From Kyrpidia tusciae DSM 2912 (GTDB taxonomy: Bacteria; Bacillota; Bacilli; Kyrpidiales; Kyrpidiaceae): a stretch of DNA of 64,000 bases. The DNA lies in the NCBI RefSeq assembly GCF_000092905.1, contig NC_014098.1:1488001-1552000 (forward strand). The letters are read 5' to 3'. The notes under the pieces were generated by a model. It worked only from the letters and a program-made list of their open reading frames with translations. It ran no database searches and had not been told where the DNA came from. Position 1 is the first letter of the stretch. Each line of letters starts with the position of its first letter. The position numbers and the translations under genes are program-made. Positions 1-64,000 of this stretch are shown here, piece after piece.

Positions 1-980
1 ACCGCTATGATAGCGGCCTCGTTGCACAGGTGCTTGAGCATCGCTCCGGAAAACCCGGGGGTGCGCCGGGCCAGACTGCGAAAATCCACCGCCGGATGGA
101 TGGGTTTATTGCGGGCGTGGAGGCGAAGAATTTTCTCCCGGCCCTCGATGGAGGGCAGGTCAACCCGGATATGTCGGTCGAAGCGCCCGGGTCGCAACAA
201 GGCGGGGTCGAGGATGTCGAGTCGGTTCGTCGCTCCCATGACGATGATGTCCTGGCGTCCGTGGAAACCGTCCAACTGCACCAAGAGTTCGTTGAGGGTC
301 TGATCCCACTCCTGGGAGCTTCCCGTTTCGCCCCGCCTTCGGCCCAGAGCATCGAGTTCGTCGAAAAAGATGATGGCCGGCCGGCCGATTCGACGCACTT
401 GATCGAACAGGTCCCGAATTTTTTTGGCCCCGAGGCCGACGTATTGTTCCACAAACTGAGACCCACTGCAAGCGACGAATTCGACCCCGGCTTCACCGGC
501 CACCGCCCTGGCAAGCAGCGTTTTCCCCGTGCCCGGGGGGCCGTAAAGGATCACACCCTTGGGCATCTCCGCTCCCATTCTTCGGTATTTACCGGGATCT
601 CGCAGGTAATCCACGATATCCCGGAGTTCGTCCACAGTTTCGTCCACCCCTGCGGCGTCGGCAAAGGTTGCCGTAGGTTGACTGCTGGAGAATTCCTTCG
701 AGGGCCGGATGACATCTCTCACCACCGGCGCTGTGGGTCTGCTCAGGGGCCCAGGCGTTGGACGATACCTCAACCATGCCCAGAGAAGCCCGGTCATGCC
801 GACGGATGCGAGAATCCCGGCCAGCCATTCGCCGCTGAAGATGGGTATTCCACCCGCAATCCAAATCGGGAATGGAAATGACTTTTGCCCCCACCAGACC
901 GTTCCGGCCGCGATCAGCATCAGAACGGACATGAAGCCAATCACCCTTCGAGAGTGACGGCGTTTTCGAATATCTCGCAT
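1..980 (-). CDS. FtsH-like membrane AAA+ protein, C-terminus cut by window edge
   Basis: Translating the complement from ATG at 978-980 (preceded by GAGGGGGC) gives 326 residues running off the window start. Two hydrophobic segments lie near residues 13-30 and 52-70 with only a short loop between, so the extracytoplasmic domain of ordinary FtsH is absent. The AAA module has Walker A GPPGTGKT (147-154), a pore-loop sequence YVGLGA (180-185), Walker [11 protein letters not shown] (203-212) and the second region of homology [13 protein letters not shown] (258-270). This is FtsH-family organisation: a membrane-anchored ATPase that pulls proteins into a zinc protease. The usual GADL after the AAA core reads GAML here. 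The protease domain with its HExxH site would lie outside the window, so whether this is an active protease or only an ATPase cannot be judged. Confidence 0.85.
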
Positions 981-1090
981 TTGGTCTGCCCCCTCATCCG
1001 ACGAGAATCAACATCTGCCACAATTCGTCCTACGGACCAGTCTCGCCGAGAAAACGAGTAGTCAAACCGCAGCGGAGGGGCAGGTGTCTC

Positions 1091-1120
1091 TTGGCTGGGA
1101 GGCCGGAGTCACGTTATAAT
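1091..1120 (+). promoter_or_regulatory. Sigma-A-type promoter for the unknown gene at 1208
   Basis: TTGGCT (1091-1096), an 18-base spacer and a perfect TATAAT (1115-1120). Transcription would begin near 1127. This rules out the upstream TTG at 1091 as a start for the following reading frame. Confidence 0.55.
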
Positions 1121-1207
1121 CATGGTGCTGGGAATCCCTTCAGGTTTCCACTTAAGAAAAGGTGCGGTGTTGCCAAGGTGTGGTTTTCATCGTTTTGGAA
1201 AAAGCAG

Positions 1208-1789
1208 ATGCAGCCGGAATCCCGGCTGGAACGACAGCGGAAACTGGTGGCTAAAAAAAGATACGTGGTGGATATTAACGTTATGTGCAATTGTCCCCCG
1301 TTGTTCTACACCGAGGGCGTTACCCTGGTGATGCCGATCAGCGTCTATAAAGGGGCTTTTCGTTACTGGGACTCGCTGCTGAACCACCCAGATCCCGGGG
1401 AGTTCGAACGAAGTGACATGACGGCACTGTGCCAGTTGATGCCGCAATTGTCCACCGATTTTATTCGATGGCAGGCCCAAACGGTGGAGCGGGTGGGGGG
1501 CGACTACTATCGGGGCAAGCCGCTGCTTCTTAACGGCAAGGTCAAGTTGCAGTTGGTGTGGGCGTATTTTTCTGATCTCCTCCCGACGGAGGCTTTGTCG
1601 GAAGTGATCGACGAGGACTACCTGTTGGACTGCCTCATCGCTGCGGCAGAGGAGAATGCCCCGTATCTGGTCACCGATGAAACGGAGTACATTGTAGAGG
1701 ACTTGCGGCGGGAGTTTCGCCTCCACGTTCCTTGTCTTGATGTGGACGAAGTGATGAAGGGTTTGCGGCACAATCGCTCAAACGGGTGA
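1208..1789 (+). CDS. Hypothetical protein, about 193 residues
   Basis: I do not recognise this protein. From ATG 1208 it is a soluble, acidic protein with no signal peptide or membrane segment. Its N-terminal part has a charged helix, then VVDINVMCNCPP near residue 20, and the C-terminal half is rich in Asp/Glu helices (EVIDEDYLLDCLIAAAEEN). The start is uncertain: the frame is open back to a TTG at 1091, but that overlaps the promoter, so ATG 1208 (weak upstream GGA) or GTG 1178 are the realistic choices. It lies alone between two minus-strand units and is followed by an inverted repeat. A PIN-like reading of VVDINV was considered but the other PIN acidic residues are not evident. Confidence 0.6.
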   Translation: MQPESRLERQRKLVAKKRYVVDINVMCNCPPLFYTEGVTLVMPISVYKGAFRYWDSLLNHPDPGEFERSDMTALCQLMPQLSTDFIRWQAQTVERVGGDYYRGKPLLLNGKVKLQLVWAYFSDLLPTEALSEVIDEDYLLDCLIAAAEENAPYLVTDETEYIVEDLRREFRLHVPCLDVDEVMKGLRHNRSNG

Positions 1790-1794
1790 CAGCA

Positions 1795-1816
1795 GCCCCC
1801 GCTGCGTCGCGGGGGC
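1795..1816. terminator. GC-rich inverted repeat between convergent genes
   Basis: GCCCCCGC (1795-1802) and GCGGGGGC (1809-1816) form a perfect 8-bp stem with a 6-base loop between the stop codons of two convergent genes. There is no U-tract on either side, so its role as a bidirectional terminator is inferred from position. Confidence 0.4.
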
Positions 1817-1824
1817 AGCCGGAA

Positions 1825-2031
1825 TTACCGGGTTTTGCCGTTGCCGCGTTTTTTGACCGATGTGATTCGGGGCGCTCCGGGCCGCTTGAAAACTGCAGTG
1901 CAGTGAAACTGTCCCGGTATCGGCACGATCGACACCAGTTCCCATCCCTGTTGTCCCATGTTGTTCAGTTGGTTGCGAATCCCCTCGACATGATTGACCA
2001 AGCTTGCGTATTCCCACTGGGTTCGCGCCAC
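1825..2031 (-). CDS. DUF4177 family small protein
   Basis: A 68-residue protein starting at GTG 2029-2031 behind GGGGGTGA. It shows the pattern of the DUF4177 family: an early W-E-Y, then L-N-x-x-G-x-x-G-W-E-L-V (LNNMGQQGWELVS, about 22-34), a beta strand and a late F-K-R (FKRPG, about 48-52). The family is a small alpha/beta fold of unknown function, common in Firmicutes. The last 16 residues are basic and probably disordered. It lies 58 bases downstream of murI on the same strand and may be cotranscribed with it. Confidence 0.7.
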   Translation of the reverse strand: MARTQWEYASLVNHVEGIRNQLNNMGQQGWELVSIVPIPGQFHCTAVFKRPGAPRITSVKKRGNGKTR

Positions 2032-2089
2032 AGTTGGTTCACCCCCGAGTGTCCGCGCGTGTTACACTCATAGCATATGAAGGCGTTCT

Positions 2090-2947
2090 TCAAGGGTGCA
2101 TGCCTGGTGTCGCAGGACCGTGAGTGACCGCTTTGGTTCCCGATGTGGCCATATTCCGCCGCAGCCCGATGTGGCCATATTCCGCCGAGGTTTCAGTCTG
2201 GATCTGGGAAGAGACGGATTTCCAAAATGCGTCAAGAACCGTGGCATCCCCACTGGCCAGCAGCGTGACCGATCCTGCTGAGGACGACGCGGGAAAAGCG
2301 TCTCGTTTTTCAGCGACATGCCGTGCGAGATGAGTCGCGGGATCGATGAGGAGGGTGTGGGGTACCCGGCTCTGGATCTGATCGGCGATCAGCGGATAAT
2401 GGGTGCACCCGAGCACCAAAACATCAGCGCCCCAAGTGGCCAGCGGTTTTAGATAGCTGTCTAAAAAGGGCCCATAAACCGCAGGATCTTTCACGCCTCG
2501 TTCGATCAGCGGGACCAAGGCGGGAGCGGCCACGCTCCTCACCGCTGCGTCGGGTCGTGCGGAGTGAAGTCGGGCTTCAAAAACCCCGGCTTCTACGGTG
2601 CGCCGGGTGGCGAGAAGGGCGATTTTTCTCCCGGGGAGGTGTCGGACCGCCGGGCCGACCGCATCCAGCAGGGTCAGCACAGGCAAATCCGGATAATGAT
2701 TCACGAGGGCGTCCACGGCCACGGATGCGCTGGTGTTGCAGGCCACGACCAAGAGGTCAATGTTCCGGGCCACCAGTTGTTTCACAGCGGCCAAGGAAAG
2801 GGCGCGCACCTCTTCTGCGGTTCGATCGCCATAGGGGGCATGAAGGGTATCGCCAAAGTAGACATAATCATGTTCGGGCATGTGACGTACGAACGCTGCC
2901 AAGACGGTCAGTCCGCCCACCCCGGAGTCGTACATACCGATCCTCAA
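2090..2947 (-). CDS. murI: Glutamate racemase MurI
   Basis: Cofactor-independent racemase that makes D-glutamate for peptidoglycan precursors in the cytoplasm. Both catalytic cysteines are present in their family motifs: VVACNTSAS (Cys70) and LGCTHYPLI (Cys181). The N-terminal MYDSGVGGLTVL is the usual family opening. The frame is open further upstream, but AAGGAGG lies 8 bases before a TTG at 2945-2947, giving MRIGMYDSGVGG and 285 residues; this is the best-supported start. The last 30 or so residues differ from the family because a 26-base tandem duplication (2139-2187) shifts the frame near the 3' end. mqnE lies 119 bases upstream on the same strand, so the two may share a transcript. Confidence 0.93.
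   Translation of the reverse strand: MRIGMYDSGVGGLTVLAAFVRHMPEHDYVYFGDTLHAPYGDRTAEEVRALSLAAVKQLVARNIDLLVVACNTSASVAVDALVNHYPDLPVLTLLDAVGPAVRHLPGRKIALLATRRTVEAGVFEARLHSARPDAAVRSVAAPALVPLIERGVKDPAVYGPFLDSYLKPLATWGADVLVLGCTHYPLIADQIQSRVPHTLLIDPATHLARHVAEKRDAFPASSSAGSVTLLASGDATVLDAFWKSVSSQIQTETSAEYGHIGLRRNMATSGTKAVTHGPATPGMHP
2139..2187. repeat. Two-copy tandem repeat, 26-base period, inside murI 3' end
   Basis: A 23-base unit containing CGATGTGGCCATATTCCGCC occurs at 2139-2161 and again at 2165-2187. The 26-base period is not a multiple of three, so the two copies are read in different frames on the murI strand (first as AEYGHIG, then as RRNMATSG). Confidence 0.9.
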
Positions 2948-3066
2948 CGCCCAGGCCTCCTTCATTCGTGCCGGTGCATCACCGGGATCCAGTCGGCGTC
3001 CGAACTTGCGCATCCCCCCGGGAGCCTCGGAGAACGGCGCAACTCGGTGCCCGATTGGCCGGGACG

Positions 3067-4143
3067 TCAGTATACGCGAACAGGACGATAAAAGGTATCC
3101 CGCTCCACGGGAATCCGCCCGGCCCCTTTAATCAGCCAAACCAATTCATCCCGAGTCAAAGATTGACTGGTGAGTGCCCCGCCGGCGTGACTGATTCGCT
3201 CTTCCACCAGGGTTCCGTGTATATCTGAGGAACCGAAGTACACGGCCAACTGGGTCAGGCGCGGACCGATATTGATCCAGTATGCCTTAATATGGGGGAC
3301 GTTGTCCAGCATCAACCGGCTCACCGCAATGGTGCGCAAATCGTCATCCGCCGATGTCCGCTGTTTCAGAGAAGCGGTTTTGCGGCTCGGCTGCACAGCT
3401 AAGGGAATAAAAGATAAAAACCCTCCGGTTTTATCCTGGAGTTCACGAATATAGATCATATGCTGTAATCGTTCTTCCAGTGTTTCGATCAACCCATACA
3501 GCATCGTGGCGTGGGTCCGGATGCCCAGTTGATGGGCAATTCGATGAACGTCGAGCCACTGCTCTACCGATGCCTTGTCAGGGGCCAATCTCTCCCGGTA
3601 GCGTTCGCTGAGAATCTCTGCTCCGCCTCCGGGCATACTCTCCAACCCGGCATCTTTTAAAGCTTGCAAGACCTCTTCAACCGATAGACCGGACAAACGA
3701 TGGAAAAACTCGACCTCAGCGGCCGTGTAGGCTTTGATCGTCACATCGGGGTAGGCCGTCTTCAATGCCCGCACAACATCTGTGTAGTATTGAAATGGCA
3801 CTGTAGGATTATGGCCTCCGACGATGTGGAACTCCCTAATCCCCGGCGTCCACCTTTCCTTGACGTACTCAAGGACCTCATCCGGGGACATGGTGTAAGC
3901 TCCCTCTTGATCCGGGTCCCGGCGGTAATAGCAGAAACCGCAATGCGCTTCGCAGACGTTGGTGGGATTAATATACATGTTTTGTATGAAATAAACATTA
4001 CGTTCATTCAGCCGCCGATTGTATTCATCAGCCAGCCGCCCGACTTCCAGCAGATCGTCGTGGCGATACAGGCGCAATCCATCTTCCAAGCTCAGTCGCT
4101 GGCCGTGGCGAACTTTTTCAGCGATGTCCGCAATTCCATTCAT
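3067..4143 (-). CDS. mqnE: Aminodeoxyfutalosine synthase MqnE (radical SAM)
   Basis: Radical SAM enzyme of the futalosine route to menaquinone; it joins the enolpyruvyl benzoate intermediate to the adenosyl radical to give aminodeoxyfutalosine. The cluster motif CEAHCGFC (Cys64, Cys68, Cys71) is followed by family features GIREFHIVGGHNP, IKAYTAAEVEFF, SMPGGGAEILS and THATMLYG. Start ATG 4141-4143 is chosen because AGAGGAGG lies just upstream; it gives MNGIADIAEKV and 358 residues, normal for MqnE. The related cyclase MqnC was considered, but the EVEFFHRLSGLS and GGGAEI stretches favour MqnE. A consensus promoter lies about 65 bases upstream. No other futalosine-pathway gene is in the window. 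Confidence 0.92.
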   Translation of the reverse strand: MNGIADIAEKVRHGQRLSLEDGLRLYRHDDLLEVGRLADEYNRRLNERNVYFIQNMYINPTNVCEAHCGFCYYRRDPDQEGAYTMSPDEVLEYVKERWTPGIREFHIVGGHNPTVPFQYYTDVVRALKTAYPDVTIKAYTAAEVEFFHRLSGLSVEEVLQALKDAGLESMPGGGAEILSERYRERLAPDKASVEQWLDVHRIAHQLGIRTHATMLYGLIETLEERLQHMIYIRELQDKTGGFLSFIPLAVQPSRKTASLKQRTSADDDLRTIAVSRLMLDNVPHIKAYWINIGPRLTQLAVYFGSSDIHGTLVEERISHAGGALTSQSLTRDELVWLIKGAGRIPVERDTFYRPVRVY

Positions 4144-4207
4144 GCGGGCCCCGTCCTCCTCTCTATCAAATGCCATAAAAAAGTGTTCCGGCGAAGATGT
4201 CGCCTTA

Positions 4208-4236
4208 AGTATAGGAGGGCGCCGGACGACTGTCAA
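4208..4236 (-). promoter_or_regulatory. Near-consensus sigma-A promoter of mqnE
   Basis: On the complement: TTGACA (4231-4236), a 17-base spacer and TATACT (4208-4213). One mismatch to the consensus in total. Predicted transcript start near 4201, giving a leader of about 58 bases before the mqnE start. Confidence 0.85.
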
Positions 4237-4299
4237 CGAAAGAGGCCGAGGATGGGGAACATCAGTTTGCGCGGCCTGGTCTGGCGTGAGCTGTGATAC

Positions 4300-4326
4300 A
4301 CAAGAAAAGCGCCTGGTTCGGCGCTA
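4300..4326 (-). terminator. Rho-independent terminator downstream of the 4358 gene
   Basis: On the complement, AGCGCC and GGCGCT (4308-4325) form a 6-bp stem around a 6-base loop, followed by TTTTCTTGT. It lies 30 bases after the stop codon at 4358 and separates that gene from the mqnE promoter. Confidence 0.75.
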
Positions 4327-4357
4327 TGAATCTTGTGGGGTGAACACCGGGGCGCTT

Positions 4358-4771
4358 TTAGTCTGGGGCGCGCATGATCGGGGCATCGGTGATCGCCTTG
4401 AGCCGCGTCTTAAGTTCTTCTTCCCAAGTGTTGTCGCCCGTGGCTCTTGCTAAATTAATTAAATCCAGCAGCGCATCGACTTGGTCCGGAATATACCGCC
4501 GATCCAACAAGACGCGTTCATCCGGGGGGTACATGTCGAGCACCTCTTTGACCCGGTCTTCTCCTACCAATTCGCGAAAATTCGCCTCGCGCAAGCCATC
4601 CGTGGCACAGTTGTGGGCGATCATGGCGAAATCCGACGACACAGCGGGAGCAATGTGCCACCTGTTGCAGGTCGGACACGTGAGAACCGGGACATCGTGG
4701 ATGAATACGGGACCTTCGGCATATACATTCTGCAATGACGCGACCATGGTCATACCGCAGCAGAAATCCAT
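4358..4771 (-). CDS. Hypothetical protein with N-terminal cysteine pairs
   Basis: A 137-residue protein starting at ATG 4769-4771 behind GGGAGGGAGATCC; an upstream ATG at 4789 has no ribosome-binding site. The first 40 residues contain Cys4-Cys5 and a CPTC knuckle (Cys32, Cys35), which together could bind zinc, recalling YgiT-type zinc fingers. The rest is a mostly helical acidic region (REANFRELVGEDRVKEVLDMYPPDERVLLDRRYIPD) with no family I can name. It appears to be a single-gene unit with its own extended -10 promoter and terminator. Confidence 0.75.
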   Translation of the reverse strand: MDFCCGMTMVASLQNVYAEGPVFIHDVPVLTCPTCNRWHIAPAVSSDFAMIAHNCATDGLREANFRELVGEDRVKEVLDMYPPDERVLLDRRYIPDQVDALLDLINLARATGDNTWEEELKTRLKAITDAPIMRAPD

Positions 4772-4822
4772 TGGATCTCCCTCCCGCATGTGGCGGATTC
4801 GTAAAGTCTATATGTAGCTTTC

Positions 4823-4851
4823 ATTATAGCAAAAGATCTCGGAAAAGGGAA
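4823..4851 (-). promoter_or_regulatory. Extended -10 promoter for the 4358 gene
   Basis: On the complement TGCTATAAT (4823-4831) is an extended -10 element. The -35 region at 4846-4851 reads TTCCCT, a poor match, as is common with extended -10 promoters. Confidence 0.55.
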
Positions 4852-4883
4852 TGGACTGAAATCAAAAAGGTCCAATGTAAACA

Positions 4884-4912
4884 TTGACATCCCGTGGCCA
4901 CCGTGATAAGAT
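4884..4912 (+). promoter_or_regulatory. Sigma-A promoter of the T-box/ilvA transcript
   Basis: TTGACA (4884-4889), a 17-base spacer and TAAGAT (4907-4912). Predicted start near 4919, immediately before the T-box stem I. Confidence 0.8.
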
Positions 4913-4918
4913 GGCATA

Positions 4919-5213
4919 AATTAGGTTGGCGGAAAAACCGATGACCGGGTCGAGTACCCAGTTGAGGTGGCCAGAGAGTCTCCGGTTGCTGAGAAGGAGA
5001 TCCACTCGAGACTGAGGGAAAATCCCCCGGGAGGTGCGCGCCGAACGCTGAGGTGTTCCCGGCTAGTAGGTGTCGCCGCGTCCCCGCGTTAAGGGGCCGG
5101 GCGTCGAAGTCGGGCGCTTTGGATGGGACAAGTGGGCGGCCTCCTGTCCGGGAGGCGGCCAAACAGGGTGGTACCGCGGGTAACAACTCGCCCCTGAGGG
5201 GGCGGGTTTTTTT
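4919..5213 (+). promoter_or_regulatory. T-box riboswitch leader, probably isoleucine-specific
   Basis: The antiterminator T-box sequence AGGGTGGTACCGCG is at 5165-5178 and is followed by a terminator (CGCCCC/GGGGCG stem within 5187-5206 and seven T). Stem I features are present: AGTA at 4953-4956, CCAGAGAGTC at 4971-4980 and GGTTGCTGAGA near 4984. CGAGT (4951-4955) can pair with ACTCG (5004-5008); one base before that pairing segment is ATC (5000-5002), the position of the specifier in the glyQS geometry. ATC (Ile) fits the downstream ilvA. Uncharged tRNA would stabilise antitermination and raise ilvA expression. This 484-base stretch between 4772 and 5255 holds no protein gene. Confidence 0.92.
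5187..5213 (+). terminator. T-box-controlled intrinsic terminator
   Basis: CGCCCC and GGGGCG around a short loop, then GGTTTTTTT. The 5' arm is shared with the antiterminator conformation of the T-box, so read-through depends on tRNA charging. Confidence 0.85.
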
Positions 5214-5255
5214 GTGGTTTTAAAACGCATTGGGGGTGTTCCAGTTGGGGATTGC

Positions 5256-6239
5256 GTGACCCTTACGGACGTTCAAGAAGCGGCAGTGCGGTTGGCACCG
5301 GTCATCCATCGATTTCCTCTGCAACAATCCCAGACTTTCAGCCGCATGTCGAATAACCAGGTGTTTTTAAAGCTGGAAAACCTCCAAAAAACGGGAGCAT
5401 TCAAGATTCGCGGCGCCTATAATAAAGTGGCGAAATTGTCGCCGGAAGCCAGGGGGCGGGGCATTTTTAGCGCGTCGGCCGGAAATCATGCCCAAGGGGT
5501 GGCTCTGGCCGCATCCCGGTTTGGTGCACCCTGTACCATTGTGATGCCCGAAGGGGCACCGGAAGCAAAAATCACGGCCACTCAGGGATACGGATCCCGG
5601 GTGGAGTTGGCGGGAGCCACCTACGACGACGCTCACCTTCATGCCGAGCGGCTCTGTCGCGAGCAGGGGGGTACCTTTGTACACGCCTTCGATGATCTGG
5701 ATGTGATCGCGGGCCAGGGTACCATTGCCCTGGAGATTGTGGAAGACTTGCCCGACGTCGACGCCGTGGTGGTGCCCGTGGGCGGGGGAGGCTTGATTGC
5801 GGGGATTGCCGCGGCGCTCAAAGCCCTTCGGCCAAAGACCACGGTGTACGGGGTGCAGGCGTCGGGGGCGGCCTCCATGGCCTTGTCTTTGCGGGAAGGG
5901 CGTCGGGTCACATTGCCCGCGGTTGCCACCGTGGCCGATGGCATCGCAGTCAAATCCCCGGGGGAACTCACCTTTGATCACGTGAAACGTTTTGTCGATG
6001 ACGTGGTTACCGTTTCGGATGATGCTATCCTTCGGGCAATGTACGCTTTTTTGGAAAGGACGAAAATGCTCGTAGAAGGTGCCGGCGCTGTTGGGCTGGC
6101 GGCTTTGTTTGAAAAGGTCCTCCCGTTGCGGCAAAAAAAGGTGGTGCTCGTGGTGAGCGGGGGGAACGTGGATATTGCAAAACTCGCCTCGTTGCATCCA
6201 ATGGATCGCCCGTCACCGGTGGGAGTGGCAAAAATCTGA
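5256..6239 (+). CDS. ilvA: Threonine dehydratase IlvA, short form without ACT domain
   Basis: PLP enzyme (fold type II) converting threonine to 2-oxobutanoate and ammonia, the first step of isoleucine synthesis. From GTG 5256 it has 327 residues; the PLP lysine is in TGAFKIRGA (Lys50), the phosphate loop is PVGGGGL (about 174-180), and SAGNHAQG (73-80) is typical. The frame is open to GTG 5214, but that lies at the end of the terminator U-tract, whereas GTG 5256 gives the usual MTLTDVQEA opening. The C-terminal ACT regulatory region of biosynthetic IlvA (400-500 residues) is missing, a layout shared with catabolic TdcB. The isoleucine-type T-box argues for a biosynthetic role, so feedback control may be transcriptional only. 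Confidence 0.93.
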   Translation: MTLTDVQEAAVRLAPVIHRFPLQQSQTFSRMSNNQVFLKLENLQKTGAFKIRGAYNKVAKLSPEARGRGIFSASAGNHAQGVALAASRFGAPCTIVMPEGAPEAKITATQGYGSRVELAGATYDDAHLHAERLCREQGGTFVHAFDDLDVIAGQGTIALEIVEDLPDVDAVVVPVGGGGLIAGIAAALKALRPKTTVYGVQASGAASMALSLREGRRVTLPAVATVADGIAVKSPGELTFDHVKRFVDDVVTVSDDAILRAMYAFLERTKMLVEGAGAVGLAALFEKVLPLRQKKVVLVVSGGNVDIAKLASLHPMDRPSPVGVAKI

Positions 6240-6302
6240 GGTCCAGGTGGGCCGGATCCCGGGTGCGGAATTGGGCGGCGATTGCGACAATGCCGAAAGA
6301 CA

Positions 6303-6331
6303 TTGTCATCTCGATGGGAATGGTCTATGTT
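6303..6331 (+). promoter_or_regulatory. Possible promoter for the 6419 gene and sucCD
   Basis: TTGTCA (6303-6308), a 17-base spacer and TATGTT (6326-6331), in the 179-base gap between ilvA and the next gene. Matches are good at -35 and moderate at -10. Confidence 0.45.
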
Positions 6332-6418
6332 GTGAAAGGGAGTACGTCTCCGGTTGGAATAGTTCGGTCGGCGCATACTAAGTGCCGGAAGTGAACCTTT
6401 GGCGTGGAGGCGATCGCC

Positions 6419-6577
6419 GTGAGTGAATACACGGTCCGGTGTTTGTTGTGTGGGCAAGCTTCGGTCGTGTCCGAAAAGCAGGCGGACCAACTTCAGATCG
6501 CCAAGCAGGGGGGCGCGTATATCTGCGATCTGTGCCAAAGACGCATTCGGCATGAATGTGAGCAGCAAACGCGTTAG
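6419..6577 (+). CDS. Small zinc-ribbon protein, DUF2197 (YlaI-like)
   Basis: A 52-residue protein from GTG 6419, with TGGAGG 8 bases upstream. It opens MSEYTVRCLLCGQ and has a second knuckle YICDLCQRRI, giving two CxxC pairs about 25 residues apart that should bind one zinc ion. This matches the DUF2197 family (B. subtilis YlaI), small zinc proteins of unknown role. It sits 67 bases ahead of sucC in the same direction and may be its cotranscript. It is short enough to be missed by gene callers with a 60-residue cutoff. Confidence 0.75.
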   Translation: MSEYTVRCLLCGQASVVSEKQADQLQIAKQGGAYICDLCQRRIRHECEQQTR

Positions 6578-6644
6578 AGCTGCCCGCGCCGGCCGGAACG
6601 GCGGGCCGCTCTCCCGGGCATTTTGTCGTAAAGGGGGACCATGA

Positions 6645-7802
6645 ATGAACATTCACGAGTATCAGGGTAAAGCGATCCTCAAAACGTACGGAGTCGCCGT
6701 TCCCCAGGGGCAGGTGGCCTTCAGCGTCGAAGAGGCGGTCCGGATCGCCGAAGGTCTTGGCGGCAAAGCGGTTGTGAAAGCGCAGATTCACGCCGGCGGG
6801 CGTGGGAAGGCCGGCGGCGTGAAGGTGGCGAAATCCCTGGAACAGGTTCGGGAGTATGCCCAGCAGCTTCTCGGTTCCACTCTGGTGACCCACCAAACCG
6901 GGCCTGAGGGGAAAGTGGTTAAGCGATTGTTGATTGAACAGTTGACCGATATTCAGAAGGAGTATTACATAGGACTGGTGGTGGACCGGGCAACAGGTAG
7001 GGTTGTCATCATGGCATCGGAAGAAGGAGGCATGGAGATCGAAGAAGTGGCCGCGAAAACTCCGGAGAAGATCGTCCGGGAGACCATCGACCCGGCGGTT
7101 GGCTTCATGCCCTTCCAAGCCCGCAAACTGGCCTATGCGATCCATATTCCGAAACCGCTGGTGAACAAGGCGGTTCAATTTATGTCTGGACTTTACCGAG
7201 CTTTTGTCGACAAAGACTGTTCAGTGGCGGAAATTAATCCACTCGTGGTGACCGGGGACGGAAACATCCTGGCCCTGGATGCCAAGCTCAATTTTGACAG
7301 CAACGGTTTATTTCGCCACCCGGAACTTTTGGAGTTGCGGGATCCCGATGAAGAGGATCCCCGCGAGCAACAAGCGGCGAAATTTGGCTTGAGCTATATT
7401 GCACTGGACGGAAACATCGGGTGCATGGTGAACGGGGCCGGATTGGCCATGGCCACGATGGACATCATCAAGTATTACGGGGGAGAGCCGGCGAACTTTC
7501 TCGATGTCGGCGGAGGGGCGAGTACCGAAAAGGTTACCGAAGCCTTCAAGATTATTCTTCAGGATGAAAAAGTGAAAGGGATCTTGGTCAATATTTTTGG
7601 CGGCATCATGAAATGTGACGTGATTGCAAACGGGGTTGTGGAAGCCGCGCGGCAGTTGGGGCTCGATCGGCCGCTGGTGGTGCGGCTGGAAGGAACGAAC
7701 GTGGAGTTGGGGAAAAAGATTTTGGCAGAGTCCGGTTTAAAAATCGTGCCGGCCGATTCGATGGCTGACGCGGCGGAGAAAATCGTATCGCTGGTTCATT
7801 GA
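6645..7802 (+). CDS. sucC: Succinate-CoA ligase, ADP-forming, beta subunit
   Basis: Beta subunit of the TCA-cycle enzyme converting succinyl-CoA to succinate with ATP or GTP formation. 385 residues, normal length. It opens [12 protein letters not shown], then an ATP-grasp domain with [16 protein letters not shown] (about 45-60) and the conserved [11 protein letters not shown] and LDAKLNFD. The C-terminal ligase part has [15 protein letters not shown] and [19 protein letters not shown] 6645 lies behind AAAGGGGG; an out-of-frame ATG four bases upstream is not used. sucD starts 17 bases after the sucC stop. Confidence 0.97.
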
Positions 7803-7819
7803 TGGCGGGGGGGACGAAG

Positions 7820-8737
7820 ATGAGCATCCTGGTCGACCGGAATACCAAGGTCGTGACGCAAGGGATTACAGGTTCTACGGGATTGTTTCATACAAAACAA
7901 GCATTGGAGTACGGGACGAAGGTTGTGGCCGGCGTCACCCCGGGCAAAGGCGGCACGGTAATCGAAGGGGTTCCTGTATTCGATAAGGTGGCGGAGGCGG
8001 TCAAGGAAACCGGGGCAAACGCGTCGGTGATTTACGTGCCGCCGGCTTTTGCTGCCGACGCGATCATGGAGGCGGCGGATGCGGGGCTGGAGCTGGTGAT
8101 TTGTATTACGGAAGGCATTCCGGTGCTCGATATGGTGAAAGTCAAACGCTATCTGGAAGGCCGGAAGACGCGGCTCATCGGGCCCAACTGTCCCGGGGTG
8201 ATCACTCCAGATCAGTGCAAGATTGGGATTATGCCCGGTTACATCCATCGGCCCGGCCACGTCGGAGTGGTCTCCAGGAGTGGAACGCTTACCTATGAGG
8301 CGGTCCACCAGCTGACCACCCGGGGCATCGGGCAGTCGACCGCCGTAGGCATCGGTGGCGACCCGGTGAACGGGACGAATTTTATCGATGTGTTGAAGCT
8401 GTTTAATGAGGATCCGGAGACCGAGGCTGTGATCATGATCGGCGAGATCGGAGGCACGGCGGAGGAAGAGGCGGCGGAGTGGATCAAAGCCAACATGAAA
8501 AAACCGGTGGTCGGGTTTATCGCCGGCGCCACAGCGCCCAAAGGCAAGCGCATGGGCCACGCCGGGGCCATCATCTCCGGCGGGAAGGGCACCGCGGCGG
8601 AAAAGATTGCGAAGCTGAAGGAGTGCGGCGTTCGCGTCGCTCCGACGCCCGCCCAGATGGGGGAAACTTTGGTCGAGGTGTTGAAAGAACGGGGCCTGCT
8701 CGAGAAGTGTCAGACCGCGGTCCAGCAAACTCGTTGA
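7820..8737 (+). CDS. sucD: Succinate-CoA ligase alpha subunit
   Basis: Alpha subunit, which binds CoA and carries the phosphohistidine. ATG 7820 behind GGGGGGACGAAG gives [18 protein letters not shown] and 305 residues; an ATG 21 bases earlier overlaps sucC and lacks the family start. CoA-binding motifs GSTGLFH and GVTPGKGG are in the first 45 residues, and the phosphorylated histidine is in KRMGHAGAI (His247). A strong terminator follows, so sucCD ends a transcript here. Confidence 0.97.
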
Positions 8738-8756
8738 CCACGGTCCCCGGCGGTTG

Positions 8757-8790
8757 AATCACCCCCTTTTCCAGGGGGGATTATTTTTTT
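8757..8790 (+). terminator. Rho-independent terminator after sucD
   Basis: ATCACCCCC and AGGGGGGAT form a stem with a TTTTCC loop, followed by TATTTTTTT. It lies about 20 bases after the sucD stop. Confidence 0.88.
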
Positions 8791-8878
8791 GTGTGCGGTT
8801 TGACATTTTTAAATAAAGGGAGCCCCCCGAATCCCTGTCGAATGGAGCTAGGGAGAGACAAGGGGTGGGGGTGGCGGT

Positions 8879-10033
8879 TTGAGAGAAGGTTCGGATGAGT
8901 GGCGGGAGGAGCGGGCAGCACTGTTAACCCTGTCGCGGGTGGAGGGGGTGGGGCCCGGGACGCTCTCCGTCTGGAAGAGACAGTTCGGCACGTTCCGCAG
9001 CCTCTGGTCGCTATCTGAGGTGGAGATTGCCTCGGGCCTGGGGCAAAGGGGGACGATGTTGGCCGGGCGTATCGTGGATGCCCGCCGCCGGGGACCTGAG
9101 GGGGCGAACCTCGAGGAGTGGACGCCCTATGGTGCCATGTGGACCACAACTCTCTTGGACCCCGATTACCCGGGTCGCCTAAGAAGTCTCCGCGATGCTC
9201 CCTGGGTATTGTACGGAGTGGGTAATCCCGGGGTTCTGAAGGACGATCTCCCGGCTTTGGCCGTTGTGGGAACCCGGCGTCCGACGATGGTGGGGCGGCG
9301 GGTGGCCCGACTGTGGAGTGCAGATTTGGCAAGGCGAGGTGTGGTGATCGTGTCCGGTTTGGCCCGGGGCATTGACGGGTTGGCCCACATGGGGGCTCTG
9401 GAAGGGGGAGGGCGGACCATTGCAGTCCTGGCGGGCGGATTTCATCACCTGTATCCCCCGGAGCATCGATCTCTGGCCGCGGCGGTGGCGCGCAGCGGGG
9501 CGCTGATCAGTGAGCAGCCTCCCCACTGTCAGCCTCGGCCGGGACTGTTTCCGATTCGCAACCGGATCATCAGCGGATTGGCAGAAGGCGTCCTCGTGGT
9601 GGAAGCCGGGGCGACCAGTGGCGCCCTGAAGACGGTGGACCATGCTCTGGACCAGGGCAGGGACGTATTTGCGGTTCCGGGGTCCGTGGCCATCGAGGCC
9701 AGCCGGGGCACTAATCTCCTCATCCGGGACGGAGCCAAACCGGCGATGAGCCCCGATGACGTCGCGGCGGAGTATCCACATTGGCCTGCGGCGCTTGCTG
9801 CCTCGGCCGATGGCGAAATCGAGAACCAGGTTCCACGCCGGACGGTGGACTCAGATTCCCGGCGGGTTCTGGCCGCCTTGGAGGAAGGGTGCCGGACGCC
9901 GGACCTCATCGCCGGGCGAACGGGTCTCCGGTTGGAACACATCAGCCGGGTCCTCACCGATTTAGAACTCGCGGGGCGAATCTACCGCGAACCCGGGGGA
10001 TTGTACGGGGTTGTTCCTTTTTGGCGCGGTTAA
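8879..10033 (+). CDS. dprA: DNA-processing protein DprA (Smf)
   Basis: Binds incoming single-stranded DNA during transformation and loads RecA. 384 residues from TTG 8879, which follows a G-rich ribosome-binding region. An N-terminal helix-hairpin-helix part (LSRVEGVGPGTLSVWKRQFG) precedes the Rossmann-like core with VVGTRRPT, SGLARGIDGLAH, AVLAGGFHHLYPPEH, LISEQPP, FPIRNRIISGLA and EAGATSGAL. The C-terminus (EEGCRTPDLIAGRTGL to GGLYGVVPF) resembles the winged-helix DprA tail. It is the first gene after the sucD terminator and precedes topA as in Bacillus. Confidence 0.95.
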   Translation: MREGSDEWREERAALLTLSRVEGVGPGTLSVWKRQFGTFRSLWSLSEVEIASGLGQRGTMLAGRIVDARRRGPEGANLEEWTPYGAMWTTTLLDPDYPGRLRSLRDAPWVLYGVGNPGVLKDDLPALAVVGTRRPTMVGRRVARLWSADLARRGVVIVSGLARGIDGLAHMGALEGGGRTIAVLAGGFHHLYPPEHRSLAAAVARSGALISEQPPHCQPRPGLFPIRNRIISGLAEGVLVVEAGATSGALKTVDHALDQGRDVFAVPGSVAIEASRGTNLLIRDGAKPAMSPDDVAAEYPHWPAALAASADGEIENQVPRRTVDSDSRRVLAALEEGCRTPDLIAGRTGLRLEHISRVLTDLELAGRIYREPGGLYGVVPFWRG

Positions 10034-10160
10034 CCTTTCTTTCCCGGCGTCCCATGACCCCAAGAGGTTTCGCGGAAAAGGGCGATCAAGGCGATGGCGG
10101 GTGGTTTTCGCCGGCCGGGGCCGCCAGGGAGTGGGAGAGGGAACGGGACATGTCTGCGCG

Positions 10161-10190
10161 TTGCATATCTTCGGAGGAGAGTGGTACTAT
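10161..10190 (+). promoter_or_regulatory. Promoter candidate for topA
   Basis: TTGCAT (10161-10166), 18-base spacer, TACTAT (10185-10190), in the 225-base gap between dprA and topA. No reading frame with a convincing start was seen in that gap. Confidence 0.5.
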
Positions 10191-10258
10191 GGTTGCAACC
10201 GCGATCAGACTTTCGATCCCTTTGTCTGAACCCTGCAGCGGGAAAGGGGGAGAATGCG

Positions 10259-12388
10259 GTGGCAGATTACCTCGTCATTGTGGAATCTCCCGCGAAAGCG
10301 AAAACCATCGGCAAGTATCTCGGTAAAGGATATATGGTTAAAGCGTCCATGGGCCACATTCGGGATCTCCCAAAGAGCAAGCTCGGGGTGGATATTGCCC
10401 ATGATTTTGAACCGCACTACATCACCATCCGGGGAAAGGGAGACGTACTGAAAACCCTCCGGGATGCCAGTAAAAAAGTCAAGCGGGTGTATCTGGCGGC
10501 CGACCCGGACCGGGAGGGCGAAGCGATCGCGTGGCATTTGGCGAACTATCTCGATGTCAACCCGGATGGGCCGTGTCGGGTTGTTTTTCATGAAATCACG
10601 AAACAAGCGGTTCAAGAAGCCTTTGCTCATCCGCGGCCCATCGATCGGGATTTGGTAAACGCCCAGCAAGCCAGGCGGATCCTGGACCGGTTGGTGGGTT
10701 ATAAGATTAGCCCCCTGTTGTGGAAGAAGGTGCGCAAGGGGCTGAGCGCCGGACGAGTCCAGTCTGTGGCACTGCGGCTGGTTTGCGACCGGGAGAAGGA
10801 GATCCGGGAGTTCAAGCCCGAAGAGTACTGGACCCTGACGGCTCGCTTTAAAGTCGACGGTCGGACGTTTGAAGCGAAATTCGTCGGAGTCGGGGATCAG
10901 AAGGTGGAGTTGGCGAACGAAGAGGAGGTCAAGGCGATCCTCGCTCGGATATCCGGCCAGTCTTTCACGGTGATCGGGGTGCGTAAAAGTGAGCGTCGCC
11001 GGAATCCGGCGCCGCCTTTTACAACCAGCAGCCTGCAACAGGAGGCGGCGCGGAAACTCAATTTTCGCGCCCAAAAGACGATGTCGGTGGCCCAGCAGTT
11101 GTATGAAGGCCTCGAGATCGGGAAAGAGGGCAGCGTGGGACTCATCACCTACATGCGGACCGACTCCACCCGAGTGTCCCCGGTGGCCCAGGAGCAAGCC
11201 CGTTCTTACGTAGAGAAGACTTATGGGGCGGCATTTCTCCCGGAAAAGGTCAAACAGTACCAGACCCGTTCCGGAGCCCAGGACGCCCACGAGGCGGTGC
11301 GCCCCACTGAGGTCGCGCGAACCCCGGAATCCATCAAGGCCTATTTGAACCGGGATCAATATCGGTTGTACAAGTTAATCTGGGAACGGTTTGTCGCAAG
11401 CCAGATGGCGCCGGCGGTTCTGGATACGGTGTCGGCGGATATCCAAGCCGGGGATGTCTTGTTTCGCGCTGCGGGCTCCAAAGTGAAGTTTCCGGGTTTC
11501 ATGACCCTGTACGTCGAAGGGGAAGACGATGCCAAAGACGAAGAGAACCGCGACCTGCCCGATCTGCGGCAGGGGCAGGAGCTCCCGGAGCCGGCTCTGG
11601 AGCCGAAACAACATTTTACCCAGCCTCCGCCTCGCTACACCGAAGCTCGTCTCGTAAAAACGATGGAGGAGCTCGGCATCGGGCGTCCGAGCACCTATGC
11701 GCCGACCCTGGAGACGATCCAGAAAAGGGGGTACGTATTGCTGCAGGAACGACGTTTCGTTCCTACAGAACTCGGAGAGGTTGTGGTGGAACTTCTCAAG
11801 GAGTTTTTCCCCGAGATCATCGACGTGGAATTTACCGCTCAGATGGAGGAGCGACTGGATGGGGTCGGGGAGGGACGGGTCAATTGGGTGGAGATGTTGG
11901 AGGAGTTTTACCAGGATTTTCAAAAACAATTGGATCTCGCCGAGCAGGCCATGCAGCACGTCCATCTGGAGGAAGAAGAATCGGATGAGATCTGTGAGAA
12001 GTGCGGTCGGAGGATGGTGTATAAGCACGGTCGGTTCGGAAAGTTTCTCGCGTGTCCGGGATTTCCGGAGTGCCGGAACACCAAACCGATTCTCAAATCG
12101 ATCGGGGTGCCTTGCCCGAAGTGCGGCGGCGATTTGGTGGAACGCCGGGCAAAGCGGGGGCGAATATTTTACGGGTGTAAAAACTATCCCAGCTGTGATT
12201 TTGTCTTGTGGGATCGTCCAACTGGCGAGAAGTGCCCCCGGTGCGGAAGCCTCCTTGTCCTTCGAAAAGCAAAGGATAAAGAGACGGTCCAATGCAGCAA
12301 TCCCCAGTGCGATTTTAAAGGGAACGCACTGGAAAAGGCCGAAAAGGGCAATTCCGCCGGGCGGAGGTCAGCGGTGGAAACGATGTGA
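10259..12388 (+). CDS. topA: DNA topoisomerase I
   Basis: Type IA topoisomerase that relaxes negative supercoils. GTG 10259 behind AAAGGGGGAG gives [21 protein letters not shown] and 709 residues; the frame is open upstream but only this start gives the family N-terminus. The TOPRIM domain has [18 protein letters not shown], and the catalytic tyrosine is in [11 protein letters not shown] (Tyr298). Three C-terminal zinc-ribbon repeats begin [18 protein letters not shown] and CPRCGSLLV. The neighbouring dprA and trmFO reproduce the Bacillus order; trmFO starts 12 bases after the stop. Confidence 0.97.
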
Positions 12389-12400
12389 GGAGGGGTGAGG

Positions 12401-13720
12401 GTGGATCCCGTCACGGTTGTCGGAGCGGGTCTTGCCGGTTCGGAGGCGGCGTGGCAAATCGCCCGCCAGGGGGTGCCCGTTCGTTTGTACGAGATGCGGC
12501 CGACGGTCTCGACTCCCGCCCATCGCACGGACCGCTTCGCGGAACTCGTATGCAGCAATTCCTTGCGGGGAGCCGCTCTAACGAATGCCGTTGGACTCCT
12601 CAAGGAAGAAATGAGGCGGCTGGGCTCGATCATTCTCGAGGAGGCGGACCGGCATGCGGTGCCGGCCGGGGGAGCTTTGGCTGTGGACCGGGAAAGATTC
12701 TCCGCTGCAGTGACGGAGCGGCTTGAAGCCCATCCCTTCATTGAAATCCGGCGAGAAGAGGTGACCGAGCTGCCGCCCGGCATTGGCGTGGTGGCCACCG
12801 GTCCGCTCACGTCGGAGAAACTCCATCAAGCGATTGCCCGGTGGACCGGGGAAGCGTATCTCTATTTCTACGACGCGGCGGCCCCGGTGGTCACCCGGGA
12901 ATCGATCAATTGGGAGAAAGTTTTTGTGGCATCCCGGTATGACAAAGGCGAGGCGGCCTATGTGAACTGCCCGATGACCGAAGATGAATTCGACCGGTTT
13001 TATGAGGCCCTGGTGTCCGCCGAGACGGCGCCGCTCCGAGATTTTGAAAAAGAGGTCTACTTCGAGGGGTGCATGCCGGTGGAAGTGATGGCAAGGCGCG
13101 GCCGGCAAACTCTTCTGTTTGGACCGATGAAGCCGGTGGGCCTTGTCGATCCGCGCACGGGAAAACGGCCCTTTGCCGTCGTGCAATTGAGGCAGGATAA
13201 TGCTGCGGCGACGCTGTATAATATAGTGGGATTTCAAACACACCTGCGGTGGGGAGAGCAGTCCCGGGTGTTTCGCCTCATTCCCGGGCTGGAGGAAGCG
13301 GAGTTCGCGCGTTTCGGGGTGATGCACCGCAACACCTATCTCAATTCTCCCAGGTTGCTTTTGCCAACGTATCAAACCCGCCGGCGGAAGACGTTGTTTT
13401 TTGCGGGACAGATCACCGGCGTGGAAGGGTATGTGGAGTCTGCCGCATCGGGGCTGATTGCGGGGATCAATGCGGGACGCCTGGCCAGGGGAGAGGATCC
13501 GTTGACCTGGCCGCCGGAGACGGCGATGGGGAGCCTCGCCCGGTATATCACCGAGGCGGACCCCGACAATTTTCAGCCCATGAATGCGACGTTTGGACTG
13601 CTTCCGCCCCTTAATCCGCCTGTTCGGGAGAAGGCCAGGCGACATCTGGCCGCCAGCGAGCGGGCTTTGGCCACTTTGGCCGCCTTTATGGGCGCGAATC
13701 GATTGAATCTCGCCGGATGA
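12401..13720 (+). CDS. trmFO: Methylenetetrahydrofolate-tRNA-(uracil-5-)-methyltransferase TrmFO
   Basis: Folate- and FAD-dependent enzyme that makes m5U54 in the tRNA T-loop. 439 residues from GTG 12401, about 7 bases after AGGAGGG; a GTG six bases earlier is too close to that site. It opens with the FAD Rossmann motif [13 protein letters not shown], has the typical [21 protein letters not shown]-type region near residues 38-58, and later [32 protein letters not shown]. The family's cysteines in ELVCSNS and in YVNCPM are present. Its end lies 29 bases before the preferred xerC start. Confidence 0.96.
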
Positions 13721-13749
13721 ATGGGTTCACGAGAAAGGGGGGAAGAGCC

Positions 13750-14664
13750 GTGGGGGCGGATTGTTCCCGGGCCGATAGGGCTGTGGAGGCATTTCGGGTG
13801 TATCTAGAGTCCGAACGGCGATTGTCCCCACGCACCGTTCGAGCTTACATGGGCGATGTCGGCCAGCTGCTCGAATGGATGCAGGACCAGGGGATCGGCG
13901 GATGGGATCTCTTGACCCCGGTACGGATCCGGGATTTTTTGGCGGAGCTGTGGGATCGGGGGTTGTCCCGGCGCTCGGTGGCGAGGATGCTGTCCGCGTA
14001 TCGGACGTTGTATCGGTTTTTTCTTCGGGAGGACGAAGTGCGGGAGAGCCCTCTGGAACCCGTGGCGACACCCAAGCAGGAGAAGAGAATTCCCAATTTT
14101 ATGGATCTTGAAGAGGTGTTCCACCTCCTGGCGTCGCCTGATCCGAATACGGCTCTCGGACAGAGAGACCGGGCCTTGTTGGAGTGGCTGTACGCCACGG
14201 GGGTCCGGGTGGGGGAAGCGGTGGCCCTTCGTGTGGGGGATGTCGACATGGCCGGTCGGCGGGCGCTGATCCACGGGAAAGGAGGGAAAGAGCGGTATGT
14301 CCTGTTTGGCCGCTCGGCGGCCCGGGCTTTAACCCGGTACCTGGAGGTGGGGTGGCCGGCTCTGGCGGGAGCATGCCCGGGGCCCGGGGATCCAGTGTTC
14401 CTGAATTATCGCGGGGGTGCTCTCAGCGACCGGAGCGTCCGCCGGATCGTGGACCGGCACATGGCGCGGGTGGCGGGCTATCACAAGATCAGTCCCCACG
14501 TGCTGAGGCATACTTTCGCCACCCATCTGCTGGATGCCGGGGCGGATCTCCGGGCGGTTCAGGAATTGCTCGGGCATGCCAGCCTCCGATCGACCCAGAT
14601 TTATACGCATACCACCCGGGAACGATTGCTTCAGGTGTATCTCCACGCTCATCCCCGGGCCTAA
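13750..14664 (+). CDS. xerC: Tyrosine recombinase XerC
   Basis: Site-specific recombinase that resolves chromosome dimers at dif with XerD. GTG 13750 is 7 bases after AAAGGGGGG and gives 304 residues; an ATG at 13717 overlapping the trmFO stop is an alternative. The N-terminal SAM-like DNA-binding domain ([23 protein letters not shown]) is followed by the catalytic domain with [13 protein letters not shown] (first Arg), [12 protein letters not shown] (His250, Arg253), [16 protein letters not shown] (His and nucleophile Tyr285). Position before hslVU-codY matches codV of B. subtilis. Confidence 0.95.
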
Positions 14665-14677
14665 GGAGGGAGTCTCG

Positions 14678-15220
14678 ATGACCCAGTTGCATGGAACGAC
14701 CATTTTTGCCATACTGGACCGCGGGCACGCAGTGATGGCGGGGGACGGGCAGGTCACGATGGGCAATGCCACCGTGATGAAACACGGGGCGAAAAAGGTC
14801 AGGCGTCTTTACCAGGGAAGAGTCTTGGCCGGTTTTGCCGGCTCGGTGGCGGACGCCCTGGCTCTTTTCGAACGGTTCGAAGCGAGCTTGGAAAGCCACA
14901 GCGGCAATTTGCCCCGGGCGGCGGTGGACGTGGCGAAAGAGTGGCGGACCGACCGGGTGCTTCGGCGATTGGAAGCGATGCTGGTGGTGTGCGACCGGGA
15001 GCACCTGTTGCTGCTCTCGGGCAGCGGGGAGGTCATTGAGCCGGACGACGGGATCCTGGCCGTGGGTTCCGGGGGGGTGTACGCCCTGGCGGCGGGGCGA
15101 GCCTTGAAGCGGCACGCTGCGGGCCTGTCGCCCCGGGAGATCGCCCTGGAAGCTATGCGCATCGCGTCGGAGATCTGCGTCTACACGAACGACCGATTCG
15201 TCGTCGAGGAGCTCGAATAG
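14678..15220 (+). CDS. hslV: ATP-dependent protease subunit HslV (ClpQ)
   Basis: Proteolytic core of the HslUV (ClpYQ) two-ring protease. ATG 14678 behind TAAGGAGGGAG, 14 bases after xerC, gives 180 residues. It opens [12 protein letters not shown], then [15 protein letters not shown] and [12 protein letters not shown]. As in B. subtilis ClpQ, the Thr-Thr-Ile that is N-terminal in E. coli HslV lies six residues in, so after Met removal Thr2 would be the N-terminal residue. Paired with hslU 11 bases downstream. Confidence 0.96.
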
Positions 15221-15231
15221 GAGGGAAGGCC

Positions 15232-16620
15232 ATGGAGGACGCCCAGTTGACGCCCAAACAGATCGTCGCGGAGCTCGACAAGTACATCGTGGGGCAAAGG
15301 GAAGCCAAACGCGCCGTCGCTGTGGCTCTGAGGAATCGGTATCGCCGGAACCGGCTGCCTGATGAGATGAGGGAGGAGGTCGTACCGAAGAATATCCTCA
15401 TGATCGGGCCAACCGGGGTCGGCAAAACGGAGTTGGCCAGGCGTCTGGCCAGGCTTGTGCGCGCGCCCTTTGTGAAGGTGGAGGCGACGAAATTCACCGA
15501 GGTGGGGTACGTCGGCCGGGACGTGGACTCGATGGTGAGGGATCTGGTGGAGACGGCGATCCGCATGGTGCGCCAGGAGCGGATGGCCGAGGTGGAATTG
15601 GAGGCGCGCAAGGCGGCGGAAGAACGACTCATTGCGATCCTGGCTCATGAAGGGGATGGACCCACGGGGTTTCGCAACCCCCTTGAGATGTTGTTCAACC
15701 CCGGCCAGGAGCAGAGCCGCCCCCGGGAACCGGATTCGAAAGACAGCGCCCGCCGGGAGGAGGTGGCAAGGCGCTTGGCCGCCGGGGAACTGGAGGAGCA
15801 GGTGATCGAGATCGAGGTTGAAGACAGCACCTTGCCCTTCGTGGACGTGGGGGGGACCGGACAGTTTGAGGAGATGGGGATGCAGATTCAGGATCTTCTC
15901 GGGCAGTTCCTGCCCCGGCGAAAGCGCAAGCGCAAAGTAACGGTTCGCGAAGCCCGGCACATTCTCACCCAGCAGGAGGCGCAAAAGCTGATCGACATGG
16001 ACGAGGTGCAGGCGGAAGCGGTGCGCCGGGCGGAGCAGTCGGGGATTATTTTTATCGACGAAATCGATAAAATCGCCGGGAAAGACCGCCATGGCCCGGA
16101 TGTTTCCCGGGAGGGGGTGCAACGGGACATCCTTCCCATCGTCGAGGGCTCGACGGTCATGACAAAATACGGGCCGGTCAAGACGGACCACATTCTGTTC
16201 ATCGCCGCGGGTGCGTTTCATATGTCGAAACCGTCCGATTTGATCCCAGAACTACAGGGACGCTTTCCCATCCGGATCGAGCTGCACAGCCTGAGTGCCG
16301 AAGACTTTCGGCGGATTCTGACCGAGCCTCGCCATGCGCTCATCAAGCAGTACACGGCCCTTCTCGCCACGGAGGGGGTCAACGTCGTGTTCACCGATGC
16401 GGCCGTCCAGAGGCTTGCGGAATTGGCTGCGGCCGTCAACCAACAGACGGAAAATATCGGTGCCCGGCGATTGAACACCCTGATGGAAAAATTGATGGAA
16501 GACCTGTTTTTTGAAGCTCCAGACATATTTTTGGACAAAATTGAAATAACGCCCGAATATGTGGATGAAAAGTTGGCGAGCATCGCGGGGGATCAAGATT
16601 TGAGCCAGTACATTTTGTAA
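15232..16620 (+). CDS. hslU: ATP-dependent protease ATPase subunit HslU (ClpY)
   Basis: AAA+ unfoldase ring that feeds substrates to HslV. 462 residues, normal. It opens with [34 protein letters not shown]-type family sequence, Walker [11 protein letters not shown] (Lys65), pore loop [15 protein letters not shown], Walker [13 protein letters not shown], sensor 1 FIAAGAFH and a C-terminal [15 protein letters not shown]. The intermediate I-domain lies at about 110-240. Sits between hslV and codY. Confidence 0.97.
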
Positions 16621-16643
16621 CCGGGCGTAAGGAGGATGTACAG

Positions 16644-17426
16644 ATGGATCTACTCAGCAAAACCAGGCGGATCAATCGATTGTTACAGCGGTCGGCCGGG
16701 CAGCACGTGGATTTTATGGAGATGGCCCAGGTGCTGCGGGACGTCATCGAGAGCAACGTGTTTGTGGTCAGCCGGTCCGGAAAAATTCTGGGCTACGGGA
16801 TCCTGTCCGAATTCGAGGGCAGTGTGAACGACAGCGAGATCGTGCAGCAGCGGCGTTTCCCTTTGGATTACAACGATTATCTGCTTCGCCACGAGCGCTC
16901 AGCTCCCAACGTGGACGACCCCCAGCCCTTCGCGGTATTCACCGAGCAGATGAATCGCCTGTTTCCGGAGCGGTACACCACCCTCGTGCCCATCGTCGGC
17001 GGCGGGGATCGGCTGGGAACTTTGATTCTCGCCCGATTTAACAAGGCTTTCGAAGAGGATGATTTGTTGCTCGGCGAGTACGGCGCCACGGTGGTGGGAA
17101 TGGAGATTCTCCGGGCTCATTCCGAAGAGATGGAGGAGGAGATGCGCAACAAGGCGATTGTCCAGATGGCCATCGACTCGCTGTCTTACAGTGAGCTGGA
17201 GGCGGTGGAACACATTTTTGAAGAGCTCGACGGGAAAGAAGGCCTGCTGGTGGCCAGCAAGATCGCCGATCGGGTCGGCATCACCCGGTCGGTCATCGTC
17301 AACGCCCTGCGGAAGTTGGAGAGCGCCGGGGTGATTGAGTCCAGGTCCCTGGGGATGAAAGGGACCTACATCAAGATTTTGAACGATAAATTGCTCCCCG
17401 AGTTGGAGCGCGTGAAGAACCGGTAA
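16644..17426 (+). CDS. codY: GTP-sensing global repressor CodY
   Basis: Transcription regulator that binds branched-chain amino acids and GTP and represses nutrient-starvation genes. 260 residues from ATG 16644 behind AAGGAGG. The N-terminal GAF part runs [15 protein letters not shown] to about 155, with the typical [24 protein letters not shown]. The C-terminal winged helix is [37 protein letters not shown] in the last 60 residues, where [15 protein letters not shown] is the recognition region. A terminator follows, separating it from the flagellar operon. Confidence 0.97.
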
Positions 17427-17455
17427 TCCCGCAGCCGTCTCTTCCTGTGATTCCG

Positions 17456-17480
17456 GCACCCGAAAGGGTGCTTTCTTTTT
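17456..17480 (+). terminator. Rho-independent terminator after codY
   Basis: GCACCC (17456-17461), GAAA tetraloop, GGGTGC (17466-17471), then TTTCTTTTT. It lies 30 bases after the codY stop. Confidence 0.88.
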
Positions 17481-17510
17481 GCCCCGGAGAGCAGGAATCT
17501 CCGGCGGACT

Positions 17511-17535
17511 GACGAAACTTATGATGACTTTCGTC
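17511..17535 (+). promoter_or_regulatory. Inverted repeat just upstream of flgB
   Basis: GACGAAA (17511-17517) and TTTCGTC (17529-17535) are perfect 7-base arms around an 11-base centre, immediately before the AAGGAGG of flgB. It could be an operator or an mRNA hairpin near the ribosome-binding site of the first flagellar gene. TATGAT at 17520-17525 lies inside it, but no good -35 was found. It does not match the CodY box. Confidence 0.45.
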
Positions 17536-17550
17536 AAGGAGGGGTGAGGC

Positions 17551-17958
17551 ATGCAACTGTTTTCCACAGGCGCCATGCAGTGGCTGCCTCAGGCGTTGGA
17601 TGCGACGGCCCTCCGTCAGAAACTCATCGCTGACAACGTCGCCAACGTCGATACGCCGGGCTACCATCGCCAGGACGTCCGGTTCGAGGACATCTTTGCC
17701 CAGGCGTTAGCCCAGCCGGCCCCATTGGCCGGTTTCCGTACCGATCCCCGCCATTTTATTATCGGGCCGCCGCCCTTGTCTCAGGTCCGCCCCGAGACGA
17801 CGGTGGACGATCAAACGGTTTATAGCACGAACGGGAACAACGTGGATATGGATCGGGAGATGACCGAATTGGCAGCGAACCAGACGGAATACTTGACCTT
17901 GCTGCAGGACGTCAATCTCCAATTCGCCATGCTTCGGTACGCTTTGAATGGGAGGTAA
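17551..17958 (+). CDS. flgB: Flagellar basal-body rod protein FlgB
   Basis: Proximal rod subunit of the flagellar axle, exported by the flagellar type III apparatus. 135 residues, normal length, from ATG 17551 behind AAGGAGG. The family rod motif is LRQKLIADNVANVDTPGYHRQDVRFE near residues 25-50, and the C-terminal helix MDREMTELAANQTEYLTLLQDVNLQFAMLRYAL is typical. It is the first gene of the fla/che operon, 120 bases after codY. Confidence 0.96.
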   Translation: MQLFSTGAMQWLPQALDATALRQKLIADNVANVDTPGYHRQDVRFEDIFAQALAQPAPLAGFRTDPRHFIIGPPPLSQVRPETTVDDQTVYSTNGNNVDMDREMTELAANQTEYLTLLQDVNLQFAMLRYALNGR

Positions 17959-17964
17959 GATTTC

Positions 17965-18432
17965 ATGGCTTGGCAAGACACGTTCGCCATCAGCGGCTCC
18001 GGCCTGTCCGCCCAGCGCCTGCGCATGGACGTCATTGCGGGCAACATCGCGAATGCCGATACCACGCGTAGGCCGGACGGCACGCCGGGACCGTATCGGC
18101 GGAGAATGGTGGTCATGGAGCCCCAGCCCGCCCCGGGCAGTTTCGCAGCGGCCTTGGCATCGGCGGGGGGGACCGGCGTGCCGGAGGGGGTGCGGGTGAG
18201 TGCCATCGTCGAGGATCCCAGCCCCTTTCAACTGAAGTACGACCCATCGAATCCCGATGCGGTCCAGAACCCCGCCAGCCCGTTGTACGGCTATGTCCAG
18301 TTGCCCAATGTCGACGTGGCCACGGAGATGGTTGATCTGATTTCCGCTTCCCGAGCTTACGAAGCGAACGTGACCGCGCTCGATGCCGGGAAGATGATGG
18401 CGGTCAAGGCCCTGGACCTCGGCCGCGCGTAG
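17965..18432 (+). CDS. flgC: Flagellar basal-body rod protein FlgC
   Basis: Rod protein of the flagellar axle. 155 residues; it opens MAWQDTFAISGSGLSAQRLRMDVIAGNIANADT, split here as the N-terminal rod motif (residues 1-33), and ends with the matching heptad region DVATEMVDLISASRAYEANVTALDAGKMM. GGGAGG lies before ATG 17965, 6 bases after flgB. Confidence 0.96.
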   Translation: MAWQDTFAISGSGLSAQRLRMDVIAGNIANADTTRRPDGTPGPYRRRMVVMEPQPAPGSFAAALASAGGTGVPEGVRVSAIVEDPSPFQLKYDPSNPDAVQNPASPLYGYVQLPNVDVATEMVDLISASRAYEANVTALDAGKMMAVKALDLGRA

Positions 18433-18444
18433 GGGGGTTGACGC

Positions 18445-18750
18445 ATGGTTACACCTGCGAATGCCATCGGATCAGTGTCTGCCGCCCTCCCATCCGCGAC
18501 TCCGTCAGCCCCCGAGCCGTCGCGCCCTTCCGGGGGATTCGGCGAATTGTTCGGCCGGGCGCTGGATCAGGTCGACGCTTTACAACAGCGGGCTGATCAC
18601 ATTGTTGCTCAATTCGTGGCTGGACAGGGGCCGGATGTTCACGATGTCATGATCGCGGCCCAGCAGGCGTACTTGGCCCTGCAGACGGTGGTCCAGATCC
18701 GGGACCGGGCAGTGGCCGCCTATCAAGACATCATGCGGATGCAGATCTAA
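18445..18750 (+). CDS. fliE: Flagellar hook-basal body complex protein FliE
   Basis: Small adaptor linking the MS ring to the rod. 101 residues, normal. The first 30 residues are Ala/Pro/Ser-rich; the C-terminal FliE signature is seen in DVHDVMIAAQQAYLALQTVVQIRDRAVAAYQDIMRMQI (about 64-101). Lies between flgC and fliF as in Bacillus. Confidence 0.95.
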   Translation: MVTPANAIGSVSAALPSATPSAPEPSRPSGGFGELFGRALDQVDALQQRADHIVAQFVAGQGPDVHDVMIAAQQAYLALQTVVQIRDRAVAAYQDIMRMQI

Positions 18751-18774
18751 TCGACGCTTGGGCGGGGTGAGGGT

Positions 18775-20295
18775 ATGAATCCACAAGTGCGCCGATGGCT
18801 GGAACAGGCCCGGACGATGTGGCGGGGACTGGACCCCAAACGGCGGCGCTGGCTGATTGCCGGCGCCGCGGCGGGCCTGGTGCTCCTCGTCGCTCTCTCC
18901 TGGTACGCCCTCGCGCCTCGCTATGTGGTGATTTATCAAAATCTAGATGCGAAGGCCGCCGGAGAGGTGACCAACAAACTGGACGAACTGAAGATACCTT
19001 ACCGGACCTCCGGCGGTCAGGTGATGGTTCCCGAGCAAGACGCCGACCGAGCCCGCATGCAATTGGCCATCGCCGGATTGCCGAAGTCGGGTTATGTCGG
19101 TTACGAGGATTTGTTCGGCAACACCAATATTGGGGGGATGAGCGACAACGAATTTAACGTCAAATCCCTCATGGCTCTGGAAGGGAGCCTTGCCGGAACC
19201 ATCCGGCAGATCGATGGTGTCGAAGATGTACAGGTTCACTTGGTCATGCCCGAACAGCACATGTTTGTCGAACAGCCCGTGGGTCAGGCAAAAGCCTCAG
19301 TGTTTCTCAAGATCGCTCCGGGCGCTCAACTGGGCCCGGACCAGGTGGCGGGCATTCAACAACTGGTGTCCCATTCGGTGAAAGGGCTGAACGCGACAGA
19401 CGTGGCGGTGGTGGATCAAAACGGCGTCCGCCTCGACCACCCGGAAGACGCCGGGACCGCGGTGAGCAATGCCGACCGACAGATCCTGATTCAAAAGCAA
19501 TACGAACAACTCATCTCCGATCGGCTTCAGTCGGCCCTGGGAAGAATTCTCGGGCCGGGAAATGTCGTGGTCCTGGCCAACGCCAGGCTGAATTTTGATC
19601 AGGTCAAATCCACCCAAAGCGATGTCCGGCCTGTCGTGGGCCAGAACGGCGTGCCGGTCAGTGTTCAGAAATCCACCAAGTCCGCTACGGGGACCGGGGT
19701 TGGAGGGGTTCCGGGCACAGCGACGGCGGGGGGCATGGCCACCGGCGCTCCCCCCACGTACCAGGGGGCCACGGGGAACGGGACTTATGACGAATCCCAG
19801 CAGACGATCAATTATGAGGTATCCAAAATCGTCACCGAACGGGTGGGGCAGCCCTTTACGCTTCAGGATTTGACCGTCTCCGTATTGGTGAACGGCCAGC
19901 CCACTCCCTTACAAGTACAACAGATCCGGAACTACGTGCTCACAGCGGTGGGCTATCCGAACGATGGCACCCAAGATCAGAAGGTGACGGTAACGGGCAT
20001 GCCCTTTCAGACTGCTCAGTCGGCGCCCCAGGTTGCTTGGTGGGCCCGATACGGATGGGCGATCGGGGCTTTCGCCGCGGTGGCTGCCGCCATCGGAATC
20101 TGGTTTGCTCTGAAGCGGCGGCGGATGGCAGAGGAGGGACTCCCAGAACCTGTAATTCCCGCGCCTCGGCCGTCGTTGTTTGAGGAGAGTGAACTGCCCG
20201 AGGCAGAACAGCGGCGCAGGGAGGTGGAGCAGTTGGCCAGAACCCGGCCTCAGGAGTTTGCCGAACTGCTTCGGACCTGGTTGGCGGAGGAGTAG
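18775..20295 (+). CDS. fliF: Flagellar MS-ring protein FliF
   Basis: Forms the membrane MS ring on which the motor is assembled. 506 residues. A transmembrane segment lies near 24-44 (RRWLIAGAAAGLVLLVALSW) and a second near 420-442; between them are the ring-building motifs with the YscJ/FliF sequence ARMQLAIAGLPKSGYVGYED and DGVEDVQVHLVMPEQ. A Gly/Thr/Ala-rich spacer sits around 300-340. The C-terminal tail (EQRRREVEQLARTRPQEFAELLRTWLAEE) is the expected FliG-binding segment. fliG follows after 6 bases. Confidence 0.96.
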   Translation: MNPQVRRWLEQARTMWRGLDPKRRRWLIAGAAAGLVLLVALSWYALAPRYVVIYQNLDAKAAGEVTNKLDELKIPYRTSGGQVMVPEQDADRARMQLAIAGLPKSGYVGYEDLFGNTNIGGMSDNEFNVKSLMALEGSLAGTIRQIDGVEDVQVHLVMPEQHMFVEQPVGQAKASVFLKIAPGAQLGPDQVAGIQQLVSHSVKGLNATDVAVVDQNGVRLDHPEDAGTAVSNADRQILIQKQYEQLISDRLQSALGRILGPGNVVVLANARLNFDQVKSTQSDVRPVVGQNGVPVSVQKSTKSATGTGVGGVPGTATAGGMATGAPPTYQGATGNGTYDESQQTINYEVSKIVTERVGQPFTLQDLTVSVLVNGQPTPLQVQQIRNYVLTAVGYPNDGTQDQKVTVTGMPFQTAQSAPQVAWWARYGWAIGAFAAVAAAIGIWFALKRRRMAEEGLPEPVIPAPRPSLFEESELPEAEQRRREVEQLARTRPQEFAELLRTWLAEE

Positions 20296-20301
20296 GTTGT
20301 C

Positions 20302-21309
20302 ATGCAACGATCCGCAGGGTTGAGCGGAAAAGAGAAAGCGGCGGTGTTGATGATCACTTTGGGACCGGAGACGGCGGCCCAGGTGATGAAGCATCTGCGC
20401 GACGACGAAATCGAACAACTGACCTTGGAGATGGCGAATCTCCACAAGGTGGATTGGCGTTACAAAGATCTGGTTCTGGAGGAATTTCACCAGGTTTATA
20501 AAGCGAAAGAGTACATCACCAAAGGTGGAATTGAGTACGCCCGGGAAGTGTTGGAGAAGGCACTGGGCCAACAGCGCGCCGTGGAAATTCTCAACCGACT
20601 CACGGCTTCCCTACAGGTGCGTCCCTTTGATTTCGCCCGGCGGGCAGATCCGACGCAGATTTTGAATTTTATCCAAAACGAACATCCCCAGACCATTGCG
20701 TTGGTGTTGTCGTATCTGGAGCCGGAACAGGGGTCCTTGATCCTCTCGGCCCTTCCGCCGGAATCCCAGGTTGAAGTGGCCCAGCGGTTGGCGGTCTTGC
20801 AAAGTACGTCCCCGGAGGTGCTGGATCAGGTGGAGCGCACCCTGGAGAGTAAACTTTCCGCCCTTTCGGTGAGAGATTTTACTCCGGGGGGTGGGATCGA
20901 CTCCTTGGTCAAGATTCTCAACGGGGTCGACCGGGGAACAGAGAAAACGATCCTGGAAGCGCTGGAGATGAGAGATCCGGATTTGGCCGAAGAGATCAAG
21001 AAGCGGATGTTCATCTTCGAAGACATCGCTTTCTTGGACAACCGGGCGATCCAGCGCATCATCCGGGACGTGGATGCCAACGACCTGGCCCTCGCCCTCA
21101 AAGTCGCCAGCGATACCGTGAAGGAGGCGATCTTCCGAAACATGTCCAAACGCATGGCGGAAACCTTCCGGGAGGACATGGAATACATGGGGCCCGTTCG
21201 CCTCCGGGACGTGGAAGAGGCCCAGCAGCGGATCGTCGGGGTCGTACGCCGCCTGGAAGAAAGCGGGGAGATCATCATCGGGCGAGGAGGGGACGACATT
21301 GTCGTCTAG
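20302..21309 (+). CDS. fliG: Flagellar motor switch protein FliG
   Basis: C-ring protein that contacts the stator and generates torque. 335 residues, normal. N-terminal FliF-binding domain (LSGKEKAAVLMITLGPETAAQVMKHL), middle domain with the EHPQTIALVLSYL motif near 130-143, and C-terminal torque domain with DPDLAEEIKKRMFIFEDI, DNRAIQRIIRDVDANDLALALK and MSKRMAETFREDMEYMGPVRLRDVE-type charged helix. ATG 20302 lies 6 bases after fliF. Confidence 0.97.
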   Translation: MQRSAGLSGKEKAAVLMITLGPETAAQVMKHLRDDEIEQLTLEMANLHKVDWRYKDLVLEEFHQVYKAKEYITKGGIEYAREVLEKALGQQRAVEILNRLTASLQVRPFDFARRADPTQILNFIQNEHPQTIALVLSYLEPEQGSLILSALPPESQVEVAQRLAVLQSTSPEVLDQVERTLESKLSALSVRDFTPGGGIDSLVKILNGVDRGTEKTILEALEMRDPDLAEEIKKRMFIFEDIAFLDNRAIQRIIRDVDANDLALALKVASDTVKEAIFRNMSKRMAETFREDMEYMGPVRLRDVEEAQQRIVGVVRRLEESGEIIIGRGGDDIVV

Positions 21310-22051
21310 AGTAGTGAAATCGGCGGTGGCTCAACTGTTGGCTGCGGATCCGGTGGTCCTCGGGAATCCAGATCCGCGCGACGGCCGTCCGGAACCCGCT
21401 CAAGAGGCCCTTCAGGTGGCAGAACGCCTTCGCCGCCTGGCTGCAGAGGAACTGGAAGCGGCCAGGCGCCAGGCGGCCGAAGTGCTGGTTAAGGCTCAAG
21501 CCGAAGCCCGTGATCTGGTCGAGGTAGCGCGCCGGGAGATTGAACGCGAACGCCAGGCCGCTCATCAGAAGGCATGGGAGGAAGGGTTTCAAGAGGGCAG
21601 GGAGGAAGGCCTGCGAAAGGCCCAGGCCGAGTATGAGGAGCGGATGAAAAGGCTGGAAGCCCTGCGCTTGGAAGTGGAGGCCGAACGGAAACGCCTGGCG
21701 GAGGTCACCGAGGCGCACGTGGCGGAGGTGGCGGTGGCGGTCGCCCAGCGCGTGGTCCGGGGGCTTGTGGAAGTGGATCGAAGCTTCGTCCACGTGGTGG
21801 CCGAAGAGGCGGTGGCGAGCCTGTTGCCCGCCGAGGATGTTGTGGTGCGGGTGTATCCCGGGGATGTGGACAAGTTGGACGCCGGGCGGCTGGGTTACGG
21901 GGATGGCGGGGTGAAAATCGTCGCCGATGCTCGCCTCCGCCCCGGAGATGTGGTGGTTTCCTCCTCCGGCGGAGAAATCGACGCCCGGGTGGATACGGCC
22001 CTGGAGGAAGCGGCGGCTCTAATCCGGGCCCGGGCTCGCCAAGCGGGGTGA
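21299..22051 (+). CDS. fliH: Flagellar assembly protein FliH
   Basis: Regulator of the export ATPase FliI, forming the FliH2-FliI complex. 250 residues from TTG 21299, which overlaps the fliG end and is 8 bases after GAGGAGG. A long Ala/Glu/Arg-rich helix (about 30-125, EELEAARRQAAEVLVKAQAEARDLVEVARREIERERQ region) is typical coiled coil and includes GFQEGREEGLRKAQ, followed by the conserved globular C-terminus with VAVAVAQRVVRGLVEVD and VVRVYPGDVDKL. Confidence 0.92.
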   Translation: MSSRVVKSAVAQLLAADPVVLGNPDPRDGRPEPAQEALQVAERLRRLAAEELEAARRQAAEVLVKAQAEARDLVEVARREIERERQAAHQKAWEEGFQEGREEGLRKAQAEYEERMKRLEALRLEVEAERKRLAEVTEAHVAEVAVAVAQRVVRGLVEVDRSFVHVVAEEAVASLLPAEDVVVRVYPGDVDKLDAGRLGYGDGGVKIVADARLRPGDVVVSSSGGEIDARVDTALEEAAALIRARARQAG

Positions 22052-22057
22052 AAGCCG

Positions 22058-23383
22058 GTGCAGGAAGGTTGGGACACCAACGCGTATTGCGAAACTCTTC
22101 GCCGCTCCCCCCTGTGGAGGGTTTCCGGGCGGGTCGCCCAGGCGGTAGGCATGACGGTGGAATCGAACGGTCCCGTGGCGCGGGTGGGAGATCTCTGCTC
22201 GATTGAAACGGACGCCGGACCGCGGTTTGCGGAGGTCGTGGGCTTCCGGAACCGCCGGCTCATTCTGATGCCCTTCTCCGACCTGGACCGCATCCACAAT
22301 GGCGCCGTGGTGAAGGTGGTCTCCGAAGGCCTCCGGGTACCCACTGGGCCGGGCATTTTGGGGAGGGTTGTAGACGGACTCGGCCGGCCCATCGACGGGC
22401 TTGGGCCGGTGGCGGGGGAATTTCAAGATCCCATCGAGCAGCCTCCCCCGCCGCCCATGGCCCGAACCCCGGTGAACCAGCCCTTGTCCGTGGGGGTGAG
22501 GGCGATCGACGGGCTGCTCACGGTGGGACAAGGCCAGAGGATCGGCATTTTCGCGGGGAGTGGAGTGGGGAAAAGCACCCTTTTAGGGATGATCGCCCGG
22601 TATACCGAAGCGGACGTGACGGTGATTGGCCTGATTGGTGAGCGGGGAAGGGAAGTGCAGGATTTTATCGCCCGGGAGTTGGATGAAGAAGGGCGAAAAC
22701 GGGCGGTGGTGGTGGCTGCGACATCCGATCAGCCGCCCTTGATGCGGATCAAAGGGGCGCTCACCGCCACAGCCATGGCGGAGCGGTTCCGGCGCCAGGG
22801 ACGACGGGTTCTGTTGTTGATGGACTCTGTAACCCGTTTTGCCATGGCCTGCCGCGAGGTGGGATTGGCCGCCGGCGAACCCCCCACCGCCCGGGGCTAC
22901 ACCCCTTCGGTCTTCGCCGCCCTGCCAAAACTGTTGGAGCGCACGGGAACTGCTCGTACCGGCTCGATTACCGCCTTTTACACCGTCTTGGTGGAAGGGG
23001 ACGATTTTAACGAACCCATCGCGGATGCCGTGCGGGGCATTCTGGACGGTCACATCGTATTATCCAGGAAAATCGCCCAACAGGGGCTCTATCCCGCCAT
23101 TGATGTGACGGCGAGTACCAGTCGCCTCATGAATCAAGTGGCGGAGACCGCTCACGTCCGGGCTGCGGCTCGGTTTAAAGCCCTGTTGGCGGCGTACGAA
23201 GAAGCGGAAGATTTGATTCAAATCGGCGCCTATCGCGAGGGGACCCGACTGGAGGTAGACACCGCGCTGCGCCTTAGACCCCGAATGTGGGCGTACCTCG
23301 CCCAGAATCGCGATGTGAGAAGTGACATGGGCGAGGCGGTACGCCAGCTCATGGAGATGTTCAACGAGGAGGGCGGCGGATGA
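22058..23383 (+). CDS. fliI: Flagellum-specific export ATPase FliI
   Basis: Hexameric ATPase of the flagellar type III export apparatus. 441 residues from GTG 22058. F1-beta-like core with GRPIDGLGP, Walker A FAGSGVGKSTLLGMIAR (about 166-182), VTVIGLIGERGREVQDF, Walker B VLLLMDSVTRFAMACREVGLA and GSITAFYTVLVEGDD. C-terminal motif DVTASTSRLMNQVA. Sits between fliH and fliJ; fliJ overlaps its stop by 4 bases. Confidence 0.97.
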   Translation: MQEGWDTNAYCETLRRSPLWRVSGRVAQAVGMTVESNGPVARVGDLCSIETDAGPRFAEVVGFRNRRLILMPFSDLDRIHNGAVVKVVSEGLRVPTGPGILGRVVDGLGRPIDGLGPVAGEFQDPIEQPPPPPMARTPVNQPLSVGVRAIDGLLTVGQGQRIGIFAGSGVGKSTLLGMIARYTEADVTVIGLIGERGREVQDFIARELDEEGRKRAVVVAATSDQPPLMRIKGALTATAMAERFRRQGRRVLLLMDSVTRFAMACREVGLAAGEPPTARGYTPSVFAALPKLLERTGTARTGSITAFYTVLVEGDDFNEPIADAVRGILDGHIVLSRKIAQQGLYPAIDVTASTSRLMNQVAETAHVRAAARFKALLAAYEEAEDLIQIGAYREGTRLEVDTALRLRPRMWAYLAQNRDVRSDMGEAVRQLMEMFNEEGGG

Positions 23384-23817
23384 GAAGCGCAAAACGGGCA
23401 GCTCGGGTTCGCGAAGTGCAAGAGCGACTCCTTCAGGTCCGGGTCAGCGAGTTGGAGGAGGCCGCCCGACGCCGGGACGCTGTGCATCAAGCGAGGGACG
23501 CTTGGTCCGGAAGATTGATGGAGGCGGCAGCCCCCCGCCAGGCGTCGATCTCGTCGGCGGAATGGACCTTATGGCAACATTGGGCAGCCTTTGTCGCCGG
23601 TCGAGTTGCAGAACTGGGAAACCAACTGGATGCGGCAGAGCGGAAAGTGGAACAGTGCCGAGAAGCCACTTTAGACCAGTGGAAGTGGGCAAAGACGTGG
23701 GGAATGTTAGAGGAACGCGCAGCCGAAGAAGAGCGGCACTGCCGGGAGCGACGTGAAGAAAAGGACCGGGAGGAAGCATTTTTGCTTCGCCTGGCCGGGG
23801 AGAGTAGGGAAGGATGA
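23380..23817 (+). CDS. fliJ: Flagellar export protein FliJ
   Basis: Coiled-coil stalk of the export ATPase. 145 residues, nearly all charged helix (VREVQERLLQVRVSELEEAARRRDAVHQ, later AERKVEQCREATLDQWKWAKTWGMLEERAAEEERHCRER). Sequence identity in this family is low; the call rests on length, coiled-coil nature and position between fliI and the YlxF-like gene. ATG 23380 overlaps the fliI stop, and its own stop overlaps the next start by 4 bases. Confidence 0.88.
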   Translation: MRSAKRAARVREVQERLLQVRVSELEEAARRRDAVHQARDAWSGRLMEAAAPRQASISSAEWTLWQHWAAFVAGRVAELGNQLDAAERKVEQCREATLDQWKWAKTWGMLEERAAEEERHCRERREEKDREEAFLLRLAGESREG

Positions 23818-24473
23818 CGGCGCGGCTTTCCCTCCGATGGATGATCGCCGTGGCCGCCATGGCCTTGGTGCTCACCTTGTTGCTCTCGGGTATCGTCCTC
23901 TCTCTGCTCGGTTTTCCCGTCGTCACCCGGGTCAAAAATACGGCTCTCGGCGTGGTCCAAGGGTTGTTCCCAACGAACCGACCCACTCCGGCGGCAGGCG
24001 CCCAGGCGGAAATCGATGCGCTTCGGGCCCAGGTGAGTGCGCTGCAAGCCCAGTTAGACGATGCCAAGAGGCATTTGCAACAAACCCGGGCTTCTGCCCA
24101 AGGCTCCGGGAACCCGGGAGGGGCCCCGGGGGCTTCGGGCCCCGGGGGCACGGCGCTGGGAGGGGCGGCCCCGGGAGTGTCCGGGCCTCCGGGATCTGTG
24201 GGAGGAGCTGCATCCGAGGCGGGGGCGGCAGGGGGCGGGACGGCTCCGGGGGTGCCGAGCCCCATCCAGCCGGGTGCCGCCCAGGATGTGAACCAGGTTT
24301 ACAGGTCCATGGTGCCCACGAAAGCCGCGGCTATTTTGCAGCAAATGACCCCTCAAGAGGCGGCGGCAGCCCTCCAAGGTCTGTCGACAGACGATCGGGC
24401 TGCCATCCTTGAGAAAATGGATCCGAAGACGGCGGCGGCTGTGATTCAGATCATGGGGAGGGCGGGTCAATGA
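23814..24473 (+). CDS. ylxF: YlxF/MotE-like membrane protein with MgtE_N-type domain
   Basis: A 219-residue protein with a single N-terminal membrane helix (IAVAAMALVLTLLLSGIVLSLLGF, about 11-34), a short coiled coil (IDALRAQVSALQAQLDDAKRHLQQ), a collagen-like Gly/Ala/Pro spacer of about 60 residues, and a C-terminal helical repeat domain (VNQVYRSMVPTKAAAILQQM, QEAAAALQGLSTDDRAAILEKMDPKTAAAVIQIMG). That domain is the MgtE N-domain/FliG N-domain fold. In Bacillus the fliJ-fliK interval holds ylxF of similar design. A role in motor or export-apparatus assembly is inferred from context only. Confidence 0.8.
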   Translation: MTARLSLRWMIAVAAMALVLTLLLSGIVLSLLGFPVVTRVKNTALGVVQGLFPTNRPTPAAGAQAEIDALRAQVSALQAQLDDAKRHLQQTRASAQGSGNPGGAPGASGPGGTALGGAAPGVSGPPGSVGGAASEAGAAGGGTAPGVPSPIQPGAAQDVNQVYRSMVPTKAAAILQQMTPQEAAAALQGLSTDDRAAILEKMDPKTAAAVIQIMGRAGQ

Positions 24474-25954
24474 GCGAAGCGACCATCGGTGGGGCGGCCA
24501 TCCGGTCAGCCCGGGAGGAGGGCCAGCCCACCTCCGGCAAGTCGGCGGAGGTTAGCCCAGGGGCTCCACACGTTCCAGCTGAGGCCCAGGTAAAAGGAGC
24601 CCGCCGCTTTACCCGGGTGTTAGAAAGCCATTTGCCGGGAAAAGAACATCTGGAAAGGGGCGGAAAGACCACCGGGAAGAAGAAACGATTGCCCGGCGAG
24701 GCGGCCCAGGAATCGGGCAATTCTCCCCTGTATCCCGGAGGTGCCTCCGCCTTATTCCCTGGATCCCATGCCACGGCCTCCGGGGTGCCGGCTGGTGAAG
24801 GGAAAAAAGGCGGGCACCTACTTGGTAGTGTTTCAATGCGTGGCACGGGGTCTCAATCCGCTCCGTCTCTATTTCAACCTCCCGCCTTGTCAGAGGAGGG
24901 AAAAGCCGAGAACCTCCCTTCCGACGCCGACGCGCCGGATGGATCGGGGGCACCGGGGAAAGGAATCGCCCGGAAACATGCCTTCCAAGATCGCCTTTCT
25001 CCTGGCCCGCTGCAAGGAACGGGCGGGCAGAACCCGGGTGTGGGGGCTCTTCCTCAAGGTGGAAAGGTTTTGACCGCTTCACCGACAACCGTCGACCAGT
25101 CGAGGAAAGCAGGTGTCACTCACAAGGCCGTTGGGCTTGGCGGGCCGGCCCAGCCCCAAGGGACCGAGGATATCGGGAATGCGGTGATAGGGGTTGAGGC
25201 CAGGGGCCGGGGGATTCCACAGGAGGCACCCACGGTCCAAGCACTCGCCGTCCGGGAGGGGCGCACCGACCTTCTTACCGACAGCTCTTTCCGGGCAAAG
25301 GCGGCGAAGACAGCATTGGATGCGCCTTCGCACCGCGCAGTTTCCGTTGACTCGGGGGCCGGGCGACTGGCAGGTGACGATTCTCTGCTCGCGGGGCTTT
25401 CCGGGGGGGCCTTTCCAGGTCAGGGCATGCAGGAACCTCCAACTGTCCTGACGAATGTGCCCAGTGAAGGACTGGCTGATGCGGTGGGGGCAAACCTTGC
25501 GAATCGCGCCTGGCGACCTGGGGAGAGCGCGACCCTTCGCGTGACGGTAGTGCCTGCCGATCTCGGGCCGGTGCAGGTCATTGCCCACATGGATGTGGAA
25601 GGCCGGCTGCACGTGCAGATTCACGCGGCCTCCCCGGAAACCCAGGCGATGATTCAACAGCAATCCATGCAACTGATTCACCATTTGCAACAAAACCACA
25701 TCCCGGTCCAACGCCTGGACGTGGGGGGTACCCCGATTATGAGCGGAGGCACTGGTTCAGGTGCCGCGTTCACTGGGGGGGCGAGCACGGGACAAGGGCA
25801 GTCTCATTCGGGTTTCCAGCCACCCGTCGCCGACCGCGGAACGGGTGGGATCGGAGTCGGGAATGAAGGGGTGGAGGGGCCCGGGGACTATCCGTCGACG
25901 GCGGGGACTGCTCTACGATTATCGGGGACCTCGGGCTTTGAAGCGATGGTGTGA
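24470..25954 (+). CDS. fliK: Flagellar hook-length control protein FliK
   Basis: Molecular ruler and export-switch protein. 494 residues. The first 340 or so are low complexity (Gly, Ser, Pro, Ala, Lys), as expected for the disordered ruler part. The conserved C-terminal domain is [67 protein letters not shown], spanning about 349-415, followed by a Gly-rich tail. ATG 24470 overlaps the previous stop by 4 bases; flgD follows. Confidence 0.92.
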
Positions 25955-25986
25955 GGAGGTCCAGGACCGCGAAAGGGGGAAACGAC

Positions 25987-26442
25987 ATGAGCGAAGTGGC
26001 GGCGACGGGGATGAACGCGGCAAACTCTTCGGGATATGCCAGCCCGACCTCCGTGATCAATCCCAACAGTCAGCTCGATAAGAATTCCTTTCTTCAATTG
26101 TTGGTCGCTCAGTTGAAAAACCAAGACCCGCTCCAGCCGATGGACAGCACACAGTTTATCTCCCAACTCGCCCAGTTTTCGGCCCTTGAACAAATGACCA
26201 ATGTGGCCGAGGGTCAGGAGAAGGCCGCGACAGCCACCGAGATGCAGGCGGCGGCGGAGTGGATCGGGAAGCGGATTTCTTACCTCGACGACAAAGGAAA
26301 CATCCAGTCCGGGGTCGCTCAAGCCATGCAAGTCAAAGAAGGCCTGGTCTACCTCGATCTCGGTGGTCTCTCGGTTCCGTGGAGTTCCATTCTGGAGGTC
26401 GGCGATGGCACGGATCAGGCGGGTGGAGGCACCGGGGTTTAA
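25987..26442 (+). CDS. flgD: Flagellar hook assembly scaffold FlgD
   Basis: Hook cap protein needed to polymerise the hook. 151 residues from ATG 25987 behind GAAAGGGGGAAAC; the frame is open to 25951 but that overlaps fliK. Contains the family segment [41 protein letters not shown] (about 30-70). The C-terminal Ig/Tudor part of enterobacterial FlgD is largely absent, as is usual for the short Bacillus form. Confidence 0.95.
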
Positions 26443-26494
26443 GGAAGGCCTGAATTCTTCTGGAGAGTGAATCTGCAAAAGGGGATGAGCGGCC

Positions 26495-27292
26495 ATGATG
26501 CGATCGTTATACTCAGCGGTTTCGGGCATGCGTGGATTTCAAACCAAGATGGACGTGATCGGCAACAACATCGCCAACGTCAACACGGTGGGGTTCAAAG
26601 CGAGCCGGGTGATGTTTCACGACCTGATAAGCCAGACTCTTTCTGGGGCCACGGCGCCCGGGGACACGACCGGAGGCTCGAATCCCCAGCAGGTGGGGCT
26701 GGGGGTAGGGTTGGCGAGCATCGATACGCCGATGACTCCCGGAGCTCCGATGATGACCGGGGTGCCTACAGATCTGGCCATTGACGGCAATGGCTTTTTC
26801 GTGGTCCAACTCTCGGACGGGGCCACCCAGGCCTACACCCGGGCGGGAAATTTCCACATTGACAGTAATCGGAACCTCGTGACCTCGGAGGGGTTGTTTG
26901 TGCTGGATACGGGAGGAGCGCCTATCCAACTGCCCGACAACACCAAAAGTGTTTCGATTGATAAAAACGGCAATGTCAACTGCCTGCTGGATGACGGGAC
27001 CACCCAAACGGCCGCCCAGATTGGGCTTGCCAATTTCGCCAACCCCGAAGGCCTGCAAAAGATCGGGAACAACCTGTTTGTGGAGACGACAAACTCCGGA
27101 ACGGCGGATGTGCAAGCCCCGAATCAAGGGGTTTTCGGCAGCATCACCTCCGGAGCCCTGGAGATGTCAAACGTGGATTTAACCAATGAGTTTACCGAAA
27201 TGATCATCGCCCAGCGGGCATTCCAGGCCAATGCCCGAACGATCACCAGCGACGACCAGATGCTGCAAGAGGTCGTCAACCTGAAACGGTGA
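26495..27292 (+). CDS. flgG: Flagellar hook/rod protein, FlgE/FlgG family
   Basis: 265-residue axial protein with N-terminal rod motif MRSLYSAVSGMRGFQTKMDVIGNNIANVNT and C-terminal helix EFTEMIIAQRAFQANARTITSDDQMLQEVVNLKR, the two ends that form the coiled axial core. Length and position between flgD and flbD correspond to the Bacillus hook protein (called flgE, formerly flgG). A short hook with only the D0/D1 domains and a small insert is expected; which name applies cannot be settled from sequence alone. Confidence 0.9.
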   Translation: MMRSLYSAVSGMRGFQTKMDVIGNNIANVNTVGFKASRVMFHDLISQTLSGATAPGDTTGGSNPQQVGLGVGLASIDTPMTPGAPMMTGVPTDLAIDGNGFFVVQLSDGATQAYTRAGNFHIDSNRNLVTSEGLFVLDTGGAPIQLPDNTKSVSIDKNGNVNCLLDDGTTQTAAQIGLANFANPEGLQKIGNNLFVETTNSGTADVQAPNQGVFGSITSGALEMSNVDLTNEFTEMIIAQRAFQANARTITSDDQMLQEVVNLKR

Positions 27293-27338
27293 TGATCAAG
27301 GACATGCCGCGTTGGCCGGCGGGCCCGGGTGACCGATT

Positions 27339-27569
27339 GTGATCCCGCTGACCCGGTTGAATGGATCGGAAGTTTGGGTGAACGCCTTGCTCATTGAGTC
27401 GGTGGAAGCCAGCCCGGACACAGTGGTGACCTTGTCCACCGGACGAAAATTGGTCGTCCGGGAAACGGTGGGGGAAATCGCCGCTCGGGTGACCGATTAC
27501 TATCGGAGCATCGGCTTGGTGCGCGGCATCCGTGGACACCGACGGGAAGGGGGGAGTCGCGACGAGTAA
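27339..27569 (+). CDS. flbD: Flagellar protein FlbD
   Basis: Small conserved protein of the fla/che operon (SwrD in B. subtilis, needed for full motor power). 76 residues from GTG 27339: IPLTRLNGSEVWVNALLIESVEASPDTVVTLSTGRKLVVRET is the family signature. The C-terminus is basic. The next gene, fliL, starts 37 bases before its stop. Confidence 0.88.
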   Translation: MIPLTRLNGSEVWVNALLIESVEASPDTVVTLSTGRKLVVRETVGEIAARVTDYYRSIGLVRGIRGHRREGGSRDE

Positions 27570-27975
27570 AGGGCTGACGTGGGCGTTAATCGTGGTGCTG
27601 GCCGCGGCGGTGGGCGTGGGAGCGTGGTATGTCATCGGGTCTCGGGCGACTTCCTCGGGTCCGCCGACGGCGGCCGATCTCGCCAAAACGCGCTATGACC
27701 TGCCGCAAATGACCACCAACCTCGCCGGGGGAAGTGTCATTCAGTTTAGCGTTTCCCTTCAGGCGAGCTCCGACCAGGCGAAGGGCGAGCTCGAACTGAG
27801 AAAAGTGGAGATCCAGGACGCCGTGAACGATATTCTTCATTCCTGGAAACGGGAAGATCTCGACCAGCCCCGAGGGCAGGAGAAGTTGAAAGGGGACATC
27901 ATGAAGAGGGTCAACGAGCTTCTTCACAATGGTCGAGTGACCCAAGTATATTTTCCCTCCATCATCGTTCAGTAA
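27532..27975 (+). CDS. fliL: Flagellar basal body-associated protein FliL
   Basis: Membrane-anchored protein that rings the stator. 147 residues from GTG 27532, overlapping flbD. One N-terminal membrane helix (LTWALIVVLAAAVGVGAWYVIG, about 15-36) then an extracytoplasmic stomatin-like domain with MTTNLAGGSVIQFSVSLQ and the family end RVNELLHNGRVTQVYFPSIIVQ. Positioned before fliM as in Bacillus. Confidence 0.93.
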   Translation: MDTDGKGGVATSKGLTWALIVVLAAAVGVGAWYVIGSRATSSGPPTAADLAKTRYDLPQMTTNLAGGSVIQFSVSLQASSDQAKGELELRKVEIQDAVNDILHSWKREDLDQPRGQEKLKGDIMKRVNELLHNGRVTQVYFPSIIVQ

Positions 27976-27989
27976 GGGGGTGACGAGCC

Positions 27990-28988
27990 GTGGCGGACGT
28001 CTTGTCGCAACGAGAGATCGACGCCCTTTTACAGGCATTGAGTTCCGGCGAGGTTTCGGCGGAGGCCATGAAGGAGGAAGAAGAGCAGCGCAGGATCCGT
28101 GCTTATGACTTCAAGCGGGCCATGCGATTTTCGAAAGATCAACTGCGCAGTCTGACCCGGATCTACGAGAACTACGCGCGGATGCTCAGCACGTATTTTT
28201 CGGCACAATTGCGGACTTGGATGCACCTGGATGTCATCTCGGTCGAGCAACTGCCCTACGAGGAGTTTATTCGCTCCATGCCGCAGCTTTCGACCCTGCT
28301 CGTGGTGGATCTGGCTCCGCTCAGCGGGCGGTGGGTGATCGGGATTGGACCGGACGTCGCCTTTGTCATGCTCGATCGCCTCCTCGGGGGGCCAGGGTTG
28401 GAACTGGCCGGCGCCCGGGCGTTTACGGAAATTGAGACCACGGTGTTCGAACGGTCGTGGAGCCGATCTCTCGGGGTGTTGGGCGATGCGTGGAAGGGCA
28501 TTGTCGAGGACTTGCGGCCGACTCTGTCTTTTATCGAATTCAATCCTCAGTTTCTCCAGATTGCGGCGCCCAACGATACCGTGGCCGTGGTCTCCGTCAG
28601 CATGCGGATTATGGAGACCACCGGGTTAATGCACATTGGTATGCCCCATCTGACCTTGGAGCGGTTGTTGCCGAAACTGAGTTCCCAGCACATGCTGGGC
28701 ATGGGGCAGGCGGGCCGGGCGCTGGATCCTGCGAGAGAGGAGGCTCTGCGGGAACGCCTGCGGGCGGCTCCGGTGGAAATCCGGGCGGTTTTGGGAAGGA
28801 CCTCGATCGATTTCTACGACTTGATGCACCTGGCCGCCGGGGATGTCATCCCCCTTCATCAGTCCGTGAACCGGCCCGTGGAGATCTATGTCGGGGACAG
28901 GGTGAAATATCTTGGCCGCCCCGGAGTGGATCACGGTCGGCTCGCGGTTCAAATTACAGAGATCGCCGATGACGAAAGGGGGGAATAA
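27990..28988 (+). CDS. fliM: Flagellar motor switch protein FliM
   Basis: C-ring switch protein that binds phospho-CheY. 332 residues from GTG 27990. The N-terminal CheY-binding peptide is LSQREIDALLQAL (residues 5-17). The middle CheC-like domain and the C-terminal SpoA/FliN-like domain (VEIRAVLGRTSIDFYDLMHLAAGDVIPL) follow. Its stop lies one base before the fliY start. Confidence 0.96.
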   Translation: MADVLSQREIDALLQALSSGEVSAEAMKEEEEQRRIRAYDFKRAMRFSKDQLRSLTRIYENYARMLSTYFSAQLRTWMHLDVISVEQLPYEEFIRSMPQLSTLLVVDLAPLSGRWVIGIGPDVAFVMLDRLLGGPGLELAGARAFTEIETTVFERSWSRSLGVLGDAWKGIVEDLRPTLSFIEFNPQFLQIAAPNDTVAVVSVSMRIMETTGLMHIGMPHLTLERLLPKLSSQHMLGMGQAGRALDPAREEALRERLRAAPVEIRAVLGRTSIDFYDLMHLAAGDVIPLHQSVNRPVEIYVGDRVKYLGRPGVDHGRLAVQITEIADDERGE

Positions 28989-28989
28989 G

Positions 28990-30177
28990 GTGTCCGATAT
29001 GCTATCTCAGGATGAAATCGACGCGCTTCTTCGGGGGGGAGGGGCCATGACCTCTCCCCAACAAGGAGAAATCCTGAGCGAGATGGAGCGGGACGCCCTC
29101 GGGGAGATTGGCAACATCAGTTTCGGAACCGCCGCCACGGCCCTGTCTACCCTTTTGAACAGACGGGTGGAAATCACCACGCCAATGGTGAGTGCGGCCA
29201 AAACCCAGGAACTGGGCAGCGAATTTCCCGTGCCCCATGTTGCGGTGCAGGTCCAGTATACCGCCGGTTTTGAGGGGCTCAACGCTTTGTTTATCCGCCC
29301 GGAGGATGCCCGGATCATTGCCGATCTCATGATGGGCGGTCAAGGAGCTCCCCCGGAAGGCGAGCTCGATGAATTGCAGCTCAGCGCAGTGAGTGAAGCG
29401 ATGAACCAGATGATGGGGTCGGCGGCCACCTCCATGTCCCAGATGTTTAACATGAAAATCAACATTTCGCCGCCAACGGCCCGAATTGTGGATTTTCAAA
29501 AGGAACCGCCGGGGGAGCTGTTTTCCGGCGAAGAGGTCGTGGTGAAAGTGGCCTTTCGCCTCATCGTCGCCGATCTCATCGATTCGCACATCATGCAGCT
29601 CATTCCTCTCAGCTTCGCCAAGAAAATGGTGACGGCGCTACTCGGGCCGCAGGACAGCGCGAATGCTCCTGGCCCGGAGCCGTCGCAAGCCTCGGGAGCC
29701 CAGCCGTCCACGGGGACCGGTGCTCCGTCCCCTGGGGAGGTTTCCGGCCAGCAAACCGTCTCCTCCCAAGAGAAGGCTGGGGCGGATCGGCCCAACGGTT
29801 ATCAGGAAGCCGGGACGTCCCAAACCGAGGCGGCCGCCGGCGCGCAGACCGTCGTCAAGCCGGTGGAATTCGGCCCGCTCCATTCCCCTGCTGCCGAAGC
29901 GCCCCGGACGGATAACCTCGATCTTTTGCTCGACGTATCCCTCACGGTGAGTGTCGAGCTTGGCCGCACCCATCAGTCTGTTCGGGAGGTTCTGAGCTGG
30001 TCCTTGGGATCTGTGGTGGAATTGGATCGCCTGGCCGGGGAGCCGGTGGATATTTACGTCAACCAGAAATTGATCGCAAAAGGGGAAGTTGTGGTCATCG
30101 ACGAAAACTTTGGGGTGCGGGTGACGGACATTGTACACCCCCGGGATCGAATGCGCGGTGTACAGCAGGGAGGGTGA
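28990..30177 (+). CDS. fliY: Flagellar motor switch phosphatase FliY
   Basis: Fused CheY-P phosphatase and FliN-like C-ring subunit. 395 residues from GTG 28990, 6 bases after GGGGGG. Starts with a CheY-binding peptide LSQDEIDALLRGG. Both CheC-type active-site helices keep their Glu-x-x-Asn: ALGEIGNISFGTAATAL and SEAMNQMMGSAATSM. A 90-residue linker rich in Ala, Pro, Gly, Ser (about 220-310) leads to the C-terminal FliN/SpoA domain (LDVSLTVSVELGRTHQSVREVLSWSLGSVVELDRLAGEPVDIYVN region). Replaces the separate fliN of Gram-negative bacteria. Confidence 0.95.
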   Translation: MSDMLSQDEIDALLRGGGAMTSPQQGEILSEMERDALGEIGNISFGTAATALSTLLNRRVEITTPMVSAAKTQELGSEFPVPHVAVQVQYTAGFEGLNALFIRPEDARIIADLMMGGQGAPPEGELDELQLSAVSEAMNQMMGSAATSMSQMFNMKINISPPTARIVDFQKEPPGELFSGEEVVVKVAFRLIVADLIDSHIMQLIPLSFAKKMVTALLGPQDSANAPGPEPSQASGAQPSTGTGAPSPGEVSGQQTVSSQEKAGADRPNGYQEAGTSQTEAAAGAQTVVKPVEFGPLHSPAAEAPRTDNLDLLLDVSLTVSVELGRTHQSVREVLSWSLGSVVELDRLAGEPVDIYVNQKLIAKGEVVVIDENFGVRVTDIVHPRDRMRGVQQGG

Positions 30178-30181
30178 GAAG

Positions 30182-30544
30182 GTGAGTCGCAAAGTTCTCG
30201 TCGTAGACGATGCCGCGTTCATGCGCATGATGATCAAGGAGATTCTGACCAAGCACGGGTACGAAGTGGTGGGCGAAGCGGTGAACGGCATTCAGGCTGT
30301 GGAAAAGTTTCAGGAACTTCGACCGGATCTCGTCACCCTCGACATTACGATGCCCGAGATGGACGGGATTGAGGCGCTCAAGCGGATCCGGGCCATCGAC
30401 CCGGAGGCGAAAGTGATCATGTGTTCGGCAATGGGGCAGCAGGCGATGGTGATCGACGCGATACAGGCCGGGGCCAAGGATTTTATCGTAAAGCCGTTTC
30501 AGGCGGATCGCGTTTTGGAAGCGGTCCGCAAGACTTTGGGATGA
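30182..30544 (+). CDS. cheY: Chemotaxis response regulator CheY
   Basis: Single-domain receiver that binds FliM/FliY when phosphorylated by CheA. 120 residues from GTG 30182. Acidic pocket Asp9-Asp10, phospho-acceptor Asp54 in LVTLDITMPEMDG, switch Ser82 in MCSAMGQ and Lys104 in FIVKPF. The start is set by GGGAGGGTGAGAAG immediately upstream; longer versions of the frame overlap fliY. Confidence 0.97.
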   Translation: MSRKVLVVDDAAFMRMMIKEILTKHGYEVVGEAVNGIQAVEKFQELRPDLVTLDITMPEMDGIEALKRIRAIDPEAKVIMCSAMGQQAMVIDAIQAGAKDFIVKPFQADRVLEAVRKTLG

Positions 30545-31059
30545 AGACCGTGTTGGCTTTTGCCGGGTGGTGTTGGTTGCTCGCGTGGCCACGTACGAGT
30601 TTGGCCGTGGCGAATTCTGTGGAAGATGCGGTCCGTCACGCTCCTCCCAGCACCCCTTCGGCGCCCCCTCCCGAGCCGTCTTTGTCGCTATCCTTTCTGA
30701 AGCTCGGGCTGGGTTTGCTGGTCATTCTGGCCCTCATCTGGGTCGCGTCCAGGTGGCTGCGGGGGCGCTGGCCGAAAGCGGCGGGATCTGACAGCTTCAG
30801 AGTGCTGGGCGTCCTCCCTCTCGGACCAGGTAAAGCGGTTCATCTAATTGAAGTGGCGGATCGGGTGCTCGTGTTGGGGGTGGCCCAGGACATCCGCGTC
30901 CTGGAAGTGATCGAGGATCCACAGCGAAAACAAAGCCTTCGGAGTGAAGAAGGGAAGGCCCCGGGTTTTGACCGCCGACTGGCCGAGGTCCTGCAAAAGA
31001 TGGCCGATCGGCGCCGGACGTGGCTCCAGAGACAGAGGGGAATGGATGGGGATGACTGA
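30541..31059 (+). CDS. fliO: Flagellar export-gate protein FliO (FliZ)
   Basis: 172-residue membrane protein that assists assembly of the FliP ring. A signal-like N-terminus (VLAFAGWCWLLAWPRTSLAVA) is followed by a Pro-rich spacer, a membrane helix (LKLGLGLLVILALIWVASRWL, about 53-73) and a cytoplasmic domain with LGVLPLGPGKAVHLIEVADRVLVLGVAQDIRVLE, the FliO family core. ATG 30541 overlaps the cheY stop by 4 bases. Confidence 0.88.
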   Translation: MKTVLAFAGWCWLLAWPRTSLAVANSVEDAVRHAPPSTPSAPPPEPSLSLSFLKLGLGLLVILALIWVASRWLRGRWPKAAGSDSFRVLGVLPLGPGKAVHLIEVADRVLVLGVAQDIRVLEVIEDPQRKQSLRSEEGKAPGFDRRLAEVLQKMADRRRTWLQRQRGMDGDD

Positions 31060-31840
31060 TCTTCGATTCTATAAGCATGCGGGAATGAAGATTGCTGTCG
31101 TCCTGGCGGCTTTCCTGGTGATGAAAACGGGGTGCGCCCTGGCCGCGCCGGCGGACCCGACCGCTGTTATTCCCGGATTGCCGTCCACTCTACAGCCTGA
31201 TTCTTCCCCTCAAGGGGTCGCGGGCACCCTTCAGCTGATCTTACTGATCACCGTTCTTTCCCTGGCTCCTGGGATTCTCGTCATGATCACGAGTTTTACC
31301 CGGATGATCGTGGTGCTCTCGTTTGTGCGAAGCGCCCTGGCGGTGCAGCAGACCCCTCCGAATCAAGTGTTGATCGGCCTTGCCCTGGCTCTGACCTTTT
31401 TCGTCATGGCCCCGACTTTGTCCCAGGTCAATCAGCAGGCCGTTCAGCCGTATCTGCGGGGGGAATTGACCCAGACCCAGGCCATTGCCCGGGCCGAGGT
31501 GCCCTTTAAACATTTTATGGCCAAACAGACCCGGGAAAAGGACTTGCAATTGTTCTTGGATTACCGAAATGTGGCCCTTCCGGACCGGGTGGAGGACATC
31601 CCCATGTCGTTGTTGGTGCCCGCATATACCATCAGTGAACTGAAGACCGCTTTCGAGATCGGATTCATGATCTTTATCCCGTTTCTCATCATCGACATGG
31701 TGATTTCAAGTGTTCTCATGGCCATGGGCATGATGATGCTCCCCCCGGTGATCGTGTCGTTGCCCTTTAAGATTCTTTTGTTCGTTCTGGCCGACGGCTG
31801 GTATTTGATCGTGAAATCGCTCCTGGCGGGCTATGTGTGA
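31046..31840 (+). CDS. fliP: Flagellar export-gate protein FliP
   Basis: Core subunit of the export gate pore. 264 residues from ATG 31046 behind AGAGGGG, overlapping the fliO end. A signal peptide (MKIAVVLAAFLVMKTGCALA region, cleavage near AAPA) and about four membrane helices are visible. Family motifs include PGILVMITSFTRMIVVLSFVRSAL, TPPNQVLIGLALALTFFVMAP and GFMIFIPFLIIDMVISSVLMAMGMMMLPP regions. Confidence 0.96.
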   Translation: MGMTDLRFYKHAGMKIAVVLAAFLVMKTGCALAAPADPTAVIPGLPSTLQPDSSPQGVAGTLQLILLITVLSLAPGILVMITSFTRMIVVLSFVRSALAVQQTPPNQVLIGLALALTFFVMAPTLSQVNQQAVQPYLRGELTQTQAIARAEVPFKHFMAKQTREKDLQLFLDYRNVALPDRVEDIPMSLLVPAYTISELKTAFEIGFMIFIPFLIIDMVISSVLMAMGMMMLPPVIVSLPFKILLFVLADGWYLIVKSLLAGYV

Positions 31841-31850
31841 GGTGGTTGCG

Positions 31851-32120
31851 GTGAGCCCGGACAACGTGCTTCAGATTGGGCAGGAAACGCTGCGAATCGC
31901 CTTGCTATTGTCGCTGCCCTTCCTGGGCTTCACCCTGGTGGTGGGGCTGATTATCAGTATTTTCCAGGCGGTGACGCAGATTCAAGAACCGACCTTGACG
32001 TTCTTGCCAAAGGTGCTCGCTGTGTTCGCGGTGATTCTGCTGTTGGGGCCGTGGATGCTCCACACCCTGCTCGATTACACCGAGGGGATTTTCGGGCAGT
32101 TGTCCGGATTCATCCGATGA
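31851..32120 (+). CDS. fliQ: Flagellar export-gate protein FliQ
   Basis: 89-residue two-helix membrane protein of the export gate; GTG 31851 gives exactly the usual family length, while an upstream ATG at 31833 overlaps fliP. Conserved features: VLQIGQETLRIALLLSLPFLGFTLVVGLIISIFQAVTQIQEPTLTFLPKV (split across residues 6-55). Its stop overlaps fliR by 4 bases. Confidence 0.95.
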   Translation: MSPDNVLQIGQETLRIALLLSLPFLGFTLVVGLIISIFQAVTQIQEPTLTFLPKVLAVFAVILLLGPWMLHTLLDYTEGIFGQLSGFIR

Positions 32121-32908
32121 TTTCCCTGGCGGCGTTGGTGGATCAGGTTCAGGTGTGGTTATTGATCTTGGCCCGGATCATCGGGTGGGTGATGACCGTC
32201 CCGGTGTTTTCGAGTCGGGCGGTGCCGGCGCCTGTCCAAATGGGATTGGCTGGGGTTGTGGCTCTGTTGGTGGCGCAAGCGGTCATTCCCGCCCAAGGGG
32301 CGGCGGTGGCAGGACTGGCGCTGAGTGCCTATCTGTTTGAGGTGGTGAAACAGTGGTTGATCGGCGCTGCCATCGGGTTCATCGCTTCCGTTCTTTTTAC
32401 AGCTGCCGAGATGGCCGGGCAACTCATCGATATCCAAATGGGTTTCTCGATGGTCACCCTCTTCAATCCGCAATTTGGAACCAATGGGTCGATTCTCGCC
32501 AACTGGCAAATGTGGCTCACCAGCGTCGTGTTTTTGGGAATCGACGGTCATCTGGCGATGCTCTCGGCACTGCTTCACAGTTTCGAATGGATCCACCTGG
32601 GTGCGGGTATCCCGGTGGGACCCGTGGCAGAAGTGGTGGCCAGAAGCGTAGCGGTCTTGTTTATCCTCGGGGTTCAATTGGCGGCGCCCCTTCTGTTGAC
32701 GCTCCTGTTGATCGACGTCATCCTGGCCTTTGTTTCCCGGGCGGCGCCCCAGACCAATCTGTTGTTTGTCGCCCTGCCCGGCAAAATTCTCGCCGGCTGG
32801 GGGGTTGCTCTCGGGACGTTGCCCGTGTTGATCCTCGGAATCGAGCGGGTGATGGGATGGATGAATCAAGCGGTGGACGGGGTGCTCCGAGCGCTGGGGA
32901 CGGGCTGA
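32117..32908 (+). CDS. fliR: Flagellar export-gate protein FliR
   Basis: 263-residue polytopic membrane protein closing the export gate with FliP and FliQ. ATG 32117 overlaps fliQ by 4 bases. Family stretches: [53 protein letters not shown] and DVILAFVSRAAPQTNLLFVALPGKI regions, with six or so hydrophobic helices. flhB starts 14 bases after its stop. Confidence 0.96.
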   Translation: MISLAALVDQVQVWLLILARIIGWVMTVPVFSSRAVPAPVQMGLAGVVALLVAQAVIPAQGAAVAGLALSAYLFEVVKQWLIGAAIGFIASVLFTAAEMAGQLIDIQMGFSMVTLFNPQFGTNGSILANWQMWLTSVVFLGIDGHLAMLSALLHSFEWIHLGAGIPVGPVAEVVARSVAVLFILGVQLAAPLLLTLLLIDVILAFVSRAAPQTNLLFVALPGKILAGWGVALGTLPVLILGIERVMGWMNQAVDGVLRALGTG

Positions 32909-32922
32909 ACCTGGAGCACAAG

Positions 32923-34035
32923 GTGGCGGCCACTCGCTATCTCTGGGACCTGCAGTGGTTTGCCGAGGAGAAAACGGAAACTCCCACTCCCCGTCGCCGC
33001 CAGGAAGCCAGAAAGGAAGGTCAGGCGGCACGCAGTGCGGACCTCACGGCGGCACTGGTTTTGCTTGCCGCAGTTTTGGCCGTGCGGGCCCTGGGCGAGA
33101 CGTGGATCGATGAATGGCGGAGGTTGTTCGCCTCCTTTATCACCGGTTCTCCAATCCAATTCTCGACGCCGGACGGGTGGCTGGCGTGGATGGGTGGGCA
33201 GGTGATGGGGGTTTTTTCAAGTCTCATCCTGTTTCTTTTGTTGCCGGCCGCAGCGGGGCTGGCCACGGGGTTCATCCAGGTCGGGGGACTTTTCGCGTTC
33301 AAAGCCGCGTCCCCCCAGTGGAAGCGGATTTCCCCTGTGGAGGGGTTCCGCCGGTTATTCTCGCTCCGCTCCCTGGTGGAAGGAGCCAAGATGATTCTAA
33401 AAATCGCCATTCTCGGCGGCATCGGGTACAGCCTGGCCAGGCAAATTTTCGAAAGCTCCGGGAGTTTGGGAGGGATGGACCCCACGGCCCTGGCCGGGTG
33501 GACCGGCGACCAGTTGTGGAACGTGGCCCTTGAAGCGAGCCTCGCCCTGCTTGGACTTGCGATCCTCGATGCGTGGTACCAGCGGGTATCCTTCGAACGT
33601 CAACTTCGGATGACCAAACAAGAAGTCAAAGAGGAGTTCAAGCGCACCGAGGGCAATCCGACCATTAAACGCAAAATCCGGGAACGGCAACGGGCCCTGG
33701 CTCAACGGCGGATGATGCAGGAGGTGCCAAAAGCCACGGTGGTTATCACGAACCCCACCCACTACGCCGTGGCCCTCCGGTATGAGCCGGATTCGATGGA
33801 CACGCCGGTGGTCATCGCCAAAGGGGCCGATGCCTGGGCGTGGAGAATCCGGGAGACCGCCCGGCATTACGGAGTCCCGGTGGTGGAAAATCCGCCCCTG
33901 GCCAGGCGGTTGCATGCCATGGTGGAGATCGGGGAGGCCATCCCCGAAGTGTTGTTCCAAGCGGTGGCGGAGGTGTTGGCGTACGTGTACCGCCTACGGG
34001 GATGGACGGGCGAAAGAAGGGGGAGTGATCGATGA
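32923..34035 (+). CDS. flhB: Flagellar export switch protein FlhB
   Basis: Substrate-specificity switch of the export apparatus. 370 residues from GTG 32923, behind CTGGAG; the frame is open far upstream through fliR, but those codons shadow fliR. N-terminal EEKTETPTPRRRQEARKEGQ is typical. Four membrane helices span about 45-230. The autocleavage site NPTH is at Asn277-Pro278 (ITNPTHYAVALRY). The C-terminal part continues to residue 370. flhA overlaps the stop by 4 bases. Confidence 0.95.
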   Translation: MAATRYLWDLQWFAEEKTETPTPRRRQEARKEGQAARSADLTAALVLLAAVLAVRALGETWIDEWRRLFASFITGSPIQFSTPDGWLAWMGGQVMGVFSSLILFLLLPAAAGLATGFIQVGGLFAFKAASPQWKRISPVEGFRRLFSLRSLVEGAKMILKIAILGGIGYSLARQIFESSGSLGGMDPTALAGWTGDQLWNVALEASLALLGLAILDAWYQRVSFERQLRMTKQEVKEEFKRTEGNPTIKRKIRERQRALAQRRMMQEVPKATVVITNPTHYAVALRYEPDSMDTPVVIAKGADAWAWRIRETARHYGVPVVENPPLARRLHAMVEIGEAIPEVLFQAVAEVLAYVYRLRGWTGERRGSDR

Positions 34036-36068
34036 AACGGACAGATTTGGCCGTTTTGGTCGGCGTGATCGGAATTGTGGTCATGATGGTCATCCCGCTG
34101 CCTCCCTCTCTGCTCGATTTTTTGCTCGTGATTAATTTGGGGTTGTCCCTGGTTATTCTCCTCATTGCGATGAATGTCGGGGAGCCCTTGCAGTTTTCGG
34201 TTTTCCCACCCCTTTTGTTGCTGACGACTTTATATCGTCTCGCCCTGAACGTCTCGTCCACCCGATCGATTTTGTCCGTGGGCTACGCCGGAGAAGTGAT
34301 TCAGACCTTTGGCGACTTCGTGGTGCGGGGTAACGTGGTGGTCGGGCTGATCGTGTTCGCCATCCTTGCGGTGATCCAGTTTGTGGTCATCACCCGGGGC
34401 GCTGAGCGGGTGGCGGAAGTAGCCGCCCGGTTCACCCTGGACGCCATGCCGGGTAAACAGATCAGTATCGACGCGGATCTGAGCTCGGGGTTGATTACCG
34501 AACAAGAAGCCCGGGAGCGCCGGCGGACGGTGGAACGAGAGGCGGATTTCTACGGTGCCATGGACGGTGCGAGCAAGTTCGTCAAAGGGGATGCCATCGC
34601 CTCGATCATCATCGTGGTGATCAATATCATCGGGGGATTCATCATTGGGATGGCCGTCAACCATGAGGATTTCAACACAGCCCTCAGTCATTACACCCTG
34701 CTGTCAGTGGGGGACGGTCTGGTGAGCCAAATCCCCGCCCTTTTGATCTCGACTGCCACCGGACTGGTGGTGACCCGGGCCGCCTCCGACAACAACATGG
34801 GGAGAGATGTCATCACCCAGTTGTTGTCCTACCCGAAAATGCTTTTCGTGGTGGCTGGTGCACTGGCTCTTCTCGGCATTCTGACCCCCATCGGGTGGGT
34901 GAAGACCTGGCCCGTCGCTGGGGTGATCGCTTTTGGGGGATGGAGGATGCTGAGCCGACTCCGGGCGGATGCCGTGGCACAACAGGCGCAGGAAGCGAAA
35001 CGGGAGACCGAAGAGATTCGGACGCCGGAAAGTGTCGTCTCCATGGTGCCGGTGGATCCTGTGGAATTCGAATTCGGCTATGGGCTGATTCCCTTGGCTG
35101 ATGCCGCCCAGGGAGGGGACCTTTTGGACCGGGTGGTGATGATCCGACGCCAGTTGGCCCTGGAGCTCGGGGTGGTGCTTCCGGTGGTTCGGATTCGGGA
35201 CAACATTCAGTTGCAGCCGGACGAGTACGTCATCAAAATCCGAGGATCCGAAGTGGCAAGGGGCCGATTGATGTTGGGCTATTATCTGGCCATCAGTCCT
35301 GGGGTGGATGATCCCCAGGTGGTGGGGGTGGCGACAAAGGAACCCGCTTTCGGGCTCCCCGCGCTGTGGATCGGGCCGGAGATGAGAGAGAGAGCGGAGC
35401 TTTCAGGGTACACCGTGGTGGACCCGCCTTCAGTGGTGGCCACTCACCTGACCGAAGTCCTGAAGCGCCACGCCTATGAACTGGTCGGACGGCAAGAAAC
35501 CCGCCAGTTGATCGACGCTCTGCGCCGACATCACGCGGCCTTGGTGGACGAAGTGGTGCCGAATGTGGTGGGGTACGGCGAGGTTCAGAAAGTGCTCTCC
35601 AATCTTTTACGGGAGGGAGTGCCCATCCGGGATTTGGCCACCATCGTGGAAACCTTGGCCGACGCCGTGAAGACCACTCACGACCCTGAACTTTTGACGG
35701 AGTTCGCCCGCCAGGCCCTGCGGAGAACCATTACCCAGCGCTGGGCCGCCCCGGGCAAGCCACTCACCGCTATCACCCTTCATCCGGGGCTTGAGCGGCA
35801 GATCGCGGAATCGATCCACCGGGGGGATTTTGGCGCCTACGTGGTCCTCGATCCCCGGGTCCACCAACAGATGGTCGGGCAGTTGGTGGATCAGGTGCGG
35901 CGCGCCATGGCTGCGGGGCAGCATCCCGTCATTGTCACCTCGCCACACATCCGGTCTCATGTGCGTCGCCTCTTGGAGCGTACTCTGCCCGACGTAGCGG
36001 TGTTGTCTTACCAAGAGATCGATCCGGCGGTGGATGTTGAGACGGCAGGGGTGGTGAATGTATCGTGA
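34032..36068 (+). CDS. flhA: Flagellar export-gate protein FlhA
   Basis: 678-residue proton-driven export component. The N-terminal half has about eight hydrophobic helices, including the family sequence LLLLTTLYRLALNVSSTRSIL and the FHIPEP-like cytoplasmic loop ARFTLDAMPGKQISIDADL with EREADFYGAMDGASKFVKGDAIAS. The C-terminal cytoplasmic domain (from about 340) binds chaperones and substrates. flhF overlaps its end by 4 bases. Confidence 0.97.
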   Translation: MKRTDLAVLVGVIGIVVMMVIPLPPSLLDFLLVINLGLSLVILLIAMNVGEPLQFSVFPPLLLLTTLYRLALNVSSTRSILSVGYAGEVIQTFGDFVVRGNVVVGLIVFAILAVIQFVVITRGAERVAEVAARFTLDAMPGKQISIDADLSSGLITEQEARERRRTVEREADFYGAMDGASKFVKGDAIASIIIVVINIIGGFIIGMAVNHEDFNTALSHYTLLSVGDGLVSQIPALLISTATGLVVTRAASDNNMGRDVITQLLSYPKMLFVVAGALALLGILTPIGWVKTWPVAGVIAFGGWRMLSRLRADAVAQQAQEAKRETEEIRTPESVVSMVPVDPVEFEFGYGLIPLADAAQGGDLLDRVVMIRRQLALELGVVLPVVRIRDNIQLQPDEYVIKIRGSEVARGRLMLGYYLAISPGVDDPQVVGVATKEPAFGLPALWIGPEMRERAELSGYTVVDPPSVVATHLTEVLKRHAYELVGRQETRQLIDALRRHHAALVDEVVPNVVGYGEVQKVLSNLLREGVPIRDLATIVETLADAVKTTHDPELLTEFARQALRRTITQRWAAPGKPLTAITLHPGLERQIAESIHRGDFGAYVVLDPRVHQQMVGQLVDQVRRAMAAGQHPVIVTSPHIRSHVRRLLERTLPDVAVLSYQEIDPAVDVETAGVVNVS

Positions 36069-37255
36069 GGATCAAACGATTTACTGCCGAAGATATGGCG
36101 ACAGCCCTGGCCCGGGTTCGGGACGAGCTCGGGGGAGAGGCGGTGATTCTCAACACGAGGGAAGTGCCGGCCTCCCCCTGGGTTCCCTGGCGGCGGAGAA
36201 AGCGGATCGAAATCGTGGCCGCCGTGGAAGATGGGGGCGGGCAAGGAGCCAAGGGACCGCAGCCAACCGGGCCCCGGTCCGATCCCCGCCCTGAGGTGGA
36301 TTTTTTATCAGGCCCCGATCCCGGGGAGGTGGGAGCCGAGCTCACACGAGGCAATCAGTACCCGGATCCATTGACGGGCCCCACCGGACGGTCACGTGTT
36401 TCGGGCGATGCCCGGGAGCTGACCGATGCGGGGTGGCGAGAGCTCATCCGCAAGATCGCGGCCTCGGGGGAGTCCCCGGCAGCCCGGGCTCTCGTACACT
36501 TGGCCGAGGCCCTGGTGGCCGGCGGCATGGACGAGCGCCGGGCTCGGGCTCTGGCCGAGCAGGCGGTTCTCTCGATTCCCGATGACGGGTCTTGGGAAAT
36601 ATCCCATACGGTCGAGCAGCTGCGGGAGATTGTCCGCAGCCGACTTCAGCCCTGGGTCGGCTCACCCATGGCGGCAGAGTCCCGGGTGATTGCCTTGGCA
36701 GGGCCCACGGGGGTGGGGAAAACCACCACCATAGCGAAACTCGCGGCCATCGAGACTTTGGACGCCGGTCGCCGGGTGGCCTTGATCACAGCGGATACGT
36801 ACCGCATTGCCGCCGTCGACCAACTGCGAACCTACGCCCAGATCATCGGTATACCTTGCTTCGTCGTGTATACCCCCGAAGAAATGCGGCGTACGGTGGG
36901 GGAGTTGGCAGAATATGACCGCATCTTCGTGGATACGGCGGGGCGCAATTACACCCAGCGCGAACACGCTTTGTCGTTGCGCGAAATGCTTCAGGCCGCA
37001 AAGCCCGACGAGACCTACCTCGTCTTGAGCCTGTCTGGGAAAGGCCGGGATTTGTACCGGACGGTGGAGGCACTTCGGGAGGTGGCGATCGACAAATACT
37101 TGTTCACCAAGGCGGATGAAACGGAAAGCTTGGCCTCGGCGGTTGATCTCCTACTGGCGGAATCCCGACCCGTGGCGTACATCACGACCGGGCAAGGCGT
37201 TCCGGACGACATTATCGAAGCGGACGCCGCTTATCTGGCGCAGCGGCTCTTTTAG
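36065..37255 (+). CDS. flhF: Flagellar GTPase FlhF
   Basis: SRP-type GTPase that positions new flagella. 396 residues from GTG 36065. The N-terminal basic B-domain (KRFTAEDMATALARVRDELGGEAVILNTREV) is followed by a variable Pro/Gly-rich stretch (about 50-125), the N-domain and the G-domain with P-loop [18 protein letters not shown] (Lys219), DTYRIAAVDQLRTYA and DTAGRN. The partner flhG is next, 15 bases downstream. Confidence 0.95.
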   Translation: MRIKRFTAEDMATALARVRDELGGEAVILNTREVPASPWVPWRRRKRIEIVAAVEDGGGQGAKGPQPTGPRSDPRPEVDFLSGPDPGEVGAELTRGNQYPDPLTGPTGRSRVSGDARELTDAGWRELIRKIAASGESPAARALVHLAEALVAGGMDERRARALAEQAVLSIPDDGSWEISHTVEQLREIVRSRLQPWVGSPMAAESRVIALAGPTGVGKTTTIAKLAAIETLDAGRRVALITADTYRIAAVDQLRTYAQIIGIPCFVVYTPEEMRRTVGELAEYDRIFVDTAGRNYTQREHALSLREMLQAAKPDETYLVLSLSGKGRDLYRTVEALREVAIDKYLFTKADETESLASAVDLLLAESRPVAYITTGQGVPDDIIEADAAYLAQRLF

Positions 37256-37269
37256 GACGGGGGGAGACG

Positions 37270-38154
37270 ATGGATCAGGCATCCGAGTTGCGCAAAAGGA
37301 TGGCCCATCGGTCCGGGCCCCGGGGAGTCTCGTTGAAGACCGCGGCGGTGACCAGCGGGAAGGGAGGAGTGGGAAAGTCCAACGTGGCCGTCAATGTCGC
37401 CTTGGCTCTTCAACAGGAGCACAACAACACCCTCATCTTGGACACCGACGTCGGATTTGCCAACGTGAATGTTTTACTGGGAAGTGGTGCGGGCCGAACT
37501 TTGCTGGATTTGGCCCAGCCCGGGGTTTTGGCTTCGGATGTCGTCCAGACCGGCCCCTTAGGGATTTCCTGGATTTCAGGGGGTACGGCCTTGCCCGATT
37601 GGATCCAGCTTTCCAGGGATCAAGTCAAGGTGTGTTTCGATAAATTGATGGATTTGGAATCGACGCTCGACTGGGTCATCGTCGATACCGGCGCTGGACT
37701 GAGTGAGTCCAGCCTCCACCTGTTGGAAAGTGTGGATCAGATTCTGCTTGTGACAACCCCGGAACCCACAGCCCTTGCGGACGCCTACGCCATGATCAAA
37801 GTGTTGGTTCGGCGGTCCCCAAGCGCCCGTATTCGGATCGTGGTCAACCGATGCCGGACGTTTTCGGAGGGGATACAGACGTTTCAACGATTGGTCGAGG
37901 TTTCGAAAACCTTTCTTTCCTTCGAGCCGGGTGTGATGGGGTATATTCTCGAGGATCCCGCGGTGGGACGGGCTGTTTTTCGACAAACGCCCTTTCTTCT
38001 CAGTGCTCCCGATAGCCGGGCTGCCCAGTGTGTACGACAAATCGCCCGCCGCCTGATGGGCGGTGAGGAGGTCGCTCCGGCGGAGAGCCCCCCGAGTCGG
38101 CGCGGCTGGCGCGAGTTTATCTGGAAACTGCAGCATGCCCTCGGGCGCGGATAA
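37270..38154 (+). CDS. flhG: Flagellar number regulator FlhG (YlxH), MinD-like ATPase
   Basis: MinD/ParA-type ATPase that works with FlhF. 294 residues. The first 20 residues (MDQASELRKRMAHRSG) resemble the FlhF-activating helix with Gln and basic residues. Deviant Walker A TSGKGGVGKSN (Lys31, Lys36), DTDVGFANVNVLLG and VIVDTGAGLSESSL follow. A membrane-targeting helix is plausible at the very C-terminus (REFIWKLQHALGRG). The cheB start lies inside its last 20 bases. Confidence 0.93.
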   Translation: MDQASELRKRMAHRSGPRGVSLKTAAVTSGKGGVGKSNVAVNVALALQQEHNNTLILDTDVGFANVNVLLGSGAGRTLLDLAQPGVLASDVVQTGPLGISWISGGTALPDWIQLSRDQVKVCFDKLMDLESTLDWVIVDTGAGLSESSLHLLESVDQILLVTTPEPTALADAYAMIKVLVRRSPSARIRIVVNRCRTFSEGIQTFQRLVEVSKTFLSFEPGVMGYILEDPAVGRAVFRQTPFLLSAPDSRAAQCVRQIARRLMGGEEVAPAESPPSRRGWREFIWKLQHALGRG

Positions 38155-38740
38155 AAGGTGGGGCGCGGCGGAGCTCGTCGTGATGGGGGCATCTACGGGG
38201 GGACCCACCGCCCTTGCGTTCATCTTGTCAGGACTTCCGAAAACCTTTCCGCTGCCCATTGCTGTGGTGCAACATATGCCCGAGGCCTTCACCCGGATTT
38301 TTGCCGCCAGGCTCAACCAAGAGTCGTCACTTCAGGTGTTTGAGGCCGCTCAGGGAGATCGACTGAAGCCGGGAACCGTGGCCGTTGCCCCTGGGGGTCG
38401 ACAGATGAGAGTCCATCGGGATCCTGAAGGTTGGTTTGTACAACTTGGGGAAGAGACACCGTGGCACAACCATGTCCCTTCCGTGGATGTGCTGTTTGAC
38501 TCGGCGGCCAGAGCGGCTCATCGACCGGTGATCGCCGTCCTCTTGACGGGCATGGGGAAGGACGGGGCCGAGGGGATGGAGGACATTCATCGCCGGGGGG
38601 GAATCACCATCGCCCAGTCTAAGGAGAGTTCTGTGGTGTTCGGAATGCCCCGGGCCGCCATCGAACGCGGATGTGTGGATTACGTTGCAGATCTAGAGGA
38701 AATCCCCGCCCTCCTGATGAAGTTGTCCATGAACAGGTAG
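38135..38740 (+). CDS. cheB: Chemotaxis protein-glutamate methylesterase CheB, catalytic domain only
   Basis: Removes methyl groups from (or deamidates) chemoreceptors. 201 residues from ATG 38135, overlapping flhG by 20 bases. The catalytic triad is complete: Ser20 in VMGASTGGPTAL, His47 in VVQHMPEAFT, Asp143 in LLTGMGKDGAEGM, with spacing matching the E. coli enzyme. The N-terminal receiver domain and linker of ordinary CheB (about 350 residues) are missing; the upstream sequence in this frame overlaps flhG and has no receiver motifs. Activity may therefore not be controlled by CheA phosphorylation. Confidence 0.92.
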   Translation: MPSGADKRWGAAELVVMGASTGGPTALAFILSGLPKTFPLPIAVVQHMPEAFTRIFAARLNQESSLQVFEAAQGDRLKPGTVAVAPGGRQMRVHRDPEGWFVQLGEETPWHNHVPSVDVLFDSAARAAHRPVIAVLLTGMGKDGAEGMEDIHRRGGITIAQSKESSVVFGMPRAAIERGCVDYVADLEEIPALLMKLSMNR

Positions 38741-38751
38741 GGGGTGGTACG

Positions 38752-40854
38752 GTGGAGAACAGTGAATACCTCGTCATGTTTATTGAAGAAACGAAGGAGC
38801 ATCTGCAGCAACTGAACGAACAACTGCTGGTTCTCGAGCGGGATGCCTCGGACCATGAGGCGATCCACGCCGTTTTTCGATCGGCGCACACCATTAAGGG
38901 GATGGCGGCGACCATGGGTTTTGAGCCCATGGTATGGGTCACGCACGACATGGAGAATGTCCTGGACGAGATCCGAAACGGTCGGGCGGCCATCACCCCG
39001 GACCACATGGATGTGCTGTTCAAAGCCGTCGACCTGTTGGAAGCTCAACTCGCGGCGGTGGAAGAAGGAGGGGACTTGGCCGAGATTCCCACCGAGGACG
39101 TGGTGCAAGGCCTTCAGCGGCTTTTGGATGAATCCCGGGGCGGGACCGGAGCTTCCGACGTCGGATCTGGCTCTGCCGGTAAGGGGTCTTCGGCGGGGCA
39201 GACGGGAGGTGGGCGGGAGATGGACGGGTCCCAAGGGTCGGCCCTCGTCCTGGACGCGTACCAAAAGTCTGTCGCCGAAGAGGCCCGGCGGGAAGGCTTA
39301 CAGGTGGTGAGCATCACCGTCCGGCTCGATGAAGGATGTGTCTTAAAGGCTGCCCGGGCCTACATGGTGGTGGACGCCTGTGAACAATTCGGGGAATTGA
39401 TCAAGGTGGATCCTCCGGTGGAGGAACTGGAACAGGGCAATCTGGATCTGGACATCCGCCTGCTTCTCATTCTGAAACAAGAAACCCCCGAAGCCGTGGA
39501 GAAAGCACTGCTCGGGATTTCGGAGATCCGGGAGGTGGTGGTCAAACCTTGGGCTGGAACCACCGAGAACGGATCATCGCCCGAACGTCTCGCCCCAGGC
39601 GGCCGGGGAGAAGGAAGCGGGTCGGGAAGTGAGTCGGATTCTCCCAAGGGCGTACGCACGACAGCTCGGGGGGATGCCCCTGAAGAAAGGGCCACGAATC
39701 ACCGGACGCTCAAATCGGTCCGGGTGGACATCGATCGGTTGGACACCCTCATGAACCTGTTCAGCGAATTGGTGATCGACCGAACCCGGATCGAAGAGTT
39801 GGCGAAGCAAACCGGACATCAGGACCTTCTGACAACAGTCGAGCACATGGCGAGAATCAGCGCCGACCTTCAAAACTTGGTGATGACGATTCGCATGGTG
39901 CCCGTGGACACGGTGTTCAATCGCTTCCCGCGCATGGTCAGGGACCTGGCCCGGGAGTTGGGGAAGAGTGTCGATTTTGTCGTCCGCGGCGGGGATACGG
40001 GCCTAGACCGTACGGTCATTGATGAGATTGGCGATCCCCTGGTGCACCTGCTGAGGAACGCCTTAGATCACGGAGTTGAGACGCCGGAGGAGCGCCGGAA
40101 ACTTGGCAAACCCGAGGCGGGGCGAGTGGAACTGGTGGCGTTTCATTCCGGAAACCACGTGTTTATCGAGGTGTCTGACGATGGCCGGGGCGTGGATCGC
40201 GAGAAGGTGATTCAAAAAGCTGTGCAGCGGGGGCTTGTTGACCGCAATGACGCGGCTTCGATGACGGACGGACAGGTTTTTGACCTTCTTTTCCAACCGG
40301 GATTCAGCACGAAAGACACGGTCAGCGACGTTTCCGGACGGGGCGTGGGTTTGGATGTTGTGAAAAGCAAGTTGGAGCAGGTCGGGGGAAAGGTCACGGT
40401 GGAATCCAGTCCGGGTCGAGGGACGAAATGGGTGATTCAATTACCTCTGACGCTCTCGATCATTCAAGCCATGTTGGTCAGCCTGGCCGGCGAAAAATAT
40501 GCCGTTCCCCTTCACTCCATCGTGGAGACGGCCGTCGTGAAGCGAGGGGACATCCGGGACCTTCACGGGCAGCAGGTGATCCCCTTTAGAGGGCGGGTCA
40601 TTCCACTGATCGATTTGGAACGGTTGTACGAGCTTCGACGCCAGGAAACCAAAGATGAAGAAAATGTCCTGATCGTGCGCCGGGGGGACAGGTTCGCTGG
40701 GTTTATCGTGGATGAGTTTCTCGGTCAACAGGAAATTGTGCTGAAGTCTCTCGGGCGGTATTTGCAACAAGTGTTTTCCATCGCCGGTGCCACGGTGCTC
40801 GGTGATGGGCAGGTGGCGCTAATCATCGACTGCAATGCTTTTCTTGCGGCGTGA
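38752..40854 (+). CDS. cheA: Chemotaxis histidine kinase CheA
   Basis: Receptor-coupled kinase that phosphorylates CheY. 700 residues from GTG 38752. Domains: HPt with phospho-His46 (FRSAHTIKGMAAT), a linker, a P2-like CheY-binding region (about 165-270), an acidic/Gly linker, dimerisation helices (SVRVDIDRLDTLMNLFSELVIDR), ATPase domain with HLLRNALDHGVETPEER, DDGRGVD, GRGVGLDVVKSKLEQVGG and the CheW-like P5 domain from about 570. cheW follows 15 bases downstream. Confidence 0.97.
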   Translation: MENSEYLVMFIEETKEHLQQLNEQLLVLERDASDHEAIHAVFRSAHTIKGMAATMGFEPMVWVTHDMENVLDEIRNGRAAITPDHMDVLFKAVDLLEAQLAAVEEGGDLAEIPTEDVVQGLQRLLDESRGGTGASDVGSGSAGKGSSAGQTGGGREMDGSQGSALVLDAYQKSVAEEARREGLQVVSITVRLDEGCVLKAARAYMVVDACEQFGELIKVDPPVEELEQGNLDLDIRLLLILKQETPEAVEKALLGISEIREVVVKPWAGTTENGSSPERLAPGGRGEGSGSGSESDSPKGVRTTARGDAPEERATNHRTLKSVRVDIDRLDTLMNLFSELVIDRTRIEELAKQTGHQDLLTTVEHMARISADLQNLVMTIRMVPVDTVFNRFPRMVRDLARELGKSVDFVVRGGDTGLDRTVIDEIGDPLVHLLRNALDHGVETPEERRKLGKPEAGRVELVAFHSGNHVFIEVSDDGRGVDREKVIQKAVQRGLVDRNDAASMTDGQVFDLLFQPGFSTKDTVSDVSGRGVGLDVVKSKLEQVGGKVTVESSPGRGTKWVIQLPLTLSIIQAMLVSLAGEKYAVPLHSIVETAVVKRGDIRDLHGQQVIPFRGRVIPLIDLERLYELRRQETKDEENVLIVRRGDRFAGFIVDEFLGQQEIVLKSLGRYLQQVFSIAGATVLGDGQVALIIDCNAFLAA

Positions 40855-40869
40855 GAGGGGGCATTCCGG

Positions 40870-41349
40870 ATGGAGCAGAAATCTCAAGAACCGGATCGAG
40901 AAGTCAAAGTGATCGTTTTTCAATTGGCGACAGAGGAATACGGGGTCGAGGTTTCTCAAGTTCTGTCTATTGAACGCATGCAAAAGATCACCCGGGTTCC
41001 CCGGACGCCCGCCTTCGTTAAAGGGGTCATCAATCTGCGCGGCGTGGTGACGCCCATTATCGACTTGCGGGCAAGGTTTGGCCTCCCCGAAGTGGAGTAC
41101 ACGGACGATACCCGGATCGTCGTGGTGGCTGTCGGGGAAATGGAGGTGGGCTTAGTGGTGGATGCGGCCAATGACGTCATCGACGTCCCCATGTCTCGGG
41201 TGGATCCCCCTCCGGCCGTGGTGGGTGGTGTCAAGGCGGAGTATCTTCGCGGAGTGGCAAAACTGGACGACCGACTGCTGGTCTTGCTCAATCTCGACCG
41301 GGTGCTGAGCGTCCAGGAAGTGGCCCAGCTCGGCGCGATGTCTTGGTGA
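40870..41349 (+). CDS. cheW: Chemotaxis coupling protein CheW
   Basis: Adaptor between chemoreceptors and CheA. 159 residues. The SH3-like double barrel shows VKVIVFQLATEEYGVEVSQVLSIERMQKITRVPRTPAFVKGVINLRGVVTPIIDLRARFGLP in pieces from 13 to 75, including the conserved NLRG and PIIDLR motifs. ATG 40870 follows GAGAGGGGG. Confidence 0.96.
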   Translation: MEQKSQEPDREVKVIVFQLATEEYGVEVSQVLSIERMQKITRVPRTPAFVKGVINLRGVVTPIIDLRARFGLPEVEYTDDTRIVVVAVGEMEVGLVVDAANDVIDVPMSRVDPPPAVVGGVKAEYLRGVAKLDDRLLVLLNLDRVLSVQEVAQLGAMSW

Positions 41350-41356
41350 GGCGCCG

Positions 41357-41962
41357 GTGCAACCGCTCGGCGATCGACACCTCGATGCCCTCCGGGAAGT
41401 GGGAAACATCGGGGCGGGCCACGCGGCCACGAGCTTGGCCCTTCTCCTGCAGCGACCGGTTCGGATCACGGTGCCCACGGTTCAGGTGCTGGATTTTGAT
41501 CACGTGGTGGACGCCGTGGGCGGCGCAGAGGACGTCGTAGTGGGCACCTATTTCCGCATCGGAGGAGATTATCCCGGCAACCTTTTTTTCATCATTCCAG
41601 CCTGTTCGGCCCGAGCCGTACTCCGGGCCATGTGGACGGAGGGCGACTTCGGTGACGACCTTCAAAGTGAGATGGCCTTATCCGCTCTGGGAGAAATCGG
41701 CAATATTCTGATATCCGCATATCTCATCTCGCTGAGTGATTTCACCCACGGCAAGGTGGAGACTTCTGTACCCGCCGTGGCCGTGGACATGGCCCAGGCG
41801 ATTTTAGAAGTCGGGATGCTCACCGCGGATGCCGACCAATGCCTGATCGTGCACACCGGCGCCCATATCGAAGAATTGGATGTCTGGTGCCATTTTCTCC
41901 TCGTGCCCGACCCCGACAGTGTGTTGCCTTTGCTGACGGCCTTGGGGGTGGGCGGAGAGTGA
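41357..41962 (+). CDS. cheC: CheY-P phosphatase CheC
   Basis: Dephosphorylates CheY-P and binds CheD in the Bacillus adaptation system. 201 residues from GTG 41357. Both pseudo-symmetric active-site helices retain Glu and Asn: LREVGNIGAGHAATSLA (Glu14, Asn17) and LGEIGNILISAYL (Glu113, Asn116). cheD overlaps its stop by 4 bases, matching their physical interaction. Confidence 0.95.
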   Translation: MQPLGDRHLDALREVGNIGAGHAATSLALLLQRPVRITVPTVQVLDFDHVVDAVGGAEDVVVGTYFRIGGDYPGNLFFIIPACSARAVLRAMWTEGDFGDDLQSEMALSALGEIGNILISAYLISLSDFTHGKVETSVPAVAVDMAQAILEVGMLTADADQCLIVHTGAHIEELDVWCHFLLVPDPDSVLPLLTALGVGGE

Positions 41963-42447
41963 TCGCCGGCCAAGTGGTCCATGTCGGCATGGCAGATTTA
42001 AAAGTGGTCCGTTGTCCGGATCGCCTGCGATCTGTGGGTCTCGGCTCCTGCGTGGGGGTTGCCCTGTGGGATCCGCAAACAAAAGTGGCGGGGCTGGTTC
42101 ACATTATGCTCCCTTCCGCCGAGGGGTTTACTGACCCCCCCAGGGCGAAGTTCGCCGATACGGGGGTGGACTGGCTGGTGGAAATGATGCAGCAAAACGG
42201 CGCCCGGGTCGAACGTTTACGGGCCAAAATGGCCGGAGGTGCCCAGATGTTCGCGTTTGCCGGGAAAAACGATTTGCTGAAGATTGGCCCCCGGAATGTC
42301 GACGCCTGTCGCAGGGCCCTGGCCAAGTGGGGGATTCCAATGGTTGGGGAGGATGTCGGCGGTTCCACCGGGAGGACCATCGAGTTGCACAGCGAAGACG
42401 GCCGTTTGTGGGTGCGCACGGTGCGGGGGGGACTGATCGTGCTATGA
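41959..42447 (+). CDS. cheD: Chemoreceptor glutamine deamidase CheD
   Basis: Deamidates receptor glutamines and stimulates CheC. 162 residues from GTG 41959, overlapping cheC. The catalytic pair is Cys31 in VGLGSCVGVALWD and His48 in AGLVHIMLP. Later KMAGGAQMF and NVDACRRALAKWGIPMVGEDVGGSTGRTI regions are typical. The following gene overlaps by 4 bases. Confidence 0.96.
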   Translation: MIAGQVVHVGMADLKVVRCPDRLRSVGLGSCVGVALWDPQTKVAGLVHIMLPSAEGFTDPPRAKFADTGVDWLVEMMQQNGARVERLRAKMAGGAQMFAFAGKNDLLKIGPRNVDACRRALAKWGIPMVGEDVGGSTGRTIELHSEDGRLWVRTVRGGLIVL

Positions 42448-42839
42448 AGCTGTGGACGGTCCCGGTTTTCGGAAGTGGAGCTTTTTTTCTGATCGCGGTG
42501 GCGGCTGGGCACGTGTGGACGACGGCTCTGTTGCGGACCGGGGTGTCTGCGGTGGTGTTGACCACTGTGGTCCTGGTGGCGGAGGGGGTGCGGAGGTGGG
42601 TGGTCGAGGCGGCTCCTTCGACCATCGACCTGCGGTCAGAGCCGGATGATGACGATCTCGCGCAGTTGGCCGTGGGTGGGCGGCCGCCCGAATCCGAAGG
42701 GGAGGAGATCACCAGGGCGGAGGCCGAGGGTGACTCGACGCTGGATGCCTCTCCGCTTCCCTCCCCGCGGCCGGACGCAGATGGGGCGAAGGCGGGGCAG
42801 TGGACAGATTTGGCAGCCTGGGTGCAACGTCGCCGGTAG
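42444..42839 (+). CDS. Small membrane protein of the che-sigD interval, unknown function
   Basis: A 131-residue protein from ATG 42444 that overlaps cheD by 4 bases. Two membrane helices are visible (about 7-23 and 31-47), followed by a cytoplasmic-type acidic, Pro/Ser-rich tail (SEPDDDDLAQLAVGG, EGEEITRAEAEGDS) ending in a basic QRRR. I do not recognise a family. The overlap with cheD and the 15-base gap to sigD make it part of the operon; a link to motility is inferred only from that. Confidence 0.75.
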   Translation: MKLWTVPVFGSGAFFLIAVAAGHVWTTALLRTGVSAVVLTTVVLVAEGVRRWVVEAAPSTIDLRSEPDDDDLAQLAVGGRPPESEGEEITRAEAEGDSTLDASPLPSPRPDADGAKAGQWTDLAAWVQRRR

Positions 42840-42854
42840 ACGGGGGGCGGGACG

Positions 42855-43583
42855 ATGGAGAAGCCTGGTGTACAGTCCGAGCCTTTGGACATCACCCTTT
42901 ATTTGCCTATGGTTGAAAATATAGCACGCCGGTTGAAATCCCGTTTCAAGCCCGCAGCCATGGAAGACTTGGTTTCCTTTGGGATGCTCGGGTTGTTGGA
43001 GGCAGCCCGGCGGTACGACCCCGGGCAGGAAACTCCTTTCGAGGTGTTTGCCCGTCTGCGGATACGCGGCGCGATGATCGACGGCGTCCGGGCTGAGGGC
43101 CCGGCGTCCAGGAGGCGCTGGGAACGGGTTAAGAAGGTTCAAGAGGCTTATGAGCGCTTGTTTTCCAAAGGAAAATCGGGCAGCGATGAGGAGATGTGTA
43201 AAGAACTGGGTGTGGACCGGGGGACGTTTATCGGGTGGCTGGAAGAGTTTGAGAGGTTCCATCCGATTTCTTTGGACCGCGTCATACACACCGAGGACGG
43301 GGAGTCTTTCCGCATTGCCGATGCGATTCCCGATCCGGAAGGTGTGGATCCGGCGCAGACGGTGTCCCGCCAGGCCGTCAGACAGATGTTGGCTGAAGCG
43401 ATCACGGCACTTCCTGAGAGGGAGAAGTATGTCCTGTCCCTACATTATATTGAAGGATTGTCGTTTCGAGAGGTCGCTGCCGTTCTCGGGGTTACGCCTG
43501 CCCGGGTCAGTCAACTCCACTCCAAAGCCCTTTTGCGGTTGAGAAGCCGGTTGGCGCGGCATCGGGCAGATTTGATGGAGTGA
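42855..43583 (+). CDS. sigD: Flagellar sigma factor SigD (FliA/WhiG family)
   Basis: Alternative sigma factor for late flagellar, chemotaxis and autolysin genes. 242 residues. Region 2 spans LYLPMVENIARRLKSRFKPAAMEDLVSFGMLGLLEAARRYDP and FEVFARLRIRGAMIDGVRA; region 3 follows, and region 4 with its helix-turn-helix is LPEREKYVLSLHYIEGLSFREVAAVLGVTPARVSQLHSKALLRLR in the last 60 residues. Position after cheD is as in Bacillus. Confidence 0.96.
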   Translation: MEKPGVQSEPLDITLYLPMVENIARRLKSRFKPAAMEDLVSFGMLGLLEAARRYDPGQETPFEVFARLRIRGAMIDGVRAEGPASRRRWERVKKVQEAYERLFSKGKSGSDEEMCKELGVDRGTFIGWLEEFERFHPISLDRVIHTEDGESFRIADAIPDPEGVDPAQTVSRQAVRQMLAEAITALPEREKYVLSLHYIEGLSFREVAAVLGVTPARVSQLHSKALLRLRSRLARHRADLME

Positions 43584-43597
43584 TGGGGGAGCGAAGG

Positions 43598-45031
43598 ATG
43601 GGACAGGAGCGGGAACCGGACATCGGAAGCGTGCTGGAGGTCGAAATTAGTTCAGATGGTCTGACCGCCCGGGCCCGGTGGAAACCTGGTACACCGCCGG
43701 AGGAACGGGCCAGGTGGACGAGCGCGGACGTGGAATCTTTTTTGCTGAAATCGGGTATTCATTTCGGGGTGGTTGAGGAGGGACTGGAGAGGCTTCTCGC
43801 TGTACGGGCGGATGACGGGGCAAGTTGGGTGGAGGTCGCCCGGGGGATTCCACCGGAACCTGGACAACCCGGTGGGATTGAGTGGCTGACACAAGATTCC
43901 AAGGCGGAGGGAGCGCAAGGGGAGCCCCGGGACCCCGGCAGCGGGGCGAATCGGGTGGATTTGCGCGATCGCGGCGGCATTCCATCGGTGTCCCCCGGAA
44001 CACCTCTTATCCGCCTGGTGCCTCCGATTCCTGGAAAAAACGGAACGAGCGTCCGAGGGGTGTCGATACCCGCCCCGACGCCCGGGGCGATCGCTGTGGT
44101 TCTGGGACCGGGTGCTCAGTGGAACGAGGATCATACAACAGTTTTGGCTCGGGTGGCGGGCCACCCCGTGTACAACCAGCGGCGCAGACGGATCGATGTT
44201 CAGCCGATGTACCGGGTTCAGGGGGATGTGGATTACGGAGTCGGCCATGTCTCTTTTGAAGGGAGCCTCCATATCGGCGGTTCTGTTCAACCCGGATTTC
44301 GGGTGAAGGCGAGCGGAGATGTGGTCATTGACGGGGCCGTGGACGGGGGCATCGTCGAAAGTGGCGGCGATGTGAAGGTGGGTGCCGGCATCTACGGGGG
44401 CACCCGAGGGTCTGTGCGGGCCGGGGGCTCCGTTCAGGCGAAGTTCATCCAACAAGGGCGGGTATCGGCGGAATTCGACGTCGTGGCCCAGCGCAGTATC
44501 CTTCACAGTGAGACCTCGGCAGGCCGGGATATCGAAGTCCTATCCCCGGCGGGCACCATTGCCGGTGGGACGTGTACAGCGGTGCATCGGATCCGGGCCG
44601 CAGTCCTGGGTTCTCCCATGGCCGTCCCCACCACTGTGGCCGTGGGGCTCCCGCAAACCGTTCGGGATCGTTGGCGAAATGTTCAGGAAGATCTGCGCCG
44701 GATGGACGGCCAGCGATCGAAATTGCGCCTGGCCATGCAGGTCCTGGAGAAACGGTTGCAGGTGCGCCAGGATCCGGAGACACTGGGGATGAAACAAAAG
44801 CTGCAGCGCGATTTGGCCGAGTTGGACGAACGAATTCAGGAGAGTCGACTCGAACTACAGATGATTGCCGAAGACATGCGGCAGTTTCAAGATGCTGCCG
44901 TCACTGCTCACAAGGTGTACCCCGGCGTGAAAATCATCATCGGCAACGCCGTGTATGCGGTGATCCAGGAGATGGACCGGGTGCGATTTACTCTGGACGG
45001 GGGTGAAATTCGGGTATCTCCGCAGGGATGA
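43598..45031 (+). CDS. FapA/DUF342 family protein
   Basis: 477-residue cytoplasmic protein. The frame overlaps the sigD stop from ATG 43580, but ATG 43598 sits behind GGGGGAG. Central DUF342 features: PPIPGKNGTSVRGV, then a right-handed beta-helix with repeated short strands (GDVDYGVGHVSFEGSLHIGGSVQPGFRVKASGDVVIDGAVDGG), and a C-terminal coiled coil (VQEDLRRMDGQRSKLRLAMQVLEKRLQ to ELQMIAEDMRQF). DUF342 proteins are polymerising, membrane-associated proteins of unclear role (FapA in Vibrio affects flagella-related sugar signalling). Location after sigD suggests motility or surface behaviour. Confidence 0.85.
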   Translation: MGQEREPDIGSVLEVEISSDGLTARARWKPGTPPEERARWTSADVESFLLKSGIHFGVVEEGLERLLAVRADDGASWVEVARGIPPEPGQPGGIEWLTQDSKAEGAQGEPRDPGSGANRVDLRDRGGIPSVSPGTPLIRLVPPIPGKNGTSVRGVSIPAPTPGAIAVVLGPGAQWNEDHTTVLARVAGHPVYNQRRRRIDVQPMYRVQGDVDYGVGHVSFEGSLHIGGSVQPGFRVKASGDVVIDGAVDGGIVESGGDVKVGAGIYGGTRGSVRAGGSVQAKFIQQGRVSAEFDVVAQRSILHSETSAGRDIEVLSPAGTIAGGTCTAVHRIRAAVLGSPMAVPTTVAVGLPQTVRDRWRNVQEDLRRMDGQRSKLRLAMQVLEKRLQVRQDPETLGMKQKLQRDLAELDERIQESRLELQMIAEDMRQFQDAAVTAHKVYPGVKIIIGNAVYAVIQEMDRVRFTLDGGEIRVSPQG

Positions 45032-45075
45032 ACTCCGGCGGGCTCAGCCTTGTCGATGGCGGAGGAGGGGTGGGT

Positions 45076-45543
45076 GTGGACCCGCAGTGGGAGGAATTGA
45101 TTCACCGTATTCAGGAGGAAAATGATCTTCTGCTCGATGAGATTGAGCGTCTTCTGAAGGAACGGGACGAAGCCATTCGCGCCCTGGAGCAAAAGATCCT
45201 TCTACTGGAACAATTGTTGAACAGCCGGATGACGAGATCCGGGGACGGCGCGGTCCCGGCCCGGGGACAAAACCCGGCGGAGGGACGAGCGAACCGGTCT
45301 CTGGATTCTGGATGGAGGGCCGAGATGCACCCTGGCGAAGACGGCGCTTGGGGGTACCCGGATGGAGGGGAGTTGCCGGGATTCGCGGGCACAGTTTCCC
45401 TATCGATGGAGGAGTGGGCGAAACGCTCCGGCCGGGGAGTCGGGGAGGTTCAACTGATGGCGGCACTCGCCGAGCGGCGCCGACGGCGCGCCACAGGAAC
45501 TCAAAGTGACCAGAAGACGACAACGCCGGATTGCAACGGCTGA
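45076..45543 (+). CDS. Coiled-coil protein at the end of the fla/che operon, unknown
   Basis: 155-residue protein if it starts at GTG 45076, 7 bases after GGAGGAGG; an ATG at 45028 overlapping the previous stop is the alternative. The first 50 residues are a strong coiled coil (WEELIHRIQEENDLLLDEIERLLKERDEAIRALEQKILLLEQLL). A Gly/Pro spacer and a C-terminal helical piece (SMEEWAKRSGRGVGEVQLMAALAERRRRR) follow. In B. subtilis this slot, between sigD and rpsB, holds swrB; any relation is positional only and no membrane helix is visible. The rpsB promoter overlaps its 3' end. Confidence 0.72.
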   Translation: MDPQWEELIHRIQEENDLLLDEIERLLKERDEAIRALEQKILLLEQLLNSRMTRSGDGAVPARGQNPAEGRANRSLDSGWRAEMHPGEDGAWGYPDGGELPGFAGTVSLSMEEWAKRSGRGVGEVQLMAALAERRRRRATGTQSDQKTTTPDCNG

Positions 45544-45560
45544 GATGAATATGCTATAGT
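45531..45560 (+). promoter_or_regulatory. Promoter of the rpsB-tsf transcript
   Basis: TTGCAA (45531-45536), 18-base spacer, TATAGT (45555-45560). The -35 lies in the last codons of the upstream gene. The resulting leader of about 105 bases contains CCCGA (45607-45611) and TCGGG (45622-45626) around GC-rich sequence, a possible S2-responsive hairpin, though this is weakly supported. Confidence 0.7.
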
Positions 45561-45671
45561 TACGTTTGGCACAATTCCACACGTGCGCGGATCAGGCCGG
45601 TGGTGCCCGAAGGGGCCCCGGTCGGGGATGAAGTGTGCGGAGGTGCAAAACCAACTGAGGAGGATCAAGTC

Positions 45672-46367
45672 ATGGCCATTATTTCGATGAAGCAGCTTTT
45701 AGAGGCCGGGGTCCATTTTGGCCACCAAACCCGCCGGTGGAACCCGAAGATGCAAAAGTACATTTTCACGGAGCGCAACGGGATTTATATCATCGATCTG
45801 CAGAAGACAGTGAAAAAGGTCGAAGAGGCTTATCAATTCGTTCGCTCCCTTGCTGAGGAAGGCAAGACCCTGCTTTTTGTGGGAACGAAAAAACAGGCCC
45901 AGGATTCGGTGCGCGAAGAAGCGGAACGATGTGGGATGTTTTATGTCAATCAGCGTTGGTTGGGAGGTACGCTGACCAATTTTCAAACGATACGCCGGCG
46001 GATTGACCGCCTGCACGAGTTGGAGCGGATGGAGGAAGACGGCACTTTTGAGGTGTTGCCAAAAAAAGAGGTTAACCTTTTAAGAAAAGAAAAGGAGCGC
46101 CTGGAGAAGTTTTTGGGCGGGATCAAAGGGATGAAAGATCTGCCCGGAGCTCTGTTCGTCATCGACCCCCGGAAAGAGCGGATTGCCGTGGCGGAGGCGC
46201 GCAAACTCGGGATTCCGATCGTCGCCATCGTGGACACGAACTGCGATCCCGACGAAATTGACTACGTCATCCCAGGCAACGATGATGCCATCCGGGCGGT
46301 GAAACTGCTTACCGCGAAGATGGCGGACGCCGTCCTGGAGGGGAGCCAAGGCGAACAGACCGCGTGA
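45672..46367 (+). CDS. rpsB: 30S ribosomal protein S2
   Basis: Small-subunit ribosomal protein. 231 residues from ATG 45672 behind GAGGAGGATCAAG. It opens [27 protein letters not shown] and carries [48 protein letters not shown] and [22 protein letters not shown], all S2 hallmarks. A terminator-like hairpin separates it from tsf. Confidence 0.98.
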
Positions 46368-46381
46368 TCACAGAGTTCCGA

Positions 46382-46425
46382 GGGTGGTTGAAGAGGGCCG
46401 CCCGCCCCCGTCCACCCTTTTTTTT
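46382..46425 (+). terminator. Terminator or attenuator between rpsB and tsf
   Basis: GGGTGG (46382-46387) pairs with CCACCC (46412-46417), with a GC-rich inner region, followed by eight T. It begins 15 bases after the rpsB stop and ends 40 bases before tsf, so it would set the S2 to EF-Ts ratio by partial termination. Confidence 0.7.
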
Positions 46426-46464
46426 GTGATAATTTCCGATGAACTCGTAAGGAGGAGTGGGATC

Positions 46465-47115
46465 GTGGCGATTACTGCCGCACAGGTGAAAGAATTGAGG
46501 GATCGAACCGGCGCCGGGATGATGGACTGTAAAAGGGCGCTCACCGACGCCGAAGGGGACATGGATAAGGCCATTCAACTGTTGCGGGAGAGAGGACTGG
46601 CGGCCGCCGCGAAAAAGGCCGGTCGGGTGGCAACGGAGGGGTTGGTGGAAGCGTATATTCACGGAGGAGGGCGCATCGGCGTCCTTGTCGAGGTGAACTG
46701 CGAAACGGACTTCGTCGCCAACACCGATGAATTCCGGGGCCTGGTCAAAGACATCGCGATGCAAGTGGCTGCGGCCCGTCCGGAATACGTCCGGCGGGAC
46801 GAGGTTCCCGCCGAGGTGATTGAAAAGGAGAAGTCCATTTACCGCGCCCAGGCCGAGGCGGAAGGAAAGTCGGCGGCCATCGTGGAACGCATGGTGGAGG
46901 GGCGGTTGGAGAAGTTTTTCAAAGAAGCTTGCCTGTTGGAACAACCTTTTATCAAAAATCCCGATATCACGGTTGAACAATTGGTGAAAGAAAAGATCTC
47001 GAAGATCGGGGAGAACATTTCGGTGCGCCGATTCGCCCGTTTTGAACTGGGCGAGGGCTTGGAGAAAAAAGAAGAAAACTTTGCCGAAGAGGTCATGGCT
47101 CAGGTCAAACGGTGA
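46465..47115 (+). CDS. tsf: Elongation factor Ts (short form)
   Basis: Guanine nucleotide exchange factor for EF-Tu. 216 residues from GTG 46465 behind TAAGGAGGAG. N-terminal UBA-like domain [37 protein letters not shown], then [24 protein letters not shown] and the core helices with [33 protein letters not shown]. Length is well below the roughly 290 residues of Bacillus EF-Ts and close to the short Thermus/Thermotoga type, with the second core subdomain reduced. Confidence 0.96.
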
Positions 47116-47175
47116 GGGGCGCCCGACCGCTGGCCGGGGGGGTGCAACCGATAAGTCGGGGTCGAGGTCTGATGA

Positions 47176-48482
<1,307 letters not shown>

Positions 48483-48514
48483 CGGAAAGACGTCCGACGA
48501 AAGGCGTGGGGTGG

Positions 48515-49309
48515 ATGAATCCGAGATGGGGAATGCGAAAGGGTCAACCCGTATCCTCTCTGCACGTGAATCCAGTCAATCTTCCCCGCCACGTGGCCAT
48601 TATCATGGATGGCAACGGGCGGTGGGCGCACCGGCGGGGATTGCCCAGGGTCGCGGGGCACCGCGCGGGGATGAAGGCTGTGAAAGAGGTCACCCGAGCA
48701 GCGGATGAGATCGGGATCCAAGTGTTGACCCTTTACGCGTTCTCGACGGAGAATTGGAAACGGCCTCCTGAAGAAGTGGATTACCTCATGCGACTGCCCC
48801 AAGAGTTTCTGGATCGGGAGTTGCAAGAGTTAGACGAACACGGGGTACGGGTCCGCCTCATCGGGGAGACGGATGGTCTTCCGCCTCACACCCTGCGGGC
48901 GGTGGAGGCGGCCATGGGACGCACTCGGAACAATACGGGTCTCATTCTGAATTTCGCGCTCAACTACGGGGCTCGGGCTGAGTTGGTGAATGCCGTTCGG
49001 TCGATCGCCCGCCGGGTTCAGGACGGGGAACTTGGTCCCGAGGACGTGGACGAAGCCACGATTTCCGCTGCTCTGCAAACGCGGGACCTGCCAGATCCCG
49101 ATCTGTTGATTCGCACCAGCGGAGAACTCAGGATCAGCAATTTTCTATTGTGGCAAATCGCTTATTCCGAACTGTGGTTCACCGAGGTGCTGTGGCCGGA
49201 TTTCACCCGAGAGCATCTGTTCGAAGCCGTCCGAGCTTATCAATCCCGAAAGCGCCGGTTTGGCGGGGTGGGCAGTCTCCCGCCTTCAGATGTGCACAGC
49301 GGACAATAA
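48515..49309 (+). CDS. uppS: Isoprenyl transferase (undecaprenyl diphosphate synthase) UppS
   Basis: Makes the C55 lipid carrier for cell-wall synthesis by cis-condensation of IPP. About 264 residues; the start may be GTG 48506, ATG 48515 or ATG 48533. Conserved motifs: PRHVAIIMDGNGRWAHRRGLPRVAGHRAGM (catalytic Asp in MDGNGRWA), LTLYAFSTENWKRP, NFALNYGARAELVNAVR, DPDLLIRTSGELRISNFLLWQIAYSELWF region. Confidence 0.96.
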   Translation: MNPRWGMRKGQPVSSLHVNPVNLPRHVAIIMDGNGRWAHRRGLPRVAGHRAGMKAVKEVTRAADEIGIQVLTLYAFSTENWKRPPEEVDYLMRLPQEFLDRELQELDEHGVRVRLIGETDGLPPHTLRAVEAAMGRTRNNTGLILNFALNYGARAELVNAVRSIARRVQDGELGPEDVDEATISAALQTRDLPDPDLLIRTSGELRISNFLLWQIAYSELWFTEVLWPDFTREHLFEAVRAYQSRKRRFGGVGSLPPSDVHSGQ

Positions 49310-49322
49310 GGAGTGCGGGAGG

Positions 49323-50147
49323 GTGCTGCGACAGCGTGTTATCACGGCGGTGATCGGCGGCTGCGGATTTTTCGCGATTTTGTATCTCGGTGGGCCTTGG
49401 ATCGTCGTATTTATCGGCATCGTGGCCGCTTTGTCCTTCGGGGAGTGGGTTCGCCTGAAAGGGGTGCCCCTATGGTCCCTCCCCGCCGTCTTGGGCTTTG
49501 TTGCGCTGGAGGGCATTTTTTTCTTAACCGGCAGCGAAGGGGGACTGCTGCAGTGGGTTTGGCCGGGAAGTGTCGGGTTTGATCTCGACGAGGCGGTATG
49601 GGTGGTGGTGGTCCTCTTTGTTCTGATTCCGGTATTGATCCGGAACGAACAAACGGTATTAGATACTGCGTTTATTCTCCTCGGTGTATTGTATCTGGGG
49701 ATCTTTTTTAGGGATTTTACGTGGCTCCGCCTGTCCGGGGAACACGGGCTGGCGGTGTGTACCCTTGTGCTGTTATCCGTTTGGGCCACAGACAGCGCCG
49801 CCTATTTTGTGGGCAGACGCGTGAAGGGACCGAAGCTCGCTCCGATCCTCAGCCCCAATAAAACCTTGAGTGGGAGCGCAGCGGGGATTTTAATTTCTCC
49901 GGTGCCCGCGCTGGTGTTTTTCGCCGCCGACATCCGGCCCTATTCCTTGCCGGGCATGGTGGTCCTTGGGATGGTGGCCTCTTTGGCCGGTCAGGTGGGG
50001 GATCTGGCGGAGTCCGCGGTGAAGAGGGCATTCGGCGCCAAAGATTCCGGAAACCTGCTCCCCGGCCATGGCGGTGTGCTGGACCGGTTCGACAGTTTGT
50101 TGCTGGCGGGTTCGGTGGCTTATCATCTTCTGGGGTATTTGCGTTAA
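49323..50147 (+). CDS. cdsA: Phosphatidate cytidylyltransferase CdsA
   Basis: Integral membrane enzyme making CDP-diacylglycerol. 274 residues from GTG 49323 behind AAGGAG; longer frame versions overlap uppS. About seven hydrophobic helices. The family signature lies at the C-terminus: SLAGQVGDLAESAVKRAFGAKDSGNLLPGHGGVLDRFDSLLLAG (about 220-263), preceded by WATDSAAYFVGRRVKGPKLAPILSPNKTLSG. A terminator follows. Confidence 0.96.
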   Translation: MLRQRVITAVIGGCGFFAILYLGGPWIVVFIGIVAALSFGEWVRLKGVPLWSLPAVLGFVALEGIFFLTGSEGGLLQWVWPGSVGFDLDEAVWVVVVLFVLIPVLIRNEQTVLDTAFILLGVLYLGIFFRDFTWLRLSGEHGLAVCTLVLLSVWATDSAAYFVGRRVKGPKLAPILSPNKTLSGSAAGILISPVPALVFFAADIRPYSLPGMVVLGMVASLAGQVGDLAESAVKRAFGAKDSGNLLPGHGGVLDRFDSLLLAGSVAYHLLGYLR

Positions 50148-50190
50148 CACCGGGCGGGGCCATTGCCTCAACGGGTGCACGATGATCATG

Positions 50191-50222
50191 ACCGGGATCC
50201 CGGATGGGAGGCCGGTTTTTTT
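50191..50222 (+). terminator. Terminator after cdsA
   Basis: ACCGG (50191-50195) pairs with CCGGT (50212-50216), with inner CCC/GGG pairs, followed by TTTTTTT. It lies 43 bases after cdsA, so dxr may have its own promoter; TGTTACACT (50282-50290) is an extended -10 candidate without a clear -35. Confidence 0.7.
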
Positions 50223-50347
50223 GTCGTGATTTTTGTCGTAATTTTTGCCGCTTCCCCATGGTGGAGCCGGGGAAACGGCTGTGTTACACTGTAGAGTACA
50301 GGCGGATCAGAATGACTTGCCAACCGACCTGTCGTTGGGGTGAAGGA

Positions 50348-51517
50348 ATGAGCAAAGGCGTAGCGATACTTGGATCGACGGGTTCTATCGGTCGCAATAC
50401 GCTTCGGGTCATAGCTGCCCAACCGGACCGCTTTACAATCAAAGCCTTGGGGGCTGGGCGGAACGTGGATCGATTGGTGGACCAGGTGCACCGGTTTCAT
50501 CCGGAGTTGGTGGCCGTGACGGATGCGCGAACCGCCGAGGAAGTCAAAGCGAGGGTTCCGGCCGGGGTGAAGGTGTATTGGGGAGAAGAAGGGCTAACCT
50601 CCGTCGCCACCCATCCCGGGGCCCAGATCGTGGTATCCGCTTTGGTGGGATTTGTGGGGTTGGTCCCCACCTTGCGGGCGATTCGGCAAGGCAAACGTAT
50701 CGCCCTGGCCAACAAGGAAACCTTGGTGGCTGCGGGAGAGTTGGTCATGAATGAAGTTCGCCGCTGGGGCGCCGAGCTCCTGCCGGTGGACAGCGAGCAT
50801 TCGGCGATTTTTCAGTGTCTGAACGGAGAGAGGACCCCGGAGCCGGCGCGCCTGTGGCTCACCGCGTCCGGGGGCGCCCTCAGGGATTGGACCCGGGGAC
50901 GGATGGAACGCGCCCAGGTTTCGGACGTTCTTCATCATCCCAACTGGACAATGGGTCATAAAATTACCGTAGATTCGGCTACCCTGATGAATAAAGGCCT
51001 GGAGGTCATCGAAGCCCATTGGTTGTTCGGCGTTCCTTACGAGCAGATCGAAGTGGTGATTCACCCCGAGAGCATTGTCCACTCGGCGGTGGAGTTCGTG
51101 GATGGTTCCCTGGTGGCCCAGATGGCCATTCCTGACATGCGCATTCCGATCCAGTACGCTCTGTCTTTCCCGGAGAGATGGCCGGGGGCGGTGGAATCCC
51201 TGCGTTTAACCGAGATCGGGAGCTTGCATTTTCATCCTCCGGATTGGGATAGATTTCCCTGTCTCAGTTACGCCTATGAAGCGGGGAAAAGCGGGGGCAC
51301 GATGCCGGCTGTGCTGAACGCCGCAAACGAGGTGGCGGTGGAATGGTTTTTGCGCGGCCGAATCCCGTTTCTCGCCATTGAGGAAACGGTCCGTCGAGTA
51401 ATGGACATGCACGATCCCGTCCCCCACCCGGATCTCGAAGCGATTGTGCAGGCGGATGCGTGGGCCCGCAAAACCGCCTCCTGTGTGGCGGAAAAGGAAA
51501 GGTGGCACGTTGAATGA
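50348..51517 (+). CDS. dxr: 1-deoxy-D-xylulose 5-phosphate reductoisomerase
   Basis: Second step of the MEP isoprenoid pathway. 389 residues from ATG 50348 behind GGGGTGAAGGA. NADPH-binding start MSKGVAILGSTGSIGRNTLRVI, then ALANKETLVAAGELVM, metal and substrate motifs LLPVDSEHSAIFQCL, LTASGGALRD, HPNWTMGHKITVDSATLMNKGLEVIEAHWLFG and ALNAANEVAVEWFL. rseP overlaps its stop by 4 bases. Confidence 0.97.
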   Translation: MSKGVAILGSTGSIGRNTLRVIAAQPDRFTIKALGAGRNVDRLVDQVHRFHPELVAVTDARTAEEVKARVPAGVKVYWGEEGLTSVATHPGAQIVVSALVGFVGLVPTLRAIRQGKRIALANKETLVAAGELVMNEVRRWGAELLPVDSEHSAIFQCLNGERTPEPARLWLTASGGALRDWTRGRMERAQVSDVLHHPNWTMGHKITVDSATLMNKGLEVIEAHWLFGVPYEQIEVVIHPESIVHSAVEFVDGSLVAQMAIPDMRIPIQYALSFPERWPGAVESLRLTEIGSLHFHPPDWDRFPCLSYAYEAGKSGGTMPAVLNAANEVAVEWFLRGRIPFLAIEETVRRVMDMHDPVPHPDLEAIVQADAWARKTASCVAEKERWHVE

Positions 51518-52752
51518 TCGGCGGTGTCCAAACGGCTGTGGCGGCGATCGTGATTTTCCTGTTGCTGGTGGTTTTCCATGAGTTCGGGCACTTCTATGTG
51601 GCGAAACTGGTGGGGATTTTTGTTCGGGAGTTCGCCGTGGGCTTCGGACCTAAACTTTTCAGCCGCCGGTGGGGAGAAACGGTCTATTCGTTACGGGCCC
51701 TCCCCCTCGGAGGGTTTGTCAATATGGCTGGGGAGGGGCCGGAGGATTACGGTTTGGAATCGGGGAAAACCATCGCCGTGCGCCTCGATGAGGCAGGACA
51801 GGTCGAGGATTTTGGCGATCCCCGGGCGGTGGGCCAGGCGGACTTTGTGGGGCGCCTGGTCTCCGGACCGAGCCGTGACGATTACTCTTTGCGCATTGAG
51901 GGAGAGGACGGAACCCGGCGATACGCCTTAGGGCCAGGGGCGGTACTTCACACCGAAGGCGGCGCGATTCCCTTGGCTCCCTACGATCGGCAATTCATGG
52001 GAAAACCGGTTTGGGCCCGGGCGGCGACGATTTTTGCGGGGCCACTCATGAATTTTGTTTTGGCGGCGGTGATTTTCGCCGTCTACTTCACGATTGCCGG
52101 CGTGCCATCGGGGCCGGATGTGGCCAAGGTTCTGCCGGATTCCCCGGCCATTCGGGCGGGCATCCAGCCGGGAGACCACATCGCCGGCGTAAACGGCGAG
52201 CCGATCGACTCTTGGGATCAGCTTGTTAAGACCGTGCAGTCCCGGCCCGACCAGCGGGTGGTCCTCGATGTCATCCGGGGCAATCAGCATTTGCAAGTCG
52301 CGGTGACTCCGGAGGTCCGCGGCGGGGTCGGGGTGATCGGAATCAGCCCGGTACTGGTCCATAACCCCTTGGCGTCCATTGGGCTCGGGATTAAACAGAC
52401 CTGGGATATCTCTGTTCAGATTGTGCAGGCCTTCGGCCGAATGATCACCGGGACCCTGGCGCCCGAAGTGGCCGGGCCGGTGGGGATCGTGGCGATGATC
52501 GGGGAACAGACCCGGGAGGGCCTGATGAATCTGTTGACCTTGACGGCCCTGTTGAGCATTAACTTGGGGATCATCAACTTGTTGCCCATTCCCGCCCTTG
52601 ATGGCAGCCGATTGGTGTTTCTGTTGGTCGAAACGGTGCGGGGCCGGCCGGTGGACCCCCAAAAGGAGAGCATGGTGCATCTGGTCGGGTTTGCCCTGTT
52701 GATGGTCATCGTGGTCCTGGTGACGTACAAAGATGTGACGCGACTGTTTTAG
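51514..52752 (+). CDS. rseP: Site-2 intramembrane zinc metalloprotease RseP (RasP)
   Basis: Cleaves membrane-bound regulatory proteins and signal-peptide remnants. 412 residues. First membrane helix carries VVFHEFGHF (His22, Glu23, His26); the second zinc site is in the C-terminal helix with INLLPIPALDGSRL. One PDZ domain lies around 200-275 (VLPDSPAIRAGIQPGDHIAGVNGEPIDSWDQLV). A 70-residue insert follows the first conserved block (GLESGKTIAVRLDEAGQV to YALGPG). Precedes ispG and proS as in Bacillus. Confidence 0.95.
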   Translation: MIGGVQTAVAAIVIFLLLVVFHEFGHFYVAKLVGIFVREFAVGFGPKLFSRRWGETVYSLRALPLGGFVNMAGEGPEDYGLESGKTIAVRLDEAGQVEDFGDPRAVGQADFVGRLVSGPSRDDYSLRIEGEDGTRRYALGPGAVLHTEGGAIPLAPYDRQFMGKPVWARAATIFAGPLMNFVLAAVIFAVYFTIAGVPSGPDVAKVLPDSPAIRAGIQPGDHIAGVNGEPIDSWDQLVKTVQSRPDQRVVLDVIRGNQHLQVAVTPEVRGGVGVIGISPVLVHNPLASIGLGIKQTWDISVQIVQAFGRMITGTLAPEVAGPVGIVAMIGEQTREGLMNLLTLTALLSINLGIINLLPIPALDGSRLVFLLVETVRGRPVDPQKESMVHLVGFALLMVIVVLVTYKDVTRLF

Positions 52753-52785
52753 GGTCGGGGGGCATCGGAGAAGAGGGGAGACAGC

Positions 52786-53865
52786 ATGGTGAGAAGGGAA
52801 CACACCCGCCCGGTGCGGGTGCGGGACGTCCAGATCGGCGGAAGCGACCGGGTGGTCATCCAGTCGATGACCACCACGGACACCCGGGATGTCCAAGGAA
52901 CTCTGGATCAGATCCTGAGGCTGGAGGAAGCCGGCTGCCAAATCGTGCGCCTCGCCGTGCCCGACATGCGGGCCGCCGAGGCGCTCGGGGAGATCCGCAA
53001 GGGAACGGATATGCCCCTGGTGGCAGACATTCATTTTGACTGGCGCCTGGCGCTTACGGCGATTCGGAACGGCGTGGACAAGGTTCGCATCAATCCCGGG
53101 AATATCGGCTCGGCGGACAAAGTCCGGGAAGTGGTCCGGGCGGCCAAGGACCGGGGAATCCCCATTCGAATCGGTGTCAATTCCGGATCTGTGGAGCGCC
53201 ATCTCCTCGAAAAGTACGGCTATCCCAGTGCCGAGGCCATGGTGGAAAGCGCCCTGGGTCACGTGCGGATCCTGGAGGAGCACGGATTTTACGACATTGT
53301 GATTTCGCTCAAATCCACCGATGTGCCCACGGCGATCCGGGCCTATGAGATCATGGCCGAGCGGGTGGAGTATCCGTTGCATGTCGGGATTACTGAAGCG
53401 GGCACCGTTTTCGCCGGAAGCATCAAATCCGCGGTGGGCATCGGTGCGGTTCTCGCCAAGGGCATCGGCGATACTCTCCGAGTTTCCCTCACCGGAGATC
53501 CGGTGGAAGAGGTGAGGGTGGCCAAAGAAATTTTAAAATCCCTCGGGATTGCGGCGGACAGCCCGGTCATCGTGTCTTGTCCTACCTGCGGGCGTTGCGC
53601 CATCGACTTGATCGGGATCGCGAACCGGGTCGAAGGGGAAATCGCGGACCTGAAGGTGCCGCTGAAAGTGGCGGTGATGGGATGCGCGGTGAACGGCCCG
53701 GGCGAGGCCCGGGAGGCGGACATCGGAATTGCGGGCGGCCGGGGCGAAGGACTCTTGTTCAAAAAAGGGGAGGTCGTCCGGAAGGTTGCAGAAGATCAGA
53801 TCGTGGACGTCCTGCTGGCAGAGATCCGGGAAATGGCCGCCCGGAAAGAGCAGGATCGGAGGTAA
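52786..53865 (+). CDS. ispG: 4-hydroxy-3-methylbut-2-enyl diphosphate synthase IspG
   Basis: Iron-sulfur enzyme of the MEP pathway. 359 residues from ATG 52786. TIM-barrel part opens [31 protein letters not shown]; cluster ligands are in SCPTCGRC (two Cys) and [22 protein letters not shown] (third Cys and Glu). With dxr two genes upstream, it shows that isoprenoids are made by the MEP route. Confidence 0.97.
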
Positions 53866-53886
53866 AGGAAAGATGGAGGTCGTTCG

Positions 53887-55590
53887 ATGAGACAAAGTCA
53901 CTTTTTTGTTCAAACTTTAAGGGAGGTGCCGGCCGAGGCCGAGGTGCCCAGTCACCGGCTGATGCTCCGGGCGGGGATGATTCGCCAGGTGGTGTCCGGC
54001 GTCTATTCATACCTTCCCCTCGGGTACCGCGTCTTGCGCAAAATCGAAGCCATCGTCCGGGAGGAGATGGACCGGGCGGGGGCACAGGAAGTTCTGCTCC
54101 CCGCGGTCCAACCCGCCTCCTTGTGGCAAGAGTCCGGTCGCTGGGACGATTACGGGAAGGAGTTACTCCGCTTCGAGGACAGGCACCAACGGATGTTGGT
54201 ACTGGGACCGACCCATGAAGAGGTCATCACCGATTTGGTGCGCACGGAGGTCCGGTCCTACCGCCAATTGCCCATGACCTTGTATCAGATTCAAACCAAA
54301 TTTAGAGACGAAGTTCGTCCCCGGTTCGGGGTGATGCGGGCCCGGGAGTTTATCATGAAAGATGCTTATTCCTTCGATGTCGACGAAGAAGGTCTGGATC
54401 GGAGCTATCGGGCGATGTATCAGGCCTATGAGCAGATTTTCCGCCGCTGTGGCCTGGAATTCCGCGTCGTACAAGCCGATCCCGGGGCGATTGGCGGAGA
54501 AGGGGGAAGCCACGAATTCATGGTGCTCTCCGAGGTGGGGGAGGACACGATCCTCGTCTGCCCGGCCTGCGATTACGCGGCCAACGTGGAGCTGGCATCG
54601 GGAAAGGTGGCCGGCGAAGACGGGCGAAGGTCAGTGTCCGAAAAGGAGCGGTTTCTCACCCCCGGCGCCAAGACGATCGAAGAACTTCGGGACAGATATG
54701 GCCTCGACCCGGAGACCATCATTAAAGTCCTGGTCTATCGGGCAGACGACCGCCCTGTAGCGGTGGCGATTCGGGGCAACGACGAGGTCAACGAGGTGAA
54801 ATTGAAGCGGCTTCTCGGGGCCCGGCGCGTGGAATTGGCCGACGAGGAGACAGTGAGGGCGCTCACCGGAACCGGGTTCGGGAGCGTCGGGCCGATGAAT
54901 TTGAACATGCCTTTGGTGGTGGATGATGCCGTGGCGTCGATGCCCGAAGGGGTCGCTGGGGGCAATGAGCCGGATGTCCATTATCGCCACGTGGTTCCCG
55001 GTCGAGACTTCAACTGGGATAGCCGGGGAGACATCCGGACGGCCCGGGCGGGGGACAGATGTGTACGGTGCGGGGCGCCCTTAGAAGAATACCGGGGAAT
55101 TGAAGTGGGTCACGTGTTTAAACTGGGCACCAAGTACAGCGAAGCCCTGTCCGCCTCGTTTCTCGATGAACGAGGTGTTCAGCGCCCGGTGATCATGGGT
55201 TGTTACGGGATCGGCGTGTCCCGGCTGATCGCCGCTGCGGTGGAGCAGCACCACGACGACAAAGGGATCATGTGGCCGATGCCTATCGCACCTTTTCACG
55301 TTCACGTGCTTCCGGTGAATCTCAAGGATGCGGCCCAGCGGGATGCGGCCGAACAGCTGTGCACCCGTTTGGAAGATGCCGGTATCGAAGTCCTGTTGGA
55401 CGACCGGGATGAGCGGCCCGGTGTCAAGTTTAATGATGCCGATCTGATGGGGATACCGATTCAACTCATCGTCGGAAAGCGAATCTCCGAAGGACTGGTG
55501 GAGATGAAACGGCGCAAGACTGGCGAAGTCACCTTATTGTCTCCGGACGAGGCCGTGCGGGCGGCGGTAGAGGCCGTTCGCAGCGTATGA
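53887..55590 (+). CDS. proS: Prolyl-tRNA synthetase
   Basis: Class II synthetase, bacterial type with editing domain. 567 residues from ATG 53887 behind TGGAGG. Motif 1 includes GVYSYLPLGYRVLRKIEAIVREEMDRAGAQEVLLP, motif 2 FRDEVRPRFGVMRAREFIMKDAYSFD, motif 3 MGCYGIGVSRLIAAAVEQHHD. The inserted YbaK-like editing domain spans about 225-385, and the anticodon-binding domain is at the C-terminus. Confidence 0.97.
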   Translation: MRQSHFFVQTLREVPAEAEVPSHRLMLRAGMIRQVVSGVYSYLPLGYRVLRKIEAIVREEMDRAGAQEVLLPAVQPASLWQESGRWDDYGKELLRFEDRHQRMLVLGPTHEEVITDLVRTEVRSYRQLPMTLYQIQTKFRDEVRPRFGVMRAREFIMKDAYSFDVDEEGLDRSYRAMYQAYEQIFRRCGLEFRVVQADPGAIGGEGGSHEFMVLSEVGEDTILVCPACDYAANVELASGKVAGEDGRRSVSEKERFLTPGAKTIEELRDRYGLDPETIIKVLVYRADDRPVAVAIRGNDEVNEVKLKRLLGARRVELADEETVRALTGTGFGSVGPMNLNMPLVVDDAVASMPEGVAGGNEPDVHYRHVVPGRDFNWDSRGDIRTARAGDRCVRCGAPLEEYRGIEVGHVFKLGTKYSEALSASFLDERGVQRPVIMGCYGIGVSRLIAAAVEQHHDDKGIMWPMPIAPFHVHVLPVNLKDAAQRDAAEQLCTRLEDAGIEVLLDDRDERPGVKFNDADLMGIPIQLIVGKRISEGLVEMKRRKTGEVTLLSPDEAVRAAVEAVRSV

Positions 55591-55635
55591 GCGAACGCCG
55601 CGGGCCGGTGAAAACCTCCGAAGGGGGAGTCCGGG

Positions 55636-56256
55636 ATGTTGAGTTTAATCATTCCGGCCTACAACGAGGAAGAGCGCATCGGCCAAGTTTTGGACGCGGT
55701 GATCGCCGCTGGGGTGTTCGATCAGGTCATTGTCGTCGATGACGGGTCGACGGACCGGACCGCTGAAGTGGCCACTGCGCACCGGGTGGAGGTTGTGCGC
55801 CTTCCTACGAATCGAGGGAAGGGCGCAGCGGTGGCAGCGGGGCTGTCCAGGGCCCAGGGCGAGGTGATCGGGTTTCTCGATGCCGACCTGGTGGGACTAC
55901 GCCCGGAACACATCCGAGCTTTGGTCTTGCCTGTGATCGAGGGACAGGCGGACATGACGATCGGACTGTTCGGCGGCGGACGCCTGAGCACCGATCTGGC
56001 CCAGAAGTTGACCCCCATTCTGACTGGCCAACGGGTTGTGCACCGCCGCTGGCTTCCCCCGGCAGATTTTTCTATGGCGCGATACGGGATTGAAGTGTTA
56101 TTACATAAACATGTCAAGGACTCCGGAGGCCGAATCGTGGAGGTATCCTTAGACGAAGTGACGCATCACATGAAAGAGGAGAAGCTGGGTTGGAGAAAAG
56201 GGGTCGCAGCGCGACTGCGGATGTACTGGGATATTCTGAAGGTGATGGCGAAATGA
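55636..56256 (+). CDS. Family 2 glycosyltransferase
   Basis: 206-residue GT-A fold enzyme. Nucleotide-sugar binding motifs: SLIIPAYNEEERI, VVDDGSTDRT and a DAD metal site in VIGFLDADLVG (about 76-86). No membrane helix, unlike dolichol-phosphate-mannose-type enzymes with long tails; it is close to the short cytoplasmic GT2 group. ATG 55636 lies behind AAGGGGGAG; polC overlaps its stop by 4 bases. Donor and acceptor are unknown. The slot between proS and polC is normally empty in Bacillus. Confidence 0.85.
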   Translation: MLSLIIPAYNEEERIGQVLDAVIAAGVFDQVIVVDDGSTDRTAEVATAHRVEVVRLPTNRGKGAAVAAGLSRAQGEVIGFLDADLVGLRPEHIRALVLPVIEGQADMTIGLFGGGRLSTDLAQKLTPILTGQRVVHRRWLPPADFSMARYGIEVLLHKHVKDSGGRIVEVSLDEVTHHMKEEKLGWRKGVAARLRMYWDILKVMAK

Positions 56257-59200
56257 CGCGTGCGGTATCCTCCTACAGTGCGGATGCGCCGAGGCCCTGG
56301 GTGGCACGGATTTTACAATTACGCCCGGAGCTGACGTCCTATATGGGCCAAATCGATGTGGTGCGGATCGCCGTGTCGCCGGAAAGCCTTTCCGGGCGTG
56401 TGTACGTCTCCTTGAGCCATCCCCTGCCGCCCGATATGTGGGCAAACCTGGAGGACACGCTGACAAATCTGGCCGCCTCCTGCGGCGGGTGGCGCGTCGA
56501 AGTGTGGGCCGAGGTTGCGGACCGGAAGGGCGCCGAAGAGGCGGTGGAAGCTTATTTTCCTGTTTGTGCTCGGGATACGGGGTGTGCCGAAGGGTTATTT
56601 GGCCAGATCCGCGGCCTTTATGCGGGCGAGGGGCTGTTGCGCCTTGTGGCGCCCCACGAGATGGTATCGGCCGCCGCACGGCACCGCGGGTTGGGGCAGG
56701 CGGTCCAAGCGTGGTACCGCAGGGTGCTGGGCATTTCCATCAACGTGCAGTGGGATGTGGAGGCCGGAGAGTCGTTTCAGGAACTTCGGGAACAATGCCT
56801 GGAAGAGGAACGGGCAATGGTGGCCGAGTTGGTGTCGGCCCCGGAAAAGGAAGGGCCCTCTCCCGCTTCCGGAAAAGAAGACCCTGTCCTTCTCGGGAAG
56901 TTCGTTTCTGACGACCCGGTGCCCCTTCGCAGCATTACCGAAGAGGTCCGCAGCGTTGTCGCCGAGGGGACGGTCTTTTTCATTGAAACCCGGGAACTTT
57001 CCAGCGGGCGGATTTTGTATCATTTTTATCTGACCGACCGCACCGATTCGATCTCGGTGAAAGCTTTCGCCAAACCCGATCAGCGGCAGGCCGGGCTCGA
57101 CGGGTTGTCAAAAGGGGACTGGGTTCGGGTGCGGGGCTCGGTATCGTACGATACCTTCGCCAAAGAACTCGTCCTGATGGCCCAGGATGTGATGCGCGTT
57201 CCTCCCCGCGTTCGCAAGGACCAGAGCGGGGCGAAACGGGTGGAGTTGCACGTGCACACACCCATGAGCGCCCTGGACGGCGTGAGTTCCCCCGGGGATC
57301 TGGTACGCCGGGCGGCGGAGTGGGGGCACTCGGCCTTGGCGGTGACCGATCACGGGGTTGCCCAGGCGTTTCCGGACTTCTTTCGGGAAGCCCAGAAGGC
57401 GGGGATCAAACCCATCCTGGGGATCGAGGCCTATCTGGTGGATGACGGGTCTTCGGTGGTGTTTGGGGCGGACCACCGACCATTGGAGGATGCGGAGTTC
57501 GTCGTGTTCGATACGGAGACCACCGGACTGAACGCCCGGGAACATACCCTGATTGAAATCGCGGCGGTCAAAGTGCGGGGGGGCGAGTTGGTCGATCATT
57601 ATACCTCGCTCATCGACCCGGGAGTGCCGATTTCGCCGAAGATTCAAGAGTTAACCGGGATCACGAGCGACATGGTGAAAGGTCAGCCCGGGCTGTCAGA
57701 AGTTCTTGAAGCGTTCCGGAAGTTTGCGGCCGGGGCGGTCCTTGTGGCCCACAACGCCGAGTTCGACATGGGGTTTTTGCAATCCGCCGCCCGCAAGCTC
57801 GGACAACCCCCCTGGGACCATCCGGTGCTGGACACTCTGGCACTGGCCCGGGTGCTGTATCCCCGGGAGCGGAATCACCGCCTGAAGACCTTGACCCAGA
57901 AATTCAATGTGGAGTTGGTCAACCACCACCGGGCAGCGGCGGACGCCGAGGCCACGGCGAAAGTGTTCCTGCATCTGTTGCGGGAAGCTGAGGCCCGAGG
58001 CGCTCACCATCTGGACGAATGTAACGCTCTGGGGGAAGGCATCGACGTCTCCCACGCCCGGCCGTATCATGCCACGATTCTCGTGAAAAACCCCACTGGC
58101 TTGAAAAATTTGTACCGTCTAGTTTCCTTGGCTCATACCCGGTACTTGCATCGCCAGCCTCGGATTCCTCGAACCGAGTGGCTGAATTACCGGGAAGGGC
58201 TGATGATGGGGACGGGGTGTTTACGGGGAGAATTGTTTCAGGCGTTGTTGCGGGGGCGGTCGGATGAGGAGCTGCTCGATATCATTCAGCGGTATGATTT
58301 TGTCGAAATTCAGCCCCTGGACCAGTACCGCCCCCTGTTGCGGAATGAAGAAATTCGGGATCTGGAAGCCGTCGCCGAATACCACCGCCGGATCTTGGAA
58401 TTGGCCGATCGGGCCGGCCGGCCGGTGGTGGCCACGGGAGATGTGCACTATTTGGACCCGGAGGATCGAATTTATCGAGATATCCTTCAGGCGGGGTCGA
58501 ACATGGAAGTGGATGACCCCGATGCGGGGTATCATTTTCGCACCACCGAAGAGATGTTGGCGGCCTTTGGCCATCTGGGGCCGCGGGCCGTTGAAGTGGT
58601 GGTGGAGAACGCAAATCGAATTGCCGAAGAGATCGAGGTGGTCAAGCCGATCCCAGACGAGTTGTACACCCCGGTTATCGATGGGGCAGAGGAACAAATC
58701 CGGTCTCTGGCCTACGAGAAAGCCCGGCGGCTTTACGGCGATCCCCTGCCGGAGTTGGTGAAGGCCCGACTGGAGAAAGAACTGAACAGCATCATCAACC
58801 ACGGTTACGCGGTGATTTACTTGATCGCCCATAAACTGGTAACACAGTCTTTGAAGGACGGGTATCTGGTGGGATCCCGGGGTTCAGTGGGATCCTCCTT
58901 GGTCGCCACCATGACGGATATTACTGAAGTCAATCCCCTGCCGCCTCATTATCTCTGTCCGGCTTGTCATTACAGCGAGTTCGTGACCGCCGGGTCGGTG
59001 GGCTCGGGGTTTGATCTCCCGGACCGGGAATGCCCGCGGTGCGGGGAAAAGTTGGGCAAAGATGGCCACGATATTCCCTTTGAAACGTTTATGGGGTTCA
59101 AAGGGGATAAGGTCCCGGACATCGATCTAAACTTCTCGGGAGAGTATCAGAGCCGGGCGCACAAGTATACCGAGCATCTGTTTGGTTCCGATCATGTGTT

Positions 59201-60539
59201 CCGGGCGGGGACGATCTCCACCGTGGCCGAGAAAACGGCTTATGGGTACGTGCGCAAATTCGCCGAGGAACGGGGATTGCAATTGCGAAATGCCGAACTG
59301 ACGCGGTTGGTTCAGGGGTGTACGGGCATTAAGCGAACCACGGGCCAGCACCCCGGGGGTCTGATGGTGGTGCCGAGCAACAAAGAGATCTTTGATTTTT
59401 GTCCGATTCAATTTCCGGCGGATGACAAGACCGCCGGCACCCGGACGACCCATTTCGATTATCATTCCATCCACGATAACCTGTTGAAATTGGATTTGCT
59501 CGGCCATGACGATCCCACAGTGATCCGGATGCTTCAAGACCTCACCGGCGTTGCGCCGAAGGAAATTCCGGTGGACGATCCGGATACCATGTCGATTTTC
59601 AGTGGCACGGAAGTGCTGGGGGTCACGCCGGAACAGATCCGCAGCACCGTGGGGACTTATGGGATCCCCGAGTTCGGGACAAAATTCGTCCGCCAAATGT
59701 TGGAGGACACGAAGCCAAAGACGTTTGCCGAGTTGGTGCGCATCTCGGGATTGTCCCACGGGACGGACGTGTGGCTGAACAACGCCCAAGATCTGATCCG
59801 GTCCGGGACGGCTCGGTTGTCGGAAGTGATCTCCACCCGGGATGACATTATGGTTTATCTAATCCAGAAGGGAATGGAACCGGTTCAAGCCTTTCGGATC
59901 ATGGAGTCGGTCCGCAAAGGAAAGGGGCTCACGCCGGAAGATGAGGCGACGATGAAAGAGCACGGGGTCCCGGATTGGTACATCGCATCTTGTAAAAAGA
60001 TCAAATATATGTTTCCAAAAGCCCACGCCACCGCCTATGTACTGATGGCCGTGCGGATCGCGTATTTTAAAGTTCACAATCCCCTGGCCTTTTATGCCAC
60101 ATATTTTACCGTCCGGGCGGATGATTTCGATTTACAACTGGTGCTACAGGGGCCCGATGTGGTGCTCCGGCGGATCGAGGCGGTGGAAGCAAAGGGCAGC
60201 CAAGCCACGGCCAAGGAGAAGAGTTTGCTCACGGTCCTTGAGGTGGCCCTGGAGATGATGCAACGGGGATTTCGGTTCGGTCCGCTGGATCTGTACCGAT
60301 CGGATGCCACTCGGTTTGTTCCGGATGGGGAAGGTACACTGATCCCTCCTTTTTCGGCCGTGGCCGGAATCGGGGAGTCGGCGGCCCGGAATGTGGCGGC
60401 GGCCCGGGAGGAAGGGGAGTTTCTTTCTGTGCAGGATTTGCAAGAACGGGCTCGTCTGTCCAGACCGGTGGTGGAACTGCTGGAACAGATGGGGTGTCTG
60501 AAAGGTCTTCCGCAAACCAATCAATTGTCTTTGTTTTAG
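56253..60539 (+). CDS. polC: DNA polymerase III alpha subunit, PolC type
   Basis: Main replicative polymerase of low-GC Gram-positives. 1428 residues from ATG 56253, which overlaps the glycosyltransferase stop; earlier codons shadow that gene. Domains in order: N-terminal region, OB fold (about 220-310), PHP split by the exonuclease (HVHTPMSALDGVSS before it), 3'-5' exonuclease with VVFDTETTGLN, HNAEFDMGFL and HRAAADAEAT, then the polymerase core with GSRGSVGSSLVATMTDITEVNPLPPHY, PDIDLNFSGEYQ and TTGQHPGGLMVVP. A four-cysteine zinc site (CPACH and CPRCG) is present. Domain order and length are normal for PolC. Confidence 0.97.
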   Translation: MTRAVSSYSADAPRPWVARILQLRPELTSYMGQIDVVRIAVSPESLSGRVYVSLSHPLPPDMWANLEDTLTNLAASCGGWRVEVWAEVADRKGAEEAVEAYFPVCARDTGCAEGLFGQIRGLYAGEGLLRLVAPHEMVSAAARHRGLGQAVQAWYRRVLGISINVQWDVEAGESFQELREQCLEEERAMVAELVSAPEKEGPSPASGKEDPVLLGKFVSDDPVPLRSITEEVRSVVAEGTVFFIETRELSSGRILYHFYLTDRTDSISVKAFAKPDQRQAGLDGLSKGDWVRVRGSVSYDTFAKELVLMAQDVMRVPPRVRKDQSGAKRVELHVHTPMSALDGVSSPGDLVRRAAEWGHSALAVTDHGVAQAFPDFFREAQKAGIKPILGIEAYLVDDGSSVVFGADHRPLEDAEFVVFDTETTGLNAREHTLIEIAAVKVRGGELVDHYTSLIDPGVPISPKIQELTGITSDMVKGQPGLSEVLEAFRKFAAGAVLVAHNAEFDMGFLQSAARKLGQPPWDHPVLDTLALARVLYPRERNHRLKTLTQKFNVELVNHHRAAADAEATAKVFLHLLREAEARGAHHLDECNALGEGIDVSHARPYHATILVKNPTGLKNLYRLVSLAHTRYLHRQPRIPRTEWLNYREGLMMGTGCLRGELFQALLRGRSDEELLDIIQRYDFVEIQPLDQYRPLLRNEEIRDLEAVAEYHRRILELADRAGRPVVATGDVHYLDPEDRIYRDILQAGSNMEVDDPDAGYHFRTTEEMLAAFGHLGPRAVEVVVENANRIAEEIEVVKPIPDELYTPVIDGAEEQIRSLAYEKARRLYGDPLPELVKARLEKELNSIINHGYAVIYLIAHKLVTQSLKDGYLVGSRGSVGSSLVATMTDITEVNPLPPHYLCPACHYSEFVTAGSVGSGFDLPDRECPRCGEKLGKDGHDIPFETFMGFKGDKVPDIDLNFSGEYQSRAHKYTEHLFGSDHVFRAGTISTVAEKTAYGYVRKFAEERGLQLRNAELTRLVQGCTGIKRTTGQHPGGLMVVPSNKEIFDFCPIQFPADDKTAGTRTTHFDYHSIHDNLLKLDLLGHDDPTVIRMLQDLTGVAPKEIPVDDPDTMSIFSGTEVLGVTPEQIRSTVGTYGIPEFGTKFVRQMLEDTKPKTFAELVRISGLSHGTDVWLNNAQDLIRSGTARLSEVISTRDDIMVYLIQKGMEPVQAFRIMESVRKGKGLTPEDEATMKEHGVPDWYIASCKKIKYMFPKAHATAYVLMAVRIAYFKVHNPLAFYATYFTVRADDFDLQLVLQGPDVVLRRIEAVEAKGSQATAKEKSLLTVLEVALEMMQRGFRFGPLDLYRSDATRFVPDGEGTLIPPFSAVAGIGESAARNVAAAREEGEFLSVQDLQERARLSRPVVELLEQMGCLKGLPQTNQLSLF

Positions 60540-60557
60540 AGCCCGGGCCGGACGCCC

Positions 60558-60586
60558 TTGTCGTCAGCCTTTGGCAGTGCTATAAT
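60558..60586 (+). promoter_or_regulatory. Sigma-A promoter of the rimP-nusA-infB operon
   Basis: TTGTCG (60558-60563), 17-base spacer, perfect TATAAT (60581-60586), starting 19 bases after the polC stop. Predicted transcript start near 60593. Confidence 0.85.
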
Positions 60587-60621
60587 GGTTTTGCTATGAT
60601 GTGGATACCATCGGTCACGCA

Positions 60622-60641
60622 AGAGTGGGGCAACCCACTCT
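60622..60641 (+). ncRNA. rimP leader hairpin
   Basis: AGAGTGGG (60622-60629), GCAA tetraloop of the GNRA type, CCCACTCT (60634-60641), followed by TTCGATTTG. An 8-bp GAGUGGG/CCCACUC hairpin at this place is the hallmark of the rimP (ylxS) leader motif conserved in Firmicutes, whose function may be control of this operon. It lies about 30 bases after the predicted transcript start and 61 bases before rimP. Confidence 0.7.
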
Positions 60642-60702
60642 TTCGATTTGTTGGGGACGGTCAGCGATAGACCACCCAACGGAGGCAGAGAAGGGGGATT
60701 CG

Positions 60703-61167
60703 ATGGCGAAGAAGCGCATCGCGGCGGTCGTGGAGGAGATCGCGCGCCCCATCGTCGAGGGGGAAGGATTAGAACTGGTGGATGTGGAGTATGTGAAGGA
60801 AGGAGCGAACTGGTTTTTACGGGTGTTTGTGGATCGCCCGGAGGGAGGGGTGGATATCGACGACTGCAGCCGGGTGAGCGAGCGGCTGTCTGATCGACTG
60901 GATGAAATCGATCCCATCCCGGGGAGTTATTTTCTCGAAGTCTCTTCGCCGGGCATCGAGCGTCCCTTGAAAAATATGCCTGCTTTCCGACGGGCCCTCG
61001 GGCAGACGGTGGTGGTGACCACCTATGAACCCGTCCAAGGGCGCAAATCCTTTCAAGGGCTGCTCACCGAGGTGGACGATGAGGGGATTGCGGTCGCGGA
61101 CGGGGATGTGGTTTGGACCATTCCGTATCGGGCGGTGGCATCCGCGCGAACCGTGTTTGTCCCGTAG
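60703..61167 (+). CDS. rimP: Ribosome maturation factor RimP
   Basis: Needed for 30S subunit maturation. 154 residues from ATG 60703 behind GAAGGGGGATT. Shows the family parts GEGLELVDVEYVKEGANWFLRVFVDRPEGGVDIDDCSRVSERLSDRLDEIDPIPGSYFLEVSSPGIERPL in pieces from about 20 to 88. The C-terminal SH3-like domain follows. nusA starts 37 bases after the stop. Confidence 0.96.
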   Translation: MAKKRIAAVVEEIARPIVEGEGLELVDVEYVKEGANWFLRVFVDRPEGGVDIDDCSRVSERLSDRLDEIDPIPGSYFLEVSSPGIERPLKNMPAFRRALGQTVVVTTYEPVQGRKSFQGLLTEVDDEGIAVADGDVVWTIPYRAVASARTVFVP

Positions 61168-61204
61168 GCGGATGCCGGGGAGGAAGGAGGAGACACCGGC
61201 CATC

Positions 61205-62356
61205 ATGAACCAGGATTTTATTGAGGCGCTGGATCAGTTGGAGCGGGAAAAGGGGATCAGCAAAGACGTTTTGATCGAAGCGATCGAAGCGGCCCTGATC
61301 TCCGGCTACAAGCGCAACTTTAATTCCGCCGCGAACGTGCGAGTGGATGTGAATCGCGAAACCGGGGATGTCAGGGTGTTCGCCCGCAAGACGGTGGTGG
61401 AGGAAACGGCCGATCCGCGTATGGAGATTTCATTGGAGGCGGCGGAGCAGATCAGTCCCCATTACACGGTGGGGGACATCGTGGAAATCGAAGTCACTCC
61501 GAAGGATTTTGGCCGCATCGCCGCCCAGACGGCCAAACAGGTGGTCACCCAGCGGATTCGCGAGGCCGAGAGGGGACTCATTTACCACGAATATCTCGAT
61601 CGTGAAGAAGATATTGTCACCGGCCTCGTGCAGCGCCAGGACGCCCGGTATACCTACGTGGACCTGGGAAAAGTCGAGGCTTTGCTGCCCTTTCATGAAC
61701 AGATTCCCGGGGAAAAACTCAAGCAGGGCGATCGGGTTAAAGCCTTTATCACGAAGGTGGAAAAAACCACGAAAGGCCCCCAGGTTTTGCTTTCGAGAAC
61801 CCACCCGGGTTTGTTAAAACGCTTATTTGAACTGGAAGTTCCCGAAATTTACGAGGGTGTCGTGGAGATCAAATCGGTGGCCCGGGAGGCGGGTCATCGA
61901 TCGAAGATTGCCGTTTTTTCGCGGAAGCCCGAGGTGGATCCCGTGGGGGCCTGTGTGGGACCCCGGGGCATGCGGGTTCAACATGTGGTGGCGGAATTGC
62001 ACGGCGAAAAGGTCGACATCGTCAAGTGGAGCGAAGACCCGGAGGAATTCGTGAAGAATGCCCTGAGCCCGGCGAAGGTCGTCAGCGTGGAGATCGCCGA
62101 GGACGAACGGGTGGCCCGGGTTATCGTACCCGATTACCAACTGTCCCTGGCGATTGGTAAAGAAGGGCAGAACGCGAGACTTGCGGCGAAATTGACCGGT
62201 TGGAAAATCGACATTAAAAGTGAGTCCCAGGTGGAAGCGAATCAGGCCGCGGCTTCCGAAGAAGCGAGGGAGCAAGAAGAATCCGAGAAGTGGTCCTCGC
62301 CCGATGGCGATCCTGGCCAAGGCGCGGATGCCTGGGCGGCGGAACGGACCGAATGA
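61205..62356 (+). CDS. nusA: Transcription termination/antitermination factor NusA
   Basis: RNA polymerase-binding elongation factor. 383 residues from ATG 61205. N-terminal domain ([31 protein letters not shown]), S1 domain (about 130-200: [36 protein letters not shown]), KH1 with [21 protein letters not shown] and KH2 with [23 protein letters not shown]. The acidic C-terminal repeats of enterobacteria are absent, replaced by a short acidic tail. Normal for Bacilli. Confidence 0.97.
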
Positions 62357-62368
62357 GGAGGATCCACG

Positions 62369-62644
62369 GTGTCGCCCAAACATGTGCCGCTGCGTAAATG
62401 TATCGGTTGCCAAACGATGAAGGCCAAGCGCGATCTGATCCGCATCGTGGCCACTCCGGACGGCGCGATCCGGATTGATCCGACGGGAAAGGCGGCCGGG
62501 CGGGGGGCTTACTTGTGTCCCACCGTCGCATGTTTCGAACTTGCCCTAAAGCGCAAAGCGTTGGAACGGGCTTTGAAACGCCCGGTTCCCGCTGAGATCT
62601 GGGATTCGGTGAAACGGCAACTGGAGGGAACGGCCCATGGGTGA
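62369..62644 (+). CDS. rnpM: RNase P modulator RnpM (YlxR)
   Basis: 91-residue RNA-binding protein reported to modulate RNase P. GTG 62369 behind GAGGAGGATCC. The family motifs are VPLRKCIGCQTMKAKRDLIRIV and KAAGRGAYLCPTVACFELALKRKALERALK. ylxQ overlaps its end by 8 bases. Confidence 0.95.
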   Translation: MSPKHVPLRKCIGCQTMKAKRDLIRIVATPDGAIRIDPTGKAAGRGAYLCPTVACFELALKRKALERALKRPVPAEIWDSVKRQLEGTAHG

Positions 62645-63092
62645 TCCGCGAACCTTGGGTTTGCTCGGTTTGGCCCTGCGCGCCGGATGTCTGGCGCTCG
62701 GGGAACGGGCGGTGCTGGAGCGCATCCGCAGAGGCGGAGCTCATCTGGTGCTGCTGGCGACGGATGCAGGTCCTAACACAAGAAAGCGAACGGTGGATAA
62801 ATGTCGCTCTCACGGCGTGCCGTGGGCGGCTTGGGTCGATCGCTACACCTTGGGTAAGGCCGTCGGACGAGAGACCGTGGTCGTGGCGGCGGTGACGGAG
62901 CAAGGATTCGCCGAAAACCTGCTGACCCAGTTGCGGCAACATCACGGAGGTGACAGATTTGAGTCAGAAACTCCGAGTGTACGAATACGCCAAACAACTG
63001 AATATGTCGAGCAAGGAAATTATAACCATCTTAAAACGCCTCGGGGTGTCGGTCAACAACCACATGAGCGTGATGGACCAGGAGATGATTAA
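62637..63092 (+). CDS. ylxQ: L7Ae-family RNA-binding protein YlxQ with C-terminal extension
   Basis: K-turn-binding ribosomal-protein-like factor. The first 103 residues match the family (LGLLGLALRAGCLALGERAVLERIRRGGAHLVLLATDAGPNTRKRTVDKC, then VGRETVVVAAVTEQGFAENLL) and equal the usual full length. The frame has no stop there and runs 48 residues further, to 63092, overlapping infB by 134 bases in another frame. The extension has no recognisable similarity and may simply be read-through of the absent stop, or a true extension. Confidence 0.9.
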   Translation: MGDPRTLGLLGLALRAGCLALGERAVLERIRRGGAHLVLLATDAGPNTRKRTVDKCRSHGVPWAAWVDRYTLGKAVGRETVVVAAVTEQGFAENLLTQLRQHHGGDRFESETPSVRIRQTTEYVEQGNYNHLKTPRGVGQQPHERDGPGDD

Positions 63093-64000
63093 TCAGGTGG
63101 AGCAATTTTTTGCCGACGTGAAAGCCCGGGCATCGAGGAAAAACGAAGAACAGGCCAGGAGGGCGGCTAAGGGGGCGGCATCTGGACCGGGTGAGACGGC
63201 CCGGACTGCATCCCCGGCGTCCGGCCCCACCCCGTCCCGAAACCAAAGGTCTGGGGGGCGAGGACGCGCCGATCAACCCCGGAGGGAACATGGAAATGGC
63301 CCCCGAGATGGCAACAGATCCAACCATGCTGAACGCCGGACGGCCCAGAGTGGAAACGGCGGGAATCACGAGCGGCGGCCGCAAGGCGCTCAGCGCCCCG
63401 GGGACGAAGGTCAAAGGGCTAACGGCGGTCAGCGCTCCGGAGGAAACGGCCAGAAGACCGGCGGGCAGCGGTCGGGAAACGGCGGCCAGCGAACCGGAGG
63501 ATCTCGGTCGGCTGTGGGCTCCGGGCGCCGAAATGGTTCCGGCGAGCGGTCCCGGCCGGCCGGCAAGGGTGCGGGTCCGGGAGGGCGCCGGGACGCAACG
63601 GCGGCCATGGTCATCGACCAGTATGAAGACCTCGATGCCCCCGTGATCCGGGGAGAGAGAATCGTTCGCAAGTCCAAACCTTCTCCAAAGGGCGATAAAG
63701 ACAATCGAAAAGTTGCGCCGCCTTCCCGGTCCCAGCAGCGACGGGAGCGGCGCGCCCAGCGGGAAGCGGCGGACGCGCCAAAACAGGTTGTCGTCGAAGG
63801 GCCGATGAGTGTCGGAGATTTTGCGAAAACGATCAAAAAAGAGCCGGCGGATGTGATTAAGAAGCTGCTGTTCCTCGGCGTCATGGCGACCATTAACCAG
63901 GAAATCGACGTGGATGCCATGACCCTGGTCGCCCAGGAATACGGCATCGAACTGCAGGTGAAAGAGCCCCGGGACGAAGAAATGGAAGAGCTTCTTTGGG
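62959..64000 (+). CDS. infB: Translation initiation factor IF-2, N-terminal part
   Basis: GTPase that brings fMet-tRNA to the ribosome; the C-terminal GTPase domains are cut off by the window end. TTG 62959, 8 bases after GGAGG, gives MSQKLRVYEYAKQLNMSSKEIITILKRLGVSVNNHMSVMDQ, the IF2_N domain. Residues about 75-240 form a disordered linker rich in Gly, Arg, Asn, Gln and Ser with loose repeats such as GGQRSGGNGQKTGGQRSGNG. A second IF2_N domain starts near 285 (MSVGDFAKTIKKEPADVIKKLLFLGVMATINQEIDVDAMTLVAQEYG). 347 residues are visible. Confidence 0.95.
   Translation, partial: MSQKLRVYEYAKQLNMSSKEIITILKRLGVSVNNHMSVMDQEMINQVEQFFADVKARASRKNEEQARRAAKGAASGPGETARTASPASGPTPSRNQRSGGRGRADQPRREHGNGPRDGNRSNHAERRTAQSGNGGNHERRPQGAQRPGDEGQRANGGQRSGGNGQKTGGQRSGNGGQRTGGSRSAVGSGRRNGSGERSRPAGKGAGPGGRRDATAAMVIDQYEDLDAPVIRGERIVRKSKPSPKGDKDNRKVAPPSRSQQRRERRAQREAADAPKQVVVEGPMSVGDFAKTIKKEPADVIKKLLFLGVMATINQEIDVDAMTLVAQEYGIELQVKEPRDEEMEELLW

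Follow-up and report, generated by a model that had tools for sequence, protein, structure and literature searches.

The chemotaxis methylesterase CheB of Kyrpidia tusciae DSM 2912 consists of a catalytic domain only, and on sequence comparison we put the probability at roughly 0.8 that it is a genuine methylesterase/deamidase working without phosphorylation, that its receiver was deleted, that feedback would run through CheY~P, CheC and CheD, and that CheB phosphorylation is a dispensable, repeatedly lost feature of such systems. The window, by which we mean the whole stretch of 64,000 nt that was analysed (NC_014098.1, positions 1,488,001 to 1,552,000), carries cheB at 38135..38740 on the plus strand, as a frame of 201 aa with an ATG start and a TAG stop. 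A Pfam scan of the product (E<=0.001) recovers a single family, CheB_methylest (PF01339), over residues 15-193, the match covering positions 1-173 of the 174 in the profile with 219.6 bits against a cut-off of 24; the original prediction of a CheB reduced to its methylesterase domain is borne out. The NCBIfam models of full-length CheB align through their C-terminal halves only, NF001965/PRK00742 over 166-353 of 357 (239.9 bits, below its cut-off of 293) and the other model over 151-336 of 340, again with a score under the cut-off. The canonical two-domain CheB has an N-terminal receiver with a phosphorylatable Asp, and the Kyrpidia protein does not.

The catalytic domain itself is well preserved at its active site. 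Specifically, Ser20, His47 and Asp143 align with the solved CheB catalytic domains 1CHD, 3SFT and 1A2O, in which we take the corresponding residues to be the catalytic ones, and the Ser-His-Asp triad, which had been read as intact from the sequence beforehand, is invariant across 31 receiver-bearing and 13 receiver-less alignment rows. Of 46 columns that are otherwise conserved, the domain departs from the consensus at 4-5 in family f1, which comprises the window and three relatives (G001-G003), and flhG-linked copies with a receiver do so at 0-2; the f1 deviations could mean an altered function of CheB. Two other receiver-less catalytic domains (G037 and G330) deviate at only one of the 46. 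The column changed in most receiver-less lineages (seven of nine) is residue 136, where six of the changes are the conservative one from Ile to Leu, and a surface change common to the receiver-less catalytic domains was sought in the alignment with no convincing result.

The DNA 5′ of cheB is occupied by a full-length gene for a ParA/MinD-type ATPase (37270..38154, plus strand), presumably flhG, which has a ParA match at residues 24-262 of 294 as well as MinD-type matches, and which ends in GWREFIWKLQHALGRG. This gene occupies the DNA as far as the catalytic domain and shares its last 20 nt with cheB (overlap 38135..38154, plus strand), so that the predicted start of cheB inside flhG holds, and because of this overlap translational coupling of cheB is probable. 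The gene order is flhA-flhF-flhG-cheB-cheA-cheW-cheC-cheD, in which FlhA and FlhF, like FliP, RpsB and SigD below and elsewhere, were named by reading the sequences and not by family search. All of the following genes are on the plus strand. CheA (38752..40854, with a GTG start at 38752 and domains scanned from 38755) has Hpt (HTIKG), P2, dimerisation, ATPase and CheW domains, and no Response_reg match was obtained in it at E<=0.001. It is followed by cheW (40870..41349, domain match), by cheC (41357..41962) with two E-x2-N-x22-P motifs and by cheD (41968..42447) with GLGSC and HIMLP motifs, while cheY, a stand-alone receiver, lies at 30131..30544; the last three are supported by Pfam and NCBIfam matches, and the start codons of cheD and cheY are provisional. 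The gene at 28912..30177, which we take to be fliY, encodes CheC-like and FliN domains according to Pfam, and its real start is probably near MLSQDEID. CheC, CheD and FliY keep their motifs, on the assumption that E-x2-N-x22-P is the CheC active-site motif and that GLGSC and HIMLP hold the Cys and His of CheD. On the minus strand, a 554-aa open frame at 46309-47973 lies opposite genes of the other strand.

The window therefore holds the components of a Bacillus subtilis-type system, with CheC, CheD and FliY alongside CheA, CheW and CheY in a flagellar operon. Its CheV branch was not found in the genome: a search for CheW domains gave two matches, confined to CheA and CheW, and hence there is no CheV. 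Genome-wide, CheB, CheR and CheA are each matched once, and there are ten MCP matches. Methylation-like motifs, according to a pattern that we assume to be the appropriate one, occur in all six of the MCPs L031-L036, which makes them plausible substrates for CheB. The remaining four were kept out of this count, L037 and L038 because their frame length differs between readings and L039 and L040 because the hairpin pattern was not found; L040 has no such motif, and L038 and L039 have one each.

Searches for a receiver or for another CheB were carried out over the surroundings of the gene and over the whole genome, and found neither. No receiver was found near cheB in any open frame of at least 60 aa. 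The PF01339 profile matches the one-contig genome (3,384,766 bases) only once, in the gene described here, and a second complete cheB in the genome is thus rejected. The genome encodes 18 receivers, and a CheB-receiver HMM was used to score them. Of the 25 rows behind this HMM one (L048) is itself receiver-less, so that its 29.9-bit match is a match to itself. The best score is that of CheY, at 98.5 bits, followed by 67.1 bits, whereas CheB receivers themselves score from 117 bits and mostly around 200; by this scoring there is no CheB-type receiver in the window or among the 18. A second short stand-alone receiver, L059, resembles Spo0F. The lack of a receiver domain that had been put forward for this CheB stands, and both findings that had been named as fatal to it, a hidden upstream receiver frame and a second cheB, fail to appear.

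Several other explanations of the short gene have to be weighed against this evidence. That a sequencing or assembly error conceals an upstream receiver frame has a precedent in one relative (G052), in which a receiver immediately precedes the catalytic frame but is read in a different one; in Kyrpidia the upstream DNA is flhG, the nearby open frames hold no receiver, and all four genomes of family f1 have the same layout, a concordance that already refutes the idea and leaves it with a negligible chance. The G052 locus (L080 / L020), with CheB receiver and catalytic domain in different frames, itself looks like a frameshift or sequencing error and is unlike a true loss. It is also highly improbable that cheB is decaying and in the process of being lost. 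The domain loss, the lack of a strong ribosome-binding site ahead of the ATG and some divergence at conserved columns might all be read in that sense, but dN/dS against the three family relatives is close to 0.10 at all three distances (0.107, 0.097 and 0.101), within the range of the neighbouring genes (0.046-0.218, leaving out cheD and rows with no usable dS). In addition, the triad is invariant, and the gene is kept in four of four f1 genomes, each time with the ATG start and the 20-nt flhG overlap, and in family f7 at all 17 loci read that are linked to flhG. The receiver-less CheB is a real protein under purifying selection.

Granted a functional protein, its control might still be exerted in trans, by a stand-alone receiver (CheY or another) that binds the catalytic domain in the manner of the lost receiver. 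A receiver can act on an output domain from a separate protein, and CheY is, at 98.5 bits, the receiver in the genome most like a CheB receiver; against this, no CheB-type receiver is left in the genome. The CheY proteins of receiver-bearing relatives obtain about the same score with the HMM (92-101 bits); a takeover of the receiver's role by CheY is thus not visible, and we regard control in trans as improbable. A somewhat less remote, though still unlikely, explanation is that CheB has mainly a housekeeping role, in receptor deamidation or in non-adaptive methyl turnover, and that adaptation rests on CheC/CheD alone. The methylation-like motifs in six of six MCPs (L031-L036) and the presence of CheD, the other deamidase, speak for such a role, but CheR has been kept, and for this reason the methylation cycle is probably still run. 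The preferred reading is accordingly that of a selected, unphosphorylated CheB, and its distribution among relatives bears on how it arose.

The survey covered 61 genomes (that of Kyrpidia and 60 relatives), 44 of which have a CheB match, at 54 places in total, and the DNA was read at 42 of these. Among 27 operons with FlhA, which were picked to include short frames and are not a random sample, ten have a receiver-less cheB behind flhG, and in the other 17 the receiver of this cheB is present. The receiver-less operons are those of the window and G001-G003 (f1), G009 and G032 (f7), G037 (f28), G004 (f2), G057 (f32) and G330 (f56, taken from the class survey); that is, besides f1 and f7, four further lineages of the class have a receiver-less CheB at the same operon position. 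In these counts G052, with an open frame of 217 aa, is treated as receiver-bearing, its receiver being in another frame. Left out were G304, in which only 282 nt of contig precede the match and which is labelled receiver-bearing in the catalytic-domain tree, G270 (L096), at a contig edge, and G005 (L047), a partial match with no hit. Family f7 has CheB in 34 of 41 genomes, at 45 places, of which 39 were read and six, with frames of 1213-1273 aa, were left out. All 17 flhG-linked cheB loci read in this family are receiver-less (G009, G032 and 15 more), and cheB genes located elsewhere than behind flhG include some with and some without a receiver. Very long frames with a CheB catalytic domain, of 1182-1239 aa, also occur in f7 (G063:C1:719195, G091:C10:121232 and G226:C25:2313); long frames of this kind are perhaps large fusion proteins distinct from the chemotaxis CheB.

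In a wider scan with the receiver-less alignment, an in-frame receiver is present at 75 of the best 80 named loci. The five exceptions are the loci of a Kyrpidia sp. (L130), of Gorillibacterium timonense (L208), of an Azoarcus MAG (L197) and of a Campylobacteraceae MAG in which an N-terminus of 148 aa is unmatched (L181), together with a locus at a contig edge (L163). The receiver-less architecture is thus uncommon among the best 80 named loci and regular in f1 and f7. In the receiver-bearing operons of which the full length was read, cheC and cheD are retained as well. Judged by size, CheV is absent from nine of the ten receiver-less genomes (G000-G004, G032, G037, G057 and G330), and the tenth, G009, may or may not have it. 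A CheV-sized protein is likewise lacking from no fewer than seven genomes with a receiver-bearing CheB (G006, G010, G015, G023, G025, G026 and G042); therefore neither feature is tied to the loss of the receiver. Individual operons have peculiarities of their own. In G037 (L075, 9545-11850) the receiver-less operon has no cheA between cheB and cheW, its cheC is split over two frames, and the sole match to the CheA dimerisation domain in that genome is elsewhere (C1:1301733). G009 (C30, C66 and C87) has no match to this domain, with CheW matches in 304-aa frames beside CheW, and its cheA may be a broken gene or one that the assembly has fragmented.

The comparison of the cheB region in relatives that had been proposed thus yields a layout common to f1 and, within the class, a pattern of repeated loss. 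In a tree of concatenated FlhA, FliP, FlhF and RpsB from the 27 operons (ten receiver-less, 17 with a receiver), five changes are needed, and the well-supported branches alone force at least four; eight rows of this tree, f1 included, have an unusual letter make-up. Placing all receiver-less rows in one clade is rejected by the AU test (p-AU 1.9e-9), as is uniting G330, G004 and G057 (p-AU 4e-4) and, more weakly, uniting f1, f7 and G037 (p-AU 0.03), the groups in the two smaller tests having been chosen after the tree was known. One ancient loss of the receiver is rejected by this tree and the AU test taken together. The tree of the catalytic domain itself, with 45 rows of which 13 are receiver-less, some of them lacking flhG linkage, has eight changes, at least four of them forced. 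It agrees with the neighbour-gene tree in placing G330 with f4 and G057 with G022, and since both stand beside the same receiver-bearing relatives in either tree, the pattern is not explained by the spread of a single receiver-less gene, which is rejected on this evidence. The junctions between flhG and cheB differ as well, at -20 (f1), -4 (f7), +20 (G037), +74 (G004), +13 (G057) and +66 nt (G330), which is as expected from independent deletions. These results fit a history in which related lineages of Bacilli lost the CheB receiver several times. Families f1 and f7 are joined with 97/97 support on long branches in the neighbour-gene tree and are separate in the CheB tree, and the losses in Kyrpidia and f7 may have been one or two.

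The likely course of events would be that receiver and linker were deleted in an ancestor, with the catalytic domain left directly behind flhG. In CheB the catalytic domain is held back by the receiver for as long as CheA has not phosphorylated the latter. Taken together with the literature values listed in PMC5809149, 15-fold when the catalytic domain is isolated and 100-fold when CheB is phosphorylated, this implies that the Kyrpidia enzyme should run without CheA. With the inhibitory receiver gone, its activity would be constant and intermediate, set by its abundance and by the state of the receptor substrate. With no receiver and no second CheB there is no CheA-to-CheB phosphorylation, and as CheV is missing too, CheY is the only recognised chemotaxis target of CheA that is left; CheA would then phosphorylate only CheY in the pathway. 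Phosphorylation-dependent feedback would pass through CheY~P, CheC and CheD, already present in the B. subtilis-type system, in which CheB phosphorylation would be dispensable and could be lost time and again. B. subtilis is described in PMC3513319 as having three adaptation systems, namely methylation, CheV and CheC/CheD/CheY~P. With the methylation branch cut off from CheA and CheV missing, only the last of these is still fed by phosphorylation, and it is plausible that CheC/CheD/CheY form the controlled adaptation branch in Kyrpidia, as originally predicted.

The same prediction held that the CheA-dependent feedback loop of adaptation would be missing. This is right as far as CheA-to-CheB phosphorylation is concerned, but its loss need not abolish methylation-based adaptation (PMC5809149). 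According to that paper, E. coli with no more of CheB than the catalytic domain can adapt precisely by way of activity-dependent feedback, a role of the phosphorylation feedback in precise adaptation had been ruled out, and such cells have a bimodal spread of kinase activity, with cell-to-cell variability. The role of this feedback is called there a long-standing open question, and the role of CheB phosphorylation in B. subtilis is given as unknown in PMC340952.

Receiver-less CheB as such is known. PMC9321776 lists it among the markers of the F3 class of chemosensory systems, that of Campylobacterota, and PMC340952 notes it for C. jejuni. The F3 systems share this trait with Kyrpidia and differ from it in their cheVAW operon and in the extra receiver of their CheA (PMC9321776), whereas Kyrpidia has a CheA with no receiver and has no CheV, its cheB lies in the flhA-flhF-flhG-cheB-cheA-cheW-cheC-cheD order, and the loss of its receiver arose within Bacilli. 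CheBc of E. coli has the same domain content, with the phosphorylation feedback cut and precise adaptation possible (PMC5809149, as above), but is a laboratory construct, unlike the natural CheB of Kyrpidia; E. coli also lacks CheC and CheD (PMC340952). In FrzG of Myxococcus xanthus, a CheB homologue, the receiver is described as largely degenerate in PMC4546325, and in Kyrpidia it is deleted. This leaves B. subtilis, which shares CheC, CheD, CheY and FliY with Kyrpidia. Its operon order is presumably the same, and its CheB, we assume, has the receiver that the Kyrpidia protein lacks; CheV provides a further phosphorylated branch there (PMC3513319), which is missing in Kyrpidia. Among the open-access papers listed, as judged by titles and the openings of abstracts, none was found to deal with loss of the CheB receiver in Bacilli, and the available parts of PMC7698151 and PMC2829493 hold nothing on a receiver-less CheB. 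The architecture is therefore known, and its repeated origin in B. subtilis-type (CheC/CheD) systems seems to be new.

We hold more tentatively, at a little under even odds, the broader view that phosphorylation control of CheB is dispensable in Bacilli with CheC/CheD and has been discarded at least four times among them, and that in Kyrpidia the CheY~P/CheC/CheD loop would be the sole phosphorylation feedback remaining from the three adaptation systems of B. subtilis. The repeated natural loss of the receiver suggests that the phosphorylation loop is dispensable in B. subtilis-type systems, and relatives with and without a CheB receiver offer a natural comparison for what this control loop does. 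In receiver-less Bacilli one would expect either a bimodal spread of kinase activity, like that of E. coli cells with the catalytic domain alone, or a substitute, for which CheC/CheD is the obvious candidate. If this is true, Kyrpidia would represent a pared-down natural system, with the CheY~P/CheC/CheD loop open to study on its own.
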